Assembly (NCBI RefSeq): GCF_041296385.1
Contig: NW_027184085.1
Location: 54,961,109 to 55,025,108, forward strand
From: Aphelocoma coerulescens
Lineage: Eukaryota; Chordata; Aves; Passeriformes; Corvidae
Length of the DNA stretch: 64,000 nucleotides
Reading direction: 5' to 3'
The position numbers and the translations under genes were made by a program. How positions within the stretch are numbered: the stretch's first letter is position 1; the number at the start of each line of letters is the position of its first letter. Below the pieces are notes generated by a model. The model was not told the DNA's origin, did no database searches, and saw only the letters and a program-made list of their open reading frames with translations. This document shows positions 1 through 64,000 of the stretch, piece after piece.

Positions 1-3000
1 TGTCCATTACTCCAAGCAAGAAGCAGATGGATTGTTGAGGAATAAACAACAGGAGTTCCCAATTGCACAGGTGCAGCAGATAAATGCCTGAGGGGAGCGA
101 GTGAAACCCACCTAAAAGGTAAGGGCTGGGTTTAGCTTCCTTTGTCATGCCTGCTCTTTCCACAGCTGTATACCCAGCAGGAAATCAAAGCTGAGGCTGG
201 AGACAAGGTGAACAATTCACGATTAGGTACGCCTTCCACCTCCTCTCTTGTGAAACTGGTATAAAATGGAGATTACTGTTGCAAGGGTTGATTCCCATTA
301 ACCACACAGCTTGCCACAGAATGTAAGAAATGACTTGCCATGTTTGTTTTGGAAACAAAATAAACTTAATTCACTGAGGCAGAACCTGGTAAAGGAGTAA
401 GTAGAAGAGCCTGGAAGTTATGGAAATGCTTTTTATCTAGTATACTGAACAGGCCTCTGCAAAGGGTAAGGCAGAATTACTTGCAATGTGGTGACCCTCA
501 AGGTGAAGAAATAACATATTGTAAGGCAGAAATACACTGGCTTCCACTGTAACTTTGCATCTAAGAGTTAGGCCTGTGCTGACCCGTTAAAGCAAATTGA
601 ATAGTTCTGCTTCCACTTGCACATTGCCCTCAACACAGTATTCGAGTAGGAGACCTGAAATAGTCATCCAGTCTGTTTGGGATATAGAGGAGAAGTTAGT
701 TCACATGGAGCCCTGTAAGACTAACTGCTGCTTGGGACTTCTGAGTTATGAACATTTCCTGACTGCCACAAACCCACTGCCAATGTCATAGTTGAGACTA
801 TCCAAGTCAAAACTGTCCAGGAGGAGAAAGGATAATCTTTGGTGAAGACAATTCCCAAAATCCTCTAAAGGGCTGCAGCAAGAATTTCATCTGCCCTGTG
901 TGCTTGTAATTATAGCTCTCTGGTCACTGAAGGCAGCCACCACAATGCACATAGACAATGACTCCTTAATTAAAATCACCATGCATCTCAAACAACAAAT
1001 AAAAGGATGGCACTGCTCCCAGAACAACAGCCCTTACTGAAAACTGATGAACATGGGAAGGAATTTCTTTTTTAAAAATTCCATTATTAGCAATTTTGAA
1101 AGGGGACATAATGGAAAAATGTCTCATTGAGATGATGAAGTAAAAATATCTGGGAAGAAAACACAGTTCCTCTGGTAGCCCATGGAGAAATCCCCACTTG
1201 GACGGAGCAGGAATACCCACTTCCATGCAACCCAGATCTTACATGCAAATCTTCCTTTCACTGAGTGCTACTGGGTCAGTGGAAGCAGCTTCAGGTCTAA
1301 CACAATCGATGTGCATTTTTGACTGGGCCACCACCATAATGAGTCCCTGAAGTATGAAATGTTTCAGTCAATTTCCCTTCTTTCCTCCCATTCCTGAAGT
1401 GAACATGGACTGACACCCACAGATGTGGCTTCCCTTCAGTTGCTGACAGAAAAAAAGCCACACATTCCTATGCATTTACAATTTGATCTCAGGCTCTTTA
1501 ATGGCTGCTGAGAGGTGACCAGGGTCATTGGGGTCTGAGTACCTTTTCTGTGAGATGCGACAATGAAGCAAACAGTTACCATAAAAATGTCAGATTCCCA
1601 CCCCCTATTAATTCCACATCAGCATGTCTTCCAGAACTTTAAAGTTTTTACACTAACCCTGAAAATGGGAAATGGGTAAGAGCTCAGGGTCACCTGAGTC
1701 CAGGAGCAACGTTCTTTGCAACATCAATTATTTCTGGAAAGAGCTCAAAAAGCTGTATAGAGCCTGTTAGTATAAATCATGAAATAGAATGATTTATCCA
1801 TTATTCTGGATAATCCTTAAAGGAGTCATAAATGACAGGCAACCACACTTCATTACCTACTGCCTACTACAGCTAACCTCCAAGATGATGTGTATAGCTT
1901 GCCAGGACTGACCTTCTATTAACGCCTGAGCTAGATGAAAAATTCTGTATTCGTCTAGCAAATTGCCTTTCTTCCTAAAAATAAGGTGAATTTTCTAGAT
2001 AATGTCACATAGAAGAAATTCTGAAACTTCTATTTTCTTTAGACAACCAGCAAAATTTTGAAATAAGCTGCTTTTTAATCAAGTACCTCTTCTCTGTATT
2101 TTTCTTAAAAATATATTTTGGATAAGGAATGTTAAGCAGACTTTACATTTTCATTCACAAAAGTATACAATAAGGAGTTTTCTTGAGCCTGAGTAGACTA
2201 TTTGTAGAAAATCAGTTCATTATCTTTCCCTACTCTCATATTGCTGCTAACTGGCTTTGGTTTAAATCCATGCCATTCAATGTCTATCTTTCCACTGTCT
2301 GCTGCTGAAAAGGAGAAAGACAGGACTTGGTCTGTGGCTATAATTTAATCACATTTCCACAGCTTCAAATAAAATTCTCTTGTTTACCCTTATACCCCAT
2401 ACACTCCTTAAATACCTCTTTATGCTGCCAATGAGGCTGTTGTAAAGCCTTATTGTAAAGGTGGAAACACTTCTGATCACAGCTGAATGTGCAGAGAAAC
2501 ACCCATACAAGGTTTATCTCGAAATGAAAAATAAATCACAAAGATTTTAAGGCATCCAAGCTGAAGCTCTGATGGCTTATGCTGGGTTTCCCTTAAGCAA
2601 ATGTCTGGTTAGGATCTCTATGCATTATTTTTCACTTGGTGAGAGATTAGAATTACCAAGACTGGGATTTCAGCAAAATTTGTTTTCCCTTTTTATACAT
2701 TTTAATTGCACATATGACAGACATGTTCACCTCAAGAAACTTAAAACTTCTGCAGGACACAGCACACTAAGTGGGAAGAGGAAATTGGATTTTCTGAGGT
2801 GGAAAGGGAACAAACTGATTTGGATGGTCAGCACAGAGCAATGGCCAGGATCCACAGGGACAACCAGTGCTAATTCTGGTACTTGAACCATATCCAGCTT
2901 TTTGCTTGTTATTTTCAAAGCACTGGTAGAAAAGACCCAAATGAAGGAATTAATACCTAGAGTTGGGCTTTGTGTTTTAATCCTTACATTCTGGCTGGAT

Positions 3001-6000
3001 TAGCAAATTGTTTCAGAGTCTCAGTGCCCCACACCAAAATGTTCGTACTGAGGCTTCCTCCCTTTGCCTGTCTGCGTGGCAGCTTGCCTGCTGATCCCAA
3101 GGCTTTCGGCACTGACCTGCATGGCATCCCATCTTGCTCATTTTGCAAGGCTGTGCTTGGCAGTTGTACTGTGCAGGGCTCCTCTGCTGCTGAAAAGCAC
3201 TTCTTGTCATTTGTGGGATGAAACTACTGGCTCAAACCCTTTTTCTTTAAGCTTTTGAGCTAAGGATACTTACATTGTCTGATGCTCAGGGATCTGCTAA
3301 CACATGTGGCAGTTGCTGGTGTGTTTGAGTTTTAACTTCTACATTCAGGAACGTAATTCTACATTCATGCCTGGTTTTATAGAGAAAAGAAAGAGGGAGA
3401 GAACCTTCCCTACAAGCATAGTGTGATGCAATCCGAAGTCTGAGACTTGCCACCTTCTATCTGCCAGTACCCTTCCAAACTAATGAGACAATACACCAGT
3501 TCACAAACTGCCATTCTGGCTAAGTGTTCCTTCCTTCCTGAAGAGGCTGTAGAGGGCTGGGTTCCTCTTACTTTTTGATTAGCTCTGGAGATCTTACCCA
3601 TTTGCACCTTTTGAAGACCCATACAGGTCTGGGAGGGCATGAGTGCCCCTCTTCAGTTAGGGGGTAACTCCCTGCTGAGTCACAGAGACCGATGGGGCTG
3701 CTGGACATGCCATTTCTGCCTCCTCTCCAGTTAATCACAGGAATCACATTACTCAAACATAAGAACACAGAGGGATCATTGACCATAAATGAAGACCTTT
3801 ATCATGACTGGGAGAGTAGATACATCTGTGTGCTTGGTAAAAAAGCATGTTGTGGTCCAGGTATGTTAAAAATCCTACCCAGCCTCGGCCTTGGCATCTA
3901 GCCTTTGTAACACATAAAAGAACTGGCTTCATCTCCAGCCAGCTTTCTTCTGGAAAGCTTATTTAATTTGACAGGTGTAAGATCACATGCCCCAACACTG
4001 AACCTTAGCAGTATGTGGGAGGAATTACTGCTATGAGATTTCTTTAGGACAGGCATCCCAATGCTTTCCATGTGAATAGAACAGCTGGGACACTACACTA
4101 CTTAATGCCTACCAAATTCATCTGCTGGCCTTCTCTCTTCACCATCAAAGGCAAAGACCACCCTGATCCTGGCAACACAAAGAGACCCCCAATGCAGCTT
4201 CTCATCACCCTCTGGCCACATCAAGTAAGAAGGGACCGGTAAGCACATGAAACCTGTGACATGCCTGATTGCTCTCCAGGAATGGATTAGCTGCAGATCT
4301 TGAAGACAGGGTGCTCAAGGCTGCAGGCCATAGGCAGGATGCAGAGGAGGACACAGAATCAGTCTGCTGCACTGATGGGGACACCCTGGGCAGAGCAACA
4401 GAAAAACAGAGTCTGGATCTCACTGCCTTAATGCTTGGCTCCAGAACTCAAACTGATGTAGAGAGGGAAAATTTTTGCTGTGCCACCAAAGGTTTGTCCC
4501 CTTCAGAAAACTGCCTGCATTTTTCTGTGATTTGCATCCCTGCTGTGAAGTGTATCTGGGAATTCACAGCTTCAAGGTCACCTCAGTGACCCATATGCCT
4601 GCTGTGTGGTTTGTGCAGGTTTGTCTGCCCAGGTGCTCAGGTTTTGGCAAGATCTGAAACAGCAAAGCCTGTATACTTTAGAGAAATTTCACACTTAGCT
4701 GACACACACACCTGACAGATTTATAAAATTCTGAACCATTTTAACAGCTTATTAAACAGCAGAGTACCAAAAAGCCAAACCATGCAGGCAACAAAAGAAG
4801 CTTTGGGATTGTGGGTTAATTCCTGCCTCTTCCTGCTTGCCTCCTCCAGTCGGAGTAATGTGGCCTCTTCTATTGAATGACAACAAGTTGTCATGCATGT
4901 CCTGTTTAACTTCTCCTGTGCAACTCCTCTGTCTTTGGGTGTTCTGAAGACCCCTGTGCAAAGGAAGCCTTACTATTCTAGAACATCAGATTTTGAAACC
5001 ATTTCTTCTTCCAGGGAGTATTTCTATCAGTTTTGCTCTTCTGTTAACTTGAAAATGCATCTTTTGAAAATGCAGCAATACCTTCTATGAAGCTGGAGGA
5101 GGGAGAGGATGCAACTGCAGACATATCCCTTCTCAAAAGTATTATTCCTTCTTCCTTCTACTGTTACTCCATCCTGACATAGTAGGATGCATAATATTGC
5201 ACACATGAACATCCTTAAGGAAGGTCACATCCTTCTCTGAGACTGCCTCAGAAGGCTTAGCACTCTTCCTTAAAGCTTTATCTTTTTAAGACGAGTAGCT
5301 CAGTCACCTCCAGGGATTCAGACAACATGAAGTCAGTGAATAGTAATCATCTACTGCAGTCTTCAACATGATGCTCTGCACATCTCTACAGAAGTCCCTG
5401 CTGAATGATCTTTTTTAATTCAGGTGTGTGCAAAATGTGTGTTTCTCTTTACTCAGCAACTGGATTAAGGTGAAAAATACAGCAATTTGCAATATTTCAT
5501 ATGGTTTGTAAACTCTGATTTCCTGCAGGAGCTTGTAGAAAATGTGAAGGTCTCAATTCCTAAGCTGGCTGCACTCCTGAAACCATGACAAAAGCCATGA
5601 CAGCTTACAGCAGAGCAGCAGGTTCCAAGGAGTGTACACCACTGCCTTGGCCTGTAGACTCTTTTCCACCTGGAAGACATCCACAATCAAGATCTCTGAC
5701 CTTTTAAATGGAAAGACCTTAAGAAACATGCTCAAAAGGCAAAAGATGCTTAAGTACATTGGCCAAAAGTGATGCAATTGCACCACTTAAATTGAAGCAC
5801 CTGCCTCTCATGCCACAGTGTAAAGTTACTTTTTCAGAATTCGACACTGTATTTGTTCCATACTTGTGCTAGACTAAATAAAAAACCATTATCTATACTC
5901 TGTGCATGGTAATAAATCTGGAATTAAAAAGCTTCTTTGCTCTATAAACTACAATTAATGGATTCTGCCCTCGCTGGGCAGACTGCTCCATGGTTTCTGA

Positions 6001-8439
6001 GGTGATGCTGCCTTTGCCTTAGCAGAACTAACTCTGCCAGGTTATGAGCAGAGAGATACAACTTCTGGACATGTTACTGACAAAGGTGGTAAGAGATACT
6101 GTATTGCATTGATACAGTGATTAGAGTGGGTTTTTTTACCTAGAAGTAAAGGAAAAAGGAGAGAGGTAGAGGGACAACAGCTCCCCAACTAGCTAGTGAA
6201 GGAATTTTCCAGAGTAAGGTGAAAACCAAACCTCCTATTTTTATTTGTTTCAAACCAGGCTAAAATTAGCTTTTCTTCACTTTTTAAAGAAAACTGCTGG
6301 CCCCCCCTTCAACTAGGTATGTCTTCCACACAAATCTCTTTTCAGCTTGATGGCTGTGCTGCTACCTAAAAAACTGGACCGCTGCAGAGCCCAAATGGGA
6401 TACAATTGCAGGCTTGGTATGATGCCTTACACAGCTGAATCACTTGGCTTTGCAGGGACCTCCAGAAGAGCATGTAAAGCCAACACCCAAGGTCCATGAG
6501 GAAAAGATATACCCAAGATTTTTCCAGGAATGGCAGGAGAGTCTAGGAGGAGTGCTGGGAATATATTTACCGGTACAGAAGAGTGGTTGAAAAATCCCTC
6601 TCCCTGTGCAATTAGCACTTGTGTGATATGTAATCAGTCGGCCTTCAGAATGAGGGAGTTCATGGGAACCTTTTCATCGTCTGAATGTTAGAGGACCAGT
6701 CATCCTGCACAGACAGTAGATGTTGACTTCTATACAAAATCCAGTTCCCACAGTTCAAGTCAGCACCACTTTCGGCTGCAAGTCCCCACACAGGAGTGGA
6801 CCAAATAGTTCAAATGAGGAGAGGGCTTAGAAGCCTCATTAAAGTCTGGTTAGAAAGGTATTTTAGTTTTTGCTCAGAGTTTGGCAAACCAGGATTGGGC
6901 TCCAGAAAGTGTATAGAATATTAAAATATTCACTTTCTGCAAGATCATTTAAGAAGAAAAGTATCTCCATCCTCGACCACTTCTGATGATCACGGCAGTT
7001 TGTTTGGTGGTCTCTCTCAATCTCTCAGTCCATGGCAGAGACAACACAACCCACTGTATCTTGATTGGGCTTCCAACTGGTCTGCCACCAGAGACAGGCA
7101 ACTTCATTTAGATCTCAAGCTCTTTGTGGCAGACACAATCTCTCTGTTCCATAATTGCACAAAATCTATTAGAAAGAGGTACTAATTCCCGCCTGGGATT
7201 GTTATGTTATGACAGAAACAGTCTCACAGCCAGAACTAAGCACTGTGTGCAGTAATTCTGTGCAAACTATATGGATTCCCAAGTACTGAGGCTGGATGGA
7301 TCAAAACCTTGCATTTTGTGAATTTTTGTGTCTCAGATCCTCTGACAGGTATCTTGCAGAGATCTAGTGTCATGTTCCTCTGGGAAGGAACAAACGGAAC
7401 TTACCAGAACTTTGCCTCCCATCACACTTCGTTATGTGAGTAGAAGCACAGTGGAAGCTCAAGGAACAGCACACAGTGTTTGTCATTAAGCCCTAACTGT
7501 ATTCAGCAGTGTTACAGATGAACACGCAAATTCAGGATGCTTTCTAACAGTCAGGCAAAAAGTTTCTTGGGGCAGTGGCTCATAAAAGCAGGGAGAAATT
7601 ATTTTCCACAAAGAGCTACTCAGGATTTATAACTTATTCAAATGGTTCAAGCTTTCTTTTTTTTTTTCTGTTGAAAGACATAAGTTTGACACACTACCAA
7701 GCTCTCACTATAACTGCTAAAGAAAACTTTGAGAATATTGTCTCTGGGATTTTCAAATGGCTTCACCCATTATCTTTAATGTGAACAGAATGAGGTCACT
7801 TTTTGCACATTTACAGTGCATGCTCTTCCAGTACAGCAGAATAAACTTTATAGACTACATCACTGATCTGGCAAGCATCTCCTGTACCACTGAAATCACT
7901 TGCAATCCACTTTTGACAAGGGTCAGCTTGCCTGCAAAATCACTGCTCTGCACAGCCCCTAGAAATAACAGATTTTTCCCCTCAGAAAACTAAAATGTTG
8001 AAGATGACAAGCTGCAAGACTGGATACATACCACAAAGAAAACAGGGTACAACACTAAGGTCAGCAAGCTGAGTTTTGCTTGACATAGCATGCACAGTGC
8101 CACTACAATTAGATCACAGCAAGCCAGCTAGTAGTGACACTACTCCCATCCCTGAAATGCTGGGTGTTTCCTAGGTACCTCTCCAGTCAAGCAAGGATGA
8201 ATTGACAGAAGTGCTCAGCCTGTAGACAGTTCACAGTGAATCCACTGCTGAGCAGGTTGCTCTGTGAAGTGAATGATGTAGCCTGAAGGGGAGGTGCTAC
8301 TGATCAGTACAAGCCACTCTACCTGTGCTCTCTACAGTCCCCTGAAATCAAATATACAAAACTGACTGTTGCCTAGCAGGGATGGGGAGACCTGTGTCCC
8401 CTTTCTGTTAGCAGATAGCCTACAACAGCTTGAAAGATG
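1..8439. other. Host intergenic sequence, no gene recognised
   Basis: The stretch is AT-rich unique DNA with stops in all frames. The open frames present are short (about 60-140 codons), overlap on both strands and show no recognisable domain or convincing splice-bounded exon. Short homopolymer runs occur, for example a T run near 7652-7667. I see no repeat family, RNA gene or regulatory signal I can support. Confidence 0.6.
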
Positions 8440-9268
8440 GACCCCTGAAGGTCAGGATGCCATCCAGAGGGACCTGGACAAGTTTGAGAAGTGGGCCCAT
8501 GGGAATCTCATGAGGTTAAACAAGACCAGGTGCAAGGTGCTGCACCTGGGTCAGGACACTCCCAGTATCAGCACAGGCTGGGGATGAACAGATGGAGAGC
8601 AGCCCTGTGAGAAGGACTTGGGGGTGCTGGTGGGTGAGAGGCTGGACATGACCCAGCCATGAGCACTCCCAGCCCAGAAAGCCAAACGTGTCCTGGGCTG
8701 CATCCAAGGCAGTGTGGGCAGCAGGGGAGGGAGGGGATTCTGCCCCTCTGCTCTGCTCTGGGGAGACCCCACCTGGAACACTGCATCCAGCTCTGGGGTC
8801 CCAGCACAGAAGGACATGGACCTGCTGGTGTGAGTCCAGAGGAGGCCACCAAGATGTTTAGAGGGATGGAGCATCTCTCCTATAAGAAAAGGCTGAGGGA
8901 ATTGGAATTGTTCAGCCTGGAAAAGAGGAGGCTGCAAGGTGGCCTAACTGCAACCTTCTAGAACCTGAAGGGACCCTACAAGAAACATAGAGAGGGACTT
9001 TCGACAAGAACCTGTAGACAGAACAAGGGGGAATGGCTTAAAACTGAAAGAGAGTAGCTTTAGATTAGATATTAGGAAGAAATTCTTTACTGTGAGAGGT
9101 TGCCTAGAAGTTCTGGAAGTCCTGTCCCTGGGAGTGTTCAAGTTCAGGCTGGATGTGGCTCTAAACAACATGGGCTGGAGAAAAGTGCCCCTGGCATGGT
9201 GGTTGGGATGAGATAGTCTTTAAGGTCCCTTCCAACCCAAGCCATTCTACAACTCTATGATTCTATGA
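8440..9268 (+). mobile_element. CR1 LINE, 5'-truncated 3' fragment
   Basis: The segment carries the characteristic CR1 3' portion: a block around 8460-8600 matching the end of the CR1 ORF2 region ('GAGGGACCTGGACAAG'), the 'TTCAGCCTGGAAAAGAGGAGGCT' type block near 8918, and the terminal 'AAGGTCCCTTCCAACCC' followed by the octamer-like tail 'CTATGATTCTATGA' at 9254-9268. Stops and frameshifts make it non-coding. The 5' edge is approximate. CR1 elements are the dominant LINEs of birds and other sauropsids, and this copy is a dead insertion. Confidence 0.9.
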
Positions 9269-12200
9269 CTCCCATGAGCATGAGTGGGGGTAGGATGTGC
9301 CAGTAACAAGCAGTAATATTACAAGCTCTGTCATAATTCCAATGTCTGAAGGGGCAAACTGCTGGATTCCACTAGAGGATAAAGCATTTCATCTGCAGAT
9401 GGCCACATTTTCTATGTCTGGGTTTGGTGGGAAGAAGAACACCCAACTTCTTGCCACCCTCCAAGCAATCCAAACTCAAACTATCTTCTATTTAACTTTT
9501 GCTAGTGAAAATAAAACCTAAATCATCATATTCCCCTGACTAATGTGCTATGTAGGCAAAAATGCGATTTGTAGTTTAGGCTAGCACTAAATACCACCTG
9601 AAGGAAGAGTCTGAAGAGAAAAAGAGCTTTGAGTCTGCTTTTGCCAGATGTCATAAAAGCATCATAGTATCAAGGAGCTCCTTCTGGAGGCATCTCTATG
9701 CAATATCTGGCTTGTGATTCCGTGACTTAAATAAGCCTCTTCCTGCTCACCCTTATGGTAACAAAAAACATTCAAAACCACCATGGATGAAGCACTTTTG
9801 TGGAAAGAAGGGAAAAAAATCCAAATGCCAGAATAGAAGGTGCACATCATAGAAGGAAGACTTTCAACCAAAGGCTAGAAAACCAGTGTTTTTCCACCAG
9901 ATGCCTCCAGGCCCCAGATCTGCTCTGTTCTGTACTGTGGTAAGCACGAAAAAAAGCAAGACCTTTCCTTGCATATTTCTTTCTGCCCAAGCAGTTCTAC
10001 TCAGTCACATGTGCTCCCTTAGAGGATCTCTTTCTCCAGAACTTGTTAGACATGGTTGTCACGGTCCTTACTTAATAAAAAAGGGCATTTATTCAGCATA
10101 ACTCTGCAAAGCACATAGCAAGTAGTCATTTGTCTCTAACAACTATGCAGAAGGGTTACAGGCAGCTGGAACACAACAGCATCTTGTTTGTCACCCACAG
10201 AATATATAGTTTTCTCCCCATAATCTACTCCTTTTCTTTGGGAACTTCTACTTCAATGGCAGAAAGCCAAGGGACAATCCAAAGCAACCCTTTTTTATAA
10301 ATCACACCTTTGCTCCTGTCTTTCATGACGGGCATGAATTACAGGACATTTTTCTGGCACAGCAGCTGGTAGCAACAGCTGGATCCCATGTCCTTTCCCT
10401 GGAGCAGGAGTATACCCCATAGCACAACTGGTCATTTAGCTCTAGATGATACCTTGCAGGCTGTCATCACATTGAAGGCAAAGGAGTAAGGAATTGAGGA
10501 TTCTCTGCTTTTTTTGCACAAATTATTCTGACATTGGGAAATTGCAAACAGTGAGAAGACCTGCTGAGAACCATGCTGAATTCTTTTTGTCACACAGCAG
10601 CATGGCCAAAGGGAAATATCCTGATGTATCAACGCCACAGAGAATTTGAGCTCTGAAGACAGCATTTGATCTCCTAAAATAGGTAATTCAAAATAAATTC
10701 TGATTCCTGGAGTCGTGATTTCTTTTCTGGTCTGCCTTTGGAGCTGCATGATGCTACCTTGCATTATAAAATTGCATGTTAGCAATGATAATACATCCAT
10801 AAAAACAACAAGCATAATTTCTTCTGAGTCCCTCCCCACATTACTATTCTTTAGGAACCAATGTAATTAAATAGGCTGGAGTAAATGATGATCCATAAAG
10901 TCTACTTCCTGCTGTTGGCTTATCACTTCTACTATTTTTAGCACTCTTCTGAGAACTGGAAATGTGTTTTGATAAAGATACCATCTTCTAGGCAGGGATA
11001 CAAATAGTGAATCAGCCTATTCATATTAATGTCACAAGAACGACCACATCCAAGCCAGTACGAGGCAAAAGGTCTCTGCAATGCATGTTTTCTGTTTGTT
11101 ACCAACAATTTATTCTGTTGGTGTGTGACAATCAAGAGATCAGGCTAGACTCTCAGGCCATGCATGTCACACTTTAATCCTGTTGCCAGGGTTTATGCCT
11201 CAAGTGTGTACTTTACTGGAAGATGCCTGTTTGTTTTCCTGTAACTAGCTGTGGTCAGAGCTGTTTATTCTATAGATCATGTGGCTCACATTCCTCCTGG
11301 AAGTCATTTTGTGAGCTGCAATTTTCAGCAGCAATCTCAAATAAAAATTTCCACAGGCAAAAAAATCCTGGTCCTGCTCTGCCCATCTTAATAGATGTCT
11401 ATTTTATGTTAAGTTTTTTGTGTTTGAGGGCCTCCAAGTTTTGCAAATGCTAAGATGGGGAACATTAAAGCACTTGCAAGAACAAAAGATTCAGTATAGA
11501 CAAAAAAGACTGTCAAATACTCTTGGATTAAAAACATCTGCTTTATGGCTCACATCTCAGAACAATATTTTTCCTCAGTCTATACCTCCTCCTAGTCTTC
11601 AGGTAACCCCTTACCCTAGTAAAGCTTACTAACTGAAGAAAAATTACCATGGACAAAGACACATTGCCCTTGAAGAGTAGCATGTGAGAACAGCAAATGA
11701 AGAACTGATCAAGAAATGGCAGATTTCACAGCATCTGTCAATTTTCCCAATGTCTCACACTATAATTCCTTTACTTAAACTAAAATTCCTTTTCAGTATT
11801 TACCTCAGTAACACAACACAGGGCAATGGTTCCTGTGTAGCCTGAAATTTAGTACTTCTTTTTCCTTCCTTCCTTTCCTACCAGAATAAGGTCTTGCCTG
11901 TATTTTTTGTTGTTTGATTGTTTTTTCCCCAGAAGTATGAACAGGTCTAATAAATGTTGCCTCATTTCCTACTGTCATGTGGATGTTTATGTGTTCATGA
12001 ACAAATAGGCACATGTCACAGAAGTCCTTTTGCTAAATTGCAGAATTATTGTCCACCTATACCACACTGCAATATCAGACTCTTTTCCTTTTTCATATGA
12101 GCAGAGTTAATCCCTGACAATCTGCTTTAAATGCTCAGAATAATGACTAACAGTCTGCAATAAAAGATAGCAGTGCTGACTTCTGAGTACCCACCTTTGA

Positions 12201-15200
12201 GACCACTGAACTGACCTAAACACAGACAAAGACTGAATCCCTTTTTTGCAAATGGGTCTGTGCTCACAGTATGTAAAATAATAATAAAATATGGACCTCT
12301 ACAATTCAATGCTTTACTTTTTCTATCATGTATTTTCATCGTGGCCCTACTTTGGCTGAAAACGCAATGCATTAGTGTTCCTTGGGGACACTGAATAGGA
12401 TTATGGCATTTTTCATGGGCCACCGGATGGCACTAGTATCCAAAACACTACTGTTAGCCCACCATTTGTTTCGCCAAGGAAAAGACATTGACTTTTAAAA
12501 ATCAAAACACTCAAGACAGCAGCCCCTTGGCAACCTGCAATGCTGTGTCTATGTCTGCCAAAATTGCACAGGTCACAGGAAAAGTCATGTAACCCACTGC
12601 AAAATATGTCACTTCATTGTTTGCCATAGCTGCACAGCAGAAATTTGGGCTGCACGAAAGGTTTTTGGCCATACTGCTATACTTGAAAAGTCATTTAAGA
12701 AATTGATTTATTCTACTTAGATGTTGGATACATGCAACTCCATGGTCACTGGGTTAGGGGAGCAGGGAATATATGAAAGTAGCAGGTCACTTTCTTCTTC
12801 TGATGCATGCATTAGAAATGGTCTACCTGCTCCTGCTATATTAGTATTTGGATCAAACCCTGTGGAGTTTGTTTTTTTTTTTTTGGAAGCAAAGATGACA
12901 TTGGAATGTGGTGAAATTATGCTGGACTAAAGAAAGACAAGCAGCCCACTGCTGCCCATGGCCTCAATGGTGTTGATTGAGATGCTCACAGCAAACCATC
13001 TCACTTGGATTTGAAGAATGAGGTGCTATACTTTCATTTCAGTATTTTGCCTTAGGAAAGGTGCTTGTTGCCTGACTCAGCTTTGTCCTCAATTATTTAG
13101 TGATGAAATGGGAAATATGGATTTTAAAATTTAGTTTTTTACCCTGCAACACTGGAGACACACTGGAGACGCTACAACTGGAACATCTCTTTTTAAGGAA
13201 CAACAAACAGAAACAATTTTAAAAGTGGTGTCTGCTAAGCAGCCATGGCTGAGTGGCAAACTTGCTTCGGTACATCAACAGATCAGGGCCTCTGCCAAGT
13301 GCTTAAAGCTCTGTGAGAAATCCATTATTTCCAATGAAACTGGAGCCAGGGCAGCAACGTGCCATCGTTTTGTACTCACTCAAAAGGAGTCGTTCTTCAT
13401 TTTCCTTCATATCACAAATATGGAAAGCTGTCTTAGAGTTAACATTATGAGGATAGATGCTAAGCCCAGAAAATATTACATTTCAAAGAGACAACCTGTG
13501 TTTTAGCAATTGCTTTGCCTATAAAGAGCCAAATGTAGGGGCAAAAGGAGAAGGAAGGAATGGTGAAAGAGAAGATGGTAAATAGCAGTTAAAGCAGACA
13601 AAAGGGCTCTGTTGCAGAGTGCAAATGAAGCACAGCTGGTCTACAGCTGCACTGTATTCCCCTAGAAGGTAGGGCACAGGGGAAATGTCGTAATGCTTTC
13701 GTTACTATCAGGATGGTACAACAGACTGGATGGACTGAATGGCCCTTTTCTCTGATGCCCGTAAAAATGGTCATAAAAAATCCATTAGTTCCCTGCAGCC
13801 TTGCGCATCCTGAGACACGCTGTCATGCGTAAGACAGTAGGCAGACTGCTGCTCTGCTTTCAAGGGATTCACAGGCAAAATCTTGGAGTAACACCCCAAA
13901 ATCTGATTTTGAGGACAGACCAGAAGCATTTCAGACAGGGAATTGAAAGCAAAGATGATAGCATTAAAGCCTGATGCAAAGCAAGCTGGAACTATTGACA
14001 AGCTATTCCTTGACTTCAGTGGACTTGAGCCCAGTCTGCCTGTTATTTTCTTAAGCTCATGGTTTCAAACCTGGGTCTGTACAATTTTTCATCTCTTCCT
14101 TCCCTTCCCACCTGATGAACTATTGCATGAGCCTCCTGAAGACTGCACACCAATTTCATCGTTACACCCCCCTCTCACTTTTCTTGGCCCACACATTCAT
14201 GTCAATACCTCTATTTGTCATTTCCTCCTTCCTGTGATTATAATTGAAATTTACTGGGATAAGATGGGATGATTATGAGTTCAAAAGCTTTTAACAAGAA
14301 CTACCCTGCTGTTTGACTGCCCCACTTAAGGAAGCTCTTGTGCATTTGTGGCAGTCCCTCTTGTCTCCCTGAGATAGGTGTCTGGCTGCTGCGTGAAATG
14401 GGGCCATGGTCTATAAATTACCAAATCCAGAAGCAAGCTCTCTGTGCATGCATTTTTTGTCTGAGATGAAAAATGAAAAATAGTAACAGTGAACAGTAAC
14501 TATGCCTCAGACACAAAAGTCATTGCTTCTGCAACATGGAGGCAGCAGTCGATTTTAAACTTCTGTATCAGATTGAAGGCTGGAGGCTCCTCCTTTGAGC
14601 TATTAAGCCCTTAGCACCATTCCTGATGTGATACAGTAGTCTCCCTCTAACTAGGATCAAATAAGTCAAATTCTACCAGCTATAAAAAGCTTCTAAAAGT
14701 GACTATGAAACCCAAGAACATAATTTTTTCTCACCAGGAGTGGGAAAATTCATGAGCCACTCAGAGTATAGATGTCAACAGCTTCTTTGTTGAATTTCTC
14801 CCAGAAGACTCAAAGCTGGGAAAAATCAAAAGCACCAGTTTCCTCCTTCTGAAGTTGCGCAAGAGCCTTTGAGGTTTTGCTATTAGCAGCCTCCTTTTGC
14901 AAACTGTTTATTCCAAGGAAAATTCATTCCCCACATTAAGGTCAACCAAGGGTTTCCTTAAGGCAGCTGAGCCACTGCCATCTCTGCTGGGAGGGCCCAG
15001 ACAGAGACGCAACACCGGGATCACTGTCACAGGCATGTGCTGCTGCTGTGGCACAAACCCAAAATCTAACTTAGAACGTTGTAGTGCCAAGGGAAGCTCA
15101 TGTTTTACTCCAAAGGTAAACGACTGCTTTCTGGTCGTTTCCAAAAGCAGGATATCCATCTCTATGCCCCAGTAAACTCATCAGGGAAATAACTGGTTTA

Positions 15201-15589
15201 ACTTCCAACAGGAAGAAGTTACACATGTTCTAGCAGGTTACATACTTAAGGATGAGCTTGAAGGCTTTTTCCTCTGTGCCTTTCACACACAGCTATAGCT
15301 GTTTGTGCAGCACAATACGTGACAGCAAAACTTTGCAGGTAAACCTTGTAGTTTCCACCACAGCCAGGCTTGAACTCTTCCCTCAAAATAGACCTTTTAA
15401 ACTATATTAATTGATTCTGGAATAATAAAACCTCCAGACCCTTGTTTTTACTTGCTTCACAAATGAAAACATACAAAGAGATTTCTTTAACTTAATTTAT
15501 CTGTGGCTAGGAATTAACTGACACAGAGCTGGAGGTTTCTGCATGAGGGGAATGTATGGATGACCTAGATAGTGTCATTACATAGAGAT
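9269..15589. other. Host intergenic sequence, no gene recognised
   Basis: AT-rich unique sequence without a credible coding exon. A 13-T run lies at 12872-12884. The short open frames on both strands have no family signature. Nothing else is supported here. Confidence 0.6.
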
Positions 15590-16050
15590 GTGATGCTCCT
15601 GGAGTGAGTCCAGCGTAAGGCTACAAAGATGATGAGAGGACTGGAGCATCTCTTTTATGCGGAAATGCAGAGGAAGCTAGAGCTCTTCAGCCTGGAGAAG
15701 AGACAACAGAGAAGGGACCTCACCAATGTCTAGAAATATCCGAAGGCAGGGTGTCAAGAGGATGGAGCCAGGCTCTGCTCAGTGATGCCAAGCAATAGGA
15801 CGAGAGGCAACAGGCACAAACAGGAAGTTCCACCTGAACATGTGGAAGAATTCCTTTGCTGTGTGGTAGACCGTGCACAGGAACAGGTTGCCCAGAGAGG
15901 TTGTTGAGTCTCCCTCACTGGAGACACTCAAGTATTATCTGGATGCAGTCCGGGGCAATTTGCTCTAGTGGACCCTTCTTGAGCAGAGAGATTGGGCTAG
16001 ATGACCTCCAGTGGTCACTTCCATTCTTATTCATTCTGTGATTCTGTGAT
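15590..16050 (+). mobile_element. CR1 LINE, short 3' fragment
   Basis: This begins with a block typical of the CR1 3' region ('GGAGTGAGTCCAGCGTAAGG') and continues through 'CTCTTCAGCCTGGAGAAGAG' near 15683. It ends with the 'TTCATTCTGTGATTCTGTGA' tail at about 16030-16050. It is more diverged and shorter than the copy at 8440-9268 and has no coding capacity. The 5' boundary is estimated from where CR1-like sequence becomes readable. Confidence 0.85.
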
Positions 16051-19000
16051 CAGGGACAGCCATGTGGCATCAGAAAGGCTTGAAATAGACTGTAGATTGA
16101 CCAACAGTTTTTCCAGGGATATCATGCAAAGAAGCTGTCCAACAGCTATCTGTGCATGAAACACATTTCCCCACACATAAAGATAACTGCAAAACTCTTT
16201 TTGCTATTCAGCCTAAGTCCCAGATCTTAAAAATGACAACAAATGAGTGCAGCTACTGCAAAGACAGGATATTTTTTCACCTTTGCTATCAAGCTTCCTG
16301 CACTGATTTACCTTTGCAAATAATTTCCAGCAATCAATCAAAAGACAAGCTTGTGGAACATTATCTTCTGTTCTCCAGATGTTTCCAGTCAAACTAACAC
16401 TTTAATCTGTCCACCTGCTATTCTCTTGCTAAGTTTTGTTATTTGGGGGAGTCCAACTTACGTTGGGTAAAAGCAGTCATGAAGGGGAATGGTGGATGCA
16501 CAAATCCTTTAGCAATCATTTGAACCCCATTTTATTCGCAGCCATACTGATAACATCCCCACAGAAAAGAAAAAAACAAACTTCTTTCCTATATATAGTA
16601 AACTTATAGTTATCATCAAGTATGTAATCTCTCTTTCCTCTTTTCAATTTCTTATATAGGAACAAATGTTATCTATCAAAGAGTTTAATTTTTAAAAGTG
16701 AAATTTGTCAGAAGATTTTATAAAAATTTATACAGTAAATACAGAAAATTGTAGATACATTTTGCCTGGAACCTCAGTTCTCACCTTCCAAAGCAATGAT
16801 CACTTACGACCTATGCGAATGTAAGCACAGGCACTTATCTTCTTCCCAAAGGACTTCACTGTTGCAGCAATTACTGCTTTCCAGCCGCTTGCAACCGCCT
16901 TCTTTGCAGAGACTACCTTGCTGTGCAGTTGTATGTCTCTCTGAGGTGTCTTTTACCAGGCAAAGTCAGCCACATGGGTTTAAATGGAGGAGGTGGGTTT
17001 TTCACTCCACTAACTGTAGAGGCTCTAGCAAAACCTTGTCTAGAACATGGCTGTTGTCACTTCCTCAGGGCTACAGCTGGGTCTGGCGCACCTGACTATG
17101 TCTCTACTTCTACACACTTTAGTTGCATTTGTGTAACATGACATAAAAGCAGTACCTGAGGTATTCTTGAAATTGCTGATCCAAATCCAATCCTAATGTC
17201 TATTTGTGGGTCTCTTAGACCTACCACTTGTATAGGAATTTTCTCCACTTTGGTTCAGCCACAAGGATCTTAACCTGTGTTAAATTTTTCCAATTACCAT
17301 TAAAAAATCCCCAAACAAAACTCTTCTACATTGCTATATAAACACAGATAATACGATCTTCAACCAGTAGCTAAGCAATACTGGTGTCTCCTTTACAGGA
17401 CAGATATGTGCCACTGTTCAAGGCACGGCTCTCCACTGTACAAAAAGGGCTTTGCTCTATCCCTCTCCTACCGTCCCTTTTGAGTGTTTGCATAGTGCAT
17501 TCAACCAAGAAAAGCGATTAAAAGAAAATAACAGCTGGCCAGCCAACACGTGCCTGCTCCTAGTGTCTTGCAGAAGCCTTTTGAAACAAACTGGAGATCA
17601 TCATCTGACACCATGTGTGTCAGCAGCTCCAGAGGTAGAGGGGCTTGGGGCATACACAACACAGCTTGTGGCTAGCCAAAATGCAGATGAGATCCTCTAA
17701 ATATATTTTCATACGTCAATTCCTTGGGTACCATAAAATGGCACGTCTGCTATTTCTTAATGAATACTGCAGACTTAAAATAATTGAGCTTTCCTCTATT
17801 AGCATTCCAGTCTGATCCTATTAAAAATTAAGCAATTTTTACATTCATTATGAGCCTGGGATTCATAGAACGCTGGATTCTCTAGCCTGCCTGCCATGCT
17901 CTTTTAGCAACTGCCGGTTCCTTTCTATCAGGAAAGCAAAATTGCATTGGAAAGGAACAGTTTTGGACCTACAATGTCACCAGCATAAGAAACATTGTTC
18001 ACTGTGGGGTTTCTATGCCATTCTGACCCATCATTGCTCATGGCTGGCCAGAGTCATAATGAGTGGTATCTTTTCCCGCCCTGATGGATCTCATTGAGCT
18101 GTGAGATAACTATATGCAGCTACTTCTAAGGTCTGTTTTAGAGTCTGTGTCCCCCTTAGGGGACACCTGCTACAGCAGACCTGCAAAACAAAATGGCTTG
18201 TGGGTGACATGCAGCCCACAAATCCAATTCTCCATTTCATCATATGGCTCTTGCACTGTAGGGCAATTACCTTTGTGTCCATTTTGTAAGATGGACAACG
18301 AAGAGCTATTAATGAACACAGTATAACTCAAGTGGGGGCCACTGTAGGAATTAAAAATTAACATTTTAATTTTTAAGCTATTCCATAAGGTATGTTTGTG
18401 TTTCACATCTAATCAACACTGTCTACTCAAATATTAATGAGAAATAAAGAAATTATTTTTAATGGTAAAATATTTCATCAGATTAAAAAGAATGATGAAC
18501 TTTTACTTTTTGGATGAAGTTTTTCTTCTTCATTTTTGAAAGGACACTTCAGAGTTTTTGAAATCCTGGGGATTGAGAGGAACTCTTGCCCACTTACCAT
18601 GTCTAGTCACCAGACCACACATTTTAGTTCAAGAACACATGTAAATTACACAGCCCTTTCCTGCAGCTCCACAGAACAATAAAAGGAGCTGCAAAAAATA
18701 ATTTATTCATTTTCCACGGATTCTCAGAAAGCACTGATTTTTTTCCCCCAGCCAATTAGAAAAATTTGTCTGCTATACATTCTTCTCTACAGAAACATCT
18801 CCTTTCTCTGCCTTCTGACAGATCACTTGGCTCTTGTGCATTACTAATATTTTCTTATGGTGGCTTCTAAAACCAAGTCAGCCAGCTGCGGATGACAGTG
18901 ACTTAACTGGTTCAACACAAGAGAAACAACCCTGAACAGTCAAATTTGCTGAACTGCCTGTTGCATCCTTGTGTGCCACGACTGCTTGCCCTTGTGATGG

Positions 19001-22000
19001 TTCCTCAGGCTTTCCAAGATCTCCGTGCCTGGCACAGAGATCCTGCCAAAACTCTTCGGGTACTTGCAGAAGCGCTAGGATGGGGGTTACAAAAACCACT
19101 GTTATTTGTTAACAGGTGGCTGGAAGAGATTGCTGATGGCAGGAATCCTAAGCCAAGAGACAGTTTGCAGTGGTCAACCTTTCGCACGTGGCACAACGAG
19201 CTGTTTTTACTGAAGCAGCAGCCCACCGTGGGTTTGTACTAGTAGTCAGTCAAAGGAAGTGTTCTTAGAGGATTTTTAGGCTGTCCTTTGAGTATTCTCA
19301 GGGCAGGTAAGCAATCAGCCACCCCAATTCATGACAGATAGTTCTTAAGAATGGTCTAGCTTTTAAGCAACAAGACTTTACATTCCACACAGAAACTTAA
19401 GTGCTGGTGCCCACCATTTTCAGTAGGAACAGAGAGCCATGAGACCTTTGTGGGGCTGGATATGAATGCATATACACAAGGGTGAGTTGGTCTTACTGCC
19501 CAGTGGTCCCCAAATGTTGTGAAGCTTGCCTTCCAACATGGTGTGCCTACCATGTCACTGACCTGGTGCTAGCCAGGTCTGGCAGGAAAGGGAACACTGA
19601 GGACAGCAATACTCACTTGAAGTGTTAGATAACACCTCCCGAACACCGCCCTCCTTGACTCGAGTGACATGTTGCCCAGCAAAGGAATCTTAGCCTCTTT
19701 GACCATTGACACTTCAGGTAAAATCCATACCTGAGAATTTCTGCTATAGCATCTCCCTTCTGTTTATCCTGGATAAATCAAAATACCACAATTTCTGCCT
19801 GTCTCTGTGCCCTGCTACTGTCAAATCCCGCAGATTGTGGACGGTACCATACTCTACAGGACAGCTTTAAAACACTGCATGGTTGGAAGTTGTCTCAGTC
19901 CTTCCACTTCACCATTCTGCCATACAGTAATGCTCAGAGGACTCTCAACACCAGAAAAGAGAATTTCCAAGTTACCCAAAATTTCTTACAGACAGCATGC
20001 CGTACTTTCCTAGAGCCCCTTTAAACGCCATGAAACAAGGCTTTCAAGCCCAAAGAGCATTTAGACCACAATTTGTTCTGGTTTTAGAAAGATGTGATTC
20101 TTCTACGGGACATATGAAAACGCTATGCTTTTTCCGAGTACCTTCATCTCCCTTCCTGAATAAGCAGATGTCACGCTGTATTGTCACAGACACAAACTTG
20201 GAAAATCTTTCCTGTGCCAGTTATCTCAATATTCAAATCACACTTTAATGACAGAGGAGCTGAGGTGGCTTCTCATGGGAAACAATCATGTGTGTTACAC
20301 TAGGAAAGAGTAAATTCTTCCTTCATTACATGTGAAAAGCAGTCAGTCTGTAGTCTGTGTTAGCTCTGTGGATACATAAAGCTATCTGATTTTCTGTAGG
20401 CAGCCATTATTTCTCCAGTTCTTCCATATCATTTCTATGTTCCTGCAGAGCCCTGCAAAGAGTATCACATGAGATGTGGCACCACAACAGCTATTTTCCA
20501 AGTCATAGTGAAAGCAAGATCATACTTTGTTATGCTAAATAAATACTTTGAAAGAGAAAAGTGCATTTAACCTGATATGGGATGATAAATTGGAGCAGGG
20601 AGCAAAGCACAGACGTATTAGCTTAACAGGGCACTGCTAATTTTTATAATCAAACTTATTGTCACCATTTAGTTGATATGCAAGAGAAACAAACTTTTTA
20701 TTTTTTATCTGGAAATTCTGAATTACTCCAAAGCAACCATGAAGCTTATTAGTAATAGGTACTTCCATCTGCACTACAGTTATACCAAGAAGCCCCAGAT
20801 GAGGAGACAAAACTTCATATTCATTTATATCAACTAGCAGATCTCCATGTGAAAACATACAACAATCTTTACTCATATGTAATCTCTATCATTGCTGCAA
20901 TTCAATTGTATTTTATCCTGCAAAAGTAATTCTTTAAGGTGTGGTCACTATAAAGCAGTCTTTAGTTAATTGTAGCTGCAGGCTTTCCATCTTAACTTTG
21001 TATCTGCTCTCAGTTTAGGTCTCAAAGGGTAAGTTTCTGATACTTAACTACTCCTTGCTTGATCTCCTTGAAAGCAGATCACATACTCTGCAGATCTGCT
21101 AGTAAAAGTCTTAAACGTCACTCTGGCCTATGCACAGGAGGAATATCAAAAATGTTATGGATAGCTCTGTTTTTCCAACTCTTGTGGTTTTGTAACAAGT
21201 TTCTCAATATTTCTATTTTTCTTAAAACCTTAGCTGTACAGTTACATGACTACATCGGAATCTTAGCTTTCATATTTAAAAAAGGAATTTAGGAGTCCTT
21301 ATGAATGCAGGGAAGAGGTGGAAGTATGATTGAACTGTGGAAAACAATTGAACAAGTATATTAAATATTGCACTGGGTTTTTTTTTTTATTATCTGTATT
21401 TTACAAGCCATGTCTCCACTTCATTATGAAACCAACCTATAACCATATTCTTCCATGCAAACCAGTAAGAACGAACATCCCTCTTTTACTGCACTGTGAT
21501 CCTTTTTGTTCTGCTAAGTAGTGGTAATGTTATGACTCCACAGCTCCAGCTGGGCACTTTGGTGTGCATCACAGTGTCAAAGACAGACAATTTCCGTGAG
21601 ATGACACTTTATTTTCTAAATTGGTAATATCTTTGCCATCAGCTTGAGCTGATGTCAGTAACACATTGTCATCAGGAAACAAGGATGATAAGTTTAAAGC
21701 AATAGAGTTGCCAAGGAAGTGACTGAATGCAAATTAAATCTTAACTCTTGCTCGGATGTACATGATTTTCTTTTTCAAATGTCCATAGCATTTTTACAAG
21801 TCCTTTACATCAGTTTACAATCTAAAGGTGGAGAAAACAGTAGCTCCTACAATGCTTTCCCTCCCCTCTCTTTTTGCTATAACTTTAAGCAGTACTTGTA
21901 ATAGTAAGCTTGCAAAGAATTTCCTTTTGGAATAATTTCCTCTAAAGTGTGAGATGAGAAAGATTTATCTGGTAATTGTTATGGATGATTCTTGTATCTT

Positions 22001-23968
22001 GTAGTTGATTCTTCAGAAACAGAGTAGTTTGAAGAGACTGAGTTACAGAGGGTAAAAAGCTCAATGGAAAGTAAGTACAAGACCAATGTGTCTTATTCAC
22101 CCTTTTCCAAAAGAAAACTGAGAGACAGAGTTCCAAACTCTGGTAAGAGAAAAAAGAAAGTTAAGTTTTGAGTTAAATAAAAAATTGGGAAAAGAGCTGC
22201 ATTTCAGTCTTGGCATTTGCATAGACAGACATCAAAGAGGACAAGAAAATGAGAAGCTGGGATAGGGTGTAAGGATGGGTACATTTATAACTTTCTTTTC
22301 CTTTAGGTTTCTAAAACATTTTCTTATAGTGTGGAAACAGATGGGATCCACCCACCAGGAGTTTATGTAGACATGTTCACTACATTTAGAGATATATTAT
22401 GAAAATATGACCCATCCCATACAGACATGGAAGGGAGTGGGGGCACAAGAGAGTCTGTATTTTCAAGGGTGCATTTTAAATTGAAACTCTTTCCTATTGT
22501 ATGCTGATTGCTGAATTCTTCTGCAAATCTGGTCAAGAGTTCACATTCTGCAGAAAAACTTCAATCCAGGTTGACCATGGGGGAACAAAAGAAACATGAC
22601 AAACAGTAGGGATATTGAAAATGTGCAAGTACACCCATACAGAGGATGAAACAGGAGCTATATAAACTCTTCAGTTTTCTTATAAAGAGGAAGGAGAAAA
22701 CCCTTAAAGAAGGCATGGTGCTAAAAAATGGATTTTTTCCATCTCAAGGTATCTTTTAGCCACTGTACATTGCCAGTGTGTGCTTTTTTTTTGTGCTGCA
22801 TCAAGCTGGGTCCTGACTGCCATCCAAATATGGCAACCTTTAATAGGCTTGAAGCATCAAGCAATACTTGCAAAAGATGACTTTGCTTGTCTCCATTACG
22901 GCCAGTTGCCATTCTAGTGCACACCATGGGACTGCTACCGTGCTTACTTCAAAGACATGACAATGTCAGAAGTAAAGAAGAAAAGCAGAAAAAAGTCTGA
23001 TGAAGTCAGTCTGATAATGAAACAAACACAAATTCAGTCACATCTGCAAACAGTTAAATCTCTGGTGCTTGGGATAAATCAAATAGAGGAGAAAGACTAA
23101 ATCAGTATGGATTCATTGAAAAGGGAGAAAGTTTAGAAATACTCTTCTAAACAAACTGTTAACAGCATGTCTTGGCCCACATGGAGTATTCAGTGGGAGT
23201 GGCAATAATACTTCTCTCTCCCATTTATAAGAAATTCTCTGTAACAGAAAGAGGTATAGAAAAAGAATCTTCTTTTCTGATGCAACTTTTGCCAAGTCAA
23301 AGTCTGCCATAATGATCTTTCCTGCTGTATTGTGCCGAACAATTGGCATTCAGAGAAGACATACATACTAATAAAATATGATTCTTTTGCCACTGCTTGT
23401 CGTGAGAATGTATCCTTGTTGAGCAGCTGGCTGGCTGACAGTCCTGATAACTGCTGGTGCTTGAAAATGCTCTCTTCCTGCCATGAAGATTGCTAGGAAA
23501 CTAGCACCAACACTTTAACCTTTTTTGGTTTTCCTCTCCAAATCTTAACAGCCTTAAAACCCTCAAAATTTCCCACCACCTGTCCAAGATCACAGCTTGA
23601 AAGTCAAGGGCAAAAATGATCCATTCCACTGCTAAGATTTTTGAAAATATAAGCCACAGTTATGTCATTTGTAATGACTTGGACAGAACAGTTCTGTACA
23701 GCTGAAAATATTTCTGCCTATGCTTCTCCTTCCTAAAGTCGATCTTTACTCACAGCCTAAATGTTTTTTTTTCTTTCTGAGGGTTATTACTTGCCATGGG
23801 GCAGTACCTTTGAATATGTCTGTGAACTAAAACAGAAAGGGAGAGAAATCAAGCTATATACATAGGTACTGTTGCTTCAGAGATGGAAATATAAGTTTCC
23901 TAGGTCGTGCTACACTGTGAGGGAATGATCTTGTTTTGCTTCCCTAGAAATAAAGAAACATGGTATTC
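16051..23968. other. Host intergenic sequence, no gene recognised
   Basis: Mostly AT-rich unique DNA. An open frame of 98 codons at 18946-19242 is the least noise-like of several short frames, but it has no recognisable domain and no clear exon boundaries. No RNA gene or known repeat is visible. Confidence 0.55.
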
Positions 23969-24708
23969 AGAGAATTGTAGAAACGGTTTGGGTTGGAAGG
24001 GACCTTACTGATGATCTAGCTCCAACACCTCTGCCAAGTGCAAGGCACCTTTCACTTCACCAGATTGCTCAAAGTGCCATCCAACTTGAACTTGAACACT
24101 TCAGGAATGGCACATCCACCCTTCTCGGGGTAACCTGTGTGGGTTTATTCCTTATATCTAATCTAAACCCACCCTCTTTCATTTTAAAGCTATACTTTAA
24201 AGCCATTCTTGTCCTATTACTACATGCCTTGGTAAAAACCCTCTCCCCAGCTCTCTTCCCCCTTTAGTTACTGGAAGGTGCTATAAAGTCTCCCTGGATC
24301 CTTCTCTTTTCCAGGCTGAACACTCCCAATTCTCTCAACCTGTCTTCATGGGAGAGGTGCTTCAGTCTCCCAATTCTCTTCATGGCCTCCTCTGGACTCG
24401 ATCCAACAATTTCATGTTTTTCTTGTGTTGGGGGCCCCAGGGCTGGACAGAACACTCCAGATGGGTGTCACCAGGGCAGAGCAGAGGGGCAGAATCCCTT
24501 CCCTCTCCCTGCTGGCCACGCTGTTTTGGATGCAGCCTAGGACACATTTGGCTTTCTGGTGTCTGAGTGCACATTGACAGATCATGTCCAGCCTCTGATC
24601 CACCAGCAGTTCCAAGTCCATCTCTCAGAGGCTGCTCTCAATCCACCCTCTGTCCAGCCTGTACTTGTGCTTGGGACTGCTCCAACACATGTGCAGGTCA
24701 TGGCCAAT
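23969..24708 (-). mobile_element. CR1 LINE, 3' fragment in reverse orientation
   Basis: On the plus strand the segment opens with the reverse complement of a CR1 tail ('GGTTTGGGTTGGAAGGGACC', about 23986-24005). It then runs through the reverse complement of the 'CTGGAAAAGAGAAGG' block near 24302-24316 and further internal CR1 3' sequence up to about 24700. It is therefore inserted on the minus strand. Multiple stops and indels make it non-coding. The inner edge near 24708 is approximate. Confidence 0.88.
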
Positions 24709-27700
24709 GCTGTAAGTACATATTTTATGTGAGGACTTAACAGCTTCTTAACTCCATCCCTTATTGCAAAGATACTAACAAAACCTGCCGCTATGCCCAC
24801 TAAATTAGACTAGGCAAATAATTATACTGATCATGAACATAAACAAGAGGGAAGAAAGGCACATCAGCAGGCTGGAATGAGGTTTCTTCAGGCACCAGGT
24901 GTCTTGTACTGGAGTCACCAGGCAGATGTTTAATGCAAATTCTGGTCCTCAGACACCTCTGAAGGATCTCTGAAAGTGTGTTATTGGTATGGCTGCTTGC
25001 ATGCACGATGGCAGTAAGGAAGAAAACTGATGGGTTAATTGATAACACGCTGTAGTCACAGAATATACACAACACAGCTGAGGAGCAGCACTTTGGCACA
25101 TGTAGGAAGATTCAGTCTATTAATGCCAGCGAACCAAAATGCATGAAAGCTCTACAGAAGATGCTCTGCTGAAGGCCTTGCTGGCATGGCCTGTGGAGGT
25201 GGTGGAGATCTTGGGCACTGAAGGATCAGAGCATCCTGCAGAGAAGAGAGGTAGGACAAGACCCCTGTGCCCACATACAATCTCTCAGCACCCAAAACAG
25301 AAGCAGATCAGTGGAGGGTGTGTTTCAGTCTAGGATGGGAACCTTTGACCACAGCAGTTAATGAGGACATGGGCAGTGGGGTTCAGTGTGGAGCCTGCCG
25401 CTGGATGAGTGAAAAGAAGGTTCAGCTTCCTGAACATCTTGGGTAAATAATTTCACCTTTTTTGTGCTCATTTCTCATTTTCCTTACTCTGTGCTCTGTT
25501 GGAGGCTGACACTAGGCACATGTTCACTGTTTTGCTGGCACAACAGGGTGTAGACCTCAGCTGGCACTGCTCTAATGCCAGTAATGGACAATGGAGACTC
25601 ATCTTCCCCACTGCCAAAACAGAAAAAAAAATACTCTGAAACTATTCAGGAGGTGTTTAATGGGGTTGTCTTTGCCTCCTTTATAGCATCAAGCTTCATC
25701 AACGGCTGGAGACAGAATAATAAAGCTCTGGGAAGCACTTGTGCCTCAAGTTCCATCTTTAAAGCACCATTTAGACTTGATGTAGATGGCTTTCACACTG
25801 CTTCTCTGCCACAGTATCACAATCCACATTTTGTAGTGAAGAACAGGGCCACAAGACCAGGTGGCATAAAAAACCTGTAACTCTGTGACAAACAAAAACT
25901 GTTAGAAATGGGGTTTTGATGGGGTTTTTTCCATGGTGTTTTTTTTTTTTGCCTCCAATGGCATGCCTTGTATTCCTTACTACTGAGTAGATTTTGTTTC
26001 TGTCCTTCCTTTTATCTGTGTTTTAAAGGAGAAACTGAAACAAATAAATATTGATTTAAAAGCATGGAGACCAAGGATGCAATCAATATTAAAAGGGTAA
26101 GTAGGTGCAAGTTTTTCCTATCACAAACTGTGTGCTGTTGTTCAGTTTGCCACTTGTGAAACTGTCACAATGAAGATTTGCTTTGGATTTCTAGCAGATG
26201 CAGAAGTCAGATGCACTAAAGTTTCACAATGCCTTTCAGATTAATATAAGAGGTATTTGAAGGATTACACAACAACCTACCTTCTGAAAAAGCAGGCTTT
26301 GAAAAGTCTCAGGCTGAGTGTCAAGAGTTACTGGATACTTTTGACAATATTGCTCTTACTCATATATCAGGGAAAAAGTGGATAAATAGCTAGTCCTTGT
26401 CAGAACAACAGAAAAAAAAATAAAGTAACAACTCAAGTTTGTGATGGTGGTCGGTTGGAAAAAGATGTCTGAATAAGGACACTAAAGAGAATAATAAACA
26501 ACTGTACTGCCTCCTTTCTGAAACAAAAGTTTAGACTTCATGCTGAGTTTACTGAGTAAGGCTCTTTGGCATGTATTTTTGAGTCAGATGGGGAGCTAAT
26601 GGATGCCATACACCCCAGTACAGTGCAGAGGCAGCTGTGCTCACCCTAACTGCTCTCTGCTTCCCTCAACTGCTGATCATGGAGCAAGTTACCAGCTTGT
26701 TTCCATTACCTTTGATAGCTGTTGTACATCCCTTCCAGTAATCTGATTTGTTACAATGAGGACATGTTTTGGATACCTAGCAGACCTAAAAGCCAGATGT
26801 GCATCTTTGTACAGATGTAGGTACTTCAGTGTATGACTTAGATATGTTCTAAACGATCATAATTATTTAATGTCTTTTAAACAACGAAAATATTTTCAAC
26901 ATTTTGTAGAGGAGATATTCTACATTAACTTCTGAAAGACAATACAATTTGAAAGCTGAATGCCACTTACACAGTAACTTTTTGGAAAGTGATGCACTTC
27001 ACAGTAGAAAAAAGCTCAACTCTGGGACCAGCCAAACCCACTGTTGCTATTTCTCAGATGGCCAAAAGACTGTTTTGTTTAGTTTGTTAAAGGGAGAAGA
27101 ACTGGTCTGGAAAGAAGGAGTGGGGTTTTTAAGTCGCACACCAATGTAATAGTTGTAACACTGTACAACTCAGGAGGTAATTTCTGTTACAACACAGTAA
27201 GAGGCTGTCACCAGCTTTGCCACCTTTATTAAGTACCCAATACCTGCAATTCTGGATTGCATCTGGAAACATATAATGCTTCAGCAATATGTCCACAAGC
27301 AAATCAGTTGCTTATTGTTCGTTATTTAAGTGGGGCTTTACTGAGATAAAAAATTCTGCTGAAAAAGGACAAACAGTTTGAAATGGAGTGCAATATTAAA
27401 CACACATCAGCAGCGAAGGCTCTCTCTGGTCAGTTTCTTAAATGTGATGCGAGCTGTCTTAAAACACAGGAATAGAGAAAGATAAACCTGTACAGATGTT
27501 ACAATCTGAGAACCTGTTGCTCTACCTTAATGAATGCTGAAAGGCTTTCTGCACATACAGGTAGGTCAAGGTGTAGCCACAAAGAAATTTGCCTGAAGTT
27601 GAGCTTTCTAGAAGCCTTTGACAACTGATTTGCCCTACAAATTATGCACTATTTGTTTTCCAGCCCCCAAACAGGTCCTAAGGACTGGCTCCAAAGTTTC

Positions 27701-29260
27701 AGTGCAAAGTTTTGCATTGTGTTTTGCAAAGGCAACTCAAAGACAGTTTGGGTTGGATAAAAAGGAAAACAACAAAATTCAATCAGAGTATTGATGCTTT
27801 CATTCTGCTTACACAAGCTGAAGGGTAGGGTTCTCATCCCCTTTGATTTTAGGCTAGAGCCTTAGGGAAATTTCAGCTTGCTGAGCCTTGACAGTTTCAC
27901 ACCTTCCAGGATTAACAAAGAAACCACAAACATGGTTTCACTGAAACTGAAAATATCTCCTCTTTTAAAATTTTTTCTCTCCCCTCTGCCTGAACAGAAA
28001 AAAATAGACAGTACTATCATTACTCTAATTTTTTTTTCTTTATTCCAAACCCCCCTGCCCCCATTTGTAACACTTCTACCAAGAGAAAAAACTTCTGTTG
28101 AAAAAGATTGTACTGAAAAAGCAGCTCCTTGCAAAACACAGTTAAAGCATGGGAAGCTTATTCCAGCAAAGGTATATCTGCACTCTACGTAACATAAAAG
28201 GGAAGAAGTCAAGACCAGTGGGTATTACAAGAACCAAGCTGTCAAAACTGCCTTTCTCCTGTGGGTGAAAAAGAACATATGGAATTTAAAATCCAGTGAA
28301 TTTTTTTTACATAAAAAGCTGAACTTTCAATAGGTGAGTTTAGGCACTTTCTAACTGTGCCTCTGTACTGCTGATATGAGCATTTGAAAAATGGCAAAGA
28401 ATGCAACTCTTAAGTTTAGACAAATGGTGAATCTCGCTTTCTCTATTCATCCTCATTCTTATACTTCGTCCTGGAAAGTCTGATTTACTCGTCTGAATTG
28501 GCATAGACCTGGCATTTTTTGTGATGATAGAGTTAGAAATTGTGTGAATACTTATGGGGATACTATGGGTCTGTTCCTGCTCACCACAGAAAATAGCAGC
28601 AGAATTCCTATAAAATTGATTGGAAGCAGAATACGGTCCTGCTGCAGAAGAGAATAGGGACTGGTGGTTCTCGTACAGGAAGAAAGGTAATCTTATGTTC
28701 TCAGACATGATCAGGTTACCCAACATACCTGAATTCCAGTGCCTGCCTACTCACACACTTAGCCTATTCAAAATGCGAAGTAAACCAGCCCAGCTTCAGA
28801 TTTCTGCCACTGCAGTTGGGTTAAATTGCTCTTCTGGGTCTGCAAGCATCCATACTGCTTGTATGCTGCCAAATCTCAGGCAAGGATTATGCTTGGCATT
28901 GCAAGGAAACTGACTGGCTGCAGAGGAACCCTTTATATTCAGAATACTAATCATCGGTTGACTGAGAAACATCTGAGAATAAGCAAAAATACTGGTGATC
29001 CACTCTCAAAGGAATGCAGAAGGTTTTTCTACCCTTAAAAAAGATCAGCTAAACCTCGGTATTTTCTTCACCAGGCCAGACAATTCTGTCTTGCCTCAGC
29101 AGTAATTTTCTTCCACTTCTGATCATTCCTGGCTCTCTTGGACTCTTCTCCCTTCTGCCCATGGATTTCTTGGAGACTAACACCCAGTATGGGTCTGACC
29201 AAAACACCATTCCACATGCCTAACAAACAGCATTCCAGAATATATATACCAACATTTCAT

Positions 29261-29300
29261 GTGTGTATTTGTATGTATATACACATATATATACACACAA
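29261..29300. repeat. Short imperfect GT/TA/CA tract
   Basis: The 40-bp tract runs from GTGTGTA through TATATACACATATATATA to CACAC, so it is a dinucleotide-rich microsatellite that is also an imperfect inverted repeat (GTGTGTA at the left, TACACAC at the right). It may be length-polymorphic. No function is implied. Confidence 0.7.
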
Positions 29301-31179
29301 TGCCCTTTCTGTGTTAGATGAGGCTGCTGAATACTGTTCACACCATTATCCACTATCACTCTTTCTTCAGAAATGTTATTCAGCAGGTGTTAAGTACTAG
29401 GTGGTAAGAATCCTTGTTTTGAACACATCATGTGAAAAAGGTAATATGCCAGCATAATTTTAAACTCTCTTTATCACTTCAGTGGCACACAGATGAGCTT
29501 GGTCAAACCACTCTCCAATCCATACAGATAGTAACAGCATATAACCACTTCACCACCTTTCCACCAGTCACCTATGACTTGCCCACAGTCATGTGGTTAA
29601 TGTTATCCACTTCAATGTAAATTTGATTTATTTTACCAATGAGCATGTGTTTTCAAACTAACAGAGACCAAAGACTATTTTTGTTTTCCTACATGTTTAA
29701 GCCAGGATGGAGGCTTGCCCTAAAATGTCACAGACCAAAATGTAGCAGAAACTGTAGCTGTAGATACTTGGACCACCAAAATACCAGTGTTTTTTTCCTT
29801 AGATCTGTGTTTCAGGGCTGCTTTCATGGGCAGTGAATTTGCAGGCAGTGTAGTCCTGAGATACAGGGGCCAAATCCAGAGGGAAATTCACCCCTGAAGT
29901 CCTCTGAGATTTGCGTCAGAGTTGTAAAAGTCAACTCCTACTAGCTTTCTCCAGTTCAGCAGGATTTTCCGTCTGCTCCATTCAGAAGTGAAAGATCTTT
30001 AGAACAACTCCTGTCTTCAGAATTATGAATTATTACATCATATTAAAAGCCAAGAAAAAAAAAATGTAAAGAGTTGCCTATATTGTAAGCTCTATTGATT
30101 CTGGAAGAACTCCCCTGCAATACTCTGAATTACTGACAAATTCACAGAGGAGGAGGTCAGTGTCATCAGTCTCACCAAAATCTTGGATCAACATCATAAG
30201 CAGTGTCACACATGATAAGGAAAAGAACACTCATAAACCACTTCAATTCTATTATTTTTCCTCAGGCACCCAGGAAGTTGGCCATCTGACAATCTAAAGC
30301 TAAAGCATGAAAAGTGTGAACAGGTCTCTATTTCACAGATGAGTTTGAGACATCTTATATAGTCTATACGCTATAGTCTATATCTTATTTTAGTCTAAAT
30401 CTTGTACATTTTGAAACTTCAGCAATGACAATTGTAAATTTACTACAAAGAACCAGTACTTCTCAGTGTTTTACTGATTCAGGGACACAGTTCTTAAAAG
30501 TGTTACATTTAGGCTGTTCTTTATTTTATTTTTAAAAACTATAGATTTTTTCCCCTATCTAGTTAGAAGTTACTTCCTTAACCAGAACAATTTGCTAAGA
30601 TCTCGGTGATGCTGGGATGAGTTTATGAACATTCCTAATACAGCAGGTATCCCTACCACAAGGAGCTGTCTTAAAGATGCAGCTTTCAATGCTGAATCAG
30701 ACTTCTGCTGGAGCCTATTTCGCTAACATGCAGCAAGTGCTTGCATATGCTTGTGTTTATTAAGAACAAATACATAACTAACAACTGAGCCTTACTTTTT
30801 ATGTCAATGTACTTAAGGATTCAAAAGAGATAAGGGATTAACTCTCAAATACTATCTGCACAGAGCTGCCAGAACTGGCCAACACATTCAAGACAGCAAT
30901 TTTGTACCGATGCCAGCACATGAGACAATCCATCCAATTCCCTGTGCTGCAGTTATCGTAAATTTAGTGACACCTTGGATGCCAAATGCTTGCTTTATGC
31001 TCCAAATGGGAAACAGTTGGAAGACCAGGGATGCTTAAAAACCCCTGGTTGTCAGCAGGATCTTTTCCAAGGACCTGGCACGTGGCGAAGAGCAGAGGTG
31101 TTCCACGAGAGGTTAACAGGGAGAGGGTGTGTACGTGCTTGTATACCCTTTCCCTCCGGGACAGGCCAGTCATCCCACA

Positions 31180-31470
31180 GTGGCACTCAGCTGGTTAATT
31201 AATGGCCAGGCGCTCACACCCACTCTGAGCCATCTCAGCCCTGCGCTCTCTCCTGCTGCTGCTGTGCACTAACGAGACTGCAGCTGTGCGACTGCAGCCA
31301 GCCCCACGGGTTGCTCAGCTCTCCCTCCTCCAGCAATAAATTACACAGCAACCTGGCTTCCAATTTCCGTCTGCAATAGTCAGCCTCTTAAAAGGGTCTC
31401 TTCAGCCATTAGTTGACCAGGTTACTTCCCACTACTGCAGTGCTGCTTGCAACTCTGCATGGCAAAGGAA
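31180..31470. promoter_or_regulatory. Possible conserved non-coding or enhancer-like block
   Basis: This stretch is compositionally distinct from its AT-rich surroundings. It contains several homeodomain-like and bZIP-like words packed together, including GGTTAATTAATGG near 31193, CAATAAATTACACAGC near 31334 and CCATTAGTTGACCAGG near 31407. It has no credible reading frame. The call is pattern-based only, and conservation across birds would be needed to support it. Confidence 0.2.
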
Positions 31471-33654
31471 CATGGCTGAAGCAGAGAAGATGACAATAAC
31501 ATAGCCCCAAAAAGCTGGAAAGCACCTTTTATTTGGTTCTCTGCTGGTAAAATGAGGGCTTTCTTTCAAGGTATGTAATTTTTTGGAAATATCTGAACAC
31601 ATCTCTGCCGTCCCAAACCTCCAGCTGATTGCCAGGGACTGCTATTATTATTGCCAGGAACTGCAGAGGGGCTGAGCCCCACCCTGCTGATTGTTGTCTG
31701 TGGATCCTGACAAATTATGCTGGCAGCTCAAATTAAAACAGTCTGAGCACTGCCTAAATCAACAACCTGAGTTCTGTGTGTCTGGAAGGGGCAGCAACTC
31801 ATAGATGAGGGCAGGTCTGTCTCCTTCCAAAAAGAGCACTCCACACTGCATTGGTTGCTGGCCTTTTTTTTTGTGCACAGAGAGCATTTGTTTTTACTGG
31901 CGAAGAGGAAGAAAGCTTTACACGCCTCCAGCATCTAACCTCTCTGGAAGTCAGCTAAGTAACAAAAAGCATCTGTGTGTCAAGAACTACACAGGTCTGG
32001 TGTGCAATTGCCAAAAAGCCATACCTATTTCACTGCCACCCCACTTGTTTGGTGATGTTAACCCTTGCAACCACGTGGCTTTCCCTGATCAGAATTTGCA
32101 ACAGAAAATTCTTTTCTGCTCTAGGAAATTAGGGACAGAGGCAGGTGTAGCATCCCTTTGGTTTCAAGCCCTGCTTCTGAAAGGCATCCTCAGTCCAACC
32201 AGTGCCTTCAGCACATGCTCATGTGCCCTTTGAGAGAGGGCAAGGTAGTAATTAATAATTTACTAGAGGTGCATAGTCCAATACTCTCCCAAATACACTT
32301 GGCAGATGAACCCTCTTGCTGGTGACTGTCCTTTGCAAGAAGGATACACTTCATTCTGTGCAAGAATAAAACAACATTTGTAAAGCACGTAAGGAGTTAG
32401 ATACAAGGAGTGAATCCTGAAAGAGCAGGACTGCTCAAGGAGAGGCTGAGTGTCACTGTGCCACCCCTTCCAGGCCTATCCCACCTTCAGCCTAGCTACC
32501 CAGCTATCCATTACTTTAAGCATGGCACGTAAATTCCACAGTCTGGCTTCAGACTAACAGCTACCCCACTAATACCACAGTACAGAAAATCTGTCCTTGA
32601 AGTTACACTCCAGGCTAGAGCTGTTCAGTAGTATCCAAAAATGATCTTTCACAACTATTTTATTTAACCAGAGACTTAACAACAACAACAAAATCACAAA
32701 AACCTTTTCACCTATTTTCAACTTCTTTTTTAAAATATAATTTGAAAGGCACAAAACAAAATCCAGTATCTCAGCTTTCTTGTCTGTGCTCAAGAGATGT
32801 TGGTGATGTGTTAAGGGCTAGGAATGTGCTGTGGAAACAATTCTAAATTTAAACAGTTGAGTTTGGGCAAGTCTGGAAACTGTCTAGAAATTTCTCAAGA
32901 GAAAGTTGGTTTCTGGTTTCTCTAGTCTTCTACCTAGTTTTCACTGATACTTTGACACAAATATTTTTTTGTCATAATTCTGCTTCTCTTGCTGTCATCT
33001 AAACATTCCTAAAGCAAAAATACAGATAAAATTTGAGAAGGTAATTTTAGTTTCCAGATACTTTAGGCATTTTTGCTTGACTTTTGGCTTAGAATAGGCA
33101 AAGGCTGTAACATTTCATACGCTGTGCATGAACTCCCAGTGCTTTATATACTACAAAAGTAAAGGCAAGATAAAACTGTGCTTGCATGTATTTCTCTGTG
33201 TAAGACCTGCCATGAAGCTGACTCATGGTACTGCTGCAGTCCAGGGTACGGTTGCAGATCTGTGTGCAGGGAAACCTCTTTTGATCCTTTACAGCAATTC
33301 GAACATAATTTCTCTCCTCTGGCTGATTTGCACTGAGGTTCACAGGAATCTCACAGATTCGTGTCATGCTCACGATGCAGATCTAATTTAGATTTAGTTT
33401 GTGCTAACCCCCTAGTTTGCTCCTGCTGAATCCATCCCTGGAAATATTTGCAGCAGGATGCAGACTCAACTCTGCCAGCTCTTCCTCACCAGAGTACTCT
33501 GGAATTATGGTAAGGTCTCACTAGCCCTCAAGTCTTTTAGCTCAGAATGTAAAAGGAGAAGAGCTACAGCTACAGGAGGATTTTTTCTGTTTCAGGTAAT
33601 TGGATGTTGGGACCACTGAGGAATGAGATGGCAGAGGAATGGCTGTGATTAATC

Positions 33655-33727
33655 AGGGCCATAAATATGATAAGTAAGCTATGATAAATATGATATGATA
33701 AATACGATAAGAGCAAATAAGATAATG
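33655..33727. repeat. Degenerate GATA-rich repeat
   Basis: About six GATA or GATAA words occur within roughly 70 bp (ATGATAAGTAAG..., ATGATAAATATGATATGATA..., ACGATAAGAG...). It looks like a decayed short tandem repeat of about 10-14 bp. The GATA words could bind GATA factors, but the repeat origin is the simpler explanation. Confidence 0.55.
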
Positions 33728-36700
33728 AGGGGGAAAATGGGAACAGGAAAATTGGATTAAACTATGTAGCAATATTGAATGAGTTTGAATTCAAATGGGT
33801 ATTGCAAAGGGGGCTTTCTCTAGTGTCAAAACATCAATAATTGGTTGCTCCAGGAATGTGTTTGAGTACATAGGATGGCTGTACTTCATCAGCACATCTA
33901 ACCCATGCTTCACAGTGCCTAAAGTTGAACCAGGAGCATGGTAAACAGATAAAAAACTTCTCTGCCAGCCTTTAGTAATTTGCAACTCAAAAATTGCTTC
34001 TAATGAGAAAGTCTTTTATGGATTCCACTTCCATGAGCATACCTGGTTTGTTCTCAAGCCCAAGTGCACTCTTCAGCATCCACCACGTCCTGGAGAATGG
34101 GGCTCTACAGCTTAACAACCCATTAAAGGGAGAACATTTTTTTGGGTTTGTTTTGTCCACAACTGTTACCTTCCTTAGATACCTACTGATCCTTGTGCCA
34201 AAACATTTAAGTAGTATTTACTTATCCTCTCTCTCCACAACACTCATGCGTTCTGCAGATTCTTCTCACTCACCTATTTTCCAAGCAGAAAAGTCACAGC
34301 TGGCTTACTTCTACCATATCTTGCTGCATTTTAATTTTTTCCTGCAGTCTTTAGGTCTGAAGACAACTGGATTCAGACAACATGGGATCTGATCCCATGC
34401 TTAACTTTGAGGACAAAAGCATTACTTCCTAAATGAAGGCATTGGAAACTAGTGTATTAAGCTATCACAGCAAAAGCAAACCGTTGATTAAATGAATTTG
34501 CCACATCTTTCGAGGTGATCCTCAACACAAGTTTCTAATTTCATGACAATGATCTCTGGAAGGACTCATAAAAATTGTGGAGCAGTGTTACAGTAAAATG
34601 ACCCTGGGCATGATGTACTAGTCATGGGTTTTCATTGTGTGGAGTAATAGCTATTGGGAGGGAAGGGGAGGATGGGAAGAGGCAGAAGGGATGCTGGCTT
34701 TTCTGTCAATAAATTTTCTGAAATCTATGGACATCAAGTTATCTTCACTGCAGTTGTTGAGTGTCCAATGCAGAAATACTGAATGATTAGCTTGCCAGCA
34801 ACTGTGATACTGAAACTATACCAGTACTGTCTTTCCAAAATATTTTATTACTATTCTAATTGTATTAGTATTCTAAAACACCTATTGAGAAATTAGTGCA
34901 GTGCTATATGTAAACATGAATGGACCTAGCTCCTGTTTGGGAGGACTTCCAAATCTCACCTGCCATAGGTTTAACTGGTGTGAAACTAATCTCCTGTGCA
35001 GGACAAGGATCCCCCTCCTTGCCCCTGTTGTACTACCTCCCACACTAGCTCTTGTTCCATGTGAAAGGCAGCGCTGCTCAGACTGCAGAGCCCTGGTGCC
35101 AGCCCCATACTACTTTAAATCTGGATGCATAAACCCATACTGCCCTCTTTTAATGCCTGCTGTACACAGGTGTGAGGTACTTCTTTAAATGGAAGATCCA
35201 GTTTACCAAATAATCAATCTTGCTCTCTTGATGTAGTACATCCAGCTCCTCCACCACTCCTTATGTTACCTGCACGCCAGCAATGTTCATTTGTATCAAA
35301 TTACAACTAGGGAATGCCTTCAAATCTTGAAAAGCTGCTTCCTGTAAGTTCTCCTGCGCCTTTGCTCTCAAGGAACAGCAGTCTCCCTCACAAACAGCAA
35401 CTTTTTAAGACCTGTCAGAAAGCCAGTCCTTAATCCATGTAAGGCAGACCACACTGATACAGGAGGGGGCTATTTTCAACCCCCACTGTCCTGCCATAGT
35501 AGGTCAACCCCCTCAGGACATCTAAGTAATGTTAGATTCAGCTCAACATAGAAAAAGCAAGAATGGCCTTGCTTGACAGGAGGTATCTTTGGTGAGGCTA
35601 ATTGAGTGTCAGTGATACTACAATTGAGCTACCGGTTCTCTGAGCTGGGCATTTGTAAGTAAGGGACCATCATGGCTGTTGTTTTTTCTCCTAAGGAATC
35701 AGTATAGGAGTTCCCCACTTGAATCTGTATGCAGGATATCTCTTGAACCTGGAAACCTCCTCCAACTCCTGTGCTTTAGCTGACAATTTCTCCTCAGTGC
35801 TGCCCCTCAATGATTGCATTTAATCCACTTGATACATGGGTAACACAAGTTCATTGCATCATATGTGCACTCATATCCCAGATGCACCACTTGGTACTCA
35901 ACACCCTACTTCCCAGCTTTGTGATTGCTAGAAAGGGGACAGAAAATACTTACGTTTTGTAAATGCTTGTCTATGTTTAGATCACTATCTTGTGGGGCTC
36001 TCTACACTAAGAGATAAGGGGCCATATAACAAATTTTGGGGCCACACATGTTATTTATCCAAAATAAGAAAAATTAAGTCAGCTCACCTGTCCCCAGGCC
36101 ACTGAGTCTGGGACTATTTACATTCCCAACTTCTGAGCAACTTGCAGCCAGCATGTTTTTTAAAGCCACAAAAATGCTTCCTTTTTCACACAGAATTTTA
36201 CCCACCAATCACCTTCAGGAAACAAGTAGACACAAACACTAAAGTGCTCTATACAGGAACAAGTTCAGAGGGAAGATTGCTTCAGACCTCTTCTTTTAAC
36301 TTCTTGTATGCTTCCTGAAGGCATCTCCCTACAGTATTAAGAGTGGGCACCACTCAGCTCCATTGCTGGTAGAACAGCAGATGGATGTGGTGATTCAGGC
36401 TCAGACAGATGCTAAGAGCAGTGTGTCATGGCAGAAAAATTTACCAGTATCCATAGAACACATCCAAGTTGGAAGATGTGATGTGACCTCTGCTCAAGTA
36501 AGGATCAGAAAACTAAACGCTCCTAGTCATCATAGAACCTCTCCACGACACAAAGTTTATGGCTTCTCCCCCAAGCAGAGAGAACTAGGTTCCACTTTTT
36601 AGCAGTTGTCTCACATCTTCCTGCTTCTCAAACCAGATTTGCACAGTGCTCTGAGTCTTTCCATAGTCAGTGAGTGAGTTTTAGGCACTTTGGAAAGATC

Positions 36701-39349
36701 TGAAAATCACAGCTTAAGCATTTCAATGACACTAAAACATACACATTTGAAGCTTCTCTGGTCTTAGAATCACAAATTCCATTTGTTAAAGACTTATTTA
36801 GATATTTCTTGCCCTGGTAAACCATGGCATCCAAGTACAGCTCAATCTTGCATGCACCCCTAACAGCTCCCTAAGACAAGGGCAAAGTCAATTATTCACA
36901 GTTTACAGATAGAACATGAATGCACAGAGAGGCTAAGTACTTGCTGCAGACAAAACAAGTGGCTAACTCACATTCACTGAGGTTTAGGTTAATGTCCTAA
37001 CAGTAGACTCCTTCTTTTCCTCTTCCCATGACACTTGCCTCTGTTCCAGAGAGGCATATATTAAAACTGTGATAAGTCAAGGTAACAAAGTATAAAATCA
37101 AATACTTCAAAACCAGTCAGCTTTCTGGTCTTAAAGTTCATATTTCTATTTTTGGATTTGTTTTCTTTAAATATTCAGTGATGCACACTTAAAATTTACT
37201 CTGCACATTTCCCAGCAAACTCATTTACCATGGTGATTATAGAAGCGAATGTACAGAGAACAGTGTGTAGAGAACCCAGTGGTAAGTGGATTTCTTTCTG
37301 TAAGTCTAGCATTCAGCCAGCGTGATTGCAGAATGCTGGAGTAAGCTTCTGCTCATCTCAGAGGGATACTGCAGTGTGTTCAAACAGATGAAACACCAAG
37401 CTGAACTGAAATGCCAGTTCTTTCTTCTTCTGGGAAAGGCCATACAACGCTTGAGAACTGACCTTATTTTAGCCAGCCAGTAGCAGGAGGGAAAAGCCTA
37501 ACTTGTGTAATGTCACTCATTCTGATGGAGCAAAACTTATGCTAGAAATTAACTTCTCTGCATTCTGACAAACATTTGCAGCAGCCCAAGCATAGGAGAA
37601 AAGTCACCTAACAAGATTATATGGAAAACCTGTTGCTCTGCAGAGTGGTAAGCAAACAAGTTGGTTCATGGACCCACATAACACTTAAAATAAGGCTGAA
37701 TATTTTTGATGCTGAAGTAAAATTCTTTCAATCCAATTAACTGCAAACATTGCTTACTACATTTTATTTATTACTAGAAATAGAAACCAAAAAGGAAATA
37801 TGTATAGAAACTGAAGGTTCAAACTCTCAAGGTCTTCTACTATGCCAGCATAAACCTGCTGTAAAAGCTGCAATACACCAGGTGATAGTATTAAATCCAT
37901 AATGGCCTCACTGGTGTGAAATGCAGGGCACTAAGAACCAGAGCACCTGATCTACTTTGGTGACAGATTCCAGGACATCATGAGGAAATGAGTGCTGTCT
38001 GGTGTTTTGTTATATAGCAGTCAAAAGAAACAACAATAATATAAAGCTTTTATTTTTTTAATGTGGAGACAGAAATGTTTCAGAGCTATGCACTGCAGCA
38101 AAGCACGGAGCAGCTCTGCAGTACAGTTTTGCCATAAAGGAGTCCCAAATCACAGGCAGCGGTGAGGTTTGCCTCTGGGGGAACATTCCTGGTGTTTCCA
38201 CTTGAGATATGGCAATGCCTATGTTGATAGAAAACTGAGAACCAGCTTAAAAATATGCATCTGCTTTCCACTGCCTGAAAATGAAATGGTTATAGCTTCT
38301 TCCCTCCCCATATCAAATGGTACCATTTGCTCTTTTACAGTTAATATTTTAGAGAGAAAAATCCCATATCTACTTCTTTTAAATCTGGTTATTTTAAATC
38401 TCCATGGACCTATCATCAGAATAGTGGACTTCAGAAAAATATCTTGGAACAGCAGCAGAAGCAGCGGCAGCCATTCCTGTTACACTACAAAAGAAATCTG
38501 TAACCTGCGCCAGCTACAAAAAAATGTAGCATCTGTTGATCACTGGGGCAACTGGGAAAGAAAACTTAAAATCCATGAGGGCTCTGCCGTCTTCTGTTTC
38601 CCTTCAGACCTCCAGGTGTGTGGTCCCCGGCACGGACTGTGCCATCTGTCTGGGACTGGCACAGCTGCATCAATGTCTCAGCCATGGGGAAGAAGAGCTG
38701 GGTGTTACTTGAACAAGGGCAGGCTGTATGGGGCTGTCCGACTGGCAGTGCCCACAGAAACACAGGCCTTTTGACACGGTGCCTGTGACATGCTACAGGA
38801 TGAGCTGGCAGTTTCTGTATGCCAGGATGACGGTGGATCCTCAACACCCAGGCCCCTTCCTCACCAGGTGTCTCCACCCACGTTCCTCTGAGGTCTGCAC
38901 CAGCTGAGCTCATGGCTCAAGCCAAATTACTCTACTAAATGTGAAAACAAGAGTTATAACTAAAATCGGGCTCAATCCTGCCTAGATTTTACCCCTGGCA
39001 TGATGCAGCTCAGCAGGGAATTTGTCTGAAATCATGTGCTCAGCTATGGAGCTGAGGTGACAGTTTAACTAGTAGATCAAACAATTACACAATTTTGATA
39101 ATGCAGTGCCTATGTTCGATTGTCTTAAAATTAGGAATATAACAATTATTTTCTGCACTAAAAGCTATCCTGCAGCAGATCATTTTGCTTGACTTTTTCA
39201 TCAGCTAAGCAAAACCTCCAACTGTGAAAAAATATATATTCAGCAGAGTACTGATTTTCTCCTGCAATCTCCCCTCCTCCCCATTTATTCCTTTTCTTCT
39301 CTATCATCAATCTTTTAAGCATGCCACTGTGCATTCACATTTTTCTTTC

Positions 39350-40850
39350 TGCACGTGTCAGCTCAATGCTCTTCCTCAGAGCCCTCTTTCTCCGCCAAAT
39401 CCCGCAAAGCAGATTTTAACCACTCATTTCCCGAACAGGGAATTCCACACACAACTTCGCAAAAGCCAGGCACTCCGGGCGCTTCCCAGCCACTATGCTG
39501 GAATCCCCCCTTCCCTCCAACAACCCACGGCTATGGACAAAAGAGCAAGTAAAAGGAAACTGACTTACTGCTATGGCTTGGAGCCTTTCCTTGTGCAACT
39601 CTGCTTCCGCCATCCTGGAGAGAAGGACACGGGAGGAGAAAGGGAGACCGGTGGGTGGGAGGGAGAAACAAAAAGGCAAACAAAACCAAAACGGACTGCA
39701 GTCACAGGGGGGAAACTGGAGTAATTGCAAGGAAAGCCGAGCTCCTGTGTAGCAATCAGCCACTTTTGGAGGCACTGCAGGCTGGCTCACGGTACGATCA
39801 TTTTAGTCACTGGACCAGTGCCTGCCTGGCTGCCTGTCTCCCAGCTGTATTGCTAACTGCATTTCAGTGCTGCTTCTGTGTGCTGGTGCTGTCACACAAA
39901 CCATGTAGGCACTCTCCAAGCAGCTGAGCAGAGGGATAGCTCGCATGGCTATAATTTTTTGCGTTGACGTCTCAGCTCATTTGCTCCTCCTATGGGGTGC
40001 TGGGTCACGACAGGAGCTCGACATCAGCAGCGTGCACGGTAATACAAACCTGCCTGACTGCAGCAGAGGAGGCAGACAGCTGTGCCACAGCATGTCCTTA
40101 GCGAGCAGCACAGCGCGCAGGGAAGGACGGTGGCACATGGCGCAGGGAGCGGGAGCTGCGGCAGGCAGGCAGGCAGGCAGGCGGTGGCTGCAGCCCCAGC
40201 TGAAGCAGGTTTGGATAAGGGAAAGGACAGGGCTGCCAGGAGGAGGGAGAGCGCGGACTCTGGGGGAACCGCACAGACACTTGTGAGTGCAGTGGTAACA
40301 TGGCACGCTACAAAAGGCTGCTGCTGCAGGGCAGCCCTTAAGAGAAGCGACGAAGAGCATCTGGATGGGGAGGGAGGGGTAAGGTGTCCACACGCCCCGC
40401 ATGCACTGCATGTATTGACATCAAAGTGACAAAGCTGTGTGTACAGTCTCCGAAGAACGCACTGTTACAAAGAGAGGAGAAGGAGGCAGGTGAGGAAGTA
40501 AGGGGACACCTGAGCCGGTGTCACAAGGGTACCCGCGATTTCAAGCCTGGCTTTGGTTCTGCCTGAAAGCTCCTTACACTTTTATTTTTACTTGTATGAT
40601 CGTCTGTTTGCTTCCTTTTCTCACAGACAGCAGCGAAGCCCCCCACTCTCTCCCAGCCCTGTCCCATGGGGTGCCGCTGCACGGGTGAGCACGGGGCTGC
40701 CCCAGCGGAGGGGCGTCTCCGAGCCAGGGCAGCCACCACGCCAGATGCAGAGCTGGGTGGGGACTGACCATGACATCGTGGGACTGTCCTGCCGCGAGGA
40801 GCAGAAGTGCATTTTGCAGCATATAACTTTGATGTAATAACCTCTTGGTG
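39350..40850. promoter_or_regulatory. GC/CpG-rich block, candidate CpG island or first exon region
   Basis: CpG dinucleotides are frequent here, especially 39960-40420 and 40500-40800, whereas they are scarce in the rest of the host DNA. Several plus-strand matches to 5' splice sites lie inside: GCAG|GTGAGG with the exon end at 40489, CTT|GTGAGT with GT at 40283, and ACGG|GTGAGC with GT at 40685. These would fit a host gene or lncRNA promoter with a first exon, but I cannot identify a product or confirm the strand. A (GGCA)n microsatellite lies within it. Confidence 0.35.
40160..40182. repeat. (GGCA)n microsatellite
   Basis: Between five and six perfect copies of the tetranucleotide GGCA occur inside the GC-rich block. 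It is a simple tandem repeat and probably length-variable. Confidence 0.9.
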
Positions 40851-43800
40851 CTAAGACAGGGAAACTCCCCTATCTGGAAGGAAAGGGATCTGGAAGTCGC
40901 CCTGTTTCCTGTGTGCTTGCCCTTTCAAGGGCCACCTAGCCTGGCATTTTAGTTTTCTACATCCCTGTCTTCTCTCTCAGACATCCTTCACCTCCCCTTC
41001 CAGTTCCAGGACGTGCTACTTGCTGCAGGCTGTTTTTCAAGGCAGCTGCTTTGTCAAGTGTCTTCACCTCCTGGTCCCATTTTCCTTACTGGTGCACAGT
41101 CTCCTTGCCATGTGACAGCATGTCAAAGTGACTTCTTGCTTAGCTTTGCCTCTGTGAAAGACATCCTTTGTCATATAAAAACTCACAAAACATTATATAA
41201 TTCCAGTAGTCACTGTGGCCAAAAGGCAAAGTTTTATTGCCATATCCCAAGTGAGGCAGTCTTGGTCAGTGGGTATTGGGGGGCTCACAGCTAAGGGAAA
41301 TGCAACAATTGTGGCTAGAAACTGGGATACTCTTCAGTCTTCCAGCTTTAAGTAATTCATTGAATAGCAGCTGCCCTCTCAGCGTGTTTGGTCCCTTTCA
41401 GCTTGTTTAGTCTCGTTTTTGTTTTCCTTTACCATGTAAAGGTCCATGCATTGCTACTTGTATTACTACAAGCTGGTTTTGAAATATCCTATCACACAGG
41501 ATCCAGACATCTCTAGTACCACATGTGGTCTTGAGAACATATATGGGCAACTGCTACTAAGGCTTGATAGCTATGCAATTAAATCCCTTCAATACTCTTC
41601 TCATGTTTTGCTGTTAAGCCTTGCCCAGGGGAAGAATTCTGCTACAGGCTATATCCAGCAAAGACAAGGGTTATGCCCCAGTGCTTACTGGAGCTGCAAT
41701 GGGCAGCCTATTCATTCCACAACCTGTAGTCACATTACACGTTTCCAAAGCTGCATGCAATATGCATCACTTTGGGCCATCCCCTCTTTCCTTCCGTATG
41801 ACATCCACTCAGGAAGACATTTAAGCACATATTTAAGCGCATTCCACACAGTCATATATAAAAATGGATGTGAGTATCTCAGTTATGATACAGAGCTGGA
41901 CACTGTACTCCCCATTTGTTTATCCTCTCTCCAATTAACTGCAGTGCTTGTTGCCAGAAAGGGATAAGCAGGGTACATTCTAGTGAGTGCTGCAGCATTC
42001 CTGGTCCCACTGAAACATGCAACAGGGCTGTGCACCTCTCCAGTTCAGTTTGCTGAGGAAACATGGACCAGCTCTGTTGACTCTGTGTGACTACAGGGAC
42101 GATAGAGGTTACATCTGCAACTGCAGCAGAGCAGTTTCTTGCTCATGACTCGCAGTGAGGAAAGGCTGGAAGTCCTGCAATAGTAATAGCCACTAGTTTC
42201 TCCACGTATTTCTCTACATATAACTTTCTCTCATATAGCTTGAAGCCTGTGATGGAATGGGGCTGAAATCCTTTACTGAGGCAGTTCACAGACCACACCC
42301 AGGTGAAGTGACCTCTAGGAGGTGATTTACTACACCGTGACAGAGTCTGCAGCAGACAGCCCCTATAGACATTTAGTTAGTGAAGACAGTATTAAATAAA
42401 ACAAAACAATTACCCAGTCCATTTTTAAAAATTATTTTCATCTGCATTGGTTAGGATTTTTGTTTCCAGAATGTTTTGCTATGTTGGTAAGGGACTTTAA
42501 TTTAAAAATTAAGAAATTTTGTTAAATCCTAAAGCTTTTTTATTTTTTTTTCTTACTTTTAGGCCAAGAGACTAGAGTGGTATTTCCAGATTTTGAAGAC
42601 AATAGTAAAACAAGAGAGAATGGAGTGTGTAGGGAGGAGCAAGGAAATTCCAGAAGGGTAGGTAAGAGTAGGTTTAATATACTTTGTTCAGTAGCTAAAA
42701 ATGTAAAGAAAGAAAAAATGTCCCTTTTATTTCTTCAAATGTCAGTTCAAAAGCTATTATTTTCACAGTAATTTTTAAAAGAGCAAGAACTGCTAAATCC
42801 TAATAATGTGTGAATTGCATCCCATTTCCACGCAAAACAGATTTTTATTTTCATTTCTTTGGAAAAGAGTATAGGAAACAATCTGTAGCCCCTGTTCAGT
42901 GCTGGAGAAGATCCTGAAAGCACTCTGAGCTATGTGTAGCGCGAACTTTAAATGAGACAGCTTAGTTATGCGGTGAAAATCAGGGTCTTGTTCTTGCCAT
43001 GCAGCTGAACTGGATTAGGAAAGGTTCTAGTTTAAATCACCTGTGTTTGGTTATGGTCAAGCCAACCGGGTTGTTTTCTTGCCATTGCACTGCATACTAT
43101 AAGAACCCTTCTGCGTGATGCCAGGGATCTTGTCCTTAGGAAGACTTTGGCCTCCCATCCTGGCTGTTAGTAGGACTGACTTAGTCTAAGAAACCAGAGT
43201 TTGTCCTGAAGACTGTGTAAGGCAGGCATGTGCATACACGTGAGGGTCAGGATTAGCACCTCACCCATTGCAAATGCATCAATGTATTTTTGAGGTGACA
43301 AGTTACTGGTTTGGATCCTGGCAGTGGCTGTCAAGAAAACACAGAGCAAGGAGGGAAAACAGGCTTCACATTTACATTTCAGATTGTTTAAGAGGAGATA
43401 CTTCTGGCTCTTAAAATTACCACATGCTGACATATTTCATTGTGCTGCACTAACACTGCTCTGGCATCCTCAATAGTGTCAAGAATCCATGCCTATGGCA
43501 TGTTTGAACCATATTATTATCATCTAAGTTGAAATCCTGAGGTTTTAATTATCTTTCTTTACCTTCCTTACAGAAGTCTGGCTATATTAAAATAGTTCAG
43601 GAATGAAAAGGTCATCTAAACTTTTAGATACCTGAGCTCAACACCCATGCTTGTTTTTTGGACTTCCTCAAACACCGTGCCTCACACTACATACCCTTCA
43701 AAATTTCTGGCAGTGGTGCCATCTGAAACTTCCAGGAGAGACTACTCCATCTGTGCTTTTAATTGCAGCTCTCTGCCTTGCCACACCAAAGCATCCTCCC

Positions 43801-45214
43801 GACCTTCTCTCTCCTGTACTCAGGCAGCTTGCTGGGGGTATGGAGTGGCTACAACACCAGGGGTTGTCCTTGGGCCTCTTGGAATTCACAGCTGTGAGTT
43901 GCACCTCAGGGACCCTCACCCCAGTGAGACATCACTCCAGAACAGTTGTCTTCACCCTGCCTGGACACATTACCGCAGTAAGTGATGGCTGTATGATGGG
44001 GACTGTTGTCCAAGCCCTTCACACCCACTCAGTGTGGCTGGTGGAGGGAGGTGCCCAATATATTGTCACTCATGACTTGCAGTGGTGAAAGTGAGAAGTT
44101 GAACACCCAAGTATGTGGGGTAGCAGATGCTACCACCAGTACACTTTCTTCATTCCCCATTCCCTCTTGCATGGGTTTTCATGGGCATAGGCCCCAGGCA
44201 GTATAGGCTGGTGGGAAAAACCAGTCTGTGGAACAGGACAAGCAGAGGCTTGGAAGTCTCCCCTCTACCCCTTATAGCATTTCACACCTAGAAAATGCAA
44301 ATGGTGAAGCTCTAAGTTATCTGTCTGAAGCTGAACAAGAGGGTAGTGGCAAAAGATCATTCTTTCTTTATAGAAAAGAATTTTTTAATCAAACTTAGAG
44401 TAACTGAAGTTATTTCTTCTCCTCTTTTTCTTTTCTTTTTGCCACTTGCTGTCAAGACATGGAGTAGAAGCATGCACAGCAGGAGATGGCACTGTGTAAG
44501 AAATAAAAAGCTAGAGCACAGGGCTTTGTTTTAAATCTGCTCAAGACAGCAGGCTTATGAATAGGTAAACCATAATTTATTAATAAATGCAGTCTGTGAG
44601 GTTTTTCCATGTTTGCTTGGTCTCATTCTGCAGACATGGGGAGGTTGCACTGAGAAGTCCTCTGACTAGAGGGTCTCCCTGTAGTCATAACAGTTTCATG
44701 ACACCTCCTCTCAACAGACTATCAGATGCTGTGAGTTGTAGGGCCCTCAAGAGACTCCACCGACCAGAAAACTCCTGGCCAAATGATGTTTGTTGTCCGC
44801 AAACAGTTGCTTGTAGGTGATTGGCTGGAATGAGGGCTAAGAAGCAACTGTTTTCCTGAGACCTGTTGTTCTGCCAGCCCCACTGCCATGTTAAAACAGC
44901 CTCATGCTAGCCTGAAGTTTATTCAACACCTTGCAGTAACTTGGCATCTACTAATGTCCTTGGCAGTAACTAAGGAAGTGAGCCACAGAGCATCCCCTGC
45001 CAAAACCTCCAGATGAGTAACCTTGAAAATGCTATTTGCTGTGACTTTCCTTGAAGCAGGGAAGAAGAAGAAGAAATTATGTATGCAATTCTCTTTTCTC
45101 CCTTTTTTCTTCTCCAGGTACCTGGTTTATTTGAAGATTCCCAGGTGGAGGAAGCAGCCTGTCTCCTCTTGGGATTTCAGTGCTGGCTGCTATCACTGCA
45201 GCTTGCTTACCCAG

Positions 45215-46536
45215 CTGCAGGATCTGAAAAACTACAGGCCTGTCAGCCTGTGCCTGGCAGGGTTATGGAGCAGATCATCTTGAGAGTGATCACACAGCAC
45301 CTACAGGACAGCTGGGCGATCAGACCCAGCCAGCAAGGATTTAGGAGGGGCAGTCCTGCCTGACCAACCTGATCTCCTTTTATGACCAGGTGACCTGCCT
45401 GGTGGATGCAGGGAAGGCTGTGGATGTGTCTGCCTGGGCTTCAGCAAAGCCTTCGACATGCTGTGTCCCACAGCATTCTCCTGGAAAAGCTGGCAGCCCA
45501 CAGCTTGGACAGGGGCATCTTTGCTGGGTTAAGAACTGGCTGGAGGGCCAGGCCCAGAGAGCAGAGGTGAGTGGTGCTGCACCCAGGTGGTGGCTGCTCA
45601 CCAGCGGCGTTCCCCAGGGATCAGTGCTGGGCCCAGCCCTGTTTAACATCTTTATCAATGATCTGGGTGAGGGGATTGAGTCCACCATCAGCAAATTTGC
45701 AGATGACACCAAGCTGGGTGGGAGCGTTGGTCTGCTGGAGGGTAGGAGAGCTCTGCAGAGGGACCTGGACAGGCTGGAGACAGGGGCCATATCCAACGAT
45801 ATGAGGATAAACAAGACCAGGTGCTGGGTCCTGCACTTTGGCCACAACAACCCCTGCAGCCCTACAGGCTGGGGACAGAGTGGCTGGACAGTGGCCAGGC
45901 AGAAAGGGACCTGTGGGCACTGACTGGCAGCAGGCTGAACATGAGCCAGCAGTGTGCTCACGTGGCCAGCAGGACCAGGGAAGTCCCTCTTCCCCTGTGC
46001 TTGGCACTGGTGAGGCTGCACCTTGAGTTCTGCATCCAGTGCTGGGCCCTCCAGTTTGGAAGGATGTTGAGATGCTGGAGTGTGTCCAGAGAAGGGCAGC
46101 AAGGCAGTTAAAGGGGTCTGGAACACAAGTCCTATGAGGAGCAGCTCAGGGAGCTGGGGTTGTTTAGCCTGGAGAAAAGGAGACTCAGGGGAGACCTTAT
46201 CACTCCCTACAACTGCCTGAAAGGAGGGTGCAGCCAGGTGGGGGTCGGTCTCTTCTCCTGGGTAACCAGTGACAGGATGAGAGGACACAGTCTTAAACTG
46301 TGCCAGGGGAGGTTTAGGCTGGACAGTAGAAAAAAAATCTATATAGAAAGAGTGGTTAGTCATTGGAGTGAACTGCCCAGGGAGGTGGTGGAGTCACTGT
46401 CCCTGGAGGTGTTTAAGAAAAGACTGGATGTGGCACTCAGTGTCATGGTGTAGTTGACAGGGCGGTGCTAGGTCAGAGGTGGGACTTGACAATCTCAAAC
46501 ATCTTTTCCAATCTAGTTGGTTCTGTGATTCTGTCA
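45215..46536 (+). mobile_element. CR1 LINE with decayed reverse-transcriptase region
   Basis: This is the longest CR1 copy in the window. It starts within the RT domain: the NYRPVSL-type motif is at about 45228-45248, followed by QGFRRG near 45333. After frame changes comes the stretch with [20 protein letters not shown] at about 45602-45661, and then FADDTKL at about 45696-45716 as the catalytic-site motif. At least two frameshifts (between about 45250 and 45420) separate these motifs. The 3' part continues through the usual UTR blocks to 'GTTCTGTGATTCTGTCA' at about 46520-46536. The copy is a pseudogene and cannot make RT. The 5' boundary is approximate. Confidence 0.88.
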
Positions 46537-49500
46537 CTAGCCCGGCTCCTGGAGAGCAGAGTGGGATTGGATGACCTACAGAGGAGAAATGTAAGGCAAC
46601 TTTTCCCAAATTCCTTTAGTCTCTGAAATTACACAAAAAGAAAATCCTGACTTGTCCTTACCTTTCACTTTCTATTCTCAGTGCCTCCCTTGACATTCAA
46701 CTTCCACCTGAGGCAGAGAGAAATGATGAAAACAAGTAATACTGCCAGCATTACAGTGTAGGACAGAGACATATCTGTGAATAGGACAACTCTGTTCAAC
46801 TAAAAAGGGAAATTTTTTTTGAATTTCAATTCTATCAGCAAAATGATGCCACCAAAATAGGTCACCAGCCCTTACTTGTGCATCTCTCTGTAGCTGTTAT
46901 GAGAATTGTGTGTATCTGAGGACTTGTGTTATCCACCCCATTTGAAACATTTTGTGGCATTGAGTTTCATTGTTCCTGACAACTTTAATGCTGATACAGA
47001 GAAGGCTCTTGCCCCTCCAGCCCCTTGAAACTGGCTTGGCTATTCATTCTGCCAAGACAAAGAGGAAAAAGTGTACATTTTTAGGCTTTGGATTTTAAAA
47101 CTAAAGCTTGGTTCCTGTAGGTTCTGGCATTTCTCTCTCTTTTCAGACAACTCAGACTGCGGCACGAAAGTTGCTTTTAGTGGTATTTATTTCTATTCTT
47201 GTGCCTTCTGATCATTCTCCACATATAGTACATATCTGAAATGATATTCCCTTAAAAAATCCAAAAAAAAATTACTGTTGAGGTTTGGGTTAGTACACTG
47301 GATTTTGCTTCAGAAGTGAAATTGTAAAGAAAATAACTAAGTTGTCTGAAGCCCAAAAGACAAAAGCTGTAGAAAGGTGGAAATAAATGAGTGCTCCAGA
47401 ATGTAACTGCGGCCAGAATCTGAATATTTCTTTTTTACTACTGCTGTGATCACAGTGTGACCTTTGCTTTTCTTTCCCCCACATATGACCAGAAGATATC
47501 TTAATACCTACTTTTTAAAAACCGTTTTGTTACCAGATCCTTTAGACCGTTCTCAGTTTTGTCTCCTATCCTTAAACTCCTAAAAGAAAGGCTATGGGAT
47601 TGGCATTGGATTTGCAATGCCAAAGAAGTTTTGAGGAGTCCACTCCAGTCTACAAGGGCAGCTTTTGTTAATGACAAGCTTTCAGCTAAGGTTAAATAGC
47701 TAGGAAAATTATGACATCATTACTTTCTTCCTCAGCGGAGGGGCTGCCCAGAGAGGTACACACAAGTTGTCTGCATCAAGGCTGTAATTTAACAGTGGGC
47801 ATTTAAACCAGTCCACCTCGATTCCAGAACATTATAGAAGTATAAGAGCTAGAATTTTGATTTCATGTCTGTGATGAAGAGGAGTTAAATCCATCCATTC
47901 AAATAAGGAGCCTTAACAGTACTTTGAAAGAGTGAGTCAGATCAGAGTCAGGTCTATTTATCATAATCCATCTTTCTGAAATCCTCCAGAGACTCCTGTC
48001 ATGTAGCAATTGAGCCTGCTAGCCAGTGGTGCCAGCCCTAAAAAGAACCCAAAAAGTAAATCAACCAAAAAACCAAATCAAATGATGTATTTTTAGACAA
48101 TAGCCCATTTCTGGTCCTCTGACCTGACAAAAACTGGAAACCTTCCACACAGAAATAATCTCCTGGCCTTTCGGCCTCTACTTCAGAGAGAGGAAGAGTC
48201 ACAAAGAGGAGACAAAAATAACTGGCTACTTTCTGGACACAGGCTGAAAGTTTGATGTGAATTTTTGGATCAGTCTACACTATGTCCAGATTAGTACATA
48301 CAACTTCTTTGTTATCTAGGGAATTCATTAAGCTTTTAACAGCCAGAGGCAGCCAAAAAAGTGCCAAAGCTTTGCCTTGAACAGAGGTATGTATTATGTT
48401 AAGATCCTGCATTTCATATGTGAAAATGATTTCTTCCAAGGATCATTAGGGCTGTTCTTTTTCTGTGGTCACACTTCCAGCGCTACAGTCACAGGCACAC
48501 AAGCACACTGCCATGCCCCTTTCATGGGAAAGGTATCCCCCCACTGGTTCCTTGCTCTGGGTCACGGCAAGAAGGTAGTATTCCCTCTAGTGCTTTTCGA
48601 AGACTAGTACTACAGACAGCAGATGCTGAAAAAACCTTTATCAGAATTCCTGAGGAAAATGCAAGTTCCACTGACTTCCTATTCATGTCACTCTAATGGT
48701 ATTATTTTATGCTTTAATGCTGTAAGGTACAACCTGGAGAACTGTTTTACATTGTATTGCATACCACATACAAGCCTCACTCAAGATGACATTACCATTA
48801 AGCTGGTATCTCTGGTGTGAAGCTAATTAGTAAATCATCTTTATATTTTGCACCTCTAATGTACAGGGGCCTTGTTTGGTAAGTAGCTTTCAGAAGAGAC
48901 AGTATTCATTAAACCTAGTAGTTAGAAGTTCCTAGGATAAAATTTAATGCTGATTTAAAGCAGTCTTAATGACTGACATTGTCTTCCTCTGATTTTAGTG
49001 AAAAATGATTCTAAATCCTTCTAGACTGCTTTGAAATTCCCTGTCAACGTGTCTACATTTTAAGCTTCTGCATGTATTCCAAGTTTGAAATCTGGAAGAG
49101 AATACAAGACATAATTGTTTCAAAACTAAGCAGTCACCCAACCTTTTAAATAAAGATATTTGGGAAGATGTTGAATGCTTTAACTTTGAAAACTTCCAGT
49201 TATATCTTAATTTAGTACTTAAACAGGCTTTTCATCTTTCTCCAACTTTCTCTGCTTTATGTCTCCTGTATTGGAGAATAACATGTGGAGCAAGGCTGTG
49301 GGTATCGTCAGCTTCATGATAAACCCAGACCTCTCCCAAAAGGTCTGAAGTGTTCTCATGTAGTTAGGTTAGTTACTGCTAGGTGTGTCAGGAATGAAAA
49401 CAAAAAGGCTCTCTATGAGGCTGGAACTGATTTACAACAGGCACGTACCCTGAGAGAGCCTATTGTACCTCTTTGCTCTATGTACTTGTTCATCATACAT

Positions 49501-52500
49501 TAAAATAATAGTAACCACATAGCAGGGCTGCCTGCACAAATGGAGAAGAAGGCAGCATGTTAGGTTGTTAATTTAACAATATAAGACTATTTTTTCTTGA
49601 ATTATTCTTGTGCAGAACTAGAACCTTGCGGATTTCCTCTAGGAGGTTTGAATCAATTAGTGAAGTGAAAAAATCCCTCAGCTGACGCTTGCCTCTGTCA
49701 CAGACCACTCTTCACATCACTAGTCTAAAACTCTGTCATAAGGATGGTGGAGAACCCTTGCTTTCCTTATTAAATTGTAAAGAGACAAACAGCTACAACT
49801 AATGAAAAAAATGCATCTCTTTGTCATGATGTTACCCAACATAATTTTCTACTCTTCGCCCACAGAAAAGAAAAATCATCTCCCTTTTTCTATATTTTTC
49901 CTTGATTTCTTTAGATGGCAAATTTATTTGGTCTTCTAATTTTATGGGAAAAACAACATTTGCAGCTTGGGCACCCAATGAAGCTATGCAGAGAGCGGCT
50001 GCATGAGATCTAGTCAGACAAATTAATTTTCTCCACATTTTCACTGTTCCTGCAGTGGAAAAATAGACTTTTTAAAGAATGATAAGTATATTTTTAAAAA
50101 ATATACTTTTTAAAGACTGATAAAATACTTCCAGTTGAGAGTTGTCAAAAGACAAAGGTGTTTCTTGATTCTAGTGCCAGACAGTCGCATGGTGTTTATA
50201 GCTGTTTCAGTGTACTTCACGTTACGTAAACCTACGCACACACGTCCACAGAAGATGTCAATTTTGATGTGTGATGGCAGTGAGGTGACAAGAGCCCTGG
50301 ACATGTCTGTTTCAAGCAACATATTCAATAGATCTTTTACTTGACATTTTATTAATTGCTAAACCACAATTCAACTATACCGAATGCACGTATCTCCTTG
50401 TTGACGTGAGAGTCCCATTTAAGGATGATGGCACTTTTCAGAAAACAGGGACCATATGGAAGAAGGGACATTTAAAGTTGTATTTTGAGTTTTCACATTT
50501 CAAATATGTCTAGGAATTTCACCATTTCTCTTCCAACACCCCTCCCCGCACCATCCCCTGCCCCCCCCGCCAAATCTGTGAGTCAGTAACACTACTTGTA
50601 AAACAAGCTCTAACCTAAACAAGTTAAATGAATTTATTGAGTAGAGTAGCTCAATAAGCAGACATCTCATAGATGTCATTACTGGTCAAGCCCTGACAAG
50701 TTTCAAATCACCCTTCCATGAAGGTGTTTCTCTGTCTTCCTGTCTTTGCATCTTGTTCTTTTAATATGAACTCTGTTGTACTGGGACTGCTGCCTGTGTG
50801 GCTGCTGAGGAAGGATGATTAGTTAAAGGATGATTAGTTAAATTTCATAATACATAAAAACTTACAAATTATGTGATGCATTTTTATTTTTGGTTGAAAA
50901 AAGTATTTGAAATCCTTCTTACTAATACCTTCAAAATAATAAAGATTTGCCTGGGAGTTCACAATCACAGCATGATGAGCAACTCCGGATTTGATTTCCC
51001 TTTCAAAACACACTGGTTTTAAACCACATTGCATTTGTTATTAGCGTAAGCTTCTAGTCCTCTGCTGACTGATTGGTAGTTAGTTCTGACTCTCAGCAGT
51101 ATTACAGCAAGGAGTTCCACAAATCAGCACCCCAAAATATGCTTCTTTGTTAATAGCCATTTTTTTCTCATTTTCACTACAGCTGTTATCCAGCTATCAG
51201 AGTTTGGATTTAGTATTCTAGGCTGCCCGTCTCATCTCACGATGAAAGTGTACCAGCTGTGAAATTTTGTAGTAAGAAACATTCCTACAATCCATCTGAG
51301 CACAGTTTTCCCAAATAGCACAGAAAACTCACTGCTGCAGAAACAAAGGGTAGCTTACAGTCTTCTGGAGTGAGGCAGAGAGGAAAAAAGGAACTTTCTT
51401 GATATTTTGAAGAGAAAGAGTGCACAAAAAGGAGTTAATAATATAAAAATGGCAGGAAAAATGGAGGCTGCCTTTAGATTGGAGATCTGGCGTGCATTGT
51501 GAAATTAAAATGATGATTCAGGGCAAGCAGTGCTAGTATTTTAGTCTGTTGCTTTTATGTTAGAAGTTCCACAGTAAGTATTAGCTTGTGTTTTGTTTGC
51601 CTCGAGTGAACTGCAATTTCAGCTGCTACAATGCCAGAGAGTCAAATGCAGCATTGCTGCAAGTAGGGAACTGGAAAACCTGTCAGCAGTGCCCACATCA
51701 GATACGACTGTAAGTAAAAATTGGTTCAATAGTCCTTAAAAGGTGGGTTTAAAAAAACCCCCAAAACTATAAAAAGTTAGTTTGGTTTGGAGATCAGCAA
51801 ATGCAGCTCAGATTTTTATGTGAATGTGCCCATCAGTATATGGAGCTCAACATACAACATAGTTCTTTTTTCTGTTTCTGTAAAGTCTAACTCTGGGCAA
51901 CTTAAGGTCCATGGATACTGGGGTTATTGCTGTTTTAATGCTTAATAAGTTGTGATCTTTTGGCTCTAGATAGAGCACTGTGTCGTGACAAATCCTGGCT
52001 ACTGACTGGTAGGTAGGTCTTGGTACCTTTTGCCCTCAAAGCAGGTTACAATTCTGTTTCAGAGCTGTTGAACAGATTAACTTCAAATGGTAGCCCCACT
52101 GAAGTCACACAACCCTATCTCTGTGCATCCCCTTTTGCATGATTTGCCCCAGACAGCCTGGATTTACTCAACTATTGAGTCTATGTAGTAGAAGTTTCTA
52201 CCATTGGTAGGTTTTTGAAATGTGGAAGGTGTTCTTGGACATGGAGAGAGCTTAAGGAGTGGGGTTTTGCCTGCAGGAAATGGGATAGCCTTCTGACAGG
52301 GGACTGGGCTGCAGGAGGTCAAAGGTCTGTTCTTGGCTGGTTTGCCCCCTCTGTCACCCCCTCATTGGGCTGCTTTTCCCTGCAACTCCTAACACTTACA
52401 AAGGCCAGTGAAGTTTCTGCCAACATGCAGCCTGGCCAAGCTGCAATGGGAATGTTGATTGGAACTGCAGGAGAGGGTGAGAGTACTCCTGAATTGCTAC

Positions 52501-52914
52501 AAGTATCTGTTTCCCATGGCTTATAACTCAACCAGAGGATATTTTAAGTCAAAGCAAAGCATACTCGGCTTTCAGTGGTTAGCATTCCCCATTTCAGTAC
52601 TTTAGCCTAATCTGCTGATGTTTCAGAGCTGCTAAAATAAGACACAGACACACTGAGAATAGAAAAAACGAAATGTTTCTGCTGCCCTGATATAGAGTTG
52701 CTGCTACCATTGCAACTGCATAGCGGGAATGAACTGAGAGCAAGTTTTAACTCATGGATCTCAGCTTCACCAGCAAAACAGATTTCTCCCAAAAGCAGCA
52801 GATCCCATGCCTTACCACTGAAGAATGTGTGTAAGTGGTAGACCACCAATCTTCCCAGGGCACCACAGCTGTAACCAATGTCTGTGTAAAACACAAAAGA
52901 GTATCAATGCATTC
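46537..52914. other. Host intergenic sequence, no gene recognised
   Basis: AT-rich unique DNA up to the retroviral insertion. Two minor local duplications are visible: a 19-bp direct repeat with one mismatch (50067-50085 and 50105-50123), and a perfect 15-bp tandem duplication at 50813-50842 (unit GGATGATTAGTTAAA). No exon, RNA gene or known repeat family is supported. Confidence 0.55.
50067..50123. repeat. Partial 38-bp tandem duplication
   Basis: A 19-bp word (ACTTTTTAAAGAATGATAA) recurs 38 bp downstream with one substitution, separated by an AT-rich near-palindrome (TATATTTTTAAAAAATAT). It reads as a small local duplication of no evident function. Confidence 0.7.
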
Positions 52915-52919
52915 AAAGT
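52915..52919. repeat. Target-site duplication, left copy (AAAGT)
   Basis: AAAGT lies immediately outside the left LTR, and the same five bases lie immediately outside the right LTR at 63628-63632. A perfect 5-bp duplication is the footprint of a retroviral integrase and shows that the two LTRs belong to one insertion event. Confidence 0.93.
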
Positions 52920-53682
52920 TGTGAGGAATGAGACAACTCTTTGTAGAAATTAAAACAATTTATTAAAACAGAAAAAAATTGAAAAATTGCAAAAAAAAAA
53001 AAAACTAACAAAATATAAAAATTTGGGATCCAGATGGCTCGAGAGATATGCCCCAGGAGCGCAGGGATTCAGGAACTTTAGGCTTAAGACAGCTCTGAAC
53101 CTCAGGTAGAGAAAAAAAATAAACTTGCAGTTTAGGCTGGTCAAAAAGAAATCTATTTCTAAAAAGCCCCTAGAAAGGGGTAGGCTTCTCCAGCACTGCC
53201 TTAGCAAGCTGGAGAGGAAGGGAAAATGAGAGTGGGCGTGTCTTTTGGATTCCTTTTATAGCTTTTGCTCCGCCCACAGTCCGCCCACAGCCCACCCACA
53301 GTCCACCCCCCTGGTTCAAGGCGGTTGGTGTTTTCCCCTTGACAGACCACCTCTGTCCACCAATGGCTCCTCCTGGTCAGAGGGGTGATATTAGTTGAGA
53401 TAAGGGTCATGTGCTTATGGGGGGCTGGGCTGTTTGTTGCAACTGGGGTTTTTTTAAAATCTGCCTTGAAACCAAGATACAAGTAAAACAAAAAAATACA
53501 TTCCACACATCTTAAAACACTTGTAAAGGTATACAGTAAACACAGGAAGACCATAAAAGCTTGATTATTGTACCTGGACTGATGGATTGATTTTAACATT
53601 CAATTTAAAAATATTAAGCTCAAATTAATTAAGGCACTTAATATGCAAAGACCAAGCACAAATAGGGATTTCATGTATGACA
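52920..53682 (-). repeat. 3' LTR of the provirus
   Basis: This 763-bp copy repeats 62865-63627 at a constant offset of 9945 bp, with no difference that I could find, including identical homopolymer lengths (for example the A14 run). In retroviral orientation it begins TGTCATAC and ends CTCACA. It carries TATAAAAGG (53260-53252) with GC/CACCC boxes upstream, and AATAAA (52964-52959) near its end. It would supply the polyadenylation site for all proviral transcripts. If the TATA box and AATAAA are used, R would be about 285 nt and U5 only about 20 nt, which is inference. Confidence 0.96.
52959..52964 (-). terminator. Poly(A) signal AATAAA in the 3' LTR
   Basis: AATAAA on the minus strand sits about 40 bp before the end of the LTR and is followed by a moderately GU-rich stretch (GAGUUGUCUC). 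It is the likely cleavage and polyadenylation signal for the retroviral RNAs. The identical hexamer in the 5' LTR (62904-62909) must be bypassed. Confidence 0.7.
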
Positions 53683-53726
53683 AGTCCCCCCTTTTTCTCT
53701 TATGCTCACATCTTTGGTCTTTGCAT
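53683..53726 (-). other. env-LTR spacer with the polypurine tract
   Basis: The 44 bp between the env stop and the 3' LTR contain the polypurine tract listed separately and no further gene. Confidence 0.8.
53686..53701 (-). promoter_or_regulatory. Polypurine tract (plus-strand DNA primer)
   Basis: On the minus strand the sequence reads AAGAGAAAAAGGGGGG, an uninterrupted 16-nt purine run ending three bases (ACT) before the LTR. This is the expected position and composition for the RNase H-resistant primer of plus-strand synthesis. Confidence 0.9.
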
Positions 53727-55691
53727 TTAAGTGGAGGTGGATAACTCTTCAGGGATAGATTCAAGCTCTTTAAAACTGTCCCACACTTGCTGGGCAATTT
53801 TTCTCTCCTTTCTAGTTTTCTTATTGTTACTATTATTGATATGCATAATCTTTTGAGCGAATGGTGGACGCTGCTGTTGTCCTTGAAGATCCTGGATCAG
53901 TGGCATGCTTTGGACGACAGTGGTGATTAGACGGATGAAACAAGGGATTAAACAAGGGAGAAAAATAAGTCCTGTAAGGGAAAGTCCAACAATAATTAAA
54001 GCTTTCTTCCACCATTGTCCTTGGAAAATATTTTCCCACCATTCAGAAGTGATCAAGGGCTGCCATTTCTGCACTGGAACATGGGCTAGTTTCCTGATGT
54101 TTTGGGTAATCTTGGTGATGGCTTCGCCGTGATCATCAATATGGATGCAGCAGTCTGAGGTGTTAAACTTGCCGCATACTCCACCTTCTTCAGCTAGTAA
54201 ATAGTCCAATGCCAGCCTATTTTGGTACACGGCTGCTCGAGTTTGCCCTTGCTGTGTGTTAAGTAGTTCAAGAGCAAGAGAGGTCTCATTAGTGATTACC
54301 TCAATTAGTGCTTGCAGTCTGATGATCCGGTTTAGCATGTAGATGGGAGTTCGGTACCCCCAGCTCCCATCCTGTGCCCATGTTGCAGGTCCATAAGTCT
54401 CTAGGATCCTCTCAGGTGGCCACTCTTCTTCTCCCCATCTCTGGGTCCCTCCTATTACATGTCTCTTAGTACGGAAAAGTTCATCATAAAGGGAGATTCC
54501 AAGGTGGGCTCCAGCGTTTTCAGCAAGTAGGAAGAAGTTTGGTTGAATGGCTCCAAGAGTGCAGCTCCCTTTCCAGCGAGGTGGTAAGTTGGAATAAGCT
54601 CGGTTACCACAGATCCAGTAGAGGTCTTGTGGTGCTTCCCAGAAGTGGGGTTGTATACTTGCTGCTGTAATCCAGTACTTGGAAATTTGTGGCAGGACAG
54701 AATATGGATTTCCTTGATCCCAGCACTGCCAGAGTTTTTTAACAGGATTCAAAATGCAATTTTTGTTTTTAACCTTTTCTGCAGACCAGAATACATCTGG
54801 TTCTTGAGGTATCCACCAATGTTTTTGCCCATCAGTTACCAGGTACCTTTTGCATATTGTCTCACCAACTTCTTTTAAAAATTTTCTTCCTTTCCTCCAG
54901 ATGCATTCTTCTCCAATAACAGTATTGCTTAGCAGCCAGGTTTCATTGTCATGTCTGGTTGTGGGGGAGAGATTACTCAGTCGGAGTAAATCGGGGGGTC
55001 CAAGACTGACTCCCCGCCAAGGCCAACTCTCCGATTCTAAAGTTCCTCCGCACACCCAGCAATTTGTTAAATTTAGCTGTTGTCCAATCCTTTCTGCCAG
55101 GTCAATAAACAAGTTTTTCCTTGACATCAAAGGATTGTTTTCTTTTTGTTTTTCCTTTTCTTCTATGACCACCTCTTGGATCAGGTCAGTGTCATAGGTT
55201 TTTCTTTTTAACAAATCTTCTGTCTTGGTTATGTATCTAAAATTGAAACAGAGCCAATCGTCTTGGGAGGGGCACTCTCCCTTCTGCTTATGTATTTGGG
55301 TGCCAATGTTTTTGCCAATCCAGTACTTGTGACCTTTTTCTGAGCAGATACTCAACCTTGTTATGTTGTAACAAGATGGATTAACATAAGTATGTGCTCG
55401 GAAAAAGTGTCGAATTTGAAATGAGCCTCTTTCTGCCTGGTACACAGTCTTGTAACATCTGTTACAGCGGCTGTCGGCTGCTTGTGTAAAGGGAGGCCAG
55501 AGGACCCAGAGACAGATGACACTCAGTAGCAGGATGTTGCTCACTTTCCCCTTTAGGCATACCCGAGAGGAGCTGTCAGCATTTGGGTTGCCTCTGCTGG
55601 TGGGGGTTGTCATCTTTGCTTCTTTCGTCCTTTCTTTAGGCATCTCACCTTCAGATGGTTCTTCAGTGACCTCAGGCTTCTGGAAACTCAT
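53727..55691 (-). CDS. env: Envelope glycoprotein (Env), full-length open frame
   Basis: This is a 654-residue retroviral envelope precursor. The ATG at 55691 is chosen because it is the first AUG after the predicted env splice acceptor and has A at -3. The N-terminus is a long hydrophilic leader (about 1-49) before a hydrophobic signal segment (about 50-67). SU carries the CWVC disulfide-exchange motif at 211-214. A furin-type site RTKR lies at 407-410. TM has an ISD-like segment (about 489-505), then C506 and C514-C515, i.e. CX7CC rather than the more usual CX6CC. The membrane anchor is about 564-593, followed by a tail of about 60 residues. Sequons occur at N109, N207, N249, N468 and N510. 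The region directly after RTKR is hydrophilic, so no ordinary N-terminal fusion peptide is visible. No stop or frameshift interrupts the frame. Function would be receptor binding and membrane fusion, but activity is unproven. Confidence 0.93.
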   Translation of the reverse strand: MSFQKPEVTEEPSEGEMPKERTKEAKMTTPTSRGNPNADSSSRVCLKGKVSNILLLSVICLWVLWPPFTQAADSRCNRCYKTVYQAERGSFQIRHFFRAHTYVNPSCYNITRLSICSEKGHKYWIGKNIGTQIHKQKGECPSQDDWLCFNFRYITKTEDLLKRKTYDTDLIQEVVIEEKEKQKENNPLMSRKNLFIDLAERIGQQLNLTNCWVCGGTLESESWPWRGVSLGPPDLLRLSNLSPTTRHDNETWLLSNTVIGEECIWRKGRKFLKEVGETICKRYLVTDGQKHWWIPQEPDVFWSAEKVKNKNCILNPVKKLWQCWDQGNPYSVLPQISKYWITAASIQPHFWEAPQDLYWICGNRAYSNLPPRWKGSCTLGAIQPNFFLLAENAGAHLGISLYDELFRTKRHVIGGTQRWGEEEWPPERILETYGPATWAQDGSWGYRTPIYMLNRIIRLQALIEVITNETSLALELLNTQQGQTRAAVYQNRLALDYLLAEEGGVCGKFNTSDCCIHIDDHGEAITKITQNIRKLAHVPVQKWQPLITSEWWENIFQGQWWKKALIIVGLSLTGLIFLPCLIPCFIRLITTVVQSMPLIQDLQGQQQRPPFAQKIMHINNSNNKKTRKERKIAQQVWDSFKELESIPEELSTST

Positions 55692-56010
55692 GGTTATTTT
55701 AGGGTTGGCCTTGTCAAAGATTAGAGTTATCGTGCCCGTAATTTTGGAGTCTGATTGGACTGTTATTGGAAGAGAATGCTGGCTTCAAATGGAGCCTTAC
55801 TATACAGTTGATGTGACAATAAGGTTGTGTGAAGGCAGAATCTGTAAAAGGGAATAACAAAGAACAGAATTAACAGCAAAATATTTTCAACTTAGTTTAA
55901 CAACTTGTAGCTAGCACTTATTACTGAGGTATAACTGGGGAAGAACTGGGAGTACAGGATTTTATTAACTTGGAGTGAGGGATGCTGAGTGGAGCTTTCA
56001 AACAGGGTGT
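55692..56010 (-). other. pol-env intergenic region
   Basis: This 319-bp gap lies between the pol stop codon and the env start. It holds the env splice acceptor and the short env 5' leader. Most related retroviruses overlap pol and env, so a gap is notable. No coding frame of its own is recognised. Confidence 0.75.
55841..55872 (-). promoter_or_regulatory. Predicted env splice acceptor
   Basis: On the minus strand a long pyrimidine-rich tract (TTCTTTGTTATTCCCTTTTA) is followed by CAG, with the exon starting at 55841. It lies 150 nt upstream of the env ATG, and no AUG intervenes between them. This is the expected acceptor for the subgenomic env mRNA. Confidence 0.72.
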
Positions 56011-59000
56011 TTAGTTTGATGGTTTGTCTGGAGGTTTCTTCTCTTCAATTGGTGGTGTTACTGGACCCTTCACCCTCTTGACATGCGTCCAGCCCTTTTC
56101 AAATGTCCGGACAGCTGTTTCAGTGGTTAGCTGGACCTGAAATGGACCTTCCCAGGATGGGGTTAATGACTTTTCTTTCCAGGATTTTATTAACACCCAG
56201 TCACCTGGATTGATGTGATGTAAATTAAAATCAAGTGGGGGAGTTTGTGGTAGAAAACCTCTTTCCCTTAGCAACTCTAGATTTTTGGCAATTATCTGTA
56301 CATATTGTTGTACATTGGAGTTTCCACACTCTTTCACATTCAACTCTTGTGGTGTAGCAAGGTAGGGTAATCCATACAACATCTCATATGGTGAACAACC
56401 TAAATCAGATCTTGGCTGTGTCCTAATTCTAAGAAGAGCAAGTGGAAGGCATTTTACCCAGGTCCATTTTGTTTCCAGCATTAATTTTGTGAGGGTGTTC
56501 TTGATTGTCTGGTTCATCCGTTCCACTCTCCCAGAGCTCTGTGGATGCCACGGGGTGTGTAATCTCCAATTTGTTCCTAATTGCTGAGCCAATTGTTGTA
56601 CAATTTGGGAGGTAAAATGAGTACCTCGATCTGAATCTATGCGGTGGACTATCCCATAACGGGGGATAATTTGCTCGAGGATCACCTTACTCACTGTCTG
56701 GGCTGTTGCATTGACAGTTGGAATAGCTTCCACCCAGTGGGTAAGGTGATCAACGATTACCAATAGGTATTTCCACCTCTGGACAGGAGGCATTTCTGTA
56801 AAGTCAATTTGAATGTTTTGGAAAGGCCTGATTGCTAATTCAATTCCTCCGCCAGTGTTCTTTTTCATTACCTTTTTGTTAACCTTTTGACAGATTACAC
56901 AGTCCCGGGTTATTTGGTTGGCTATTTCATAAACACCAGTGCATCCAAAGGTTCTGAGATAGTGATCCGCCAGAGCCTTTGAACCCCAATGATTGCTTTG
57001 GTGGATATTTTGTAGAATTTCTCGGGTTAAATTTTTGTTTAAAATTTGGCGTTTATCTGGTAAATACCAGCGGCCTTGAGAATCCTCATTGGCACCAATT
57101 AAAACTAATTTCTGTTTTTCCTGATCAGTAAAAATGGGCGTGGGTAAAATGTTAGTTTGTGGAATAGTGTCAGATGTGGTGGTGTTAGTTGGAAGTTGGT
57201 TTACTTCCATCACTTTTACCTCTTCTTCCACTGCTGCTTCTTTTGCTGCCAAGTCTGCTAGGTTGTTCCCCCGAGCTTCTTTTGTGGTTCCCGATTGATG
57301 ACCTGGAATATGCACCACTGAGATCACCTGAGGCAGTTGCAGTGCTTTTAGAATTTTTAGGATCAATTCCTTATGTAGGATATCTTTCCCTTTGGTGTTT
57401 AGGAACCCCCTTTCGGACCAGATTTTTCCAAAGGTGTGGACTACGCCATAAGCGTATCTGGAGTTAGTGTAAATGGTCCCGATGCTTCCTGCTAGTCGGT
57501 GGAGTGCTTTTTCTAGGGCATAGAGCTCACAGACCTGAGCTGACCAGGTCGGTGGCAATCTGCCCTTTTCTAGCACACACATTTGGTGTCCATCGACCAC
57601 TGAATAGCCAGAGCATCGCTTTCCATCCACCACTCGAGATGACCCGTCAATGAAGAGGATTTCCCCTTCATTGAGGGGACAGTCCACTAGGTCCTCTCTG
57701 ACTTTTGTTTGGATATCAATTATCTCAATGCAATTGTGTTCAATTTCTTTTTCTGATGGGGTCCCATAAAGAAATTGAGCTGGATTTTGGTGTGTACACA
57801 CAACTAACCTCAGGTGGTCTGAGTGCATGAGAATGGCTTCATATTTGACTATTCTTGGGTCAGTTAACCACTCTGCAGCCCTGTGAGCTAAAATGGTTTT
57901 GATTGAGTGTGGTGTATGCACTGTCAAGTCTCCACCAAAAATGAGTTTTTGACTCTCCGAGACCAGAACAGCTGCTGCGGCGATGGACTGGATGCAGACG
58001 GGCCATCCTCTGGACACTGGATCCAGTAATTTGGAAAGAAAAGCAACTGGCTTCCTGACTCCACCCCACTCCTGGGTCAAGACGCCATAGGCAACTCCCT
58101 TCTCCACATTAACAAATAGATCGAAGGGTTTTTCTAGTGAAGGAAGGCTTAAAACAGGTGCTTTTGTTAATTTCTCTTTCAGATTTTGTAATTTTTGTGT
58201 ATCTGAATTAGTCCAATTAAAAGGTTCTTCTTCTATTAGTTTTTCATATAAAAATTTGGCAGATTGTGAATACTGATCAATCCACAGTCTGCAGTATCCA
58301 AATAGGCCTAATAATTGCCGAATTTCTCGTTTTGAAGTTGGAGGTGGTAGATTTAGGATTCCTTCTACTCTTTCAGCACTGAGTTTTTTTGTGCCATGGC
58401 CAATTAGATGTCCCAAATACTTCACCTCCTGTAGCACAAATTGTAATTTAGGTTTTGACACCCTCAGCCCGTTCCTCCCTAGAAAATTCAGTAACTGAAT
58501 TGTAGCAGTTCTTACCATAGACTCCTGTTCCCCAGAGAGGAGCAGGTCGTCTACGTACTGAGTTACCTGAATCCCTTCGGGTGGAGAAAAGGAACTTAGC
58601 AAATCTTCTAGCGCTTGGCCAAAGAGTGTGGGTGACTCGGTGTAACCCTGAGGCAGGCGAGTCCAGCGCAGCTGCTGCTTCCGTCCAGTGTCCGGATCCT
58701 CCCAGGTAAATGCAAAGATGTCTCTGCAATGAGAATCTAGAGGACATGACCAGAAAGCATCTTTAAGGTCAATAACAGAGAACCAGGCATGTGCTGGGGG
58801 TACCCGACTCAGGAGTGTATAGGGGTCCTGCACCAGTGGGTACCTGATTTGGACTCTCTTATTGACCTCACGCAGATCTTGTACAAGCCGGAATGACTTA
58901 TCTGGTTTCTGGACAGCCAAAATTGGAGTGTTGTAACTGGATTTGCAGGTCTCAAGAATTCCATCTTGTAATAAGTCCATGATAACAGGCTTCAGGCCCT

Positions 59001-59523
59001 TTCTTTTGTCCTTGGAGAGGGGATATTGTGGTACACGTACTGGCTGGCTATTTGGGAGCAACTCAATTGTTAGTGGTGTGATGTCCATTTTTCCCCGGTT
59101 GCCAGGTTTGGCCCACACTACCGGGTTAATGTGTTGCTCATCTACTAAAGATAAAACAAACAATTTAGTGGTCATTTTTCCACCCTGCGGTACCACCCCA
59201 ACCCTCAGAGGTATTTGGAAGTCACGTCCTAAAAGATTGATCCCAGCTTGAGGTAGGTATAGCACATCCCCTGTATGGGTACGTCCTTGTATGGAAAGGG
59301 TTACATTTTTAATTACAGGCACAGCAAAGCTTTCACCATTAGCACCATATATATCTAATGTATCTTGAGAAATAAAACATCCTGGAGGTGTTTTAGTGAC
59401 ACAGGTTCTTTCAGCACCTGTGTCCACTAAAAACTCCACTTGTTGTCTCTGGGGTCCAGCTTCTAATTTTATCAAGGGCTCTTTAAGATGTTTTTGCCCC
59501 AGAGAATAAAGCCCCTGACCCCT
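56011..59523 (-). CDS. pol: Pol polyprotein: protease, reverse transcriptase, RNase H, integrase
   Basis: Pol is open from the codon after the gag UGA to a TAA at 56011-56013, in the same frame as gag. It has no ATG at its head, so Gag-Pol by stop readthrough is expected. Residues here count from the TTG at 59475. Protease: DTGA at 18-21 and LLGRD at 81-85. RT: D236, LPQG at 274-277 and YVDD at 307-310. RNase H: D610, E650 and D741 are present, but the third acidic position is Asn (N671, in YTNSRYA). Integrase: zinc-binding H825, H829, C859 and C862; catalytic D891, D949 and E985 with 35 residues between the last two; C-terminal WEGPF at 1108-1112. Length and domain order match a complete gamma-like pol. 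Apart from N671 the catalytic residues look intact. No dUTPase domain is seen. Confidence 0.94.
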   Translation of the reverse strand, partial: RGQGLYSLGQKHLKEPLIKLEAGPQRQQVEFLVDTGAERTCVTKTPPGCFISQDTLDIYGANGESFAVPVIKNVTLSIQGRTHTGDVLYLPQAGINLLGRDFQIPLRVGVVPQGGKMTTKLFVLSLVDEQHINPVVWAKPGNRGKMDITPLTIELLPNSQPVRVPQYPLSKDKRKGLKPVIMDLLQDGILETCKSSYNTPILAVQKPDKSFRLVQDLREVNKRVQIRYPLVQDPYTLLSRVPPAHAWFSVIDLKDAFWSCPLDSHCRDIFAFTWEDPDTGRKQQLRWTRLPQGYTESPTLFGQALEDLLSSFSPPEGIQVTQYVDDLLLSGEQESMVRTATIQLLNFLGRNGLRVSKPKLQFVLQEVKYLGHLIGHGTKKLSAERVEGILNLPPPTSKREIRQLLGLFGYCRLWIDQYSQSAKFLYEKLIEEEPFNWTNSDTQKLQNLKEKLTKAPVLSLPSLEKPFDLFVNVEKGVAYGVLTQEWGGVRKPVAFLSKLLDPVSRGWPVCIQSIAAAAVLVSESQKLIFGGDLTVHTPHSIKTILAHRAAEWLTDPRIVKYEAILMHSDHLRLVVCTHQNPAQFLYGTPSEKEIEHNCIEIIDIQTKVREDLVDCPLNEGEILFIDGSSRVVDGKRCSGYSVVDGHQMCVLEKGRLPPTWSAQVCELYALEKALHRLAGSIGTIYTNSRYAYGVVHTFGKIWSERGFLNTKGKDILHKELILKILKALQLPQVISVVHIPGHQSGTTKEARGNNLADLAAKEAAVEEEVKVMEVNQLPTNTTTSDTIPQTNILPTPIFTDQEKQKLVLIGANEDSQGRWYLPDKRQILNKNLTREILQNIHQSNHWGSKALADHYLRTFGCTGVYEIANQITRDCVICQKVNKKVMKKNTGGGIELAIRPFQNIQIDFTEMPPVQRWKYLLVIVDHLTHWVEAIPTVNATAQTVSKVILEQIIPRYGIVHRIDSDRGTHFTSQIVQQLAQQLGTNWRLHTPWHPQSSGRVERMNQTIKNTLTKLMLETKWTWVKCLPLALLRIRTQPRSDLGCSPYEMLYGLPYLATPQELNVKECGNSNVQQYVQIIAKNLELLRERGFLPQTPPLDFNLHHINPGDWVLIKSWKEKSLTPSWEGPFQVQLTTETAVRTFEKGWTHVKRVKGPVTPPIEEKKPPDKPSN

Positions 59524-59526
59524 TCA
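59446..59526 (-). promoter_or_regulatory. gag UGA readthrough signal with candidate RNA pseudoknot
   Basis: The gag stop is UGA (59526-59524), followed in frame by pol. Eight bases later (59515) a stem can form: GGGCUUU (59514-59508) with AGAGCCC (59482-59476), 7 bp including one G-U. The loop word UCUCUGGGG (59505-59497) is perfectly complementary over 9 bp to CCCCAGAGA (59454-59446), giving pseudoknot topology. The 8-nt spacer and downstream pseudoknot follow the gammaretroviral readthrough design, although the loop between the stems (14 nt) is longer than usual. A competing pairing, GGGGUC (59522-59517) with GACCCC (59456-59451), also exists. Confidence 0.65.
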
Positions 59527-61242
59527 GTTGTTCAAAATTTGTCCCTCCATTTGAAGGACTCCTTGATCTCTCTGCTTTTTAAAACAGTACCACTGCCCGT
59601 GGCCTGGTTTATTACAGTATGTGCAAATTAACCTCTCAGGTCTTTGAACAATTGGGGTAGATTGTTTATTGCAAACACAAACCTGTGGCTGTTGCTGAGG
59701 GCAGATTTGGGTTTGCTGTTGTGGGATGCCCCTTTGGGAAGTTCTTTGTGTAGGAGGGTTGTGGATTGGAGCATTAGTACTGTTATTCATTATTCGGCTT
59801 TTAGCCTTCATCCTCTCTTCATCCCTCCTAACAAAGACTTTTTGGGCTTCCTCCAGTAATTCATCTAGTTCCCTCTCTGGCCATTTTTCCAATTTTTCCA
59901 ATTTTTTCCTGATGTCAGGCCAGGAGTGAAGTACAAAATGTACCTTTAGCATAGTTTTGCCTCCCTCACTGTCTAAGTCAATGACAGAATAAAGTTGAAT
60001 GTTATTCCTTAACCGAGCCATCCAAGCTGTTGGGGACTCATCCTTTTCCTGTTCCCCACAAAATGCTTTTTTCATATTATTAACTCGAGGAACAGCTTCT
60101 CTAATCCCTTTTATAATTAAATTTCTGTAGTCCTTCATGTTCCTCCTGCCCTCTTCTGAATTTGGGTTCCATTCAGGGTCTGTCAGTGGTAATTTTTGTT
60201 CTCCAATTGGGCCTTGATTAGAATTATTTTCTCTGTCCCAGACTGTCACTCCTGCAGCTCTAATCAATTTTCTTTCCTCAATGGTGAATAAGGAGTGAAG
60301 GATGGATTGTATCTCTCCCCAATTATAAATATTAGGGCCGAGGAATTGATCAAATTGGTCAGCTAGACCAATGGGGTCAGCCATCAGGCTTTTCATTTCT
60401 TTTTTAAATTCCCGTACCTCAGATGAAGCTAGAGGTACAACTACATAACCAATTCCTCCTTGAGCATTTCCCATGGGTACCTCCCTAAGAGGTAAAATTT
60501 TAGACTCATGGGGAGTGCTAAGGCAGGTGGGACAGTCAGGTGTTTTAAATGATTTCTTTCTAGTGCAAGATGCTGGGCCATCCTGGCTAGAAGAAATCCT
60601 TTGTCCGGTTGTCTTTTTGTGAGAGCAGGAAGGAACAGAATTTTCTTTTTCACTTTCATTCTCATTTTCTGAGTCCCTTTCGATTGGGTGGCTTGATGAA
60701 GGAAGGACCCTTTCTTGTTCAATTTGGACCCTCCTTTCTGGAGGAGTTACTGGAGGAAGGTAGTCTAGGGGGTCCCACTTTGGTTTATTTAATTTAGGTT
60801 TTTGTTTTTCTTTCTGTTTGTGTTCTTCTGCAATGGAAAAAATTTGGTTTGAATTTTTATTAAGTCCAATTGAATTAGATTTAGTTTCCTCTTCCAATTC
60901 TAATTTTTTTCTTTGGTCTTCATTTTGTTTTTGCCAATAATTTAACCAAATTTTAGCATAGTCTAATTCATCAGAATGTTTTGGAGCTTTGTAATGTACA
61001 TAAGAATGCAAAGCCTCACAAAGCCATTTTTCAGAAGACCCATACTTGGGCCATTTGAGACCATCTTTGTTAATTTTATGTTTTGGCCACTTAAAAACAC
61101 AGTACCTGATCATTTGACACTGGTCTTTTTCTTTAGTTAAAAGATTTTCTTCCCACTTTAGGAGCATTTGTCCTAACGGGCTTTCTGGGAAAATTTTGTA
61201 TTTCTTCATTAGGTCTTTCTTTTTGCTATTCGCTTGTCCCAT
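59524..61242 (-). CDS. gag: Gag polyprotein, full-length open frame
   Basis: Gag is 572 residues. The open frame extends 27 codons further upstream, but the start at 61242 is preferred: it gives Met-Gly-Gln (an N-myristoylation context), has AAA before and G after the ATG, and skips a lysine run encoded by the A19 tract. A basic matrix head (about 1-110) is followed by a lysine/glutamate- and proline-rich linker (about 110-255). An MLV-type capsid occupies about 256-470, with conserved-looking stretches around 306-325, 354-365 and WPDIRKKLEKLE at 441-452. A charged segment leads to a Pro/Gln-rich region and one CCHC knuckle (C540, C543, H548, C553). No PPxY or PTAP late motif is evident; PPVTPP at 163-168 is the only proline cluster of that kind in the linker. 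It ends in UGA and is followed in frame by pol. Confidence 0.94.
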   Translation of the reverse strand: MGQANSKKKDLMKKYKIFPESPLGQMLLKWEENLLTKEKDQCQMIRYCVFKWPKHKINKDGLKWPKYGSSEKWLCEALHSYVHYKAPKHSDELDYAKIWLNYWQKQNEDQRKKLELEEETKSNSIGLNKNSNQIFSIAEEHKQKEKQKPKLNKPKWDPLDYLPPVTPPERRVQIEQERVLPSSSHPIERDSENENESEKENSVPSCSHKKTTGQRISSSQDGPASCTRKKSFKTPDCPTCLSTPHESKILPLREVPMGNAQGGIGYVVVPLASSEVREFKKEMKSLMADPIGLADQFDQFLGPNIYNWGEIQSILHSLFTIEERKLIRAAGVTVWDRENNSNQGPIGEQKLPLTDPEWNPNSEEGRRNMKDYRNLIIKGIREAVPRVNNMKKAFCGEQEKDESPTAWMARLRNNIQLYSVIDLDSEGGKTMLKVHFVLHSWPDIRKKLEKLEKWPERELDELLEEAQKVFVRRDEERMKAKSRIMNNSTNAPIHNPPTQRTSQRGIPQQQTQICPQQQPQVCVCNKQSTPIVQRPERLICTYCNKPGHGQWYCFKKQRDQGVLQMEGQILNN

Positions 61243-61247
61243 TTTGT

Positions 61248-61268
61248 TACTGGGAAGCAAACAAGTAG
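61248..61268 (-). promoter_or_regulatory. Splice-acceptor-like sequence just upstream of gag
   Basis: The minus strand reads CTTGTTTGCTTCCCAG (61265-61250) and then TAACAAAATGG, placing an AG acceptor only about 8 nt before the gag ATG. The pyrimidine tract is short but the consensus is good. If used, it would remove most of the leader from a gag mRNA. This is a sequence match only. Confidence 0.4.
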
Positions 61269-61287
61269 CTAGTGCAGAAGAAAAATA

Positions 61288-61306
61288 TTTTTTTTTTTTT
61301 TTTTTT
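61288..61306 (-). repeat. A19 homopolymer upstream of gag
   Basis: Nineteen A residues on the minus strand (T on the plus strand) lie about 45 bp upstream of the gag ATG. The run is probably length-variable and would encode only lysines if translated, which argues against the upstream Met as the gag start. Confidence 0.9.
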
Positions 61307-61950
61307 CTAATTAAATAAACCAAAGTATTGTATTATATAAAACATTTAAAATATTGCATAAGGAAATAATGTTACAAAATAACCTAAATTCAATACACTA
61401 TCACAATAAAAAAATGATAATAAAGTTATAAGCATAAAATACAATACAACTAATGTAGAGAAAAGCAAGCAAGGTTAGTAGATATATAAGGGAATGAATG
61501 ATGGCGAATCTGTGGGAAAATTAAATATGGTAGGCTGGTGAGAAACAAATATGTTGCAAGAAAATATTAGTTTTAATTATAAAAAGAATAATTAGTGAAT
61601 ATTTAAATTGTTTAAAGTATAACTGAAATTTAGATAGCTTTATACATATAATACTTAAGAAACAGGAGTTGTCTTTATTAGCAAAGGAGAGATAAATTTA
61701 AAATATTTATAACCAAATTAAAGGAAAAAGATTATAATGAATAACACAAACAGTAATTCAAAATATCAAAGTAGTGTCTTATGATTAAAGCAGATAAAGC
61801 AAATTACAACTACAATCCAATAACCCAAACACTCCAAACTAACAGGAAGTATAAAGGTGCTAGATAGCACTGACCACAAGAGTGCAGCTAAAACAAGTTC
61901 CCACATGCACTTAGAACAGCAAAGGGGTGCAGTTCAAATTAAAAGGACAC

Positions 61951-62334
61951 AAAATGGCGGCCGACCACGTGGCGGCCCGAAATTTCAAAATGGCGGCCGA
62001 CCACGTGGAAACCCGAAATTTCAAAATGGCGGCCGACCACGCGGCGGCGCGAAATTTCAAAATGGCGGCCGACCACGCGGCAGCCCGAAATTTCAAAATG
62101 GCGGCCGACCACGCGGCGGCGCGAAATTTCAAAATGGCGGCCGACCACGCGGCAGCCCGAAATTTCAAAATGGCGGCCGACCACGCGGCGGCGCGAAATT
62201 TCAAAATGGCGGCCGACCACGCGGCAGCCCGAAATTTCAAAATGGCGGCCGACCACGCGGCAGCCCGAAATTTCAAAATGGCCGCCGACCACGCGGCAGC
62301 CCGAAATTTCAAAATGGCCGCCGACCACGCGGCG
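61951..62334 (-). repeat. 36-bp GC-rich tandem repeat in the proviral leader (10.7 units)
   Basis: Ten full 36-bp units start at 61951, 61987, 62023, 62059, 62095, 62131, 62167, 62203, 62239 and 62275, followed by a 24-bp partial unit at 62311. On the plus strand each opens AAAATGGCGGCCGACCACG and closes CGAAATTTC. Units 3-8 alternate between GCGGCGGCGCG and GCGGCAGCCCG, making a 72-bp higher-order repeat present three times. Units 1-2 carry CACGTG, and units 10-11 have GGCCGCC in place of GGCGGCC. AAAATGGCGGC matches the YY1 consensus. The block is CpG-dense inside an AT-rich leader. Because 36 is a multiple of three, several frames stay open through it, so open frames here are weak evidence of coding. 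Confidence 0.95.
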
Positions 62335-62690
62335 AAAAGAAAAAGAGAGGGGTTTAAAATGAGGTTTCTCCTCAGTTCTAGACCCGAGGAGACTGAGACA
62401 CTAATAAAAATGAATTTGGGGCTGCGCACACCCCTAAAACGTGGAAACCTCCCCCCAGAAAGGCTGATCACCACACTCGATCTTCCCCTCTGTGTCTCTA
62501 AAGGGGTGATCCCTCGTGGTGCCCTTAAAAATGAACCCTTTCAAGCACACTCACACACACACTGGGGGCGGCCAACCCCCCCACACACTCTCTCACAAAA
62601 GGAATTCCACTCGGAGGTTCCCCAAAAACTAATAGCCCTTAAAAAGGGTAAGTCCCTAACTAAGTTCCCTTTAAGAAGGGTTCAAGCCTT

Positions 62691-62700
62691 ACCACAAGTC
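62691..62700 (-). promoter_or_regulatory. Candidate splice donor in the leader (distal)
   Basis: The minus strand reads CTTGTG|GTAAGG with the exon end at 62693. GTAAGG is a good 5' splice-site match, located 172 bp into the leader. It competes with the site near 62818 as the donor for env RNA. Confidence 0.4.
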
Positions 62701-62812
62701 TTTCTCCACCGGAGGTGTCCTTTCTCTGCTGCAGTAATCCTTGTGGAGCCCAGAAAATCCAAGGGGAAAAACCAAAAAAATCGCAAAAATTCAAAAATAG
62801 TAAAATTAACCA

Positions 62813-62824
62813 AAATACCTGGAT
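62813..62824 (-). promoter_or_regulatory. Candidate splice donor in the leader (proximal)
   Basis: The minus strand reads ATCCAG|GTATTT with the exon end at 62819, about 22 bp after the primer-binding site. It matches CAG|GT but is weaker downstream. It is a plausible donor for the env mRNA, although not distinguishable from the 62693 site by eye. Confidence 0.4.
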
Positions 62825-62840
62825 TTAGGGCAAAAATAGG

Positions 62841-62857
62841 ATCCCGGAGAGCCCCCA
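62841..62857 (-). promoter_or_regulatory. Primer-binding site, tRNA-Pro-like with a one-base gap
   Basis: The minus strand reads TGGGGGCTCTCCGGGAT, which equals the 18-nt complement of the tRNA-Pro 3' end except for one missing G after CTC. It starts seven bases after the end of the 5' LTR, farther than the usual two to three. tRNA-Pro priming is common among gammaretroviruses, supporting the class I assignment. Confidence 0.85.
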
Positions 62858-62864
62858 AAAGAGT

Positions 62865-63627
62865 TGTGAGGAATGAGACAACTCTTTGTAGAAATTAAAA
62901 CAATTTATTAAAACAGAAAAAAATTGAAAAATTGCAAAAAAAAAAAAAACTAACAAAATATAAAAATTTGGGATCCAGATGGCTCGAGAGATATGCCCCA
63001 GGAGCGCAGGGATTCAGGAACTTTAGGCTTAAGACAGCTCTGAACCTCAGGTAGAGAAAAAAAATAAACTTGCAGTTTAGGCTGGTCAAAAAGAAATCTA
63101 TTTCTAAAAAGCCCCTAGAAAGGGGTAGGCTTCTCCAGCACTGCCTTAGCAAGCTGGAGAGGAAGGGAAAATGAGAGTGGGCGTGTCTTTTGGATTCCTT
63201 TTATAGCTTTTGCTCCGCCCACAGTCCGCCCACAGCCCACCCACAGTCCACCCCCCTGGTTCAAGGCGGTTGGTGTTTTCCCCTTGACAGACCACCTCTG
63301 TCCACCAATGGCTCCTCCTGGTCAGAGGGGTGATATTAGTTGAGATAAGGGTCATGTGCTTATGGGGGGCTGGGCTGTTTGTTGCAACTGGGGTTTTTTT
63401 AAAATCTGCCTTGAAACCAAGATACAAGTAAAACAAAAAAATACATTCCACACATCTTAAAACACTTGTAAAGGTATACAGTAAACACAGGAAGACCATA
63501 AAAGCTTGATTATTGTACCTGGACTGATGGATTGATTTTAACATTCAATTTAAAAATATTAAGCTCAAATTAATTAAGGCACTTAATATGCAAAGACCAA
63601 GCACAAATAGGGATTTCATGTATGACA
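62865..63627 (-). repeat. 5' LTR of the provirus
   Basis: This 763-bp copy appears identical to the 3' LTR and supplies the promoter. In retroviral orientation it starts TGTCATAC (63627 downward) and ends CTCACA (62865). The U3 part contains a CCAAT-type word (near 63308), four spaced GC/CACCC boxes and a TATA box. A U3 frame of 132 codons (63544-63146) with a hydrophobic N-terminal third is open in both LTRs, but has no recognised relative. Confidence 0.96.
63197..63257 (-). promoter_or_regulatory. Core promoter in the 5' LTR: TATA box and GC/CACCC boxes
   Basis: TATAAAAGG lies on the minus strand at 63205-63197. Immediately upstream (63215-63257) are four closely spaced copies related to ACTGTGGGCGG or GTGGGTGG, resembling Sp1/KLF boxes. 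The arrangement is that of a compact RNA polymerase II promoter, with initiation expected about 25-30 bp downstream, near 63170. The same elements in the 3' LTR (53252-53312) could drive transcription into the host flank. Confidence 0.75.
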
Positions 63628-63632
63628 AAAGT
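63628..63632. repeat. Target-site duplication, right copy (AAAGT)
   Basis: These five bases match 52915-52919 and directly abut the outer end of the 5' LTR. The empty site before integration would have read ...GCATTCAAAGTCATTCAG... . Confidence 0.93.
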
Positions 63633-64000
63633 CATTCAGTCTTTTCAGTAAGGACTGCAGAGATAAATTTTTGTGCTTCCCACCCTTTACCCTAAGCCCC
63701 CATTTTTGTGCTGCCTGTCAGGACAGGAGCTAGAAGGGTGGTAGGTCAAAGCAGACGACAAATGTGGCTCTCTGAGCAGAGAAACTGTTGCTGTGATCTG
63801 TTCCCAACAGCCTGACACTTGGAGGGGCTGTCATGCGCTTGTGCTGGAGCTAAAAGGCCTTATAAGGCAAAGCCTGAACAAACTGTTAAGCAGTCTGAAG
63901 TGTTCCTCAGTGCTGAAAAACCTCCAGGGAATGCACAACATATCCCTGGCAAAGATTACAGCATATTTTACAGCAAGCTCATAGAGTAACAAAGCAGATA
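63633..64000. other. Host sequence flanking the provirus, no gene recognised
   Basis: Ordinary host DNA resumes after the target-site duplication. A 63-codon frame at 63793-63984 shows no recognisable domain. Nothing further is supported. Confidence 0.55.

What the first reader, a model, noticed from the sequence alone, without database searches (positions are those of the whole stretch)
52920..63627. A complete, apparently very young retroviral insertion with all three genes open
The two 763-bp LTRs look identical, the target-site duplication is perfect, and gag, pol and env are uninterrupted. LTRs are identical at integration and diverge afterwards, so no visible change in 763 bp means a recent insertion or recent gene conversion. 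The locus may be polymorphic in the population and could represent an active lineage in a bird.
Basis: partly seen in the sequence, partly recalled or inferred. Interest (0 to 1): 0.82.

Follow-up and report, generated by a model that had tools for sequence, protein, structure and literature searches.

The report
Young jay retrovirus with switch-like repeats
A very recently inserted retrovirus in a scrub-jay genome belongs to a family that has been copying itself recently; this copy looks whole but one of its enzymes is probably dead, and the family carries an unusual, length-variable block of repeats resembling a gene-control switch.

Summary
In detail: a minus-strand 10,708-bp provirus with LTRs identical over 763 bases, a 5-bp duplication (AAAGT) and open gag, pol and env. 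The genome is a jay's, most likely Florida scrub-jay. The 40 best LTR matches there (40 of 1368 candidates scored) resolve into 21 full-length copies and 3 solo LTRs; 15 of 21 have identical LTR pairs (8 substitutions in 15,874 sites overall), while 16 copies compared differ by a median 0.9%. So youth is family-wide, not local gene conversion. Two points change the picture. RNase H lacks a catalytic aspartate (Asn), kept in 15 of 15 relatives and 13 of 13 other copies readable: this copy is probably not autonomous. And the leader holds 11 tandem 36-nt units, each with a YY1-type site, forming a CpG-rich block (o/e 1.65 versus 0.08-0.36 elsewhere in the provirus); 16 of 16 copies examined carry 2-11 units. 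Polymorphism among birds was not testable.

The parts
62865..63627 (-). 5' LTR (763 bp, TG...CA); TATA box at 63200-63205, polyadenylation signal at 62904-62909, 11-bp repeat block 63214-63253
52920..53682 (-). 3' LTR, identical to the 5' LTR
   Evidence: 0 of 763 differ
52915..52919 (.). target-site duplication AAAGT, left
63628..63632 (.). target-site duplication AAAGT, right
62841..62857 (-). primer binding site, tRNA-Pro type (recalled), one position short of the form seen in other copies; the same first 28 nt after the LTR occur in 5 of 14 copies, this one included
62692..62693 (-). candidate splice donor, upstream of the array; same 9-mer in 14 of 14 copies, this one included
   Evidence: simple matrix, recalled
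61950..62345 (-). tandem array, 11 units of 36 nt, one YY1-type GCCATTTTG site per unit; CpG o/e 1.65, G+C 0.61
   Evidence: 2-11 units in 16 of 16 copies examined, this one included
59524..61242 (-). gag (572 aa): MGQ start, Gag_p30, one CCHC knuckle, no PPxY/PTAP/YPxL match; ends in TGA
56011..59523 (-). pol (1170 aa) in the gag frame: protease, RT (YVDD), RNase H, integrase (D-D-E, WEGPF)
57214..57726 (-). RNase H domain piece; aspartate of the T-D-S motif replaced by asparagine
55841..55880 (-). candidate splice acceptor tract (pyrimidines, then CAG) before env
   Evidence: read by eye
53727..55691 (-). env (654 aa): CWVC in SU, RTKR cleavage site, CX7CC in TM; long N-terminal stretch before the hydrophobic signal-like segment
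53686..53700 (-). polypurine tract next to the 3' LTR

Best explanation
This is a genuine, very young provirus of a class I (gamma-like) endogenous retrovirus with an ERV3-1-like envelope, in the genome of a scrub-jay. It is one of at least 21 full-length copies of a family that has been inserting within roughly the last few hundred thousand years. Shown: structure, identical LTRs, independent insertions, copy-to-copy variation, the altered RNase H site and the variable array. Inferred: (1) this copy was made by the RT of a relative and carries a private RNase H lesion, gained in that last copying or after insertion, so it could move only with help in trans; (2) the leader array works as a DNA element: a row of YY1-bound sites kept free of CpG decay that boosts transcription from the 5' LTR, growing and shrinking by slippage or recombination during copying, comparable with the YY1-bearing promoter monomers of mouse L1 Tf; (3) it lies between the candidate donor and the env acceptor, so it would be in genomic RNA and absent from env mRNA.
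For: LTR identity and TSD; 21 full-length copies, 17 of 21 without a substitution between their LTRs, 8 substitutions in 15,874 sites; between-copy median 0.92% over 120 comparisons among 16 of them; TSDs 5 bp in 18 of 21 and 4 bp in 3 of 21. RNase H: Asp in 15 of 15 relatives and in 13 of 13 other copies readable (15 sampled), Asn here; the aligned chain of PDB 4hkq also has Asn there, those of 5dmr and 3v1o Asp; a review lists D583 among the catalytic residues of M-MuLV RNase H and D583N among the changes in SuperScript enzymes (PMC8640165, passages; that these are RNase H-reduced, and that 4hkq was inactivated on purpose, is recalled). Array: 11 sites in 11 units versus shuffle mean 0.21, maximum 3 in 2000 shuffles; none in LTR, rest of leader or 52.9 kb of flank, 1 in 7,560 nt of the coding part; CpG o/e 1.56-1.76 in 14 of 14 copies measured against 0.20 in the LTR; donor 9-mer in 14 of 14. 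YY1 activates mouse L1 Tf through monomer sites (PMC11602158, abstract).
Against: No binding, methylation or expression data; YY1 also silences retroviral LTRs through TRIM28 (PMC7472088, passages), so the sign could be the opposite. The array also folds strongly as RNA (z -4.83), so it may act in RNA or be slippage debris. Copies were picked by likeness to this LTR, and the 16 pairs that came up together are biased to identical pairs: the five completed later had 0, 2, 0, 3 and 2 substitutions and, in four of the five, length differences. LTR dates rest on recalled bird rates. Asn at one site is a missense prediction, not an assay; a base error in the assembly is not excluded.
Confidence: 0.8

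Rival explanations
1. The family spreads by reinfection from an infectious pool (circulating in birds or made by other proviruses), so copies differ because the virus evolved between insertions, as in koala retrovirus (recalled).
For: Within-copy LTR divergence 5e-4 (21 copies) versus between-copy median 9e-3 (16 copies). In the 3' env part of 13 copies, shared variants are 3 amino-acid changing to 7 silent (binomial p 0.006 against 0.73 expected), singletons 8 to 3. Solo LTRs few among the 40 rows: 3 against 21 full-length copies.
Against: The pooled Fisher test of shared versus singleton variants is not significant (p 0.19) and RNase H singletons are themselves constrained (4 to 9, p 0.004). 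Gag shows no PPxY, PTAP or YPxL match by regex. IMG/VR scans confirmed no relative. Env-dependent spread among germ cells of one species would look the same.
Confidence: 0.35
2. The family amplifies inside the germ line by cis or trans retrotransposition of a few source copies, with older insertions lost; no infection is needed.
For: Copies with 2-3 LTR substitutions exist beside identical ones; CpG depletion of LTR and genes not far from the host flank's fits a lineage with a methylated past; a copy with a changed RNase H and other copies with env stops (2 of 14 in the 3' part) would need help in trans.
Against: env shared variants are constrained; between-copy divergence is about 18 times the within-copy divergence.
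Confidence: 0.45
3. The LTR identity is due to gene conversion, a segmental duplication or an assembly error, and the insertion is old.
For: Identity alone does not separate these; one search allows hundreds of thousands of years.
Against: Copies have different LTR variants (1 identical pair in 120 comparisons) that mostly agree within a copy, with different TSDs; the left flank is found once in the assembly; TSD perfect.
Confidence: 0.05
4. The array has no transcriptional role: it is an RNA element (packaging, dimerisation, translation) or neutral slippage product.
For: RNA fold z -4.83, 0 of 100 shuffles as stable; position after the candidate donor puts it in genomic RNA only; unit number varies from 2 to 11.
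Against: CpG retention against depleted surroundings and a conserved YY1-type core in 11 of 11 units; an RNA role does not predict CpG retention.
Confidence: 0.35

Closest known systems
Avian ERVs annotated 'endogenous retrovirus group 3 member 1 Env-like' (passerines, gull; also sharks and rays)
   Same: Env about 40-52% identical over much of its length to bird, shark and ray proteins; a near-identical Env in Aphelocoma coerulescens; pol 52-59% identical to many bird pols; env tree groups it with passerine Envs
   Different: 71-72% to its nearest full-length pol, from an unnamed source; whether these relatives have a leader array could not be seen (proteins only)
Corvus relatives (C. moneduloides gag fragment, C. 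hawaiiensis Env)
   Same: 69% (gag, 66% of its length) and 75% (Env, 55% of its length) identity
   Different: Too far apart to be the same insertions carried down in corvids (inference)
Murine leukaemia virus-type gammaretroviruses
   Same: Gag_p30, one CCHC, gag and pol in one frame split by one stop codon, MLV-type integrase end, tRNA-Pro PBS type (PBS type recalled)
   Different: TGA rather than UAG at the gag end (MLV's recalled); CX7CC Env; 1.6-kb leader with YY1-type array; mostly 5-bp TSD
Mouse LINE-1 Tf promoter monomers
   Same: Tandem units with YY1 sites in the monomers (PMC11602158, abstract); some promoters CpG-island bearing, more monomers more activity (PMC2894050, passages)
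   Different: 36-nt units in a retroviral leader, with a TATA-containing LTR upstream; no homology implied
ERV-W / HERV-H long pre-gag leaders
   Same: Long region between PBS and gag, possible intron (PMC6995185, passages)
   Different: The passages seen mention no YY1-type tandem array

Membership tests
Class I ERV (ERV1, gamma-like) | pol groups with class I retroviruses | tested here: met
   best PDB matches are RT chains of the MLV kind (MMLV RT named for 1mml; 4hkq at 544 bits against 164 for the first 'Pr125Pol' chain); pol tree with bird pols and two mammalian gamma-like rows on a separate branch ('gamma' there is my label)
Class I ERV (ERV1, gamma-like) | 1-2 zinc knuckles in gag, GPF/Y motif after integrase, no dUTPase (PMC4299795 table) | tested here: met
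   one CCHC, WEGPF, no dUTPase hit in pol
Class I ERV (ERV1, gamma-like) | TSD usually 4 bp (typical, stated there as not consistent within classes) | tested here: inconclusive
   5 bp here; 18 of 21 copies 5 bp, 3 of 21 4 bp; departs from the usual value, not treated as defining
ERV3-1-like Env group | Env homologous over SU and TM to proteins named ERV3-1 Env-like | tested here: met
   158 proteins at E <= 0.001 (120 listed), many of them so named; alignment over SU and TM; 5 deviations in 147 conserved columns
Replication-competent (autonomous) provirus | all catalytic residues present | tested here: not met
   RNase H aspartate replaced
Recently active ERV family | several copies with near-identical LTR pairs at independent sites | tested here: met
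   17 of 21 without a substitution
Recently active ERV family | insertions polymorphic between individuals | not testable with these tools
   single assembly, flank found once
YY1-driven promoter array | one YY1-type site per tandem unit, CpG-rich | tested here: met
YY1-driven promoter array | YY1 binds and transcription depends on it | not testable with these tools
   no expression or binding data

The most novel reading that the evidence does not exclude
An infectious retrovirus has been colonising the germ line of scrub-jays within the last tens to hundreds of thousands of years and may still be doing so, and its leader carries an expandable YY1/CpG-island array that serves as an internal, methylation-resistant enhancer whose copy number tunes each provirus's activity: a retroviral counterpart of the mouse L1 Tf monomer promoter.
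Probability: 0.2. Interest if true: 0.85.

Novelty: new variant of a known kind. Interest (0 to 1): 0.55.

Why it matters
Florida scrub-jays are a threatened population with decades of individual monitoring and genetic sampling (PMC11631490, start of abstract in the listing), so a family this young could be followed bird by bird: new insertions, loss, load and expression would be directly measurable. The variable YY1-type array would let array length be related to expression and silencing of otherwise near-identical proviruses. The case is also a caution: identical LTRs and open frames did not mean a working provirus.

Tried and rejected
Gene capture in the leader: the 187-aa sense and 323-codon antisense frames owe their array part to a 36-nt unit (a multiple of 3); Pfam gave nothing above a curated cut-off. 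The antisense frame's non-array part (176 codons) was reached by 6 of 2000 shuffles, and a stop-free antisense stretch of at least 224 codons is present in 12 of 14 copies, this one included, but the copies are close kin; left open. PBS as a lesion: not taken as decisive, since the same form occurs in 5 of 14 copies, this one included. Read-through stem after the gag stop: z -1.41, weak. Relatives in IMG/VR: none confirmed for pol, the array unit, or the pol and env alignments (records of this genome may be left out there). Other ERV pieces in the window: none found by tblastn with 339 proteins, the only outside hit being a window ORF matching itself. Missing late-domain motif in gag: regex only, not pursued. 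My first age estimate from the 16 listed pairs (1 substitution in 12,124 sites) was too young; five further copies raised it to 8 in 15,874. Rows dropped before counts: L049 and L055 (RNase H piece not found) and L032 (env part 888 nt uncovered).
Full report
WHAT IS THERE. The two LTRs are identical over 763 bases and flanked by AAAGT on both sides; the element is 10,708 bp and its genes lie on the minus strand. gag (572 aa) ends in TGA and pol (1170 aa) continues in the same frame; env (654 aa) starts 319 nt after the pol stop. Pfam recognises Gag_p30, aspartyl protease, RT, RNase H, integrase with an MLV-type C-terminal domain and TLV_coat. YVDD, the integrase D-D-E, a WEGPF motif, one CCHC knuckle, CWVC in SU, RTKR and CX7CC in TM are present.

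HOST. The best Env match is a protein of Aphelocoma coerulescens, differing at 2 of 654 aligned residues. The window's own genome has 1,330,612,911 bases; the Florida scrub-jay paper gives 281 Mb of repeats as 21.13% of its assembly, that is about 1.33 Gb (PMC11631490, passages). The window lies on a 72.3-Mb contig, in a 64-kb neighbourhood where tblastn found no other ERV piece, unlike the 21-Mb contig C34, which carries many of the 150 listed RT matches.

WHAT KIND. The best solved-structure matches to pol are RT chains of the MLV kind. In the pol tree (26 rows) it pairs with a sequence of unnamed source at 72% identity and sits among bird pols; skate and ray pols are the next branch (81/90), the shark is unresolved. 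In the env tree (36 rows) it groups with passerine Envs (9 rows, 99/98), then with further bird rows and a marmot (16 rows), and the shark/ray clade is the next branch (91/90). The 5-bp TSD departs from the usual 4 bp of class I, a value described as not consistent within classes (PMC4299795, passages).

HOW YOUNG. For this copy alone, no change in 763 bp gives a 95% upper bound of 427 to 1636 kyr for rates of 4.6e-9 to 1.2e-9 per site and year (rates recalled). The genome search scored 40 of 1368 LTR candidates. All 40 rows are accounted for: 32 form 16 pairs, 5 had partners that I then fetched, 3 are solo LTRs with 5-bp duplications. Of 21 full-length copies 15 have LTR pairs identical without gaps, 17 have no substitution, and the rest have 1, 2, 2 and 3; in all 8 substitutions in 15,874 sites. 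TSDs are 5 bp in 18 and 4 bp in 3. Among 16 copies LTRs differ from copy to copy by a median 0.92% (0 to 1.86%, 120 comparisons, one of them identical). At 2.3e-9 the mean age would be about 110 kyr (arithmetic from these counts). The sample is the part of the family closest to this LTR, so it may lean young. Pairs that agree within a copy but differ between copies speak against duplication or collapse; the left flank was found once in the assembly, which also means no empty allele is held and polymorphism stays untested.

IS IT INTACT. Compared with 15 relatives, pol deviates at 15 of 378 conserved columns (4.0%; the relatives' own figures run from 1.3% to 15.1%; two of the 15 are an end effect). 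One matters: the RNase H motif read as T-D-S in 15 of 15 relatives has Asn for Asp. In the alignment to solved structures the chains of 5dmr and 3v1o have Asp and the chain of 4hkq has Asn at that place. A review lists D524, E562, D583 and D653 as the catalytic residues and D583N among the changes in SuperScript enzymes (PMC8640165, passages); that this site is D583 is inferred from the aligned motif. Of 15 other copies sampled, the piece was readable in 13, all with Asp; in 2 it was not found. Among the copies read the change is private to this one. RNase H is needed for reverse transcription (established knowledge), so this copy is probably not autonomous, although it arose by reverse transcription and could be copied in trans. 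Other copies also have breaks: of 14 examined in the 3' env part, 2 have a stop, 1 an insertion of one base and 1 is largely uncovered. I name no copy as working.

THE LEADER ARRAY. Between the 5' LTR and gag lie 1622 nt. They contain 11 units of exactly 36 nt. All 11 carry a GCCATTTTG site; the pattern [CG]GCCATNTT occurs 11 times there, against 0.21 on average and 3 at most in 2000 shuffles; it is absent from the LTR, the rest of the leader and 52.9 kb of flank and occurs once in the coding part. The match to YY1 rests on the mouse L1 YY1 site GGTCGCCATCTTGGT (PMC2894050, passages) and on recall. CpG observed/expected is 1.65 in the array but 0.20 in the LTR, 0.36 and 0.08 in the rest of the leader, 0.15, 0.32 and 0.28 in gag, pol and env and 0.14 in the left flank. 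Sixteen of 16 copies examined, this one included, carry the array with 11, 10, 11, 9, 9, 4, 4, 8, 4, 2, 9, 6, 8, 11, 11 and 3 sites, always 36 nt apart; CpG o/e was 1.56-1.76 in the 14 measured. So the array is a family hallmark whose length changes between very young copies. A donor-like 9-mer lies upstream of it in 14 of 14 copies, and an acceptor-like tract precedes env. If used, the array is in genomic RNA and not in env mRNA.

HOW IT MAY WORK. I favour a DNA role: a row of YY1 sites in an unmethylated CpG-rich block that helps transcription from the LTR, as YY1-bearing monomers do in mouse L1 Tf, where YY1 motifs account for synergy between monomers (PMC11602158, abstract). Against: YY1 recruits TRIM28 to retroviral LTRs and silences them (PMC7472088, passages), and the array folds well as RNA (z -4.83). 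I put the enhancer reading at about 0.4, other or no function sharing the rest.

HOW IT SPREADS. In the 3' env part (13 copies) shared variants are 3 changing to 7 silent (p 0.006 against neutrality), singletons 8 to 3; in the RNase H piece (14 copies) 1 to 4 (p 0.03) and 4 to 9 (p 0.004); the pooled contrast of shared and singleton is not significant (Fisher p 0.19). This hints that env was under selection while the family spread, as reinfection would require, but does not prove it. Segregating young LTR elements are known in Corvus (PMC7341801, passages), and full-length ERVs are enriched on the avian W (PMC8310711, passages).

NOVELTY. A young ERV family in a bird is a known kind. A search for Aphelocoma with 'endogenous retrovirus' gave 3 papers, of which I read passages of one; searches for YY1 with tandem repeat, ERV and leader, and for tandem repeats between PBS and gag, gave 1 and 4 papers, and one for YY1 with ERV, provirus, silencing and binding sites gave 56, of which 12 were listed. 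I saw listings, and passages of PMC6995185 and PMC7472088; none of that describes such an array. Within those limits the array is a new variant.

Noticed in passing
G000, table (for example C1:73615960, C3:9261630, C39:63424420): 37 of the 150 scored RT matches (9934 candidates) share one score (142.7 bits, E 8.9e-39), 35 of them in open frames of 1168 aa, on many contigs: another, apparently abundant and very homogeneous ERV family in this jay.
   Followed up: no
window 61927-62898 (+): A 323-codon frame antisense to the virus spans array, leader and PBS; a stop-free antisense stretch of at least 224 codons is present in 12 of 14 copies, this one included.
   Followed up: partly
window 62835-62864 (-): The first 28 nt after the 5' LTR come in 5 forms among 14 copies, suggesting varying primer sites within one young family.
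   Followed up: partly
env homologues P0032, P0033, P0035, P0037, P0039, P0040: Shark and ray Envs (clusters of 9 to 41 sequences) are 39-44% identical to the jay Env, close to the 42-46% of many bird ones; suggests wide host jumps in this Env group.
   Followed up: partly
window 8591-8931 and 24300-24643: A 79% identical inverted repeat pair of about 340 bp in the host flank, possibly an old interspersed repeat.
   Followed up: no
window 62022-62201: Units in this part of the array alternate between two forms with a 72-nt period, as if pairs of units had been duplicated.
   Followed up: no
gag, window 59524-61242: No PPxY, PTAP or YPxL match, although some relatives (e.g. shark P0283) have PPPY near the same place.
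   Followed up: partly
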